This document shows positions 1 through 38,460 of a stretch of DNA of 38,460 bases, one piece after another. The translations under genes were made by a program, and so were the position numbers. Position 1 is the first letter of the stretch. The number at the start of each line of letters is the position of its first letter. The notes under the pieces are model-generated. The model was given only the letters and a program-made list of their open reading frames with translations. It made no database searches and was not told where the DNA came from. The stretch comes from a virus: positions 1 to 38,460 of the IMG/VR virus record IMGVR_UViG_3300010401_000056, one strand, 5' to 3'.

Positions 1-210
1 CCATGGAGAGATTGCACACGAGCAATGTCACACAAAGTCTTCTGCTTCATATTTGACAACAAAGAAAACAATCTCAATATGGATTGGAGTCGAGCCGAAC
101 GTATAGAATTCGACATCTGGACAAAGGATAGTTATTCCAAAGCCCAGAAGTGGTATGAGTTGGCAAGACGTAAAGGTCTTTGTGTTTCCCATTTTTTTGT
201 GATACGATAA
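1..210 (+). CDS. Hypothetical protein, possibly 5'-truncated by window edge
   Basis: The reading frame is open from base 1 to a TAA at 208-210, so the gene may begin upstream of the window. The first in-frame ATG is at 25 and would give 61 residues. The visible part has an aromatic and basic stretch (DIWTKDSYSKAQKWYELARR) and ends in LCVSHFFVIR. No family is recognised. The next gene starts 13 bases later on the same strand, which suits co-transcription. It is called coding because it lies collinear with the packed gene row; length alone is weak evidence. Confidence 0.5.
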   Translation, partial: PWRDCTRAMSHKVFCFIFDNKENNLNMDWSRAERIEFDIWTKDSYSKAQKWYELARRKGLCVSHFFVIR

Positions 211-223
211 CACTAACAACTAT

Positions 224-673
224 ATGCCTGAAAATAATCAAAGTCTATTTGCACAGCAATTCAACCCAAATCTCTTTCAAAACAATGGACCCCAACAGTT
301 GACGGACGAACAACGGGCACCATCCTATTCGGAAATGGTACCTCGTATTTTTACTGAGACACGAGTAACAGTTCAAGAAGTTTTGAACGATAATCGTTTT
401 AGTGCCATGTTGGAACGATTTCAATTTATTCCGAGTCGTCAAAATACAGGACAATTTACAATCATTTGCAATCGCAGTCAAAATATCGGACTATTCTTAC
501 AACAGGAAAGTCAGGATTATGTTCGAATTTCTGTTCGCAGTCTTGTTTCCGCTACGACAGATGAATTTGAGAGTCGAGTATGCTCTTCGTTAATGGACGG
601 ACTGCAAGCATGTTATGATTTTATGAAGATGTATCAAGGATATGATGCGTTTCAAAATTCAAACAGATTTTAA
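224..673 (+). CDS. Hypothetical protein, 149 aa
   Basis: The ATG start at 224 lies 13 bases after the previous stop, and the gene ends in TAA. The N-terminal 30 residues are rich in N, Q and P (MPENNQSLFAQQFNPN), like a flexible tail. The rest (about 45-145) reads as a compact alpha/beta fold, with ERFQFIPS, QFTIICNRSQNIGLFLQQ and a helical end (MDGLQACYDFMKMY). No signal peptide or membrane segment is seen. I do not recognise the family. It sits two genes ahead of the ssDNA-binding protein gene, so an early or DNA-related role is possible but is inference only. Confidence 0.7.
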   Translation: MPENNQSLFAQQFNPNLFQNNGPQQLTDEQRAPSYSEMVPRIFTETRVTVQEVLNDNRFSAMLERFQFIPSRQNTGQFTIICNRSQNIGLFLQQESQDYVRISVRSLVSATTDEFESRVCSSLMDGLQACYDFMKMYQGYDAFQNSNRF

Positions 674-681
674 GAAGTAAG

Positions 682-1233
682 ATGGTACTTAAAGTTATCA
701 TTGCATCAACCATTCCTGATTCTCAAAAACTAGATACGAGAAGAACTGCGTACATCTATTCTCCTGAAGCAGTTGAAGAATTGGCAAAACAGGTAGAACA
801 ACGTCATGATTCTGGTAAACCTGTACAAGTGCTTTTGAAGTCTCCAACGCGTTCTAAGGACGACAACACTTGTTCCATTTTGTTTGGAGACCCGACAAAA
901 AAATATGAAGAAAATAGGTTTGTTGGGGAATTAATTGGGGCAACAGTTCGACCGGTACCAGAATTTGACACAGTTCAATGTGTAGCGGACATGTATATCT
1001 ACGACATCAATGTTGCAGAGGGATTGATGGATGAGGCGGCACGAAGAGCACTGTGTGTTTTCCCGATTATCAATTATGAGGACCGAGAAAAAAGCTTGAA
1101 AGACATCCCGTTGAGTTATACAGATTTGACGGATGTTCTTTCTGTTTTACAACCTTGTTTCAATTTGATTGGAGCAAATATCGGAGAGAAAAGAAGCTCT
1201 AGCAATCCGTTTCTTTCATTTGAATCGGAATAG
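682..1233 (+). CDS. Hypothetical protein, 183 aa, ends in a TAG stop
   Basis: The ATG start is 8 bases after the preceding stop. The protein is mixed alpha/beta, with a segment VEELAKQVEQRHDSGKPVQV (about 29-48) that looks like a helix followed by a strand. No membrane segment, signal or recognisable domain is seen. It ends in TAG, one of only two TAG stops in the window. Reading through would meet a second in-frame TAG at 1267-1269 and then TAA at 1333-1335. The function is unknown. Confidence 0.7.
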   Translation: MVLKVIIASTIPDSQKLDTRRTAYIYSPEAVEELAKQVEQRHDSGKPVQVLLKSPTRSKDDNTCSILFGDPTKKYEENRFVGELIGATVRPVPEFDTVQCVADMYIYDINVAEGLMDEAARRALCVFPIINYEDREKSLKDIPLSYTDLTDVLSVLQPCFNLIGANIGEKRSSSNPFLSFESE

Positions 1234-1459
1234 TTGGAAATATTGGGAACGAAGTTGGAGAGATTATAGTTTATATCGCTCGACTGCACGAAGAGTTGGT
1301 GTTACAAAGAAAGAGTTGTGCGTTTCCCAAATTAAACGCATAGTTATGCAGAGGAGTTTATACTAAATTGAGTTGGCTCCTTAACAACAATCAAATCAAC
1401 GCAGTGACATCCAACATATAAACGTTGGATGTTGTCAATCAAATCAAACACATACATAT
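1234..1459 (+). other. Intergenic leader upstream of the ssDNA-binding protein gene
   Basis: These 226 bases hold no convincing gene. A short open frame ending at 1366 (ending KKELCVSQIKRIVMQRSLY) has no ATG or GTG start that avoids the upstream gene; its only start is a TTG at 1169 inside the previous gene. It could be a decayed gene or chance. A TATACT sequence near 1359-1364 resembles a bacterial -10 element, but I see no convincing -35 partner. A 9-bp hairpin at 1407-1432 is listed separately. Confidence 0.4.
1407..1432 (+). promoter_or_regulatory. Perfect 9-bp hairpin in the gp32-like gene leader
   Basis: ACATCCAAC (1407-1415) and GTTGGATGT (1424-1432) are exact reverse complements around an 8-base loop, 27 bases before the ATG at 1460. 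No T-run follows, so it does not look like an intrinsic terminator. In T4 the gp32 mRNA leader carries a structured element where gp32 represses its own translation. A similar role here is inference from gene identity and position. Confidence 0.45.
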
Positions 1460-2416
1460 ATGCCAGACACAATCAACACAGTCCAATCCAAAGATGCCGA
1501 TTTTTCCTACTTCCAAAAAAAGCTCGAAGAATCAACAAAAAAGTCTTCTTTCCAAGATTCTCTCATTTTCAAACTCGACAAGCCAGAAAAGAAAGGTTCA
1601 GAAAATTCAGCAGTTGTGCGTATTCTTCCGTATAAATACGCCGACCGTAATTTCCCTTTTATCGAGACCTTTTTCCATTATAGTATTGGCACTGCCGGTA
1701 CAGTAGCATGTCCAAAAAACAACTTTCAAGAAAAGTGTGCTATTTGTGACCACGTAGATGGTCTCTATAAGAAGAGCCAAAAAATTGGTCGCAAGCATAG
1801 TATCGACACCAATAATCGAGACAAGATGCGTTCCATTCCGGAGATTAATGCTTTGTGGGATACTGCAAACAATCTTCGCGTAAAAAAGCGTGTATATGTT
1901 CCAATCACTGTTGTATCTGTCAATGGAAAAGAGCCAACAGAAGAACAGGGCGGTATTAAATTCCTTGGAATGTCACCTTCTCTATTTGATACTAAGGTTG
2001 TTCCGGCGCTCTCAAAGCAGAGAAAAATCAATCCTCTCGACCGTTATAACGGCTTTGCTTTTCAATTCTCAATGAAGAATGATGGTTCTTCTTTTGGTAA
2101 GACAGATTTTTCTGTCATTACGGATGATGATGCGTCACCAATTCTATCGAATACGACTCCGGATGAAATTGACGCATTTGTTGATACTGTTCCGGAAATT
2201 TGGAGCACGTTACTCAAGCGCAAATCAAGTCAAGAAGTACAAGACATTCTAAGTGATGTGCTTGTTGATGATGAAACCGAGCTTGAATCAACATCTAACG
2301 GAGCAAGTGTTGATATTGCTTCGGAAATGTCGGCGGACCTTGATGATGAATTTAGCGCCGAAATCAGCGAAAGCCTAGAGGAAGTTGTAAACGACCTCGA
2401 TTCTCTCCTCTCTTAA
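1460..2416 (+). CDS. Single-stranded DNA-binding protein, T4 gp32-like
   Basis: This 318-residue protein would coat ssDNA at the replication fork and during recombination. The order His73, Cys84, Cys93, Cys96 (H-x10-C-x8-C-x2-C, around VACPKNNFQEKCAICDH) matches the zinc-binding subdomain of T4 gp32 (His64, Cys77, Cys87, Cys90). The N-terminus is basic. The last 70 residues are strongly acidic, ending DDEFSAEISESLEEVVNDLD, like the gp32 C-terminal tail that contacts partner proteins. The length is close to gp32 (301 aa). The ATG at 1460 is preferred because it is the first in-frame start before the conserved N-terminal part. A UvsX/RecA gene follows at once, a sensible functional pair. Confidence 0.85.
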   Translation: MPDTINTVQSKDADFSYFQKKLEESTKKSSFQDSLIFKLDKPEKKGSENSAVVRILPYKYADRNFPFIETFFHYSIGTAGTVACPKNNFQEKCAICDHVDGLYKKSQKIGRKHSIDTNNRDKMRSIPEINALWDTANNLRVKKRVYVPITVVSVNGKEPTEEQGGIKFLGMSPSLFDTKVVPALSKQRKINPLDRYNGFAFQFSMKNDGSSFGKTDFSVITDDDASPILSNTTPDEIDAFVDTVPEIWSTLLKRKSSQEVQDILSDVLVDDETELESTSNGASVDIASEMSADLDDEFSAEISESLEEVVNDLDSLLS

Positions 2417-2439
2417 AACACCGATATAAAAAAATTGCA

Positions 2440-2479
2440 ACTTGCTGTCTGTTGATGTGAAAAATCGCAGACAGCAAGT
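2440..2479 (+). promoter_or_regulatory. Perfect 12-bp stem-loop between ssDNA-binding protein and recombinase genes
   Basis: ACTTGCTGTCTG (2440-2451) pairs exactly with CAGACAGCAAGT (2468-2479) across a 16-base loop. It sits 24 bases after one stop and 33 bases before the next ATG. On the + strand no T-run follows. On the - strand the stem would be followed by a T-rich stretch, but no - strand genes are seen. It could stabilise the 3' end of the upstream mRNA, attenuate transcription, or regulate the recombinase; the sequence does not decide. Confidence 0.5.
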
Positions 2480-2512
2480 GTGATTCATTGATAGTAAATT
2501 CAGGGCTGTAAA

Positions 2513-3739
2513 ATGGCAAAGAAAAAAAAAACAGAAGACGACGAAATTTTGAAGAATGCCGATTTAGGCGAAGAGCTTTTTATTGAATTGGCAAATAAGG
2601 CCAATGAATATATTCCGGGTTCTGGACATGTCTATAATGATGATGACATTGATGCTGACTTAACAAGTTTTGTTAGCACTGGGTCCAAAATTCTTGATAC
2701 GGTCATCAGCAACAGAAAGGATAGAGGCGGATTTCCAGTTGGTCGTATTTCTGAGGTCATTGGTTGGGAAAGTTCTGGAAAATCTCTTATCGCGGCACAT
2801 GCCTGTAAAGATACACAGTTGCAAGGCGGAATTCCAGTGTATTATGATATAGAAAAGGCTCTCAGTCTGCAGTTTGTTCGGAATCTTGGAGTCGATATTC
2901 CGCACATGGTCTACAACAAGCGTCTCGTAACTATCGAGAACGTTCTTGAACAGATGACAAACGACATTCAACTTATTATCGAGAAGCAGCTTGCTCATAA
3001 GGCAAAAAATCGTCGTCTTATCACGATTATTATTGACTCGTTGGCTGCAGTTTCTGCACAAGATACGGTTGAAGCAGATATTGGTAAAAGACAATATGCA
3101 AACGTCGCTCGTATTCTTTCTCAAGAGCTTCCAAAGGTTATTGATGTATTGGATGATGCAAACGTTGCTATGATTGTTCTCAATCAGCTTCGTGAAAAAC
3201 CCGGAGTTGTATATGGAGACAAGTTCTATTCTCCGGGTGGAAATGCAATGAAGTTTTATGCTTCACTTCGCATTTTACTTACAAAAGGTCAACAAATCAA
3301 GGTCAACAAAGACAAGCCGAATGAGCAGGTTGTGGGATTTAATACGACTGCAATAACGAAGAAGAATAAAATATCATCTCCGCTTCGAAAAGCAAATTTC
3401 GACATCTATTTCAATAGAGGTGTCGATGACAATTCTGGCTATCTTAACATTCTGAAGCAAACTGGAGTTGTTAATGTTAAAAATAAGCAGACATTCGAAT
3501 TGATTGATATAAAAACAGGGGATACTATTGATTCTTGTAAGTCAACACAATGGCCAAGTCTTGTAAGTCAGCACAAGGACTATATTATTCAGCAAGTTCA
3601 AGACGCGCTTATTCTGGACCTTTCGAATCCAAATCTCATAGAAACTCGGGAAGATATTAGTGATGGCGATTCTCTTTCACCGGATATTGATTCGTTTGAT
3701 ACTAATAGAGGAGAAACAGATTTTGATATTGATGGGTAA
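2513..3739 (+). CDS. UvsX/RecA-family recombinase
   Basis: This 408-residue protein is an ATP-dependent strand-exchange recombinase. The Walker A motif GWESSGKS lies at 84-91. YYDIEKALS (111-119) matches the RecA segment carrying the catalytic glutamate, here Glu114. The Walker B strand LITIIIDSLAAVSA lies at 169-182 with Asp175. NQLREKPGVVYGDKFYSPGG (224-243), followed by NAMKFYASLR, matches the RecA L2/core region. The C-terminal 60 residues are acidic, like RecA and UvsX tails. The first residues are lysine-rich (MAKKKK). It follows the gp32-like gene by 96 bases, with a stem-loop in the gap. The role would be recombination-dependent replication and repair; RecA versus UvsX subtype is not resolved. 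Confidence 0.92.
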   Translation: MAKKKKTEDDEILKNADLGEELFIELANKANEYIPGSGHVYNDDDIDADLTSFVSTGSKILDTVISNRKDRGGFPVGRISEVIGWESSGKSLIAAHACKDTQLQGGIPVYYDIEKALSLQFVRNLGVDIPHMVYNKRLVTIENVLEQMTNDIQLIIEKQLAHKAKNRRLITIIIDSLAAVSAQDTVEADIGKRQYANVARILSQELPKVIDVLDDANVAMIVLNQLREKPGVVYGDKFYSPGGNAMKFYASLRILLTKGQQIKVNKDKPNEQVVGFNTTAITKKNKISSPLRKANFDIYFNRGVDDNSGYLNILKQTGVVNVKNKQTFELIDIKTGDTIDSCKSTQWPSLVSQHKDYIIQQVQDALILDLSNPNLIETREDISDGDSLSPDIDSFDTNRGETDFDIDG

Positions 3740-3765
3740 AACGGCAAGTCGTTTGTAATTACTAC

Positions 3766-4641
3766 ATGGCTTTCGCTATAAAAGAGATGAAGACAGAAGA
3801 GCCGGAAGCTAATCCGGCTCAATATGTTATGGAGCGAAATTTTGATGGCTTATTTTTGAAACATCCTGATGGAACGTTAGAGAAAATAGTTGGACCAAAT
3901 GGTAGCACGGACGAAATAAATGAATGGTTCAAATCACGGAACATTCCAAAAGAGAGTGTTATCGTTCCAGAAGTTGAAAGCCTAATAGATAATTCGAGAC
4001 CGGAAATACCAGTCATGTCAGAGGCAATTCAACCTGTAATGGAACAAGAACAAATAATATCGCCAGAAGTAATATCAGAGGTATCGACAGAGAATATTGA
4101 ACTACCTGAAATTATTCCTACACTCAACAATGATGTAGTTGACAATCAAGAGGTTGCGATAAAAGCGTGGTGGGGCCAAAACACATTTAGTAATAAACGA
4201 GAACGTTTTGGATTGATGTTACTTGTTATTGGTATCATTTTCATCTCGATAGTTTCCGTATCCCACTTAGTAACATATTTTGGTGTTGGCAATAATTCGA
4301 TTGAGGCGTGGTTTAGTGCAATCGCGTTTGAAATTTTATCGTTTGGGTCCATTGCAGCATTTGTATTGCTTCCTCGCATTAAAAGATGGGCATTATGGTT
4401 ATCGCTTCTTTTGCTATACGTTCTGCAGGTGTTTGGAAATACGTATGCAACATTTGATTACGTCAACCCTGAAAAAGCGGTCCATTTCTTTGATTTTTTT
4501 GGATTAAATGTAAGTGAAGTTGCTGGTAAAAGAGTTGTGGCAATCTTATTATCTTCGATTTTGCCGACAGTATCTTTTATTTTCACTCAGTTGATTAAGC
4601 CTTATTTTAAGGAGAAGTCAGAGTCGGAAATTGCAAATTGA
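3766..4641 (+). CDS. Hypothetical four-helix membrane protein
   Basis: The protein has 291 residues. The N-terminal 135 are hydrophilic and probably cytoplasmic, with a globular part (about 15-70, YVMERNFDGLFLKHPDGTLE) and then an acidic, proline-containing linker (70-130). Four hydrophobic segments follow at about 148-172, 182-203, 208-226 and 255-277, and the tail is charged (YFKEKSESEIAN). No signal peptide or known domain is seen. It lies between recombinase and a small unknown in a replication-rich region. A role at the inner membrane is an inference from the helices; nothing points to a holin specifically. Confidence 0.75.
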   Translation: MAFAIKEMKTEEPEANPAQYVMERNFDGLFLKHPDGTLEKIVGPNGSTDEINEWFKSRNIPKESVIVPEVESLIDNSRPEIPVMSEAIQPVMEQEQIISPEVISEVSTENIELPEIIPTLNNDVVDNQEVAIKAWWGQNTFSNKRERFGLMLLVIGIIFISIVSVSHLVTYFGVGNNSIEAWFSAIAFEILSFGSIAAFVLLPRIKRWALWLSLLLLYVLQVFGNTYATFDYVNPEKAVHFFDFFGLNVSEVAGKRVVAILLSSILPTVSFIFTQLIKPYFKEKSESEIAN

Positions 4642-4669
4642 ATCTAATTAAGGAAGAGAATCATCAATC

Positions 4670-4690
4670 ATAGGACAATAGACAATGCCA
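4670..4690 (+). promoter_or_regulatory. Leader element shared with the gene at 8032
   Basis: The 21 bases running into the start codon at 4685 match those at 8017-8037 at 19 of 21 positions (consensus ATAGGAYAATAGAMAATG, then CCA). AGGA lies about 10 bases before the ATG and may act as a weak Shine-Dalgarno site. The matching A-rich part suggests a shared control signal or a shared ancestor of the 5' ends. Confidence 0.4.
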
Positions 4691-5122
4691 CATTTTGTTA
4701 ATGTAGATAGAGAATTTAGTTTTTCGTATGCGATAGGTACCTCGACAGCAGAAAATCGTTTTGTATCGAATTTACAAAACGTCTCACATGCAGAAAATGC
4801 GGCCATTATTATTCCATCGGGTACTGCAGGATTTGAGTTATGGGCAAACAACTCGAAACCGTTTTTGAAGGCAATGCCGCCTTATATGACAAACTACAAT
4901 ATTGATTACGATAATGCACGCGCCTTATCTGAAATATTTGACGCCTCGTTTTCTGCTCATTGGGTAAATATTACAAACGCTCCTTATGTGTATCACACAG
5001 ATAAGACGTTTATGATTGATGCTCCATTTAGATTTCTTCGATTGCAAGGTAGTTCCGTTTCTGGAAGTTCAAGCGCAGCTATTGGTTATCTTTGGTCAAG
5101 CAACATGGACCACATGATATAA
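4685..5122 (+). CDS. Hypothetical protein, 145 aa
   Basis: The ATG at 4685 follows the shared leader element. The sequence is beta-rich and small-residue-rich (MPHFVNVDREFSFSYAIGTS, AAIIIPSGTAGFELW, QGSSVSGSSSAAIGYLW). It lacks membrane segments, cysteine clusters and nuclease motifs. The composition would fit a small virion or head-decoration protein, but that is a guess from composition. No family is recognised. Confidence 0.65.
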   Translation: MPHFVNVDREFSFSYAIGTSTAENRFVSNLQNVSHAENAAIIIPSGTAGFELWANNSKPFLKAMPPYMTNYNIDYDNARALSEIFDASFSAHWVNITNAPYVYHTDKTFMIDAPFRFLRLQGSSVSGSSSAAIGYLWSSNMDHMI

Positions 5123-5156
5123 GTTGTGGCGGTTTACTTTATAAAATTACAGGGTT

Positions 5157-6236
5157 ATGTTTGAAGACAAAAAGTATGACGTTCTCATTATTGATGTGAA
5201 CAATGTGTTTACGCAACAGTATTGTGGAAATGATTATAGGAGAGACGACAATACGGATTTGAGTGGTGTCTATGGAACTCTCAAAATGATTCAGTTTCAA
5301 ATCTATAAATATGAACCTTCATTCGTAATATGCGTCTTTGATGGAAAAGGCGGCTCTCATAAGAAACGAAAACTTTTCCCGAACTATAAACACAATAAGG
5401 GATTGCCAATTAAGGTAAACTATGCTCACAATGCTCTTCTTACAGATGATGTTGTCAAAAAATCACAGGAGAATTACATTTATCAGTTGCGATTGTTGAA
5501 TGAATTTTTGGCTTACCTTCCAGTGCATCGTTTGGTAGCGCAAGGATATGAGGCGGATGAAATTATTGCCTATGTAGCAAACAACTACTTCAAAGAGCAG
5601 AACAAGCTTATCATTTCAAATGACAAGGATTTTCACCAGCTTGTTACTCCTCAAGTTCAAATCTATGATAACAAGAAGCGCGAAATAAAAGGCTTTGAGT
5701 TCTTAAAAGAGTTTTGGGGAACGGAAAATACGCATCTCATTACAATTTTAAGAAGTATCATCGGAGATTCTTCTGACAAGATTGGTGGTATTGATGGATT
5801 GAAGTTGAAAGGGATTCAAAAATATTTTCCAGATTTATTCGAACGATTTGACATAAATTGTGTTGATGAGTTTGAATGGTATTTGTTAGATAAGATTGAG
5901 ACATGTAAGGTAAATAAAAAACAATTTGCTTCGAATTGGCAAACCATTCTGAAGAAAGCGAACCACTTGATTAGTGGTTCAAATGAAGATGGGACAAAAT
6001 GCATGGACATAATACGTCGCAATTATGAACTGATGCAATTGTTTAAGCCTGATATTTCCATTGAGACAGTTTTGTTGTTGAAGAGATATATAGAAGAGGC
6101 GAAGCCACGTTTCAATTCAACCCAATATAAGATAAAGATTCTTCAAGAGGGTCTTCGAATTGAGGGTTCTTCTACAGATAATTGGGAAAAACAGTATCGC
6201 AATCTAGAATACAATCAAAAACAGTTTAAGTGGTAA
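5157..6236 (+). CDS. 5'-3' exonuclease / RNase H, FEN-like (T4 Rnh type)
   Basis: This 359-residue protein has the metal-binding acid pattern of flap and 5' nucleases: Asp13 in LIIDVNN; Asp62 in CVFDGKGGSHKKRK with the basic helical-arch residues after it; YEADE with Glu132, Asp134 and Glu135; Asp156 and Asp158 in ISNDKDF; and Asp204 and Asp207 in IIGDSSDKIGG, followed by the helix-hairpin-helix part GIDGLKLKGI. In T4 the homologous enzyme removes RNA primers from lagging-strand fragments. The gene is 5 bases ahead of the helicase gene, as expected for a replication unit. Exonuclease versus flap preference cannot be told from sequence. Confidence 0.9.
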   Translation: MFEDKKYDVLIIDVNNVFTQQYCGNDYRRDDNTDLSGVYGTLKMIQFQIYKYEPSFVICVFDGKGGSHKKRKLFPNYKHNKGLPIKVNYAHNALLTDDVVKKSQENYIYQLRLLNEFLAYLPVHRLVAQGYEADEIIAYVANNYFKEQNKLIISNDKDFHQLVTPQVQIYDNKKREIKGFEFLKEFWGTENTHLITILRSIIGDSSDKIGGIDGLKLKGIQKYFPDLFERFDINCVDEFEWYLLDKIETCKVNKKQFASNWQTILKKANHLISGSNEDGTKCMDIIRRNYELMQLFKPDISIETVLLLKRYIEEAKPRFNSTQYKIKILQEGLRIEGSSTDNWEKQYRNLEYNQKQFKW

Positions 6237-6241
6237 AATAA

Positions 6242-7603
6242 GTGACGAACATATTCGATACATACGGAGAAGCGTTCCAATTCAATGTTGTTCAGGCGGT
6301 TATCAATAGTCCTCAGTTTTTTCGAGCCATTAAAGATTATCTTAAGCCAGATTTTTTTACAGGAGAACACGCACAAGGGTTATATCAAATAATTGTTGAT
6401 TTCTATAATGAGAATCATGTTGTTCCTCGTTATGATACAATAGAATATCTCATTCGTAGCAGATACCACAAAGATGAGTGGACCAGAGATGTAATTCTTA
6501 AATATCTTTACATCTTACAAAAGAAGCCTGTCTTCAAAGATGAAGATTATGTAAAAACCAAGACAGTAAATTTTTGCAAGCGACAAGCCGCAATTGATGC
6601 TGTAGATAAGTCTTTGAAGCTGATTGAAGTCTACGGTACCAATATTGAAATAGAGCCTGACTTTACAGAAATCTTCAATCTGTTTAAGTCTGTATTGGAC
6701 ATTAATGTTGATAGTATCGACAGCGATATTATGGAAAACATTATGGAGTTCTACCAGCAGGATAACATTCGAAAAAATGTGCGTTCTTCTGGTTGGAGAT
6801 TTTACGATTATTTGTTGGACGGTGGAGCCGGTGCAGGTGATGTTATTACGATTGCGGGAGCTTCTGGCGTAGGAAAAACAACAGCTTGTATTAACATAGG
6901 TTCCAATGCTTTCATGCGTGGCGAAACGGTGTTTCATGCTACATTTGAAAATGCAAAGGCATACAATGCACGTCGTTATCAGTCTTGTATAACTGGCATT
7001 CCGATTCGAAATTTGTTTGAACGGAAAGCGGAAATTCAACCCATCATCAATAAATATACTGGTCATTTACATGTGAAAGAATACCAAATGGGAAAATTCA
7101 CAGTAAATGCTCTTGAGACATATCACAATAGATTGCTTGATGAGGGTATTAAGCCGGATATCATTATCGTAGATTCGCCTCTGCATTTAAAGTCAACGGT
7201 TCGACAAACGGAAAAGCGAGACCAAATTGGAGATACGTGGAAGGAAATTAAAGGTTGGGCACAAAGTATTGAAACTCCGATATTTGTGACTGCGCAGTTG
7301 AATAGGCATGCATTTGGAGAAAAGACCAATGGAGGAGAGACGATGGGCGATTCCATTGATATTTATAGAGATAGTGATGCTGTTTTGACAATAGGACGTG
7401 ACGTTAAAGATTCATTAGAAGGAGTGGCTTATTTCCATAATGCAAAATCTCGTTTCGGTCCTGATAAACAAGAATGGAAAGTCAATTGGGACAATAGCAC
7501 TTGTAAAATCACAGAAGACATAGCATCCACAGAATCAATGATGCAACAGCTATTAAAGCAAGAAGCGTCCGGTTCTAATAGACTTGATAAAGAAAAAACA
7601 TAA
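6242..7603 (+). CDS. Replicative DNA helicase, DnaB/gp41-like
   Basis: This is a 453-residue hexameric-type 5'-3' helicase. Residues 1-160 form a helical N-terminal domain (YLKPDFFTGEHAQGLYQIIV resembles the DnaB N-domain). The RecA-like motor follows: Walker A GASGVGKT at 206-213, FHATFENAK (the DnaB H1a-like segment, Glu after ATF), and Walker B IIIVDSPLHL with Asp311. Further motifs are FVTAQLNR and a DAVLTI-type strand near the end. The start is GTG at 6242, 5 bases after the nuclease stop; no in-frame ATG lies nearby. A linked primase gene is found at 27979. No separate helicase-loader gene is recognisable. Confidence 0.9.
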   Translation: MTNIFDTYGEAFQFNVVQAVINSPQFFRAIKDYLKPDFFTGEHAQGLYQIIVDFYNENHVVPRYDTIEYLIRSRYHKDEWTRDVILKYLYILQKKPVFKDEDYVKTKTVNFCKRQAAIDAVDKSLKLIEVYGTNIEIEPDFTEIFNLFKSVLDINVDSIDSDIMENIMEFYQQDNIRKNVRSSGWRFYDYLLDGGAGAGDVITIAGASGVGKTTACINIGSNAFMRGETVFHATFENAKAYNARRYQSCITGIPIRNLFERKAEIQPIINKYTGHLHVKEYQMGKFTVNALETYHNRLLDEGIKPDIIIVDSPLHLKSTVRQTEKRDQIGDTWKEIKGWAQSIETPIFVTAQLNRHAFGEKTNGGETMGDSIDIYRDSDAVLTIGRDVKDSLEGVAYFHNAKSRFGPDKQEWKVNWDNSTCKITEDIASTESMMQQLLKQEASGSNRLDKEKT

Positions 7604-7606
7604 ACA

Positions 7607-7903
7607 ATGCATTACTTTAAAATTGCTCCTGATGACCTCGAAATGAGTCAAGATAATCAGGGCTGGTGGATTATTCGGCATAAAGACCCTGCAAAAAATC
7701 TTTGGTTCAAAACAAGATACAATGCAAACATTACTCGGAATGGTAAACCGGACAATATGATGGAATTTGAAATATATGATGCTCAACGAGCACTTGGAAA
7801 AGGCGCTCAATACACATTAAAGCCAAACGAGTGGTTTAATACATTCATCATCAACGGATATTTCAATGTGTGGCTGAGTGGTCGAGGATTTAGAGTAGGA
7901 TAA
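7607..7903 (+). CDS. Hypothetical protein, 98 aa
   Basis: The ATG start is 3 bases after the helicase stop, so it is probably translated from the same message. The protein is tryptophan- and aromatic-rich (QGWWIIRHKDPAKNLWFKTRY, NEWFNTFIINGYFNVWLSGRGF) and reads as a small beta domain. No catalytic motif or membrane segment is seen. The function is unknown. Confidence 0.65.
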   Translation: MHYFKIAPDDLEMSQDNQGWWIIRHKDPAKNLWFKTRYNANITRNGKPDNMMEFEIYDAQRALGKGAQYTLKPNEWFNTFIINGYFNVWLSGRGFRVG

Positions 7904-7979
7904 TCTATGAAGAATATTGGTCGTCTTCCATAACTTGCCGACAGGTAAAGTTTTCAAATTCAATAATACTTAATAAGAG

Positions 7980-7995
7980 CGTAGATGCATCTACG
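7980..7995. promoter_or_regulatory. Perfect 16-bp palindrome
   Basis: CGTAGATGCATCTACG is its own reverse complement with no loop, in the 128-base gap between two small genes and 37 bases before the ATG at 8032. A loopless perfect palindrome fits a dimeric DNA-binding protein site better than an RNA hairpin. The binding protein is unknown. The rest of the gap (7904-8031) has no gene that I can support. Confidence 0.45.
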
Positions 7996-8016
7996 ACGAA
8001 ACACATAATTTAACCT

Positions 8017-8037
8017 ATAGGATAATAGAAAATGCCA
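8017..8037 (+). promoter_or_regulatory. Leader element shared with the gene at 4685
   Basis: It is the second copy of the 21-base leader described at 4670-4690, differing at two positions, with AGGA about 9 bases before the ATG at 8032. Both copies run into ATGCCA. The palindrome at 7980-7995 lies just upstream of this copy only. Confidence 0.4.
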
Positions 8038-8385
8038 AGAGTAATGACACAGTCGGAGTTCGATGCTTACATTGACCAGAAAGCACGTAAAGTGATTGCG
8101 GAAATGTTGAGCGATACCGAACAAAATACCAAGGAGAGCAATAAGATTGATGCTCCTAAAGAGGATATGAAAACATGGGGTGCGAAAAACAGTAAGGGTA
8201 ATTCGGACGTAAATGCCAATTGGACCAAAGGTAAGCCGAGCGGAAAAAAGGATGTTAAGATTAATGGCGAGACATCTGAGACCGATAGGAAGCCAGAAGG
8301 CGGAGTTCAAAAGGCTGAACCAAAATCAGATGAAAATTTGCGTATGCATGGACATAAAGGTACCAAGCCAAGTTTTAGCGCCTAA
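8032..8385 (+). CDS. Hypothetical hydrophilic protein, 117 aa
   Basis: The N-terminal 40 residues look helical (MTQSEFDAYIDQKARKVIAEML). The remaining 75 are low-complexity, rich in K, G, E, D, S and N (GVQKAEPKSDENLRMHGHKG), and probably disordered. No family is recognised. The gene ends 52 bases before a strong intrinsic terminator, so it is the last gene of its transcript. The start follows the shared leader element at 8017-8037. Confidence 0.65.
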   Translation: MPRVMTQSEFDAYIDQKARKVIAEMLSDTEQNTKESNKIDAPKEDMKTWGAKNSKGNSDVNANWTKGKPSGKKDVKINGETSETDRKPEGGVQKAEPKSDENLRMHGHKGTKPSFSA

Positions 8386-8437
8386 GAATACTTCTCCGAA
8401 TCGTTCCACGAGACGGAATTTACAATTGAACACAATG

Positions 8438-8472
8438 CCTCTTTGCTTTTATTAGCAAAGAGGTTTTTGTTT
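8438..8472 (+). terminator. Intrinsic (rho-independent) terminator
   Basis: CCTCTTTGCT (8438-8447) pairs exactly with AGCAAAGAGG (8454-8463) over a TTTATT loop, followed directly by TTTTTGTTT. It closes the upstream gene run before the ribonucleotide reductase gene, which must therefore have its own promoter within 8473-8572. I see no clear -35/-10 pair there. Confidence 0.9.
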
Positions 8473-8572
8473 GAGTTTCTGCCTTAGAGCCACTCATTCT
8501 GAGTATAGCAAGATACTACTTATCATGAATTACAGTGCTAACAGATATTAAACACGAATTTACAGACACACA

Positions 8573-11500
8573 ATGATGAAGAAGACAACGAGTCTTGAGA
8601 TTGATACAATTGTTACATCCACAACATCAAATTTACCAACCCAAACAATATTTTCCAATGATTTTTCACGAGAGATTTGGGAAACCACATATAAACATTT
8701 TACGGATAGTAATATAGATGAAACATTTCGACGTATTGCAAAAGCAATTGCATCTGTAGAAAAAGAAGAAGTACGTCAGAAATGGGAAGATAAATTTTAC
8801 GACCTTTTGTGTGATTTCAAAATAACAGCAGGTGGTAGAATTATTTCTAATGCGGGTGCTGGATATAAAGGCACCACAGCCATAAACTGTTTTGTTGGTA
8901 CGAAACCAAAATATGACCAAGATTCTCTAGAAGGTATTTTTGCGGTACTACTGGCCCAAGCTCAAACCCTAAAATCAGAAGGTGGATGGGGCATGAATTT
9001 TTCTTTCATACGTCCGCGTGGTTCTTTCATTCATGGTATTGGTGTCGAAACTCCGGGAGCAATAAAGTACATGGAGTTATTTGACAAATCTTCCGACATT
9101 ATTACTTCTGGGTCCGGGAAAAAGTCAAAAGTCAAAGAAGCGAAAGGAAAGATTCGTAAAGGGGCGATGATGTCTGTTTTGGACTGTTGGCATCCTGATA
9201 TTGAAGAATTTATTACAGCAAAACTCCAACCGGAAAGATTGCAAAAATTCAATATGTCCGTCAATTGTTCGAATGAATTCATGGATAAAATTCTTCGTAT
9301 TGAAGAATTGAAACATGCTCTAGAAGAATTTACGAAGACCGATTTCGTATTTGAAAATGGTGCGCCGATAATAAATGAAAAATTGGAAGCACTAAAAAAA
9401 GAAGATAGATGGGATTTGATTTTTCCGGATACGCAACATCCAAAGTACAAAGAAGAATGGGACGGTAACATTAGTCTTTGGAAAGAGAAAGGGTATTCTG
9501 TTGTAGTTCACAAGACAATTAAAGCTTCTTCTCTATGGGAACTTATTATGCGTTCAACATATAATCGTAATGACCCCGGAGTTCTTTTTCTGGATGTTGC
9601 CAACAAGACGCATTGCGCCTCTTACGCTAAAGACGCCTTCATTCAAGCAACAAACCCATGTCTTGCTGAAGGTACTTTTGTGAATACTCCAAATGGCTAT
9701 AGACAAATTGAAACTCTTAAAGTTGGAGAAGAAATATCAACATTGCATCCAAATGGATATGAGCCAATACATTCAATTGAAAAGCACGAAAAGACCCCAG
9801 TATTTAAGGTTATATTTTCAGATGGTGGAGAACAAATTGCAACTGCTGCTCACAGATATCATGTTCAGCGTAAAGGTTTTACATCTGGTAAATTTGTAGA
9901 GAAGTTACGACTCGATGAAATCAATATAGGGGACTTTATTCACGTTGAACCTACCAATTTTAAAAATACACAACTAGATGTCAAAGAATATGAGATGGGT
10001 TTGATGTTTGGAATTTTGTTAGGAGATGGTTCATGCGGGAAAAACTTCAAGATAGCAACATCCACGGCTGATTCAGAATACAATCAAGCAATAAAGGATT
10101 TGTTTGTTCGAAATGGATTTGAGTTTAATGCTGACGATAAAGCATCTGATGGAAGTAAATCTCTTTATTTGTGTTTTTCTTCCGATTCATCTAATCTTCT
10201 CAGAAATACGTTCAATATTCCTGATGGTTTTGAGTCTTCTACAAAAAAATTAATAGATAAGAGTCATAGCTATTCTTATTCTGTTGGTGTTATCAATGGA
10301 CTCCTCGCAACTGATGGAAACGTAAATTTGAAATCAAATCATCCTCAGATTAGATTTGATACTTGTTCAAAGGATTTGGCGATTGATATTAGACGAATGT
10401 TATTGTCGATTGGTGTTCATGGTAGAATAACTTCATCATGGTCAGAAGGTGGTACAATTGATGGTCGAGAAATTGGTCGAGAAATTGTTCGAAAATTTCC
10501 AAAGTATACGGTAGGTGTATCTGGATTTGATTTTAAAACTTTGGCTGCATTGTGTTATGAAAATATCAATTCAAGCAAGCAACAGAAGATTAAAACGGCA
10601 CTATATGCTGCCAAACTTTCTGGTAACTCTCGTAGTGCTCAGGTTCTATCAATAGAATCGTTTGGAGAAGCAACGGTTTATGATTTACACTGTACGGAAA
10701 GTGACACTTGGATAACTGATGGATATGTTCAACAGGGATGTGGCGAACAATGTCTTCCGTTTGGAAATGTATGTAATTTGGGGTCTTTGAACATGACCCA
10801 GTTTGTTGACGTAAAAAATGGTTGTTTCGATTTGGAAAAAATAAAAGCATACGTCCCAATTGCTGTTCGGTTTTTGGATAATGTGAACGAATACACCACT
10901 GCTCCACTTCCAGAATATGTCGAGGCAATTCGGAATAGACGACGTATAGGACTTGGTGTTATGGGTTGGGGTTCTGCTCTTTACATGTTAAAGGTTCGAT
11001 TTGCTTCTGATGAAGCGGAACGACTTAAAGATGAATTGGAGAGAATGATTACGCATACTGCGGTTGAAGCATCAATCGAACTTGCAATTGAAAAAGGCAT
11101 GTTCCGAGATTGTGGGCCGGAAAAACACGCTGAGGCGTATTTCTGGAAACAGATTGATTTACCAAAGACAACAATCAATAAAATTAAGAAGCACGGCATT
11201 CGCAATTCAGCGTTGTTTTCGATTCAGCCAACCGGTAATACGTCTATTCTTGCAAATATTGTGAGTGGCGGTCTAGAGCCTGTATTTCTTCATGAGTATA
11301 TTAGAACCTCTATTGTTCAGGATGTTCCGGAGCATATCCAATCAGAGTGTCCAAAATATTGGGAAGGCGAATTCAAGGAAACCGAATTGTTCAAGTTCGC
11401 AAAAGAAGGGTCAGATACAATTCTTCGTGGCGTAGATGCAAGCGGAGTTGTTTACAAGATTGATAAGAATAGAGGACTAACAAAAGAGACTTTGTGTGAA

Positions 11501-12328
11501 GATTATGGTGTGCGCTATCTTAAAGAGATTGGTCAGTGGAATCCAAAAGCGAATTGGGCTGTAACAACCGAACAATTGTCTGTTGAAGAGCACCTTAGAG
11601 ATTTGAAAGGTTTTGCGAAGTGGTTAGACTCCTCATGTAGTAAGACAGTTAATCTTCCCAATGACTATCCATTTGAAGCATTTGAAAACACTTACCTTGA
11701 TGCTTATAAGAGTGGAGTTTTGAAAGGAATTACGACGTATCGCGCAGGTACGATGACGAATGTTCTTTCTGCTAAAGAAGAAACACATGAGGAAGATGCA
11801 CAATCAATTCAAAAGACCAAAGCTCCGAAGCGCCCAAAAGAATTAGAAGCAGAACTCCATCACTTTACATTAAATAAACAACGATATTATGTAGTGGTTG
11901 GATTGATGAATACGGACCCTTATGAAGTATTTACTGGAATCAATCATAATGAAGATGGCGATATTTACATTCCAAAGACAGTAAAAGAAGGTTCAATTGT
12001 AAAACATAAGCGCGGAGAATATTCATTTAGGTCTAACGACCAAGATTATCTTCTTACAAATAGTCATGCTGATGATACAGCCGATGCTTTGACTCGTATT
12101 ATTAGTTGTGCTCTTCGTCATGGTTCTCCATTGGAATTTATAGTTGACCAGTTGAGTAAGACGAAAGGACCAATGACGACGTTTTCAAAGATTCTGTCTC
12201 GAACGGTAAAAAAATATATTAAAGATGGACGCGTTTCTGGAGACGATTGCCCGAACTGTTCAAAAAAGCTGACATTCTCTGAGGGTTGCAAACTCTGCAT
12301 CTCTTGTGGATATTCTGCTTGTAACTAA
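8573..12328 (+). CDS. nrdJ: Class II (B12-dependent) ribonucleotide reductase with in-frame intein
   Basis: The precursor has 1251 residues; without the intein at 363-722 it has 891. The enzyme reduces ribonucleotides to deoxyribonucleotides using adenosylcobalamin. Seen: ITAGGRIISNAGAG (84-97), a half-cystine candidate Cys106 in INCFVG, and the catalytic NPCGE motif split by the intein: Asn361-Pro362 before it, Cys723-Gly-Glu725 after it. In family members this Cys carries the thiyl radical. CNLGSLNM follows. The C-terminus has CPNC...CKLCISCGYSAC (Cys1226, 1229, 1239, 1242, 1245, 1250), the cysteine-rich tail typical of bacterial NrdJ. No NrdB-type subunit gene is near, which fits class II. 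The gene has its own transcript region after the 8438 terminator. Activity depends on splicing, which is doubtful (see intein). Confidence 0.9.
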   Translation: MMKKTTSLEIDTIVTSTTSNLPTQTIFSNDFSREIWETTYKHFTDSNIDETFRRIAKAIASVEKEEVRQKWEDKFYDLLCDFKITAGGRIISNAGAGYKGTTAINCFVGTKPKYDQDSLEGIFAVLLAQAQTLKSEGGWGMNFSFIRPRGSFIHGIGVETPGAIKYMELFDKSSDIITSGSGKKSKVKEAKGKIRKGAMMSVLDCWHPDIEEFITAKLQPERLQKFNMSVNCSNEFMDKILRIEELKHALEEFTKTDFVFENGAPIINEKLEALKKEDRWDLIFPDTQHPKYKEEWDGNISLWKEKGYSVVVHKTIKASSLWELIMRSTYNRNDPGVLFLDVANKTHCASYAKDAFIQATNPCLAEGTFVNTPNGYRQIETLKVGEEISTLHPNGYEPIHSIEKHEKTPVFKVIFSDGGEQIATAAHRYHVQRKGFTSGKFVEKLRLDEINIGDFIHVEPTNFKNTQLDVKEYEMGLMFGILLGDGSCGKNFKIATSTADSEYNQAIKDLFVRNGFEFNADDKASDGSKSLYLCFSSDSSNLLRNTFNIPDGFESSTKKLIDKSHSYSYSVGVINGLLATDGNVNLKSNHPQIRFDTCSKDLAIDIRRMLLSIGVHGRITSSWSEGGTIDGREIGREIVRKFPKYTVGVSGFDFKTLAALCYENINSSKQQKIKTALYAAKLSGNSRSAQVLSIESFGEATVYDLHCTESDTWITDGYVQQGCGEQCLPFGNVCNLGSLNMTQFVDVKNGCFDLEKIKAYVPIAVRFLDNVNEYTTAPLPEYVEAIRNRRRIGLGVMGWGSALYMLKVRFASDEAERLKDELERMITHTAVEASIELAIEKGMFRDCGPEKHAEAYFWKQIDLPKTTINKIKKHGIRNSALFSIQPTGNTSILANIVSGGLEPVFLHEYIRTSIVQDVPEHIQSECPKYWEGEFKETELFKFAKEGSDTILRGVDASGVVYKIDKNRGLTKETLCEDYGVRYLKEIGQWNPKANWAVTTEQLSVEEHLRDLKGFAKWLDSSCSKTVNLPNDYPFEAFENTYLDAYKSGVLKGITTYRAGTMTNVLSAKEETHEEDAQSIQKTKAPKRPKELEAELHHFTLNKQRYYVVVGLMNTDPYEVFTGINHNEDGDIYIPKTVKEGSIVKHKRGEYSFRSNDQDYLLTNSHADDTADALTRIISCALRHGSPLEFIVDQLSKTKGPMTTFSKILSRTVKKYIKDGRVSGDDCPNCSKKLTFSEGCKLCISCGYSACN
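9659..10738 (+). mobile_element. LAGLIDADG intein within the ribonucleotide reductase
   Basis: This 360-residue insert begins with Cys1 (CLAEGTFVNTPNGYRQIETL) and has a block B TAAH (62-65), with the pairing Thr and His expected for N-S acyl shift. Two homing-endonuclease motifs are present: FGILLGDGS (117-125) and VINGLLATDGNV (211-222). A block F-like VYDLHCTESDTW starts at 340. The end reads TDGYVQQG followed by the extein Cys. Aligned with the usual end (…VHN|C), the penultimate His is Gln, the final Asn is Gly, and the block F His appears as Thr. It is inserted between Pro and Cys of NPCGE. It may be a variant-splicing, cleavage-only or defective intein. Confidence 0.88.
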
Positions 12329-12335
12329 ATCAATT

Positions 12336-12584
12336 ATGGAACAAGAGAAATTAGACGAACTATATGATTTGAAAAATGATTATGTAGTCAAGATTACGAA
12401 TCGCTGTATTGAACTTTTCCCAAGTAAATGGGAAGGTGTATCAAAGGACATATTGTACAATCATAACGAAGATGAATGGGTTCATGATGCCGTTCTATCT
12501 GATTTGCTTTCAGAGTTAAAACAGATAGAGAAAAGCATTCAAGTTGTGAATCCTTTTGATGCTTGGGTTGATGAGTTTTCTTGA
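12336..12584 (+). CDS. Hypothetical protein, 82 aa
   Basis: The start ATG at 12336 is 7 bases after the reductase stop. An upstream in-frame ATG at 12306 lies inside the reductase gene and is less likely. The protein is acidic and largely helical (DDEL-like segments: LSDLLSELKQIEKSIQVV). A small protein directly behind nrdJ could be co-expressed with it, but no reductase partner family (thioredoxin, glutaredoxin, NrdI) is recognisable: it has a single Cys and no CxxC. Confidence 0.6.
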   Translation: MEQEKLDELYDLKNDYVVKITNRCIELFPSKWEGVSKDILYNHNEDEWVHDAVLSDLLSELKQIEKSIQVVNPFDAWVDEFS

Positions 12585-12692
12585 GAATTTCTGGAACTAA
12601 AATCATACTATGTTTGTAGTATATCCAAGAGAGTTCATAGGTTTGTTCGGGTTTGATTTCTTCCAGATTACAGAATTCGAACAAACCTTTAT
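12585..12692 (+). other. Non-coding gap before tRNA-like gene, with 10-bp inverted repeat
   Basis: No gene is seen. GGTTTGTTCG (12640-12649) pairs exactly with CGAACAAACC (12678-12687) around 28 bases, followed by TTTAT. An imperfect inner pairing (GATTTCT with AGAATTC) would extend it. It may be a weak terminator or a processing hairpin ahead of the tRNA. A smaller inverted repeat, ATACTA/TAGTAT, lies near 12606-12621. Confidence 0.45.
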
Positions 12693-12764
12693 GGTGCATT
12701 AGCTCAAGCCAGAGCGTAGAGTCTCTAAAACTTTGAGATGCGAGTGCAAGTCTCGCATGCACCG
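12693..12764 (+). tRNA. Candidate tRNA with CUA anticodon (amber suppressor), atypical
   Basis: The acceptor stem GGTGCAT/ATGCACC is 7 bp and perfect. The D-stem is GCTC/GAGC, the anticodon stem AGAGT/ACTTT (one G-T), and the anticodon loop CTCTAAA, so positions 34-36 are CUA. The variable loop has 5 nt, and the T-stem GCGAG/CTCGC is perfect. Oddities: the D-loop AAGCCA lacks the usual GG; the T-loop is TGCAAGT, not TTCAAAT-like; there is one extra base between D and anticodon stems; and no CCA is encoded after the G discriminator. The D-loop GC and T-loop GC could pair as a substitute for the usual G18-G19 contacts. The call is moderate, since it could be a degenerate tRNA. Confidence 0.6.
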
Positions 12765-12805
12765 CAAAGAAGACGGTTTACAGGAAACGATAAATACACA
12801 GGTCC

Positions 12806-13462
12806 GTGTTTAATCCAACAGGTCTAGAACAAAGTATTCTTTTCGATAAACATTCTTTTGCAAACATTGTTGCAAAAGACATTGATATAGAAATTCATAT
12901 TCGAGAAGAAGCAAATGCAGATTTGCGAAGCTCACTTTCATCTACTCGAAATACTATCGAATCGTATACCAGATACAAGGATGACATTCCTGCATACAAG
13001 AAATTGCAACTGGAAATCATTGCGCAATATATTTCGGATGCTTCTCAATTGAGAAGCACAAATTTGGCTTTGATTAAAAGCTTGAAAAAGGCGCTAGAAC
13101 GTCTTTCACGTCACGCAAAGAGTTTGACCAAATATGGAATTTCTTTTATCAAGGAGTATTTTGAAGAACAGTTGGGAAGATTGGACCGCCGAGCCAATGA
13201 AATAAATCGTTCTATTGAAACGTATGAGCGTGACCGGAATTCAATGGAACATACTGAAGATGATGAATTGCGTGATACTCTTCACAACCTGATATCAATC
13301 AATAGAAAATTGGCGAGTGATTATGAACTTTCTATTTCAGAAAACAAATTGAAGATTGCAGAGTTGAAGATTCTGAAAAATCTGGCCCATTCTGGAAAGC
13401 TTATGGAAGAACCGCAAACCAAAGTTACAAAGTCCAAACGAAAATTGTTAGCAACAATTTAA
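12806..13462 (+). CDS. Hypothetical coiled-coil protein, 218 aa, GTG start
   Basis: GTG at 12806 starts MFNPTGLEQS. From about residue 35 to 205 the sequence is almost continuously helical, with heptad-like spacing (LRSTNLALIKSLKKALERLS, YGISFIKEYFEEQLGRLDRR), and then a basic tail (TKSKRKLLATI). No cysteines, membrane segment or enzyme motif are seen. ATAAATA at 12790-12796 lies just upstream and resembles the core of T4-type late promoters. The function is unknown; scaffold or structural coiled coil is possible. Confidence 0.7.
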   Translation: MFNPTGLEQSILFDKHSFANIVAKDIDIEIHIREEANADLRSSLSSTRNTIESYTRYKDDIPAYKKLQLEIIAQYISDASQLRSTNLALIKSLKKALERLSRHAKSLTKYGISFIKEYFEEQLGRLDRRANEINRSIETYERDRNSMEHTEDDELRDTLHNLISINRKLASDYELSISENKLKIAELKILKNLAHSGKLMEEPQTKVTKSKRKLLATI

Positions 13463-13473
13463 CATATAAACAC

Positions 13474-13848
13474 ATGTCGAAACCAGCATCTAAAACATAT
13501 TACGAACGCATTAAAAATAAGCGCATATCCAATCCATCTCAAATAACCGAACAAGTCAATAATGACTGGTCAACTAGTCGCAGCGGATTTGCAGCCTATA
13601 TCTCACATCGTCCACAATTTAAGAAGGGCACACTTGCATTGCAGGTTCGTCAATATCTTGGAAAGCGAACGAAGCCAGCATCTATCAATGATATTGCTTC
13701 TGCTATAATGAAGACTCGTGAATACAGCAATGAGCGTTCAGCACGTCGCAGTACGTCTCGTGTTCTTGGTCAACTTGTTAATTGGCGCATTATAGAGCCT
13801 CAGAAGACGACTCCTGTTAGCTTTATCTTGAAAAGGTCCGAGGTCTGA
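13474..13848 (+). CDS. Hypothetical basic protein, possible winged-helix
   Basis: The protein has 124 residues. The region about 55-115 (GTLALQVRQYLGKRTKPASI, then ASAIMKTREYSNERSARRST and SRVLGQLVNWRIIE) has the helix spacing of a winged helix-turn-helix domain: a helix, a helix pair, then a strand with a turn. It is basic throughout, which fits nucleic-acid binding. It starts 11 bases after the coiled-coil gene. The domain call is tentative and from pattern only. Confidence 0.65.
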   Translation: MSKPASKTYYERIKNKRISNPSQITEQVNNDWSTSRSGFAAYISHRPQFKKGTLALQVRQYLGKRTKPASINDIASAIMKTREYSNERSARRSTSRVLGQLVNWRIIEPQKTTPVSFILKRSEV

Positions 13849-13874
13849 TTGAATTCTCGTTAGTTGTGTTGAAC

Positions 13875-13940
13875 TTTGCAAGGACTCACGTTGTTACATA
13901 GTATATAAATTTTACTAAATACAACGTGAGTCCTCGCAAA
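13875..13940 (+). promoter_or_regulatory. 20-bp inverted repeat covering the GTG start of the next gene
   Basis: Bases 13875-13894 and 13921-13940 are reverse complements at 19 of 20 positions, around a very AT-rich 26-base loop containing TAGTATATAAATTTTAC. The right arm includes the GTG start (13926-13928) and the first codons of the gene, so in RNA the start would be locked in a strong stem. In DNA the two arms could be operator half-sites flanking a TATA-like element. Both readings are inference; the repeat itself is seen directly. Confidence 0.6.
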
Positions 13941-14648
13941 CATAAAATTGCAGTCGCAACAAATCGCGACAAAAACAAGCAGTTAAGAGTTGGAAATTTC
14001 AAGACATCAGAAATAAAAATCGCCATACGAACGTATGAAGATATTTATTCTTCTGGTCGATTGAAGCGCAGACCCGGAGCAGCCATTTGGAATTTTTCTT
14101 CATTGAAGAATGTGTATTTTAAGCGCATTCCAAAAGACTTAAAGGTTGGTCCAAATACTCCTGTTGGAACACTACTTTGGATTGCGGATGAATTTGCAGA
14201 GCGTTCCAGAAAGCCGTATATCTTACTCAAACATGTTGAACCTACAGAGTATGATTCTATTGGTGGAGTGGATTTAAGAGAAGATGCCGCTGGTTGTCCA
14301 ACAACAACCAAGTTTTATGAATCCGTATGCATTATACCGGACAAACAACGCAAGAAGCACGTCAAGAAGCAAGAACAGTCGGAAGAATATATTGACAAAC
14401 GCAAAGAAGAGTTGAATGCTCCAAAACCCTCTAAAGAAGAGGTGTTGCTTGGTGGTAAACGTCGCAAGCGTAAAATCAAGCCTACGTCTCTTCCGGTCCC
14501 TATCAAGCCAAAGCGTAAAAAGAGAGTTGTATCTAAACCCAAAACAAAGAGGTCTGTGAATCCCAAACCGAAGGACAAGCCGAAAAAAGTCAAGATTAAA
14601 CCGAAGAGGGTGATTAAGACGAAGATGAAAAAGAAGAAGGGCAAGTGA
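13926..14648 (+). CDS. Hypothetical protein with histone-like Lys/Arg-rich tail
   Basis: The protein has 240 residues with a GTG start inside the inverted repeat. The N-terminal 140 residues form a folded part (TYEDIYSSGRLKRRPGAAIW, VGTLLWIADEFAERS, YILLKHVEPTEYDSIGGVDL). From about 175 to 240 the sequence is a lysine-, arginine- and proline-rich tail (KPKPKDKPKKVKIKPKRVIK type), resembling histone H1 or phage DNA-condensing proteins in composition. Such a tail should bind nucleic acid strongly. No known domain is recognised. The putative hairpin suggests its synthesis is restricted, as would suit a protein that compacts DNA (inference). Confidence 0.75.
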   Translation: MSPRKHKIAVATNRDKNKQLRVGNFKTSEIKIAIRTYEDIYSSGRLKRRPGAAIWNFSSLKNVYFKRIPKDLKVGPNTPVGTLLWIADEFAERSRKPYILLKHVEPTEYDSIGGVDLREDAAGCPTTTKFYESVCIIPDKQRKKHVKKQEQSEEYIDKRKEELNAPKPSKEEVLLGGKRRKRKIKPTSLPVPIKPKRKKRVVSKPKTKRSVNPKPKDKPKKVKIKPKRVIKTKMKKKKGK

Positions 14649-14694
14649 TAACTTGCTAATAGTGATTTGTGTTGATTTGTATTTTAAAATTTGA

Positions 14695-15036
14695 ATGTCC
14701 ATAACCGTCCACCCAGTTGTAAATGAGTTTGGTCAATCTGTCCTTATTATCGAAGGCAAGGAAGATTCCGTATCCAGTCGTGAGTTCGAAATTCTAAAAG
14801 ACTTCTTTAGAAAATTGAATGCGAGAAAGGACAATAAAAAAGTTGTTGTCGGACTCGATTCTTATGAACGTCAAGAACTGTCTTTACCTAGACATCAATT
14901 GCCAGAAAAATATCGACAAGATGATGAGGTGAAATTGAATCTTGTAAATGTAGCACCGGCATTTAAACATACTGTATATGGTCTTATAATTCAAGCAATT
15001 GTTACTAGTGAAGAACTGGTAGTTGAAAGCGATTAG
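14695..15036 (+). CDS. Hypothetical protein, 113 aa, TAG stop
   Basis: The ATG start is 46 bases after the preceding stop. The protein is mixed alpha/beta: SVLIIEGKEDSVSSREFEIL, KKVVVGLDSYERQELSL, FKHTVYGLIIQAIVTSEELV. No catalytic motif or membrane segment is seen. It is the second of only two genes in the window ending in TAG (GAT TAG at 15031-15036). The function is unknown. Confidence 0.65.
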   Translation: MSITVHPVVNEFGQSVLIIEGKEDSVSSREFEILKDFFRKLNARKDNKKVVVGLDSYERQELSLPRHQLPEKYRQDDEVKLNLVNVAPAFKHTVYGLIIQAIVTSEELVVESD

Positions 15037-15086
15037 TTTGCTCTTGCTCTTGTAGTTGATGTTGTGTTTAAAAGCAGTTATAATGC

Positions 15087-16946
15087 ATGGGATATCGTTC
15101 GCCAGTCATAATTCAGCAAAGTCCAGACAAGAAAAAAATAGACATTGTATTCGAGTACGATAAGAACATTATAGATGCAGTAAAGACTATTTCCAATTGT
15201 TATTGGAATAACGAGCTTAGGAACTGGCAAATTCCAAATAACTATAACTCTCTCATTGCGCTGGTTAAACTCTTGGACCAAGCAAAATTCACCTATGTTC
15301 TCGACCCTGATATTAAGAACGCATATTTGGATGTCCTTAAAAGCCTAAAAGAAAAGTCTGAAACTCACAAGATTTCAAGTGAGATTAAAAAGCTTGATGA
15401 TGTAACGGACATTCCTTTTGACCAGTTTATTAAGCCGGGATATGACCTATTAAACTTTCAAAAAGTCTGCATCAAGTTCATCGAAAGCAGTAATGAAATA
15501 TGTCTCATTGGGGATGAGATGGGCACAGGAAAGACAATTCAAGCCATTGGCTATGTTGCTTATAAGAAGTGGAAGAATAGAAATGAAGAAGTTAAAAAGA
15601 GTCATCGTGCGCTCGTCATTACGCTTGCTTCTATCAAGGATAATTGGAAATACGAAATTGAAAAATTCACATACTGCAATGCTCGTGTACTATGGTCCGG
15701 TGAGACTTTAGACAATTCTGATTACGATTTTACAATCGTAAATTATGAACAGTTGTATGCTCGGGCAAATACTGGAGATAGCAAGGCGCTTCATTCATTA
15801 TTGGAGTTGGTTAAGTCTGGATATTTTGGAATAGTATTTCTTGATGAATCTCATAAGATAAAAAATCCGAAATCAAAAACAACGAAGGCTGTTCTTGGAG
15901 ACTATATTAAAATCAGAGGCCGAATTGAACTTAGCGGTACTCCTGCTCCGAATCGTACAATTGAATTGTGGCCACAATTGTATTTCTTAGACCCGATTTA
16001 TTGGAATAGCTGGTTTGAATTTGGTCGTAAGTTTGCAGCAGGACATAAGACTAGATTTGGTTGGGACATGTCTGGTAGTAGTAACTTAGATAAACTATAT
16101 AAGGCAATCGAACCATATTTTATTCGTAGACTTAAGAATGATGTGCTCAAGGAACTTCCAAAGAAATTTCATAAAGTAGTTGATGTTCGACTCACTGATA
16201 AGCAGATGCGTGAGTATGAAGATATTGAATTTGATTTCATGACTAAGTTTATGCTTGGTGATGAAAATACTGCACTTGCACAAATTCAAGCACTTAAACA
16301 ATTCACTTCTCGTCTTAAGGTTGATGCTGCCAAAGAAATCATAGACAACATCATCGAATCGGGTAAAAAAGTTATTGTATTCTCTCAATATACGGAAATT
16401 GTCGATGCCATAGTTAATAGCTACAAGGATGTTTCTGTTCGATTGGTTGGTAAAGATGTTAATCCTCGTAATCGTCAAGCTCTCGTTGATAAATTTCAAC
16501 AAGACCCAAGTATTAAATTGTTTGTAAGCACCGTTCAAGCTGGCGGGACAGGTTTGACACTTACTGCAGCAGATAATGTGTTGTTTCTGGATTTGCCATG
16601 GACTCCGGGCGAAATGGCGCAAGCAGAAGACCGTGCGCACCGTAAAGGTCAAAAGGACAATGTGCTTGTTACCATTCTTGAATGTTTTGGTACGCTGGAT
16701 GTAAAAATTCGAGAGAAGATAGATGAGAAACGTAAAATTCTTGCGAAAGCAATTGACGGTGAAGATTACGGTTTCGCCATGGGTAAAGATGGAAACATAT
16801 TCAATGATATTTTATCATACTATCGTTCCAGACAAGATAGTATTGATTTGATGCGTAAAGTGCGCCACGCTAGAACTTTCAATAAAGACCCAAAGGCCGC
16901 AAAGGAACGTTTGGCAAAACGAACAACTAAAAAGGAAAAGACATGA
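15087..16946 (+). CDS. SNF2/SMARCAL1-like superfamily 2 helicase
   Basis: The protein has 619 residues. The first 90 (IIQQSPDKKKIDIVFEYDKN and YWNNELRNWQIP) resemble the HARP domain that binds forked DNA in SMARCAL1-type enzymes. The motor has motif I GDEMGTGKT (142-150), motif II DESH (253-256), motif III LSGTPAPN, KVIVFSQY, VSTVQAGGTGLTLTAADNV (motif V) and QAEDRAHRKGQ (512-522, motif VI with arginine finger). The likely role is ATP-driven remodelling or annealing of replication forks, functionally comparable with T4 UvsW but of the SNF2 branch. The C-terminus is basic. The start ATG at 15087 keeps the HARP-like part intact. The 3' end overlaps the next gene by 4 bases. Confidence 0.9.
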   Translation: MGYRSPVIIQQSPDKKKIDIVFEYDKNIIDAVKTISNCYWNNELRNWQIPNNYNSLIALVKLLDQAKFTYVLDPDIKNAYLDVLKSLKEKSETHKISSEIKKLDDVTDIPFDQFIKPGYDLLNFQKVCIKFIESSNEICLIGDEMGTGKTIQAIGYVAYKKWKNRNEEVKKSHRALVITLASIKDNWKYEIEKFTYCNARVLWSGETLDNSDYDFTIVNYEQLYARANTGDSKALHSLLELVKSGYFGIVFLDESHKIKNPKSKTTKAVLGDYIKIRGRIELSGTPAPNRTIELWPQLYFLDPIYWNSWFEFGRKFAAGHKTRFGWDMSGSSNLDKLYKAIEPYFIRRLKNDVLKELPKKFHKVVDVRLTDKQMREYEDIEFDFMTKFMLGDENTALAQIQALKQFTSRLKVDAAKEIIDNIIESGKKVIVFSQYTEIVDAIVNSYKDVSVRLVGKDVNPRNRQALVDKFQQDPSIKLFVSTVQAGGTGLTLTAADNVLFLDLPWTPGEMAQAEDRAHRKGQKDNVLVTILECFGTLDVKIREKIDEKRKILAKAIDGEDYGFAMGKDGNIFNDILSYYRSRQDSIDLMRKVRHARTFNKDPKAAKERLAKRTTKKEKT

Positions 16947-17308
16947 AGAAGGTAGATACGTCTTGGGTAGATAAGAAATCAGTAAAGCTCTATCTGGAAA
17001 ATTACGAATATTCTCCTACCCAAATGCTCTATGATATTATCAACGGCATCTATTCTGAAATTCCAATTTGTTGTGTTGTCAACTATATTCAATTGCAATT
17101 GGATGGAAAATTCCCGGCTAAACACACATGGAAGAAATACAAGTTTTTACACAATCATGAAATCGAGTATGTGCCTTGTCCATCTTGTATTAAGAAAAAG
17201 CGTTTTCAAAAAAAAGTCCGTAAAGGTATGATTTCAGTTACTAAGGTCCGAACAGTAATGAAATTGCTCAGACAATTGGAGCAGAATTATAAAGGTTCCA
17301 AAACTTAA
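16943..17308 (+). CDS. Hypothetical Cys-containing protein, 121 aa
   Basis: It overlaps the helicase stop by ATGA, so it is probably translationally coupled. IPICC (about 45-49) and YVPCPSCIKKKRFQKKVRKG (from about 76) give two cysteine pairs, CC and CPSC, about 30 residues apart. They could bind one zinc, with a basic C-terminal half suiting nucleic-acid contact. The family is not recognised. Coupling to the SNF2-type helicase suggests, but does not show, a shared DNA role. Confidence 0.65.
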   Translation: MKKVDTSWVDKKSVKLYLENYEYSPTQMLYDIINGIYSEIPICCVVNYIQLQLDGKFPAKHTWKKYKFLHNHEIEYVPCPSCIKKKRFQKKVRKGMISVTKVRTVMKLLRQLEQNYKGSKT

Positions 17309-17407
17309 GATTTGAATTCAAGATGATGTTATTAGTTGGAACTTTAACACTTCCGACTCAGTTGTGCTCTACAAGAAAATAAATAGTCCCACCTAACGAT
17401 AGTTGTA

Positions 17408-20400
17408 ATGCAAGAAAAACCATTTTGTGCCACACATGTTCACAGTTTCCTCAGCGTTTTAGATGGTTGTGGTAGTATCGAGCGATATGTTGAAAAAGCA
17501 AAGTCCTTAAATCATCCAGCACTTGCCATTACAGAACATGGCAATATGTCATCTGCCTATGATTTGCATGATATTGCAAAGAAAGCTGGCGTGAAACCAA
17601 TCCTTGGTTGTGAGTTTTATTTGTTCCGAGAAAAGGATGAATTCTCCGACCGTCTATTGGAAGTCTATAAAGAACGTGCATTGGCTCGTGGCGAGGTTCT
17701 GGAGGAGGAAGATGAAGGTGGTGAAGTATTTGAAGACGATGACGAATCGACAGAAGAAGTCGAGGCAACTTCAAAGAAGAAGACAAAAAAGAAAGATAAG
17801 AGCGACATCATTAAAGACTTTGACCGAGAACGGTATCACCAAATCGTTCTTGTGAAAAATGATGCTGGTTGGAAGAACATTTGCAAGCTGAATTATTACA
17901 GCTTCCAGAAACCAGACGATTCTACTTATCAAGAAGGTAAAGGCTTGTTTTATTACAAGCCAATGATAAAGCGTCCGTTCCTTTTTGAAGCAAAAGAGGG
18001 ACTTATCGTTACCACCTCCTGTCTTATCTCGGAAATCAATCGTTACATTCGATACGGACTGTATGATGATGCCTATGCTCTCTTTGAACGTTACAAACAG
18101 CAATTTGGAAATGATTTCTATGTAGAAATTCAATTGAATGGTGTTGATGATGGTGATGCCAATCAAAAGCTTGTCAATGAAAAGTTGATAGAATTTGCTA
18201 AAGCTTCTGATTCAAAAATTATTTTAACGGGTGATACACATTATGTTGATAAAGGCGATGGAGCATTTCAAGATGTAATGATGGCAATTGCTCAAGGCAA
18301 AAAACTCGATGACCCAAAACTGTTTACACTTGGGGCGCGAAATCTTCATTTTCAAACTCGTGAAGACTATCATCAACTCAATGCAGAATACGGATACAAC
18401 TATTCTGCTGAATTTATTGATGAGTGTCTTGACAACACGTTAGAAATTGCGGACAAAGTTAATTTTGGTTTCTCTACCTCGAAAAACTATCCTAAATTTA
18501 ACGATAGTGCAGACGATTCAAAGAAGCAACTTGCCAAATTGGTGACAGATGCTTTGCGTGATTACATTCTTGAAAAGAATATGGACGCAACGAAGGCAAA
18601 ACGATACAAGGACCGCGTAAAATTCGAATACGACATTATCGTTAAGAATGGATATTCCGATTACATGTTGGTTGTGTGGGACGTTGTTCGATTTGCAAAA
18701 GAAAAAGGAATTACAATGGGAGTTGGTCGCGGCTCCGTTGGAAGTTGCCTTGTGGCCTATCTTCTTGGAATTGCTGGTCTGGACCCGATGGAATACGATT
18801 TGTTCTTCGAACGATTTATTAATCCTGAAGCTCTCAGTGAACCTGATATAGATATGGATTTCGATTCAGAGCGAAGACAAGAAATTATTGACTATCTAAA
18901 ACAAAAGTGGGGAGAAGAGAATGTTGTGCAAGTCGCAAACTTCATGACCTTTAATATCAAAGGTTCTCTTCGTGATTTGATGCGTGTGTTTGGTCGTAGC
19001 TATGAAGATTCCAACTTCCTTGCAAGCGATAAAGTCAATATGCCTGAAGACCTTGATGCTGATACGATTGATGACTGGTTCAAGAAACATGAGACCGATA
19101 CAGCTATTGGTCGTAGAATTTTGACGTGGTATGAATCAAATCAAGACATCATTGAGTGCTTCAAAAAAATGCACGGCGAAACAAGAAATCTTGGGCTTCA
19201 TGCTGGTGGAGTTCTCATTACGCCAGAACCGGTTTATAACTACATTCCCGTTAATCGCAGCAGCAAGACATTAATAACTGGTTTTCCGGAAGCTGCAGGA
19301 AGTGTCGGCAAGGAAGGAAAAATTTCAAGAGCATCACACAAAGTTCTTTCTTCTCTAGGACTTCTCAAGCTTGACATTCTTGGTCTTAAAACTGTTACTG
19401 TTATTCGAAAAATTGTCGAGCTTGTTGAGCGTCGTCAACAAAAGGACATTCGTGATGAAGTGTACAAGTTGAATTTGAAAAATCCGGAACTCTATCGTGA
19501 GTTTTCGAAAGGGGACAACAAGCTTATTTTCCAATTTGAAAGTTCTGGTATTTCAGAGTTGATACGGAAAGCGAAACCGAAAAATTTCGAGCATGTAGCC
19601 GCAATCAATTCGTTATATCGACCGGCAGCATTAAACAGCGGAGCGGCAATGGCTTTTGCAGATGTGTGTAGCGGTCAAAAAGAACTTGAGAAGACTCATC
19701 CATCAGTCGATGAAATTCTTAAAAATACAGGAGGCGTCATTGCTTATCAAGAGCAGCTATCACGAATTATCAATGCTTGCACTGGGATTCCTTTCGGCAA
19801 ATGTGAGAAGATGCGCAAGTCGATTGGAGATAGGAGCATTGGAAAATATCCGGAACTGTTTGAAGAGTTCAATTTGACATTTGTGGACCTGTGTGTTAAA
19901 CATGTAGATATGGACCGAGATGTTGCTGAAAAATTGAAACAAACTATTCTCGATAATGCAGGATACCTTTTTAATGCCTCTCATGCATTCAGTTATGCCT
20001 ATCTTGCGATGCAGACGTTGTATCTTAAGATGTATTATCCAGAGGAATTCTACAGCGTTTGCCTTACCGAGACAAACAAAGATACAGAATTGTTTAGCTA
20101 CATTTCTGATGCTATGAAAAATGGCATTCAAGTTGAGCCGCCAAGCATTTTACATTCGGAAATGAATTTTGTTCCTATTAAAAAAGGAATGATTGCCTGT
20201 GGAGTATCAATGGTTAAGGGCGTAAAAGACAAAGCCTATGATGAAATACTTCAAGCGCAACAAATGGGGTATGCAACACTTCCTGACTTCTTGTTACACC
20301 CGTGGAAAAAGTTCAATCGAGGTCATTGCGAAGCACTTGTGAAGGTTGGAGCATTCAAGGATTTCGAGCCAAATACAAAGATAGCTTTGATGGTAACTGA

Positions 20401-20905
20401 ACATCATTTTGATAACAGAAAAGACCTCAATAAACTGAATCGAAAGAAAGAAGTGAAGTATAGCGGTGATATGCTTCGAGAACTCTATGAAAATTTGAAG
20501 AATGACAATGTGTCAGATTTCTCTGAACCGGAAATGGACGCAATGTGGTTGGAATCTACTGGATTTAGATATCCATTTCGAAATCGCTTTATGAAGTGGC
20601 TTGACAATTTTGCCGCTAACGGAATCGTAGCTGCTACAAGTTGGTCCGCTTCAAATAAGATGGTGTATGGAGAAGTCCTTTCAAAAGAACAAAAATTCAC
20701 CGTTAATGATATGCCGTTTTACCGTTTCAAAATTTCTGATGGATGTGGCGACATTACAGTCAAAGTCTGGGATAATCAAATGAGACGTGCCAAGAGTATG
20801 AATATTACTGATGTTGGCGACCTGATATGCATTGACTTGGATTTCGATGAAACATACGGATACAACTTCTCAAATTCTGGCAAATTTATTAATCTATCGA
20901 GATGA
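17408..20905 (+). CDS. dnaE: DNA polymerase III alpha subunit, DnaE-type
   Basis: This replicative family C polymerase has 1165 residues, close to E. coli DnaE (1160). The N-terminal PHP domain has THVHS (His10, His12) and TEHGNM (Glu43, His44). LTGDTHYVDKGDGAFQDV closes the PHP part. The palm has GRGSVGSCLVAYLLG and PDIDMDFD (479-486), with catalytic Asp480 and Asp482 and the third Asp656 in LLKLDILGLKT. VAAINSLYRPAAL, YQEQ and GYLFNASHAFSYAYLAMQT match the fingers. The C-terminal has a helix-hairpin-helix-like ALVKVGAFKDF and an OB fold (VYGEVLSKEQKF to IDLDFDE). An acidic-then-lysine-rich insert at about 95-135 interrupts the PHP domain. A phage with its own DnaE need not use the host polymerase. 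Confidence 0.95.
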   Translation: MQEKPFCATHVHSFLSVLDGCGSIERYVEKAKSLNHPALAITEHGNMSSAYDLHDIAKKAGVKPILGCEFYLFREKDEFSDRLLEVYKERALARGEVLEEEDEGGEVFEDDDESTEEVEATSKKKTKKKDKSDIIKDFDRERYHQIVLVKNDAGWKNICKLNYYSFQKPDDSTYQEGKGLFYYKPMIKRPFLFEAKEGLIVTTSCLISEINRYIRYGLYDDAYALFERYKQQFGNDFYVEIQLNGVDDGDANQKLVNEKLIEFAKASDSKIILTGDTHYVDKGDGAFQDVMMAIAQGKKLDDPKLFTLGARNLHFQTREDYHQLNAEYGYNYSAEFIDECLDNTLEIADKVNFGFSTSKNYPKFNDSADDSKKQLAKLVTDALRDYILEKNMDATKAKRYKDRVKFEYDIIVKNGYSDYMLVVWDVVRFAKEKGITMGVGRGSVGSCLVAYLLGIAGLDPMEYDLFFERFINPEALSEPDIDMDFDSERRQEIIDYLKQKWGEENVVQVANFMTFNIKGSLRDLMRVFGRSYEDSNFLASDKVNMPEDLDADTIDDWFKKHETDTAIGRRILTWYESNQDIIECFKKMHGETRNLGLHAGGVLITPEPVYNYIPVNRSSKTLITGFPEAAGSVGKEGKISRASHKVLSSLGLLKLDILGLKTVTVIRKIVELVERRQQKDIRDEVYKLNLKNPELYREFSKGDNKLIFQFESSGISELIRKAKPKNFEHVAAINSLYRPAALNSGAAMAFADVCSGQKELEKTHPSVDEILKNTGGVIAYQEQLSRIINACTGIPFGKCEKMRKSIGDRSIGKYPELFEEFNLTFVDLCVKHVDMDRDVAEKLKQTILDNAGYLFNASHAFSYAYLAMQTLYLKMYYPEEFYSVCLTETNKDTELFSYISDAMKNGIQVEPPSILHSEMNFVPIKKGMIACGVSMVKGVKDKAYDEILQAQQMGYATLPDFLLHPWKKFNRGHCEALVKVGAFKDFEPNTKIALMVTEHHFDNRKDLNKLNRKKEVKYSGDMLRELYENLKNDNVSDFSEPEMDAMWLESTGFRYPFRNRFMKWLDNFAANGIVAATSWSASNKMVYGEVLSKEQKFTVNDMPFYRFKISDGCGDITVKVWDNQMRRAKSMNITDVGDLICIDLDFDETYGYNFSNSGKFINLSR

Positions 20906-21927
20906 ATACTTTCAAAGTAGCAAATGTAACTGTTGGTCAGGTTGGTGGTAGACACGTAAACCTTATGCCGTTGATGAATTCGAAAAAAGCGGCGGCGCTT
21001 CTTCTTGATGAAGATGAATCTAAACTAGAGTCGTGGTCTCAGTATGGCTTAGACGTTGTTCCATGTCACAGTAATCCTTTTTTTAAGGCTTTAGAAGACG
21101 CTTATTCTCTGCATCTTCCGGTCATATTAAGTCCTGATATGATTTGGCTTTGTATTGCTCAAGGATTTGCGAATCATATCAATGTAAATGCAAAAAAGTT
21201 TAGACATCTTTTTGTTGAACACGAAGGGCAAAAAGAACTCGTGATTTATCGGAATTGGACGAAAGGAAATCCAATGAATGAGTGGCCGGGATGTTTCGAT
21301 GAATTTTCTCTTAAAATTAAAGAGTTTGTCGGAGAGGACCGCGTAAAATTGTCAGTACAAAAATTTACAACAACAACTTCTGTTGATTTGGCGGCATTTC
21401 ATGTTGTTCACATGGATGCTATGAAAGCGTACTTCAAATATAAAGTCCTTTTCTTTTGCGGTATTCCTGAGATAACATTACTTGGAACCACAGATGATTG
21501 GAATAGGATACTTCAATGTATTGAAAACTATAGAGAGTTTAAACTTGATTGGTGGGTCGATGAATTAAAACCCGTTCTTGAACAATTTGTAAAGGCATCT
21601 TCTGGAGATGTTGATGTTGATTTCTGGAGCAAGATTCTTACAAAATCAATGATTGGTAGTGGCTCTCAAACGGAACTCAATGGATGGTCAAGTAAACTTG
21701 TACCATATACAACTACTGAAGGAGGACTTCTTCAAAGAAGGAATTTTGAATATGATAATATTGATAGTGACGAAATTCCTAAAGGACTTTGTCGGGTTCC
21801 ATTTGTGCTTGATGATAATGGTGCGACGTACGATATGGAGTTTTTAGGAGGATTTACATCTTATTCTCAAGACCCAATCACAATGGCTGTAAAACCTAAT
21901 ATTGGTTGGATAGTTAAGGACAAATAA
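20902..21927 (+). CDS. DUF4419-like protein
   Basis: The protein has 341 residues, and its start overlaps the polymerase stop by ATGA. The block HSNPFFKALEDAYSLHLPVI (56-75), then LSPDMIWLCIAQGFANHINV and FRHLFVEHEGQKELVI, followed by FTTTTSVDLAAFHVV and CGIPEITLLGTTDDWNRI, is the pattern I associate with Pfam DUF4419. That family is known mainly from fungi and bacteria and has no settled function. Length and block order fit a full domain. No catalytic motif can be named. Coupling to dnaE suggests early expression. The family name is from memory; the match is strong at several blocks. Confidence 0.75.
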   Translation: MNTFKVANVTVGQVGGRHVNLMPLMNSKKAAALLLDEDESKLESWSQYGLDVVPCHSNPFFKALEDAYSLHLPVILSPDMIWLCIAQGFANHINVNAKKFRHLFVEHEGQKELVIYRNWTKGNPMNEWPGCFDEFSLKIKEFVGEDRVKLSVQKFTTTTSVDLAAFHVVHMDAMKAYFKYKVLFFCGIPEITLLGTTDDWNRILQCIENYREFKLDWWVDELKPVLEQFVKASSGDVDVDFWSKILTKSMIGSGSQTELNGWSSKLVPYTTTEGGLLQRRNFEYDNIDSDEIPKGLCRVPFVLDDNGATYDMEFLGGFTSYSQDPITMAVKPNIGWIVKDK

Positions 21928-21984
21928 GAACAAAAAGATGGTAGTCCATCAGGTAAAATAGTTTGAATCGACAATAATTAGCTT

Positions 21985-22488
21985 ATGGATAACAACAACA
22001 TCAACTTTATCGTGAAAGAACAGGAAGAGATTCTTCCTGAGAATCTCAGCGGAGTTATCAAACCGAAGAAAAAATTGGACTCATTGATAGAGTCGATGGT
22101 CATCTTGTTGGTTGATTACTACAACGCATATTTCAAACAAAATGAACTGAAACCGATTCACGATTTGAAAGGTGATGCGGAGTTGATTAGAACCAATACT
22201 CAATATCATCCTCCATTGATTTGTACGCTCATGATAACGAGGATGATTGATACAAATCAAGGTCATGGACTTGCACAACTTCTTAGAAATACATACGCAG
22301 CGTTTGTTGAAGTGGGTTGCAATCCGTATGATGCTGTATCGAATGTTCTATCCATGTTCTATATCAAGTTCGATGAAAATGGTTCGGCCTCTTTGGAAGT
22401 GAGTGATGTTGCTGAAATAACGGTCCCAACGGATTTAGAAGCAGCCTTGTTAGATAATATTAAGGATGATTATGCGACTGAAAATTGA
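21985..22488 (+). CDS. Hypothetical protein, 167 aa
   Basis: The ATG start is 57 bases after the preceding stop. The protein is acidic and mostly helical, with a central stretch SLIESMVILLVDYYNAYFKQ and PLICTLMITRMIDTNQGHGL that reads as buried helices rather than membrane spans. No motif is recognised. The 3' end overlaps the next gene by 17 bases. Confidence 0.65.
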   Translation: MDNNNINFIVKEQEEILPENLSGVIKPKKKLDSLIESMVILLVDYYNAYFKQNELKPIHDLKGDAELIRTNTQYHPPLICTLMITRMIDTNQGHGLAQLLRNTYAAFVEVGCNPYDAVSNVLSMFYIKFDENGSASLEVSDVAEITVPTDLEAALLDNIKDDYATEN

Positions 22489-22834
22489 TGAAATTGCTGA
22501 AAGATTGAAATTAAATGAATGGGATGTTGAAGATATGTTGGCGCATATCCCAGAATATTATCGACGTGATTTTTGGAGACTAGCTACGACCAAAATCAAT
22601 TTTCCAGAAGGCTTCAATCATGATTCAGATGCAGAACTTCCATTTGGAACGTCGTTTACATATTCCTTTCGACTAGACTCATCTTATGAAGATAACGTTG
22701 AACCTGTTCCAAAATCAATTGTTCTTGAGATAAAATCATGTGTGCCGATTGATATGCGAGATAGAGTTGACGAAGACTATTGGAAAAAGCATTCAACAAA
22801 TCCGATTATTACAGATGAAGAGTTTGCTTTTTGA
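22472..22834 (+). CDS. Hypothetical protein, 120 aa
   Basis: Two ATGs, at 22466 and 22472, are possible. I chose 22472 because AAGGA at 22462-22466 lies 5 bases before it. The N-terminus RLKIDEIAERLKLNEWDVED looks like a small helix-turn-helix of the kind that reads 'ERLKLNEWDVE', but there is no wing or clear partner. The rest is mixed alpha/beta. The end TTTTTGA overlaps a possible TTG start of a 32-residue gene. Confidence 0.6.
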   Translation: MRLKIDEIAERLKLNEWDVEDMLAHIPEYYRRDFWRLATTKINFPEGFNHDSDAELPFGTSFTYSFRLDSSYEDNVEPVPKSIVLEIKSCVPIDMRDRVDEDYWKKHSTNPIITDEEFAF

Positions 22835-22929
22835 ATACCGAGCAAGACAGAAAAGACAAAGAGCATCGTGAAGATGTTCGCACCCTCATTTCTAATATTG
22901 GAATGAATCTTCTTTTTGAATCAAACTAA
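22831..22929 (+). CDS. Small ORF, 32 aa, TTG start (TTGA overlap)
   Basis: It starts TTG at 22831, overlapping the TGA of the previous gene, and ends TAA at 22927-22929 with the next ATG at 22930, so it fills the 95-base gap exactly. The peptide (LNTEQDRKDKEHREDVRTLI, then SNIGMNLLFESN) is charged and helical. The precise fit between two genes and the charged composition support it as a real but tiny gene. It is also possible that the gap is simply untranslated. No homology is claimed. Confidence 0.45.
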   Translation: MNTEQDRKDKEHREDVRTLISNIGMNLLFESN

Positions 22930-23184
22930 ATGGATGATTTTAATGGAATTGCGTCTAAGTGTGAAATTCCACCATCCTTAGCAAAGCTGATAGATATTTT
23001 GCATCTGAATATAGATGAAGTGTCTTATAAAATTGAAGTTGGTTCTTTGAGATATTTGATGGTTGAGGCAAATGCAAAAAAGTCTCTTGAATTGATTGAG
23101 TTGAATCCTGAGCATTTTAAAACAAAAGGAATTAAGTATACGACCATCTTGAAGGATGGTCGTCTTATCATAGTCAACACATAA
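22930..23184 (+). CDS. Hypothetical protein, 84 aa
   Basis: The ATG directly follows the TAA at 22929. The protein reads as an alpha-helix (LAKLIDILHLNIDEVSYKIE), then a strand-helix-strand ending KYTTILKDGRLIIVN. No motif is recognised. The next gene begins 2 bases after its stop, so the row from 21985 to 24032 looks like one operon. Confidence 0.6.
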   Translation: MDDFNGIASKCEIPPSLAKLIDILHLNIDEVSYKIEVGSLRYLMVEANAKKSLELIELNPEHFKTKGIKYTTILKDGRLIIVNT

Positions 23185-23186
23185 AA

Positions 23187-24032
23187 ATGGGTTACAAGAA
23201 AGACGAGAACAGGATAACTATATCTTTTAGTGAAATAAGTACATGGCTCAATTGTGCATTTCAGCATTCTTTGAAATACATTAAGGGTTATTCTGAGCCG
23301 AGCAACATTGTTCTTGTTTATGGAAAAGCAATGCATTCAGCACTTCAAGCTCTTTACACTTTGTCTGTGTCAGATTCCTTGGAGCTATTTCAAAAAGAGT
23401 TGGAAGATGGCGCAAATGCATTAGGAGAATATGCTCCGATTGAACAGGTTGTAACAGACTATCTTGTCAATGGCAGAGAATTAATTCGACAGTATTGTAA
23501 AACTCCTTACGCCAGAATGGAGAACAAAGGAATCGAGATTTCTCTTGAACAGAAGATATTGGGTGAACGAGTTTTTTTCAAGGGCTTCATCGACATTTTG
23601 TTGTGGGACAAGAAGAGAAACAAGTACATCATCGTAGATTTCAAAACAACTGCGAATGGATGGACCCCATCTGTAAAAAATGACAAAGTCAAGCGTTCTC
23701 AGTTGTTGTTGTATAAGTATTTCATCTTGAAGAATAAGAGAGCACTTGGAGAAGACTTAAAAGATTCGGATGTGGAATGCGTTTTTGTTTTGTTGAAAGG
23801 AAAGAAACAACAATTGGATTACGTTCATGTTGATGCGACAGAGGAACAGTGTATTAAAGCATTTCGATTTCTCTTGGAGGTTGTAAAGAAAATTTACGTT
23901 GAAAAAAAGACGAAGTACAAAAATACATCCGGATGCTTCTTCTGTTATTGGAAAGATTCTCCGGAATGTGATAGAATGAGTCGTAGAGATGAATGGGTTG
24001 ATACTCAACAGATTGTTAACATAATGATTTAA
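23187..24032 (+). CDS. RecB/Cas4-like PD-(D/E)XK nuclease with Fe-S-type cysteines
   Basis: The protein has 281 residues. The start is ATG at 23187. Family features seen: ISFSEISTWLNCAFQHSLKY at the N-terminus with Cys23; YGKAMHSAL with His50; GFIDILLW with Gly133 and Asp136; and VDFKTT with Asp151 and Lys153 (the xDxK of the nuclease). QLLLYKYFI matches the QhxxY helix of RecB-type nucleases. The end has CFFCYWKDSPEC (Cys250, Cys253, Cys261). One N-terminal and three C-terminal cysteines form the arrangement of the 4Fe-4S cluster in Cas4 and AddB. The likely role is exonucleolytic DNA end processing. No cas1 or CRISPR array is present, so it is not a CRISPR gene here. Confidence 0.85.
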   Translation: MGYKKDENRITISFSEISTWLNCAFQHSLKYIKGYSEPSNIVLVYGKAMHSALQALYTLSVSDSLELFQKELEDGANALGEYAPIEQVVTDYLVNGRELIRQYCKTPYARMENKGIEISLEQKILGERVFFKGFIDILLWDKKRNKYIIVDFKTTANGWTPSVKNDKVKRSQLLLYKYFILKNKRALGEDLKDSDVECVFVLLKGKKQQLDYVHVDATEEQCIKAFRFLLEVVKKIYVEKKTKYKNTSGCFFCYWKDSPECDRMSRRDEWVDTQQIVNIMI

Positions 24033-24044
24033 GGAGAAAGTCGA

Positions 24045-24761
24045 ATGTGTATAGGATTTAGTAGCCCTTCTGGAATTTTTGGAATGAGTGGCACAAGTGG
24101 TTTTAGTGGTAGAAGTACAAGAATGTCTCAAAGCGAATATGAAAACAAGTTTAATGTAAAACCAGACTATGAAGATTCAAGTTTTGCGTACTACAAAGTA
24201 GTACATGATAACCAGATAGACAAATATTCTAAACTTGATGGTTCTTGGAGTCGTGTAGACAGAATGCCAAGTGTAGATATTCCTTCTGGTATGTCTGGTT
24301 TTAGCGGTTCGTCTGGAATGTCTGGTTTTCATGGTCTTGGTGGTTTTAGCGGCACAAGTGGTCATATTGGAATATTCGGTATGAGCGGAAGACCCGGAAT
24401 TAGTGGTCATATTGAAAAATTTGACAACTCGGATTTTGTTAGAGTATCTGGAATTGGTCGTCCTTATATTCCGGGCATGTCTGGATATTCTGGTATTGGT
24501 CTCGATTTAAGTAGTAATGTTTCAGAGCCTTTACGGGAAAATATTGCTAATAAACCGATTTCTCAAGATACAGAAGTGTGGGTTAAAGATAGACTCAAAA
24601 CTCTTTTAAAGATGGCCAAGTCAATCGAATCCAATTGTAAAGTATCTGCGGACGACCGTTTGAAAGATGGAGCACTTGATGGTCTTATAAATGGGTGTGC
24701 AGTAGAGTTGATATATTTAATTGGTAGAGAACCGTCGTTCATCAATCTTAGAAAGGTGTAA
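24045..24761 (+). CDS. Collagen-like protein with Gly-X-Y repeats
   Basis: The protein has 238 residues. The start has a good Shine-Dalgarno (AAGGAG at 24031-24036 overlapping the previous stop, ATG 8 bases on), rare in this window. Glycine recurs every third residue at 10, 13, 16, 19, 22 and, unbroken, at 82-121 (14 glycines: SGMSGFSGSSGMSGFHGLGG then FSGTSGHIGIFGMSG), with Ser often in the third place. GMSGYSG follows near 144-150. Between the repeats is a charged globular segment (25-75). The C-terminal 80 residues are helical. Such repeats form trimeric rods in phage fibres and adhesins. A virion or appendage part is likely, though it lies among early genes. Confidence 0.75.
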   Translation: MCIGFSSPSGIFGMSGTSGFSGRSTRMSQSEYENKFNVKPDYEDSSFAYYKVVHDNQIDKYSKLDGSWSRVDRMPSVDIPSGMSGFSGSSGMSGFHGLGGFSGTSGHIGIFGMSGRPGISGHIEKFDNSDFVRVSGIGRPYIPGMSGYSGIGLDLSSNVSEPLRENIANKPISQDTEVWVKDRLKTLLKMAKSIESNCKVSADDRLKDGALDGLINGCAVELIYLIGREPSFINLRKV

Positions 24762-24763
24762 TT

Positions 24764-25384
24764 ATGTCAGATAAAAATACTCCACCATGGCTTCAATCTG
24801 ACACCATGCAAAATAGAATTTTGCGTGAAGCTATTTATCGAGATGAACAGGCTAAAAGAGGTTCTGCGTATCCTTCTGTTCCATCCAATGTTCCATCATT
24901 ATTGGATATTGTACGAGCAAAAGAACAACAATATAGTAATCCGCAACAACCATATTCTGCTCCGCAACAGCAATATAATCCACAACCAATGCAGCAATAT
25001 ACACCACCAACAGGACCATCTTCGCTGGAAACTGTTATGCTTGGAACGCTTCAAGCAATCAATAACAGTTTGGACAAAAAGTTTTTGAGTGAAGGAACAG
25101 TGTTTCTTGTTTGCATTGACCGTTCTGGAGTTTTGAAGCCCGATGTGGACCCATCAAAAATTCCAACGTTGCTTAGTAACAATCCTACAACAGACATTAA
25201 GATAATATCTTTTCAGGAATATACTAACGAACAAGAGTTGAAGTCTATTCTTGCGCAGATGAAGCCTGTTGTTGAGCAGTTTCAAGTATCGAATGCGCAA
25301 AATCCAAATGCGTCTCAATATCATATTTTTCTCGGTCGGTTAGTAGAAAAAATTTCATTCAACGATATAACATTTGACATCTAA
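24764..25384 (+). CDS. Hypothetical protein with Gln/Pro/Tyr-rich linker
   Basis: The protein has 206 residues and starts 2 bases after the previous stop. The N-terminus (about 1-50) is helical. A linker at about 55-90 is rich in Q, P, Y and N (SNPQQPYSAPQQQYNPQPMQ). The C-terminal 110 residues look like an alpha/beta domain (TVFLVCIDRSGVLKPDVDPS, IKIISFQEYTNEQELKSILA). No family is recognised. The linker suggests a multi-domain or assembly protein. Confidence 0.65.
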   Translation: MSDKNTPPWLQSDTMQNRILREAIYRDEQAKRGSAYPSVPSNVPSLLDIVRAKEQQYSNPQQPYSAPQQQYNPQPMQQYTPPTGPSSLETVMLGTLQAINNSLDKKFLSEGTVFLVCIDRSGVLKPDVDPSKIPTLLSNNPTTDIKIISFQEYTNEQELKSILAQMKPVVEQFQVSNAQNPNASQYHIFLGRLVEKISFNDITFDI

Positions 25385-25777
25385 ATGCCCATTATTAATC
25401 CATTCAATCCGTCTACTCCAAATGGAGAACTTCCAGAGGACGCCACAAATATTTTAACTCCGCAAAATATCAAGAGTCCTCAAGAGATGCTCAATTATAT
25501 GTTGAGCGATATGCGTCAACTGGTTATGGGTTTTGAAACAACCAGAGCAAATCAAATACTTTTTGTTGGTAAGTTGAATCAACTCGGGGCTATGGTCGTA
25601 AAGCTGACGGAAGAAAATGCAAGAATTCGAAAAGGACTCGCAAAACTTGGTGTAGAAATCGAAGAAGTCCCAATGCCAGAGTTGCCAGAACAAACCAAAA
25701 AAGTTTTGGAAGACTATGCTAAGCAGAAGGAAGAGAATGAGGCTCACGCTTTCGCACCACATCCGAATTACGAATGA
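25385..25777 (+). CDS. Hypothetical protein, 130 aa, coiled-coil centre
   Basis: The ATG follows the TAA with no gap. It has a proline-rich N-terminus (MPIINPFNPSTPNGELPEDA), then a long helix at about 35-95 with heptad-like spacing (LVMGFETTRANQILFVGKLN, VVKLTEENARIRKGLAKLGV). No motif is recognised. The end overlaps the next start (ATGA). Confidence 0.6.
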   Translation: MPIINPFNPSTPNGELPEDATNILTPQNIKSPQEMLNYMLSDMRQLVMGFETTRANQILFVGKLNQLGAMVVKLTEENARIRKGLAKLGVEIEEVPMPELPEQTKKVLEDYAKQKEENEAHAFAPHPNYE

Positions 25778-26025
25778 GATATCATATTGAGCTTGACAAA
25801 AAATGGTCTAATAACTTAGACTCAGTCAAACATATAAAATATCGAATGATTAATGTGTTACAAAAGGAATATGCGCAAGACCTTGGCATATCGGCATATT
25901 GGTATAGCAATGAACGCAAGGCCAAGTGCGGCGAATGTTTTGGGCGTGGTGAGAATACGAGCAGTAGTTGTAAACACGCGAAAGCATTAGAACGATTTAT
26001 GAATAAAACATATTCTACAGATTAA
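25774..26025 (+). CDS. Hypothetical protein, 83 aa, possible zinc site
   Basis: The start ATG overlaps the previous TGA. Residues from about 52 read KCGECFGRGENTSSSCKHAK: two cysteines in CxxC, then Cys and His (C-x2-C-x11-C-x1-H), a possible zinc-binding set. It ends TAA overlapping the next ATG (TAATG). It may be a small nucleic-acid or partner-binding protein; no family is recognised. Confidence 0.6.
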   Translation: MRYHIELDKKWSNNLDSVKHIKYRMINVLQKEYAQDLGISAYWYSNERKAKCGECFGRGENTSSSCKHAKALERFMNKTYSTD

Positions 26026-26588
26026 TGACCAACACGTTTCAACACAAATATCCGTTACAACCATACGTCGGAAAGTTTATCAAGGGTCACGGAGAAGTAG
26101 ATGAAAATGGTTCTCTGAATTTTATTATATCGGTTACAATGTGTGCGCCTAAATCTGCCGCAAAGAGATTCAGACACAGCATCACCCGATACCATCAACA
26201 TATCATACAAAATGTTTTTTCAGAGAATCTTTTGAAGGATAAACTTCACCCATATCTATCTCAAGCAAAAATGAAGGGATATTTATATGAGAAGATGACT
26301 TGGAAAAATGACGAAGGGTTCAAGTCGATTCGACAGTTTGAAAAAATTGTGGAAGGAGTTGGAATGACATTTTCGTTTGACATTCAATCGAAATATGTTC
26401 AACGATATGTTCCTCTGTCTTCTCATAATGATTTCATTCTATATATGCTAAAATCATTGGATGTTATGATTGAGTCGGTCCAGCAAAATAGCGACAATAT
26501 GGTTATGTTTGTTCCGATTTATTTGTCTCGCGTTCGTAGTGAACGAAAGATAACTATGCTGAATTTGCAATCACAAACTATTTATTGA
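26025..26588 (+). CDS. Hypothetical protein, 187 aa
   Basis: The ATG overlaps the previous TAA by one base (TAATG). It is basic and His-rich in the first half (AAKRFRHSITRYHQHIIQNV). A central helical part and the segment SFDIQSKYVQRYVPL with FILYMLKSLDVMIESVQ follow. No membrane segment or enzyme motif is seen. The function is unknown. Confidence 0.6.
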   Translation: MTNTFQHKYPLQPYVGKFIKGHGEVDENGSLNFIISVTMCAPKSAAKRFRHSITRYHQHIIQNVFSENLLKDKLHPYLSQAKMKGYLYEKMTWKNDEGFKSIRQFEKIVEGVGMTFSFDIQSKYVQRYVPLSSHNDFILYMLKSLDVMIESVQQNSDNMVMFVPIYLSRVRSERKITMLNLQSQTIY

Positions 26589-26589
26589 C

Positions 26590-27168
26590 ATGGACAACAC
26601 ACAACTGATGTTGCAAATTCAAGCAATGCAAGAGCAGCTTGAAAATTCTGAAAATCACAAGGAAGAACAAAAGAAGAAAAACATGCTGCTATATGGAAGT
26701 ATTGCAGTTAACGGTGTAATTCTTCTCATAGTATTGTTTGCTCTTTTAGGAGGGTGGATTGCTGTTCTGATTTTTTACGCTCTCATTGCAACATCAGCAT
26801 TTGTGTACGTTCTTTCGCGTCTTATCAATACGGTTAACGACTATAAAGATATTTTGGAAGGACAGGCCGAGGATAATAGACAAATGATTTCCAATCTTTC
26901 GCCATTCTTGAAATCTGAGTCTTCTTTTGCTTATACTGAAGAAGTTAAAGGTATTGTTGCAATGGTTAATGCGTATGCAAAACGTATGATTTTGCGTTTA
27001 GAGGAACTTGATACGGAACAGGAAAAAGAAGTAAAGGAAAAAAAGAAGTTGACATTTTTTGAAAAGCTGTCTATCTATAAAAGACGGACTCCGGAGCCTC
27101 CATCACGTTTTGGCGGCATTCCCATAGGAGGAAATCCAACACAAGGACAGCGATTTAGAAATGGATGA
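26590..27168 (+). CDS. Hypothetical two-pass membrane protein
   Basis: The protein has 192 residues. A coiled-coil N-terminus (about 1-30, QIQAMQEQLENSENHKEEQK) precedes two membrane helices at about 33-53 (YGSIAVNGVILLIVLFALLG) and 56-77 (WIAVLIFYALIATSAFVYVL). A long hydrophilic C-terminal part ends in a proline- and glycine-rich stretch (TPEPPSRFGGIPIGGNPTQG). The short loop between helices puts both ends on the same side. It could be a membrane anchor or holin-like protein, but nothing decides. The next start overlaps its 3' end by 8 bases. Confidence 0.65.
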   Translation: MDNTQLMLQIQAMQEQLENSENHKEEQKKKNMLLYGSIAVNGVILLIVLFALLGGWIAVLIFYALIATSAFVYVLSRLINTVNDYKDILEGQAEDNRQMISNLSPFLKSESSFAYTEEVKGIVAMVNAYAKRMILRLEELDTEQEKEVKEKKKLTFFEKLSIYKRRTPEPPSRFGGIPIGGNPTQGQRFRNG

Positions 27169-27682
27169 AACTACTACACCACCTTCACCTTCTCCTCTTA
27201 GCATAGAGGTTTATCCCGGCAAATCACTTTCGGAGCTTTTTAGAGAGACGATTAATGATGTAAATCGGGCGCAACAAGAAACCATTTTGCTTATTGAGCA
27301 GTTGAAAGAAAAGCTGAATCTGAAGCAGGATGATTCGCTGACGGATTATACAGTCACGATGATGCTTGCTCCAATTCTGAAGGATTTTATCACAGAATTT
27401 GGAAAACAATCTGAGAGTAAAGTAAAAATTGCAACGGCTGTTGCAAATATCGTTAAAGCCCAACAAACAGCAATTGTTGGCAATCAAATGTTGTTTCAAA
27501 GTGAAGGCAGTATCTTGGGACGATTGGGTGATGTGGACCCTCTTGCAAAATCATTTAGTCAAGCCTTGACCACCAGCGATTCGAAAAAAGATACCGTTAT
27601 AACAGAGAGAAACGTTAAGGAAGAAGAGTTGCGCGTGATACACAGTCCGGATTTTCTTGCTTCGAAATCCAAAGCATCGTAA
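27161..27682 (+). CDS. Hypothetical protein, 173 aa
   Basis: The start ATG lies 8 bases inside the previous gene. The proline-rich N-terminus (MDETTTPPSPSPLSIEVYPG) is followed by helices (SLSELFRETINDVNRAQQET, ILLIEQLKEKLNLKQ). The C-terminal 30 residues are polar. No motif is recognised. Position in the unbroken row 24045-29031 is the main support. Confidence 0.6.
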   Translation: MDETTTPPSPSPLSIEVYPGKSLSELFRETINDVNRAQQETILLIEQLKEKLNLKQDDSLTDYTVTMMLAPILKDFITEFGKQSESKVKIATAVANIVKAQQTAIVGNQMLFQSEGSILGRLGDVDPLAKSFSQALTTSDSKKDTVITERNVKEEELRVIHSPDFLASKSKAS

Positions 27683-27688
27683 GAAACA

Positions 27689-27982
27689 ATGGTTACACCT
27701 GAACAAGTTAGAGAAGTAAAGTCCAAAAAAGTTAATTCTGATGTAGAGCAAATTGTAGATACTCTACTTTTAGAGAGAGCAAATAAAAGACAAATAATTA
27801 TCTATCAAGATGAGATTGTTAAAGCTCTCAAATCTCTTAAAAAATATTCTAGGAAAGATATTTTTGAAAATGGCTTGTTGGATTTTGAAGATGCATACGG
27901 AGCGCAAGGTTGGAAAGTAACGTATGATAAACCAGCATACAACGAAGACTATCGTGCGTATTTTTTGTTTGAATTTGAATGA
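27689..27982 (+). CDS. Hypothetical protein, 97 aa
   Basis: The ATG is 6 bases after the preceding stop. Helical N-terminal half (VREVKSKKVNSDVEQIVDTL) and a C-terminal half ending DAYGAQGWKVTYDKPAYNED, with an AFFLFEFE-like strand. No motif is recognised. Its stop overlaps the primase start (ATGA), so it may be co-translated with the primase. Confidence 0.6.
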   Translation: MVTPEQVREVKSKKVNSDVEQIVDTLLLERANKRQIIIYQDEIVKALKSLKKYSRKDIFENGLLDFEDAYGAQGWKVTYDKPAYNEDYRAYFLFEFE

Positions 27983-29031
27983 AGTTGCGGGTTCGAGAAT
28001 GTGCTGAGAAGTTACATTCCATTTTTCTGAGATATTTTGGAGGCAAAACATTTCACGATATTCGCCTGAAGCACTTTAATGCTCAATATCTTTGCCCAAA
28101 TAAGCAATGCCCAACCAATCATTTAGGACATCACAGTTACGGCAAATGTAAGTTTTCAATATCGTTTGACATATTCAAATTTCATTGTTGGGTCTGCGAT
28201 GACTTTGGTTCCATATCTTATCTTTCAAAAAAATACCTATCGGAAATAGACCAGCGTGAAGTAAGAAGGTGTGGAGAAATACTAAAGGAATTCTTCGTTC
28301 ATTATAAACTGGATGGAAAGACATTCAATGTCAACCAGTTGCTGAAAAGTGAAACGGAAGGATTTGAATTGCTGATTGATTTTGATGAAGATACAAGTCC
28401 GTTTGATTTACGACGGAAGCGGGTTTTGAATTATGCATTGAAGACTCGTGGTTTGACTTACGAACATCTGTACTTCTACAACTTGATGTTTACAAGGAAA
28501 GGAAAATATGCAGATTTGCTTATTGTTCCCTCTTACGATGAACACCATCATCTTAATTTCTTTATTGGTCGAAGTATCGAAAAGAATGCTTACTTTAAGT
28601 TTAAGAAGCCGGAGATGCATAAATCAGACATCATCTTCAATGAACATTTGATTGATTGGAAACAACAGTTGATTTTGGTGGAAGGTCCAATTGATTATCT
28701 GCACCTTCACGGTTACAATAGAACTATACTTGATGGTTCTTCTCTGAGTAAAAATAGCTTGCTTATTCGAAAATTGAAATATTACAAACCAACAGTTAAG
28801 TTGTTATTGGACCCTGATGCGGAAAGTAAAGCAATGGATTTAGAGAAGAAGTTGAAACGTTTTGGAATTCCGACACAAATAACAACCAAACATCTTGTGT
28901 CCAGAGGTCTTTCGGATGCGGGTGAACTTAGAGGAGAACAAAAGATAGGGTTGATACAGGATGTGTTGAACGAAAAAGCAAATACAGATATTGTGTTATC
29001 ATTGAATCATAAATTAGAAAGCTTGAAGTAA
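27979..29031 (+). CDS. DNA primase, zinc ribbon plus TOPRIM (gp61/DnaG-like)
   Basis: The protein has 350 residues and would lay RNA primers for lagging-strand synthesis. Cys39 and Cys44 (CPNKQC) with Cys70 and Cys73 (CWVC) form a zinc ribbon. The TOPRIM fold shows LILVEGPIDYLHLHG with Glu235 and LLLDPDAESKAMDL with Asp278 and Asp280, the metal acids. The middle has the strand-rich primase core (GKYADLLIVPSYDEHHHLNF, FFIGRSI). It starts in ATGA overlap and ends 2 bases ahead of the SbcD-SbcC gene. The helicase partner is at 6242. Confidence 0.85.
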   Translation: MKLRVRECAEKLHSIFLRYFGGKTFHDIRLKHFNAQYLCPNKQCPTNHLGHHSYGKCKFSISFDIFKFHCWVCDDFGSISYLSKKYLSEIDQREVRRCGEILKEFFVHYKLDGKTFNVNQLLKSETEGFELLIDFDEDTSPFDLRRKRVLNYALKTRGLTYEHLYFYNLMFTRKGKYADLLIVPSYDEHHHLNFFIGRSIEKNAYFKFKKPEMHKSDIIFNEHLIDWKQQLILVEGPIDYLHLHGYNRTILDGSSLSKNSLLIRKLKYYKPTVKLLLDPDAESKAMDLEKKLKRFGIPTQITTKHLVSRGLSDAGELRGEQKIGLIQDVLNEKANTDIVLSLNHKLESLK

Positions 29032-29033
29032 AA

Positions 29034-32000
29034 ATGTTAGTAGCTCATTTTGGAGACGTTCACATTAGGTCGTATGTTCGACTGGAAGAATATCGAGAGC
29101 AGTTTAACAAGTTAACTACACAACTTCGTAAAAATGGTGTGGACCTAATTGTGTGTTGTGGAGATTGGTTCGATAATAAAATAAATCTTTCACCTGAGTC
29201 GGTTCGATTTTCTTGTGAAGCAATTGAAATGCTTGCGAATGTCGCGCCTCTTTATATGATTGCTGGAAATCACGACGCCAATTTGAGCAATCTTTCACGT
29301 ATGGACTCGCTTCAATTGCTTGGACATCTTATGCGAAGCAATTCAAAGTTTCATTATTTGCGTGACAGCGGCTTGTTTTCTGTCCCTGATACAAATATTG
29401 AATTTGGCGTGTTTTCTCAATTTGATAAACCGGAAGAATGGCCGGTCCATATTGAGAACAAAGACTCAAACAAGTGTTATATTGCTCTCCATCATGCACC
29501 ACTTCAGGGAGCAAAATTTGGCACAGGGATAAAAATCGAGGATGGGACATCAGCTAACATCTTTTCTGAATATGATATGGTGTGGTTAGCAGATATTCAT
29601 CAACGGCAATTTTTGAATGAAGAAAAAACTATCGCCTATCCCGGTTCATTGATTCAGCAGAATTTTGGAGAAGAGGTGTCAAAGGGATATCTTATTTGGG
29701 ACACCGATACGAAAAAATCTCGGTATGTTGAACTTCCAAACGATTATAGCTTTGTCTCTTTGAGAGGTGATAATCCAATCAATATTCGAGAGCAAGACAC
29801 TCAAAATCTTACTTCAAAAACTCGTCTAAAAATTGTGTTGAAAGATAAGATAACACGATTGGAAGAAATAGAACTTCGGAATTTCTTTAGTAGCAAGTAT
29901 AAATTGGAAGAAGCTCCTATTGTTGTTAGTGGTCAAAATGATTTTGAAAATTATCGAGAGACCAATAAAGAGTTGTGGGCAAATTATCACAATACAGGAT
30001 TTCAAACCGAACTCTTGGAAAATTGGCTTAAAGGACAAACCGAACATCCGGAATATTCTGGCAAAGATTTCATTGAAAATTGCGTCGAGCTTCATAAACG
30101 ATGCATGGCACAAATCGAAATTCCTGACTACAAGAACAACCGATGGAAACTTGTATCATTGAAATTTTCAGGTTTTGGTCCATACGGTGATGAGAATTAT
30201 GTAAACTTCAATGACGTAAAAGGTATTGCTGGACTCTTTGCGCCGAATCGACAGGGTAAAACGACTCTCATCGAGGTTCTTACTCATGCTGTCACAGGGG
30301 AAACTATCAAGTCTATCAATCTGGATAAGTTCATCAATCTGAGACGCACTAAGGCTTCGTCTGAGACGCTCTTGGAGCACAATGGTACATTATACCGTAT
30401 TTTACGTCAGGTGAGCCGTAAGAAGACGGGAGGAGGCTCTACGAGCAAAATAATCATCACTTTCCAAGACAAAGACGGAGTTTGGCAACCATATAACGAA
30501 TTGGATGGCCCATCGACCAATAAATCGTGCCAAACGCTCTTTGGAGATAGAGATGATTTCTTATTGACATCTATTAGTTCTCAGGAGAATTATGCTGGTA
30601 TTCTCGACAAGAAAGACAGCGAGCGTTTAGCTGCCTTGTATAGATTTACTAATTTGGATTGGTTTGAAAATCTGCGTAAAAAGTCTTCTGAGGAAATCAA
30701 GGACATCGAAAAGGAAATCATGCTGCTTCAAAAGAGTGCAAACACACAAAGCTTTGCTATCTTAGAACAGCGTCGGGCAAATACAACCAGAGAAGTTGAA
30801 GATTTCGAGAGACAACTGAGCGATAGAAAGCGCGAACTGGAACAATTGATAGAGACGCTTATTGCTCTTAAAACTCAGGTAAAAGAGACAACAAGTAGTT
30901 CGAATGCGGAAAAAATTCGAAATGATTTAGAGCATGCAAAAAAATCTCTTCGTTTGGCTGTATCTGGTTTGCAAGAATCAACCAATTCAAAGAAGGCAAA
31001 GATATCGGAAATGGAAAAGATGAAATCCAAAGTGCAACAAGTCTTAAAAGGTGTTGCATACAAGGAAATCATTGCAATGAAGGACCATGTCAAGAAAATG
31101 GAGGATGAGAGAGGACAAGCTCAAACCTCTGTCAAGATTTTATCTGAGAAGAAGAATCAGATTGACATGAAATTGAACATTTTGAAAATTCAGCCATGGG
31201 TAAATGAAGACCCAAATTGTCGTCAGTGCATGTTTTTGAAAGATGCGTGGCAAGCAAAAGACGATGCAGAAAGAATTATACAGGAGTTATCGGGATTTAC
31301 AGATAACTTGCATGTCCTCGTTGAAGAGTTGAATAAGGCTGGATTTACCTATCGAGAAATTCTTACGGTGAACGAAACAGTTCAAACGTATATGAATTTG
31401 AAGAGCGGTGTGGAAAAATCTGATAGTGACATTCTTCGATTTGAAAGTGAGAGAACACTGGCGGAAAAAGCTGTTGAGTCGCTTTCTAAAGAATTGGAAG
31501 AACACGCTGACACATTAAGGGAAATGGTTGAGCAGCAAGAGATTTCGACTAAAGTGCAAACGTCGAATGTTCGAAAACAAAGACTTGAAAATGAAATTCA
31601 AAGTATAGAAAAAAGTGTATGGAATGGTAAAACAGAGTTGGCTAGAATTGACGGCAGTATTGAAAATATGAATGAAAGACTTCGACAGGTTCTTGCATTA
31701 GAATCTAAAACGAAGTTCTATGTTGCATATCAAAAGGCAGTATCCAAAAATGGGGTACCTTTGGATATTATTCGACAAATACTGCCAAAAATAAACTTGG
31801 AGGTCAATCAAATATTGTCCATGACTCAAAACTGGAAGATTTCCATTCATGTTGACAATGACAAGCTAAATATCAATATTATTGATATTGTTAACGAAGA
31901 AGAAATTGGAGAGCGTCCCATTGAATGTTGTTCCGGAGCCGAACGAACGATTACAGCAATTGCCTTGCGCGTTGCATTAACACAAATATCGTTTTTGCCT

Positions 32001-32213
32001 CGACCAACATTTATGATAATTGATGAAGCGTTTTCTGCACTGGATGATGAAAATTTGTCGAGGATTGAGTTGTTCTTGAATGAGATAAAAGCTTATTTTG
32101 ACTTCATACTGCTAATATCACATATTCCTCAAATGCAATCGCAAGCGGACTGCTTATTAGTCATCAATAAGACCGATGATGACTATTCTCAGTTGAGATT
32201 CGGCTCCGATTGA
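29034..32213 (+). CDS. Fused SbcD-SbcC (Mre11-Rad50 / gp47-gp46) in one protein
   Basis: The protein has 1059 residues in one open frame. N-terminal phosphoesterase: Asp8-x-His10 (FGDVH), Asp44 (CGDWFD), Asn79-His80-Asp81 (AGNHD), His153-His154, and ADIH with Asp187 and His189. ATPase: LKFSGFGPYG, Walker A APNRQGKT (403-410, first Gly is Ala), a long coiled coil, zinc hook CRQC (Cys729, Cys732), a second coiled coil, ABC signature CCSGAERT (near 967) and Walker B FMIIDEAFSALDD (Asp997, Glu998). Total length is about that of the two T4 proteins together. The likely role is DNA end resection in replication and repair. The frame is continuous from 29034, so no frameshift is needed. Confidence 0.9.
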   Translation: MLVAHFGDVHIRSYVRLEEYREQFNKLTTQLRKNGVDLIVCCGDWFDNKINLSPESVRFSCEAIEMLANVAPLYMIAGNHDANLSNLSRMDSLQLLGHLMRSNSKFHYLRDSGLFSVPDTNIEFGVFSQFDKPEEWPVHIENKDSNKCYIALHHAPLQGAKFGTGIKIEDGTSANIFSEYDMVWLADIHQRQFLNEEKTIAYPGSLIQQNFGEEVSKGYLIWDTDTKKSRYVELPNDYSFVSLRGDNPINIREQDTQNLTSKTRLKIVLKDKITRLEEIELRNFFSSKYKLEEAPIVVSGQNDFENYRETNKELWANYHNTGFQTELLENWLKGQTEHPEYSGKDFIENCVELHKRCMAQIEIPDYKNNRWKLVSLKFSGFGPYGDENYVNFNDVKGIAGLFAPNRQGKTTLIEVLTHAVTGETIKSINLDKFINLRRTKASSETLLEHNGTLYRILRQVSRKKTGGGSTSKIIITFQDKDGVWQPYNELDGPSTNKSCQTLFGDRDDFLLTSISSQENYAGILDKKDSERLAALYRFTNLDWFENLRKKSSEEIKDIEKEIMLLQKSANTQSFAILEQRRANTTREVEDFERQLSDRKRELEQLIETLIALKTQVKETTSSSNAEKIRNDLEHAKKSLRLAVSGLQESTNSKKAKISEMEKMKSKVQQVLKGVAYKEIIAMKDHVKKMEDERGQAQTSVKILSEKKNQIDMKLNILKIQPWVNEDPNCRQCMFLKDAWQAKDDAERIIQELSGFTDNLHVLVEELNKAGFTYREILTVNETVQTYMNLKSGVEKSDSDILRFESERTLAEKAVESLSKELEEHADTLREMVEQQEISTKVQTSNVRKQRLENEIQSIEKSVWNGKTELARIDGSIENMNERLRQVLALESKTKFYVAYQKAVSKNGVPLDIIRQILPKINLEVNQILSMTQNWKISIHVDNDKLNINIIDIVNEEEIGERPIECCSGAERTITAIALRVALTQISFLPRPTFMIIDEAFSALDDENLSRIELFLNEIKAYFDFILLISHIPQMQSQADCLLVINKTDDDYSQLRFGSD

Positions 32214-32238
32214 AGTAAAAACAATCAATATTGAATTA

Positions 32239-32270
32239 AGAGTCGGGCATTTGTCCGGCTCTTTTGTTTT
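32239..32270 (+). terminator. Intrinsic terminator after the SbcD-SbcC gene
   Basis: AGAGTCGGGC (32239-32248) pairs with GTCCGGCTCT (32253-32262) in a 10-bp stem with two G-T pairs and a 4-base loop, followed by TTTGTTTT. It sits 26 bases after the stop. It separates the replication and repair genes from the putative virion genes. The following 44 bases up to 32314 hold no gene. Confidence 0.88.
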
Positions 32271-32314
32271 GGTCTGTATTTATCAATAAGGACACGAACT
32301 ATCAATTTTATACA

Positions 32315-33166
32315 ATGGAAATTATTCGATTTCAAAGACTTCTTGAACGGGAGTCTGCCCAAGAAAAAGCAGATGACAAAAAGGACCAGAAGGAGTTCAA
32401 AGAGGACAAGAAAAATGCGTTAACAGCACTTCAAAGTAAAGAGCTTGACCGTCAAAAGAAAATTACGGACATGTTTGAAAATAGCAATAAGGGTAAATTG
32501 AAGTCTGATGCTGTAAAAGAACTTGCTGCACAAATTGAAAAGGATGATGTTCGATATGAAGGATTTCCAGAATGGGTCTTAAAAACTTGGATGGATAGCG
32601 AACAAAAAGGAGCAATTCCTTTACTCAATAATCGTTGGTTGGATGTCAAGAGCGTTGTTTCTGATAAAGATGATGATGATTTTGATATTGGAAAAAGAAC
32701 GTATGCCGGAATCATAGTCAATCACGCTCGAAAAGAAGAGACTGGAATTAAAGCTATTAATTTGTTGCAATTCAAAGATTTCGATACGGAAAAAATGCGT
32801 AAGCTGCTTACATTTGAACGTGCAGCTATTGAGGCTCAAAAACTTATTGACCGTAAAAATAAGCGAACACATTCAACCGAAGCTGGTGGAATGCAAACAG
32901 CAGGAGCAACACCACAAACAACAGGTGGTTCTTCAGGCGGAAGTGGTGGAGATTTTGGAGCAGCAACAGGTGGAACGGAAGGTGGACTTCCTCCTGCAGC
33001 ACCTGTTCCTCCAACAGGAACAGAAGCGCCAGCTACAGGAACTGGAACAACAGAAGAAACGGGAGCAACAACGCCGGTCGGTGGAGAAATACCATTTGAC
33101 CAAAATGGTTCGCCGGACCTAACTAATGTACCAACAGGAGAAGAGGAGGAAGAAGAAACAAAATGA
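32315..33166 (+). CDS. Hypothetical protein: charged helical N-part, Gly/Thr/Pro-rich C-part
   Basis: The ATG at 32315 gives 283 residues; an upstream in-frame TTG at 32264 overlaps the terminator and is rejected. The N-terminal half is charged and helical (AQEKADDKKDQKEFKEDKKN). A middle globular part follows (FPEWVLKTWMDSEQKGAIPL). From about 195 it is low-complexity: GGSSGGSGGDFGAATGG, PPAAPVPPTGTEAPATGTGT, ending EEEEEETK. The C-part looks disordered or linker-like. It is the first gene of the post-terminator group. The role is unknown. Confidence 0.7.
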   Translation: MEIIRFQRLLERESAQEKADDKKDQKEFKEDKKNALTALQSKELDRQKKITDMFENSNKGKLKSDAVKELAAQIEKDDVRYEGFPEWVLKTWMDSEQKGAIPLLNNRWLDVKSVVSDKDDDDFDIGKRTYAGIIVNHARKEETGIKAINLLQFKDFDTEKMRKLLTFERAAIEAQKLIDRKNKRTHSTEAGGMQTAGATPQTTGGSSGGSGGDFGAATGGTEGGLPPAAPVPPTGTEAPATGTGTTEETGATTPVGGEIPFDQNGSPDLTNVPTGEEEEEETK

Positions 33167-33762
33167 AATTTAAAGACCTGATAAATGAGCGAGTAATGGT
33201 TTCCGATTTTGACGATTATATTCGTGTGGTTGCTAATGCTTTTGATGCTGCTCCACGAATTATGCCAGAAGCAAAACCATATTATGATGCTTTATATCAC
33301 GAGTCGCAAAATTGGATGGTGCGAATTGCAAGTCATTTGAATATGGATATCAAAAACGTTGAACAGTACAATTCGTTTGATGACATGGTCCATGATGTCA
33401 AGAACAATCATCATCTCTCCGTATCTGCTGAATATCGAAATCATCCCTATTGGACAGATTATGAATATCGAACCGTTCGAATAACTCACGACTATCTCGC
33501 TCATAGCATTGTTGGAAATCCATTTGGTCCAAAAGGTGAAGTCTATGCCTATAATACACACTGTAAATTGTTTTCTCCAAAAGCACGTCCCGCTCTTTTT
33601 ACAGAAATTGTCGGCACCAATTGTTGGTATGGATGCTATGGCCACGTACCTGAAGAGAAGTGTGCAATACTTCCGGGATTTGATTATAATAATATTGGTC
33701 GAATGATTGGTCCTACACAAGGCTCCCATAAACATTTTACAAATACAATGAAACGCTCATGA
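33163..33762 (+). CDS. Conserved-looking phage protein with His/Glu cluster
   Basis: The protein has 199 residues and starts in ATGA overlap. The block TVRITHDYLAHSIVGNPFGP (104-123) continues KGEVYAY to Glu126, then THCKLFSPKARPALFTEIVG (132-151): HDxxxH (His109, Asp110, His114), FGPKGE, His133 and SPxARPALxTE (to Glu148). I have seen this HD...GH...FGxxGE...H...SPxAxxAL pattern in phage proteins of unknown function, but I cannot name the family. The spacing of His, Glu and Asp would suit a metal site. It ends overlapping the next start. Confidence 0.7.
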   Translation: MKFKDLINERVMVSDFDDYIRVVANAFDAAPRIMPEAKPYYDALYHESQNWMVRIASHLNMDIKNVEQYNSFDDMVHDVKNNHHLSVSAEYRNHPYWTDYEYRTVRITHDYLAHSIVGNPFGPKGEVYAYNTHCKLFSPKARPALFTEIVGTNCWYGCYGHVPEEKCAILPGFDYNNIGRMIGPTQGSHKHFTNTMKRS

Positions 33763-35027
33763 GTACATTTTCAGATTTCTATTTATCGAACAATAGCCCA
33801 TTAACGGCTTCAAATCAAAGCTATGTTTCGATTTTGAATGAAGCTGGATTTCCGGGAAGTCTTTCCATGTCGTCATTGAGTAGTGAATTTGGTGCTGTTG
33901 TAACTTGGGTTAGAGCCAGATTGGGTTTTCCAATCTTAGAAGTTGAATTACCTCCTGTTGCGATTGCGGCATGTTTCCAAGAAGCGAATGCAAAATTCTC
34001 TCAAATTACATCAGCCTATTACATGCAAAGTTGGGCTGCGCAAATGTTGGGCATTGAAAAAAACTATAATGAGTTTAGTTTTCAAAATGCTCTGCCAAAA
34101 GCAAATAATATTTTCCAACAAGCGTTTGCTGCAAATCTTGTAAGTCCATATAATGCCGGATTGGTAGAAAAACGACGAGGATATTTTATCACATCACCTA
34201 ATGTTTCCAGATATGATATTTTTAGCAATGGATATGATGCTAACAGCAATATGATTTTGGAGCAATACGTTGCATCTGTTTCTGGATGGGATGTCCACGT
34301 CGATAATGTATACTACAATGCGGGATATTATGTAAATAGGTTTTATGACCCACTCTCGAATCAACAGTTTTTGCACAGCGAATTTGGATTTCCATCGTAT
34401 GGAAGCGATACTGTGTTTTATTTGAATCCATTGTGGGAAGATTTGAAACGCGGCTCATTATTGAAAACATCAGATGATGCGCGGAAACCGAAGTATAGTT
34501 GGTACAAACATTATCGTAATATTGAAATTACGCCACATCCAACTGTGAACGGATTGAATATATGGTTCGATTATTACATAGATGTCAAACCGGGAACAGG
34601 AAGGTCTCCGCTGTCCGATAGCAGTTTTAGCGGACTTGGTTATCTTTCAACTTCTAATCAGAATCAAGCTACTCATTTTGGAAATATACCAATTGAAAAT
34701 TTGACTTATGATAAAATGAACGATACAGGTCGTACTTGGGTCAAAGAATACACGTTCATCACGTCAATGTGGACCCTTGGAGAAGCAATTCGTTCCAAAT
34801 ATGGTTCGATTCCAATTCCGGGACCAAACGGAGAATCGCTAACACTTAATGGAGCAACATTGGCCGCTACTTCAGAAAGTAGGCGCACTGAAATTATCAA
34901 TCAATTGGAAAAATGGTTGGATAATATGGATGCATACAAGATAACAGAAAAAGAACAAATTAAACGAGAACAACAAGTGAAAATGATGTTGCTCGACCCA
35001 ATGCCAGTCCCATTTATGGTCTATTAA
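33759..35027 (+). CDS. Putative virion structural protein, 422 aa
   Basis: The ATG overlaps the previous TGA. It is a soluble, aromatic-rich and Asn-rich protein with no signal peptide or membrane segment. Its N-terminal segment (FGAVVTWVRARLGFPILEVE then PPVAIAACFQEANAKFSQIT) resembles phage proteins of the head or neck. A beta-rich middle (YYNAGYYVNRFYDPLSNQQF, PKYSWYKHYRNIEITPHPTV) and a helical end follow. A virion part (neck, adaptor or tail completion) is likely from composition and place; the exact part is not identified. Confidence 0.7.
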   Translation: MSTFSDFYLSNNSPLTASNQSYVSILNEAGFPGSLSMSSLSSEFGAVVTWVRARLGFPILEVELPPVAIAACFQEANAKFSQITSAYYMQSWAAQMLGIEKNYNEFSFQNALPKANNIFQQAFAANLVSPYNAGLVEKRRGYFITSPNVSRYDIFSNGYDANSNMILEQYVASVSGWDVHVDNVYYNAGYYVNRFYDPLSNQQFLHSEFGFPSYGSDTVFYLNPLWEDLKRGSLLKTSDDARKPKYSWYKHYRNIEITPHPTVNGLNIWFDYYIDVKPGTGRSPLSDSSFSGLGYLSTSNQNQATHFGNIPIENLTYDKMNDTGRTWVKEYTFITSMWTLGEAIRSKYGSIPIPGPNGESLTLNGATLAATSESRRTEIINQLEKWLDNMDAYKITEKEQIKREQQVKMMLLDPMPVPFMVY

Positions 35028-35028
35028 T

Positions 35029-35646
35029 ATGAATACTCAACAGTTGATTTTTACGAAAGAAGACGCAGAACGTATTGTTAATGAGCAGATTGTAGAACAC
35101 TTTTATATGATGTATAAAGGCTCCTCTGTGAATGATGCTGCCGGATATGCTCAACGTCAAAACAAATTGCAACAGGACTATGTCATGGTGTTGAAGGCTT
35201 TTTTTGTCCCTCCACACGTTCTTGCTGGTATGCCAACTGATACTGCTACTGCTAATGCGCAAAAAGACATGATGATGCTGCATGAAGGAGTTTCTTCAGA
35301 TGCTTGGGTGCAAAAAACAAATATAGAGAGAGTTCATGTTGAAACAATATCCCAAATTGCTAAATTTAACGGTTTGAAACTGGAAGATTTAGAACAAGCC
35401 ATTCCTCTTTATGGTTTTGGAAGACGATTGAGCATTCTTGAGAAATATTTTCAAGTGAGAAAAGAATTAATTCTTAGGTCGCTTCACGCTTTATGTCTTG
35501 CAAACAATGGAGACACCAAAAAATACAGAAAATATGAAGAAGAAACAAATATCCCAATCGGATTCTCAAAATCCAAAGGACGAGAACGACCAGTCTCTCA
35601 AAAAGGATTCTTCGGAATTACTGAGGAAGAGACTTTTAGGGGTTAA
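35029..35646 (+). CDS. Hypothetical protein, 205 aa
   Basis: The ATG is 1 base after the previous stop. The protein is mostly helical (EDAERIVNEQIVEHFYMMYK, LVYGFGRRLSILEKYF-like) with a basic C-terminus (KSKGRERPVSQKGFFGITEE). The last 113-140 bases overlap the next gene in another frame, and both frames read as plausible protein there. The function is unknown. Assembly or structural is a guess from neighbours. Confidence 0.65.
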   Translation: MNTQQLIFTKEDAERIVNEQIVEHFYMMYKGSSVNDAAGYAQRQNKLQQDYVMVLKAFFVPPHVLAGMPTDTATANAQKDMMMLHEGVSSDAWVQKTNIERVHVETISQIAKFNGLKLEDLEQAIPLYGFGRRLSILEKYFQVRKELILRSLHALCLANNGDTKKYRKYEEETNIPIGFSKSKGRERPVSQKGFFGITEEETFRG

Positions 35647-36169
35647 GAAAAAAATAAATAGCCGCCCACGTACTGCTAGTAGCGATGGAGCAAAACTTCT
35701 TAAGCGTGCTAACTTTTCTACTCGATATCTTACGTCTCTTCGTAAAAGAGGAGAGCATAAGTTGCAATCCAAAGGTTTGAAATCCACAGGTGAAGGTAAA
35801 AATGGCCGACTTATGAAGCCAATGACTAAACCTGAATTGGAAGTTGCCATGATTCTTGCGGAAGCTGGAATAAAATACGTTCGAGAGTGGAAAGTTCTTG
35901 GGAAATATTATGATTTTAAAATAAAGAATACTAATATATTGCTCGAAATTGATGGCACATATTTTCATCATAAGGATGGAAAAATATCAATGCGTTCTGT
36001 CAAGCAAAAAACAGAAGACCTGTATAAAGATTGTCTTGCTGTTATGCAAGGTTATCAACTTATTCGAGTTTGGGAAGATGAGATAGATAAGACGAAATTG
36101 CTCAATAAAATTGAACTGTTAAAAACAGCCTTTGCAGACAATCATAGTATAGTTCGTCCGTATTTATGA
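35534..36169 (+). CDS. Vsr/DUF559-like endonuclease-fold protein
   Basis: ATG at 35534 gives 211 residues; ATG 35507 is also possible, and both overlap the previous gene. The first 80 residues are basic (KKKINSRPRTASSDGAKLLK) and may bind nucleic acid. The domain from about 93 reads MTKPELEVAMILAEAGIKYV, VLGKYYDFKIKNTNILLEID, GTYFHHKDGKISMRSVKQKT, QGYQLIRVWEDEIDK. The Glu, Tyr-Asp-Phe, Glu-Ile-Asp-Gly pattern is that of very-short-patch-repair and DUF559 nucleases of the PD-(D/E)XK fold. The acids are Glu in KPELE, Asp in YYDF, and Glu-x-Asp. The substrate is unknown. Placement among virion genes is odd. Confidence 0.7.
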   Translation: MKKKQISQSDSQNPKDENDQSLKKDSSELLRKRLLGVKKKINSRPRTASSDGAKLLKRANFSTRYLTSLRKRGEHKLQSKGLKSTGEGKNGRLMKPMTKPELEVAMILAEAGIKYVREWKVLGKYYDFKIKNTNILLEIDGTYFHHKDGKISMRSVKQKTEDLYKDCLAVMQGYQLIRVWEDEIDKTKLLNKIELLKTAFADNHSIVRPYL

Positions 36170-36251
36170 AGAATGGTTTGCCACAAATCATTCAATTATG
36201 CCGCTGAACACATACAATGATTGGAAAAAAAGGAGAGCGAAATCCATTTGA
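36166..36251 (+). other. Two tiny overlapping reading frames ahead of the fibre gene
   Basis: ATG 36166 overlaps the TGA of the previous gene and gives 13 residues to 36207. ATG 36198 gives MPLNTYNDWKKRRAKSI to 36251. It overlaps the main start at 36217 in another frame and passes an A7 tract (36225-36231). These may be chance, a translation-coupling leader, or a frameshifted true N-terminus of the fibre. Confidence 0.35.
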
Positions 36252-38460
36252 CTCAAAAGGAAATCCCGTTCGACACTACGATGGTAAAAATCATTCGCAG
36301 TTGAATGGTGATGTAGCCGTACAACGAATAGAAGTACAAGGTGATGGTTTAGCAGTACATGAAGCAGGAGCAGTATTTCATACTACGCAACCGGGTTCCG
36401 ATAGAACATTTTCTCTTACAGGTTCAGCTTCTGGTTTTGCAATACGTGATAGTTTTAACAGAGATGATGAGCCGTCATTTTTAGGTTTTCCGGATGTTGG
36501 TTCACAATGGAAAGAAAAATTTGGTGCGTTCGGTGTCAGCGCAAATGAAGCGTATGTGTCCTCTTCCGTTTTGACCAATTTCAATCTTGCTTTGGTAAAT
36601 GGTTATTTGGCAAATGGACACTTGCAAGTTACTATAAACAAAAGAGAAGATGGAAATGAACAACCGAAAAACGGATTGTCATTTCGTGCAAATTCTTCGG
36701 GTTCTCAATATCTTGGTTTTTTCCCTTTTGAAGATGAATTTGGAATTCGTCATTATGCTCTTGTTAATGTTGTAGGTGGAGTAGCCGTTCCAATGTTTAT
36801 ATCAACAGCATTACCTTCTACCGGTGATGTTTTGCGAGTTGATTTTACTGGGGATAGTATTTCTGGCTATGTTAATGACGTTCGGATTGTTGATTTTCAT
36901 AGTAGCCTTTATTCTGGAAATACATATCATGGCGTCTTTTCTTATCCTCTTACAGGAAATATTATTGACACGGTATTCATTCCTGAAATTGGAAACCAAA
37001 CATTCGACGATTTTTCTTTTACGTTTGATGCTTCCGGAACAGGGCTTGTTGAAGTAATTCGAACGTTCGAACGCGCTATAACTCTTGATACAATAGTTCG
37101 GACACAATCTCAAAACAATGTTGAGATTCCTCCACACATTAGTAGAATTTCCGTAAATGATACGGATGGCGTTCATATCATTGACCCAAAAATTGAACTC
37201 CGTCACGGTAGTTTAAGTGCCTATGAAGATAGTCTGTTCTACAATTCAAAAATGTGGGATAGTCAAGGTGAAAACACGTATGGGCAAATTGACCAATATG
37301 GCATTAGGCTATATAAAAATGGTCAACTTACAATGAATGCGGATTTTAAAACTGGAGACTTTTTTCCGAATGGAGGAGGTGCCGGTGGAAATGGTAATAG
37401 TGGTTGGTCTGGCATCAGCGGTAACTTTCAATCCGGCTGGAGCGGCATATCTGGCAAAGGAAATTCCGGTTGGTCCGGTATCAGTGGATTTTCCTCAACA
37501 GGAAGTCCAACAAAAATCACACTTGTAAAAGAAGAGTATTCCAGCGGCACATATCCTTCGCAATATACTGCTGGAATTTGGAACTTACGCAATCTTAATA
37601 CTATTGATGATTCTGATAATTTAGGTATTACACTTTCTTCTGGAGTTGTTACAATTCCACAAGGAAATTATTGGATACGTGCTCGTGCGTCAGTATTTGG
37701 AGCAAGTAGTCATTATATTCGATTGCGGAACGTCTCTTCAAACACTTCTATTTATGGAACTTCAGAATATTCTGATGTTGCTCAATTTTCTGTAGAGTCA
37801 GACCTTGTCAATAGATTAAGCGTAACGTCCGTTACGGAAAATTATGTACTTGAACAATATATTACAACCAATATTACAAATACTCCGGGAGTTCCAGTGG
37901 GTCTTACTGGAATCAATGAGACGTATGCGGTTTTGGAAATATATAAATTTAGTCGTGGTGGAACCGATGGTAAATCTGGCTGGTCCGGTATCTCCGGCAA
38001 CAGCGGCTGGAGTGGTATCTCGGGTAAGGCAGATTCCGGTTGGAGCGGTATCAGCGGAGATATAGGTCCAATAGGTCCATCCGGTATCTCCGGTAACTTT
38101 CAGTCTGGCTGGAGCGGTATCTCCGGTAACTTTCAGTCTGGCTGGTCCGGTATCTCCGGCAGCAGCGGCTGGAGTGGCATTTCGGGTAAGGCAGATTCCG
38201 GTTGGTCTGGCATTAGTGGAGATATAGGTCCAATAGGTCCATCCGGTATCTCCGGTAACTTTCAGTCTGGATGGAGCGGTATCTCCGGTAACTTCCAGTC
38301 TGGCTGGTCCGGTATCTCTGGTAACAGCGGCTGGAGTGGCATTTCGGGTAAAGCAGATTCCGGTTGGTCCGGCATCAGTGGAACTTTCCAGTCTGGCTGG
38401 AGCGGTATCAGCGGCAACTTCCAAAGCGGTTGGTCCGGTGTTAGTGGCGCATCCGGTATC
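36217..38460 (+). CDS. Long fibre or adhesin with SGWSGISG repeats, 3' end outside window
   Basis: It is open from ATG 36217 to the window end, 748 codons with no stop, so the gene is partial. Residues 1-100 are basic, then globular. About 120-280 (LSFRANSSGSQYLGFFPF, LRVDFTGDSISGYVNDVRIV, NQTFDDFSFTF) resembles a concanavalin/LamG-like jelly roll. A first repeat block lies near 395-425, a globular domain at about 430-580, and then repeats from 587 to the edge. SGWSGISG occurs 15 times plus one SGWSGVSG, often spaced by NFQ, KAD or NS. Gly-X-Y runs such as GDIGPIGPSGISG are collagen-like. The role is probably host or surface binding. The start may be at 36198 after a frameshift. Confidence 0.85.
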   Translation, partial: MIGKKGERNPFDSKGNPVRHYDGKNHSQLNGDVAVQRIEVQGDGLAVHEAGAVFHTTQPGSDRTFSLTGSASGFAIRDSFNRDDEPSFLGFPDVGSQWKEKFGAFGVSANEAYVSSSVLTNFNLALVNGYLANGHLQVTINKREDGNEQPKNGLSFRANSSGSQYLGFFPFEDEFGIRHYALVNVVGGVAVPMFISTALPSTGDVLRVDFTGDSISGYVNDVRIVDFHSSLYSGNTYHGVFSYPLTGNIIDTVFIPEIGNQTFDDFSFTFDASGTGLVEVIRTFERAITLDTIVRTQSQNNVEIPPHISRISVNDTDGVHIIDPKIELRHGSLSAYEDSLFYNSKMWDSQGENTYGQIDQYGIRLYKNGQLTMNADFKTGDFFPNGGGAGGNGNSGWSGISGNFQSGWSGISGKGNSGWSGISGFSSTGSPTKITLVKEEYSSGTYPSQYTAGIWNLRNLNTIDDSDNLGITLSSGVVTIPQGNYWIRARASVFGASSHYIRLRNVSSNTSIYGTSEYSDVAQFSVESDLVNRLSVTSVTENYVLEQYITTNITNTPGVPVGLTGINETYAVLEIYKFSRGGTDGKSGWSGISGNSGWSGISGKADSGWSGISGDIGPIGPSGISGNFQSGWSGISGNFQSGWSGISGSSGWSGISGKADSGWSGISGDIGPIGPSGISGNFQSGWSGISGNFQSGWSGISGNSGWSGISGKADSGWSGISGTFQSGWSGISGNFQSGWSGVSGASGI
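37396..38460 (+). repeat. Glycine-serine-tryptophan repeat blocks with a 162-base tandem unit
   Basis: Block 1 lies at 37396-37490 and block 2 at 37972-38460. In block 2 a unit starting GATATAGGTCCAATAGGTCC at 38059 recurs at 38221, a period of 162 bases (54 residues: GDIGPIGPS, then five SGWS/GISG modules). The DNA uses TCC, GGC and ATC often, so it looks richer in G and C than the neighbouring genes, and copies differ mainly at synonymous positions. Recent or ongoing homogenisation by recombination is an inference. Confidence 0.85.

Follow-up and report, generated by a model that had tools for sequence, protein, structure and literature searches.

Glycine-ended inteins at the catalytic cysteine of class II ribonucleotide reductases: a conserved clade that may splice without a cyclising terminal residue

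The class II ribonucleotide reductase (NrdJ) of a phage contig, a virus record of 38,460 bases analysed here in full and referred to as the window, is interrupted by an intein that ends in Gly. Sequence comparison places this intein in a conserved clade of mobile elements that is specific to the reductase's catalytic-Cys site. What appears new in the sequences of this clade is the combination of the fold, first nucleophiles and site preference of known inteins with the absence of the residue that serves step 3 of splicing. Described inteins end in Asn, or rarely in Gln, Asp or Glu, all of them able to cyclise, and the reviewed intein classes all release the intein through cyclisation of this last residue (PMC4031507). 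No report of a Gly-ended intein was found in a search of open-access papers, a literature of incomplete coverage. The lineage probably splices nonetheless, and a carboxylate at position 13 of block F (F:13) or an N–S shift at the Gly–Cys junction would take over the release.

The NrdJ open reading frame (8573-12328) encodes 1251 aa of an adenosylcobalamin (B12)-dependent reductase, whose exteins match TIGR02504 with 416 bits and also PF02867. Within the NPCGE motif, the intein separates the Pro from the catalytic Cys, with junctions reading FIQATNP/CLAEGTFV on the N-terminal side and ESDTWITDGYVQQG/CGEQCLPFG on the C-terminal side. Four intein-free relatives (L002, L003, L008 and L009), with C-exteins 56-64% identical to that of the window, read through an uninterrupted NPCGEQ (ATNPCGEQ, ASNPCGEQ or similar), which fixes both junctions and identifies the intein as an in-frame insert at a conserved site, absent from relatives. 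Its C-terminal sequence is DTWITDGYVQQG, giving GYVQQG/CGEQ at the junction. The first-pass annotation had placed GYVQQG directly before the extein Cys, with Gly in place of the terminal Asn, and this is borne out by the window translation and by 23 homologues; Cys1, the TxxH of block B and the two LAGLIDADG motifs that it listed are all present as well (Table 1). Its reading of the block F His as Thr does not hold, as F:13, located by counting back from the C-terminal end as in HNFxANGxxVHN, is Asp349, and Thr350 is not at that position. Pfam finds LAGLIDADG_3 in the window intein, with Intein_splicing and Hint_2 below threshold. The HINT fold expected of an intein is predicted by AF2, with a mean pLDDT of 88 for the window intein and likewise 88 for the mini-intein L054, the flanks being of low confidence; among solved structures, Foldseek ranks gp41-1 and Ssp DnaB nearest, and TliVMA and PI-SceI, two inteins with an endonuclease, in the case of the large form. 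A 12-base unit repeated three times (10462-10497, GREI repeats) forms a short insert in the intein relative to its relatives.

Table 1. Features of the interrupted NrdJ gene, in window positions
Feature	Position	Strand	Basis
N-extein of NrdJ, ending TNP	8573..9658	+	ORF and translation; TIGR02504, PF02867
LAGLIDADG intein, 360 aa, Cys1 to Gly360	9659..10738	+	boundaries from intein-free relatives; AF2 fold match
Cys1, first splicing nucleophile	9659..9661	+	same residue in 24/24 Gly-ended inteins
Block B TAAH (Thr62...His65; T62-H65)	9842..9853	+	TxxH in 24/24 Gly-ended inteins
LAGLIDADG motif 1, LMFGILLGDG	10001..10030	+	sequence, alignment
LAGLIDADG motif 2, GVINGLLATDGN	10286..10321	+	sequence; PF14528
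Asp342, block F position 4 (F:4)	10682..10684	+	invariant among Gly-ended inteins
Asp349 at F:13, replacing the usual His; proposed helper in C-terminal cleavage	10703..10705	+	24/24 Gly-ended vs 0/43 others
Trp351	10709..10711	+	invariant in Gly- and Asp-ended clades
Gly360, last intein residue, replacing Asn	10736..10738	+	Gly in 24 complete homologues including the window
C-extein of NrdJ, first residue Cys+1, the reductase catalytic Cys (CGEQ)	10739..12328	+	ORF, TIGR02504, extein conservation

A single-sequence search with the window intein found no viral relatives. The family was opened by a scan in which viral contigs were matched to the pattern of a CGEQ site lacking a preceding Pro. 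It returned 25 places, most of them HN-ended inteins and three others with QQG or SRG before the Cys. An alignment of the QQG- and SRG-ended inteins then led to further relatives in viral contigs and bacterial genomes, and extra members were added by genome searches in two phyla and by a motif scan. After removal of duplicates, 67 distinct inteins were obtained at the NP/CGE site, of which 24 end in Gly, 10 in Asp, 23 in Asn and 10 in Gln. The Gly-ended set, in which the window intein is counted and all members are complete (L056 and L119, likewise Gly-ended but on truncated contigs, stand outside it), comprises 11 phage and 13 bacterial sequences, and the taxa given in the record titles include Chloroflexi, candidate phyla (among them Daviesbacteria and Levyibacteriota), Nitrospinota and Rokubacteria. 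The search for homologues with QQG-type ends suggested in the first-pass annotation was thus productive, with 23 further complete inteins ending [QS][QR]G/CGE at the same site; the other sequences of the family are 28-47% identical to the window intein. A read-level error in the last codons is ruled out by these 23 independent homologues, which end alike, and they also reject a wrong boundary with a canonical end elsewhere. Three complete Gly-ended members (L054, L057 and L124) are mini-inteins of 132-155 aa without an endonuclease, with 132 aa in L054 and 149 aa in L124; the partial L056 is a mini-intein as well.

Viral contigs scanned with a motif for the Gly end, in which Cys+1 and the Trp were demanded, gave 16 matches, 13 of them in long frames (some from the same or near-identical contigs) and all 13 at the reductase CGE site; the remaining 3 are short chance frames. 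Within that scan, no Gly end was found in a non-reductase host protein. Named relatives in phage and plasmid records, SPbeta BnrdE (GN/C) and the CB7 helicase (HN/C), are Asn-ended and were set aside.

Every one of the 24 Gly-ended inteins has Cys1, TxxH, the F:4 Asp, the F:13 Asp, a Trp two residues further on, the terminal Gly and Cys+1; TNP and CGE in the flanking exteins do not vary either, and the residue before the Gly is Arg in 20/24. Asp at F:13 distinguishes the Gly-ended inteins (24/24) from the Asn-, Gln- or Asp-ended inteins at the site (0/43), in which this position is mostly His and never Asp in the Asn- and Gln-ended forms, and Leu or Ile in the Asp-ended set, which has the Trp as well. 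With the final 8 residues excluded from the tree, the Gly-ended inteins form one branch (SH-aLRT 96), the Asp-ended inteins form its sister branch (97) and the pair is supported at 100; without the last 28 residues, the Gly-ended set still occupies one side of a branch, with a weak support of only 67. The Gly end, as read from these trees, probably had a single origin and was conserved thereafter, so that its pairing with the F:13 Asp represents one event followed by conservation and not repeated covariation. Gln-ended inteins at the same reductase site (L004, L007, L018, L035, L093, L094, L099, L101 and L111) have several origins on the tree (4 changes), and, since they are also common there, the site seems permissive for atypical intein ends.

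The Gly-ended clade shares with class 1 inteins a nucleophile at position 1 (Cys or Ser in class 1, here Cys1), block B TxxH and a Cys, Ser or Thr at +1 (here Cys+1), all invariant in 24/24, together with the F:4 Asp, the HINT fold and the LAGLIDADG endonuclease. However, it departs from class 1 at the C-terminal end, where the cyclising residue (Asn; rarely Gln, Asp or Glu) is Gly in 24/24, the penultimate His is Gln or Arg and the F:13 His is Asp. Class 2 inteins lack a nucleophile at position 1, whereas Cys1 is present in every member, and class 3 inteins use an F:4 Cys as first nucleophile, whereas F:4 is Asp in 24/24. The Asp-ended clade (L048-L053, L085 and L087-L089) is found in the same host protein and at the same site, is sister in the tree and shares the W..xGY motif of blocks F/G, but it carries Leu or Ile at F:13 and Asp before Cys+1, where the Gly-ended clade has Asp and Gly, respectively. 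An Asp-ended reductase intein, of the Carboxydothermus Chy RIR1 type, was reportedly described by Amitai et al. in 2004. Gln-ended inteins, such as those of CIV RNR and Pab/Pho PolII, are known; they resemble the Gly-ended clade in having an atypical C-terminal residue, in some cases at the same reductase site. Nevertheless, Gln can cyclise and Gly cannot, and the Gln-ended inteins lie elsewhere in the tree, none of them with the F:13 Asp. Finally, B-type bacterial intein-like (BIL) domains, defined here partly after PMC7765530 as HINT domains of variable bacterial proteins with no conserved +1 nucleophile, are also without the usual C-terminal motif; the Gly-ended inteins, in contrast, reside at the catalytic Cys of NrdJ, an essential enzyme, keep an invariant Cys+1 and mostly contain LAGLIDADG motifs.

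The Gly-ended inteins are probably functional. The exteins of the family keep NPCGE and other conserved reductase residues. In the bacterial genomes G001, G003, G004, G005 and G007, no class I/II reductase other than the gene with the Gly-ended intein was found, these genomes being bins in which a second copy may be missed, and none of the 17 bacterial genomes tested (metagenome bins) yielded a class III reductase; a scan for NrdJ showed a single gene each in G137 and G424. The dN/dS ratio is 0.05-0.10 among the closest bacterial pairs, with dS close to saturation. In these pairs the inteins are more alike than the C-exteins (e.g., 84% vs 64%), and therefore the comparison suggests that Gly-ended inteins have moved horizontally. 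Homing alone does not maintain the Gly end, because mini-inteins without an endonuclease keep it. Moreover, judging from the position in the active site, an insert of 130-380 residues or one leftover Gly beside the catalytic Cys should abolish activity, and precise removal of the intein is thus the simplest reading.

Our preferred proposal, held with moderate confidence from the sequence patterns, is that the Gly-ended intein splices precisely, with steps 1, 2 and 4 resembling those of class 1 and step 3 consisting of a non-cyclising cleavage between Gly and Cys, probably with the help of the F:13 Asp. In step 1, an N–S shift would take place at Pro–Cys1 and, in step 2, the N-extein would be transferred onto Cys+1, both in the class 1 manner. 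The amide between Gly360 and Cys+1 would then be cleaved without cyclisation in step 3, assisted by Asp349, which could act as a general base for water or could attack the Gly carbonyl to form a short-lived anhydride. An S–N shift in step 4 would restore NP-CGEQ, and the intein would depart with an ordinary Gly C-terminus. Activation of the C-terminal Asn for step 3 is attributed to the F:13 His (PMC4031507); in PhoPol-II, a distance of 3.4 A separates the block F His from the terminal carbonyl (PMC8229266). As the F:13 Asp is invariant and the terminal residue is unable to cyclise, a carboxylate that aids Gly–Cys cleavage is suggested for the Gly-ended clade.

The main rival chemistry, which we regard as possible but rather unlikely, is a double N–S shift, in which the Gly–Cys+1 bond would also be converted into a thioester, liberating the amine of Cys+1 for a direct attack on the N-extein thioester; the intein thioester would then be hydrolysed, or a circular intein would form through its closure on Cys1. 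The invariance of the Gly and the constant use of Cys at +1 in the complete family agree with this chemistry, and in general peptide chemistry a Gly–Cys junction readily undergoes the N–S shift; however, the double shift leaves the invariant F:13 Asp and Trp unexplained and is not known from other inteins. Slightly less likely still is that no ligation takes place, so that cleavage at one or both ends yields a reductase of two non-covalently joined chains. The NrdA of Aeromonas phage Aeh1 is reported to be functional in pieces (PMC3653736), and B-type BIL domains, which have no C-terminal motif, mainly cleave (PMC7765530), but a cut at this site would separate the Pro from the catalytic Cys, and the flanking TNP and CGE are invariant. 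Moreover, the full class 1 nucleophile set is kept, Cys+1 included, and some of the genes (L015, L041, L056 and L057) contain elsewhere another intein whose end is the canonical HN.

The first-pass annotation had left the choice between a new splicing variant and a precursor that does not splice, and of the two the former is favoured. Decay into a non-splicing intein and a dead reductase could be suspected from the replacement of three of the usual residues at the C-terminal end, but all 24 sequences, at 28-47% identity to the window intein, share these replacements, dN/dS is low and the frames are open throughout. Because the Gly end is found in 24 inteins, mini-inteins among them, and in several genomes without another detected reductase, simple decay is unlikely, and we give it very little weight; as far as the sequences can tell, it is largely refuted by the family. 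The suggestion that Gln359 is the cyclising terminal residue, leaving one Gly in the product (NP-G-CGEQ), can be virtually dismissed, for although Gln-ended inteins exist, others at the same reductase site included (L004-L007, L093, L094, L099, L101 and L111), the residue before the Gly is Arg, which is unable to cyclise in this manner, in 20/24, the +1 residue would be Gly, which is no nucleophile, and the leftover residue would disturb the NP-CGE spacing, which is invariant in the exteins.

If non-cyclising release by the Gly-ended inteins is true, it would constitute a fourth route to the completion of protein splicing, with an intein that leaves unmodified or possibly circular. Step 3 would then be replaceable, and the clade showing this is one that phages and several bacterial phyla carry at the active-site Cys of an essential enzyme. 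The mini-inteins of 132-155 aa would bring new chemistry to protein ligation tools, and the release of Asp-ended inteins, an old question, becomes testable through the sister clade.

Several other features were observed on the contig. Just downstream of the reductase gene, a tRNA gene with a CUA anticodon (12693-12765) is recognised as tRNA-Pyl by ARAGORN and matches the Rfam tRNA model with 49 bits; since TAG terminates only 2 of 39 genes (at 1233 and 15036), it may be an amber suppressor tRNA. A role for it was considered and set aside, the reductase frame being without TAG. A DUF4419 protein (20902-21927, E 1e-73), directly after the DNA polymerase III alpha gene, has no PHROG match. A single open frame of 1059 aa (29034-32213) fuses SbcD-like and SbcC-like parts. 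The ORF at 35498-36169 weakly matches DUF559/Vsr nucleases; its frame differs from that of the preceding ORF (35029-35646), whose end it overlaps, and it is possibly a homing-type nuclease or a frameshift. Lastly, a collagen-like tail protein with GWSGISG repeats (36217-38460) runs off the contig end, and its gene contains a 162-base tandem repeat (37975-38382).
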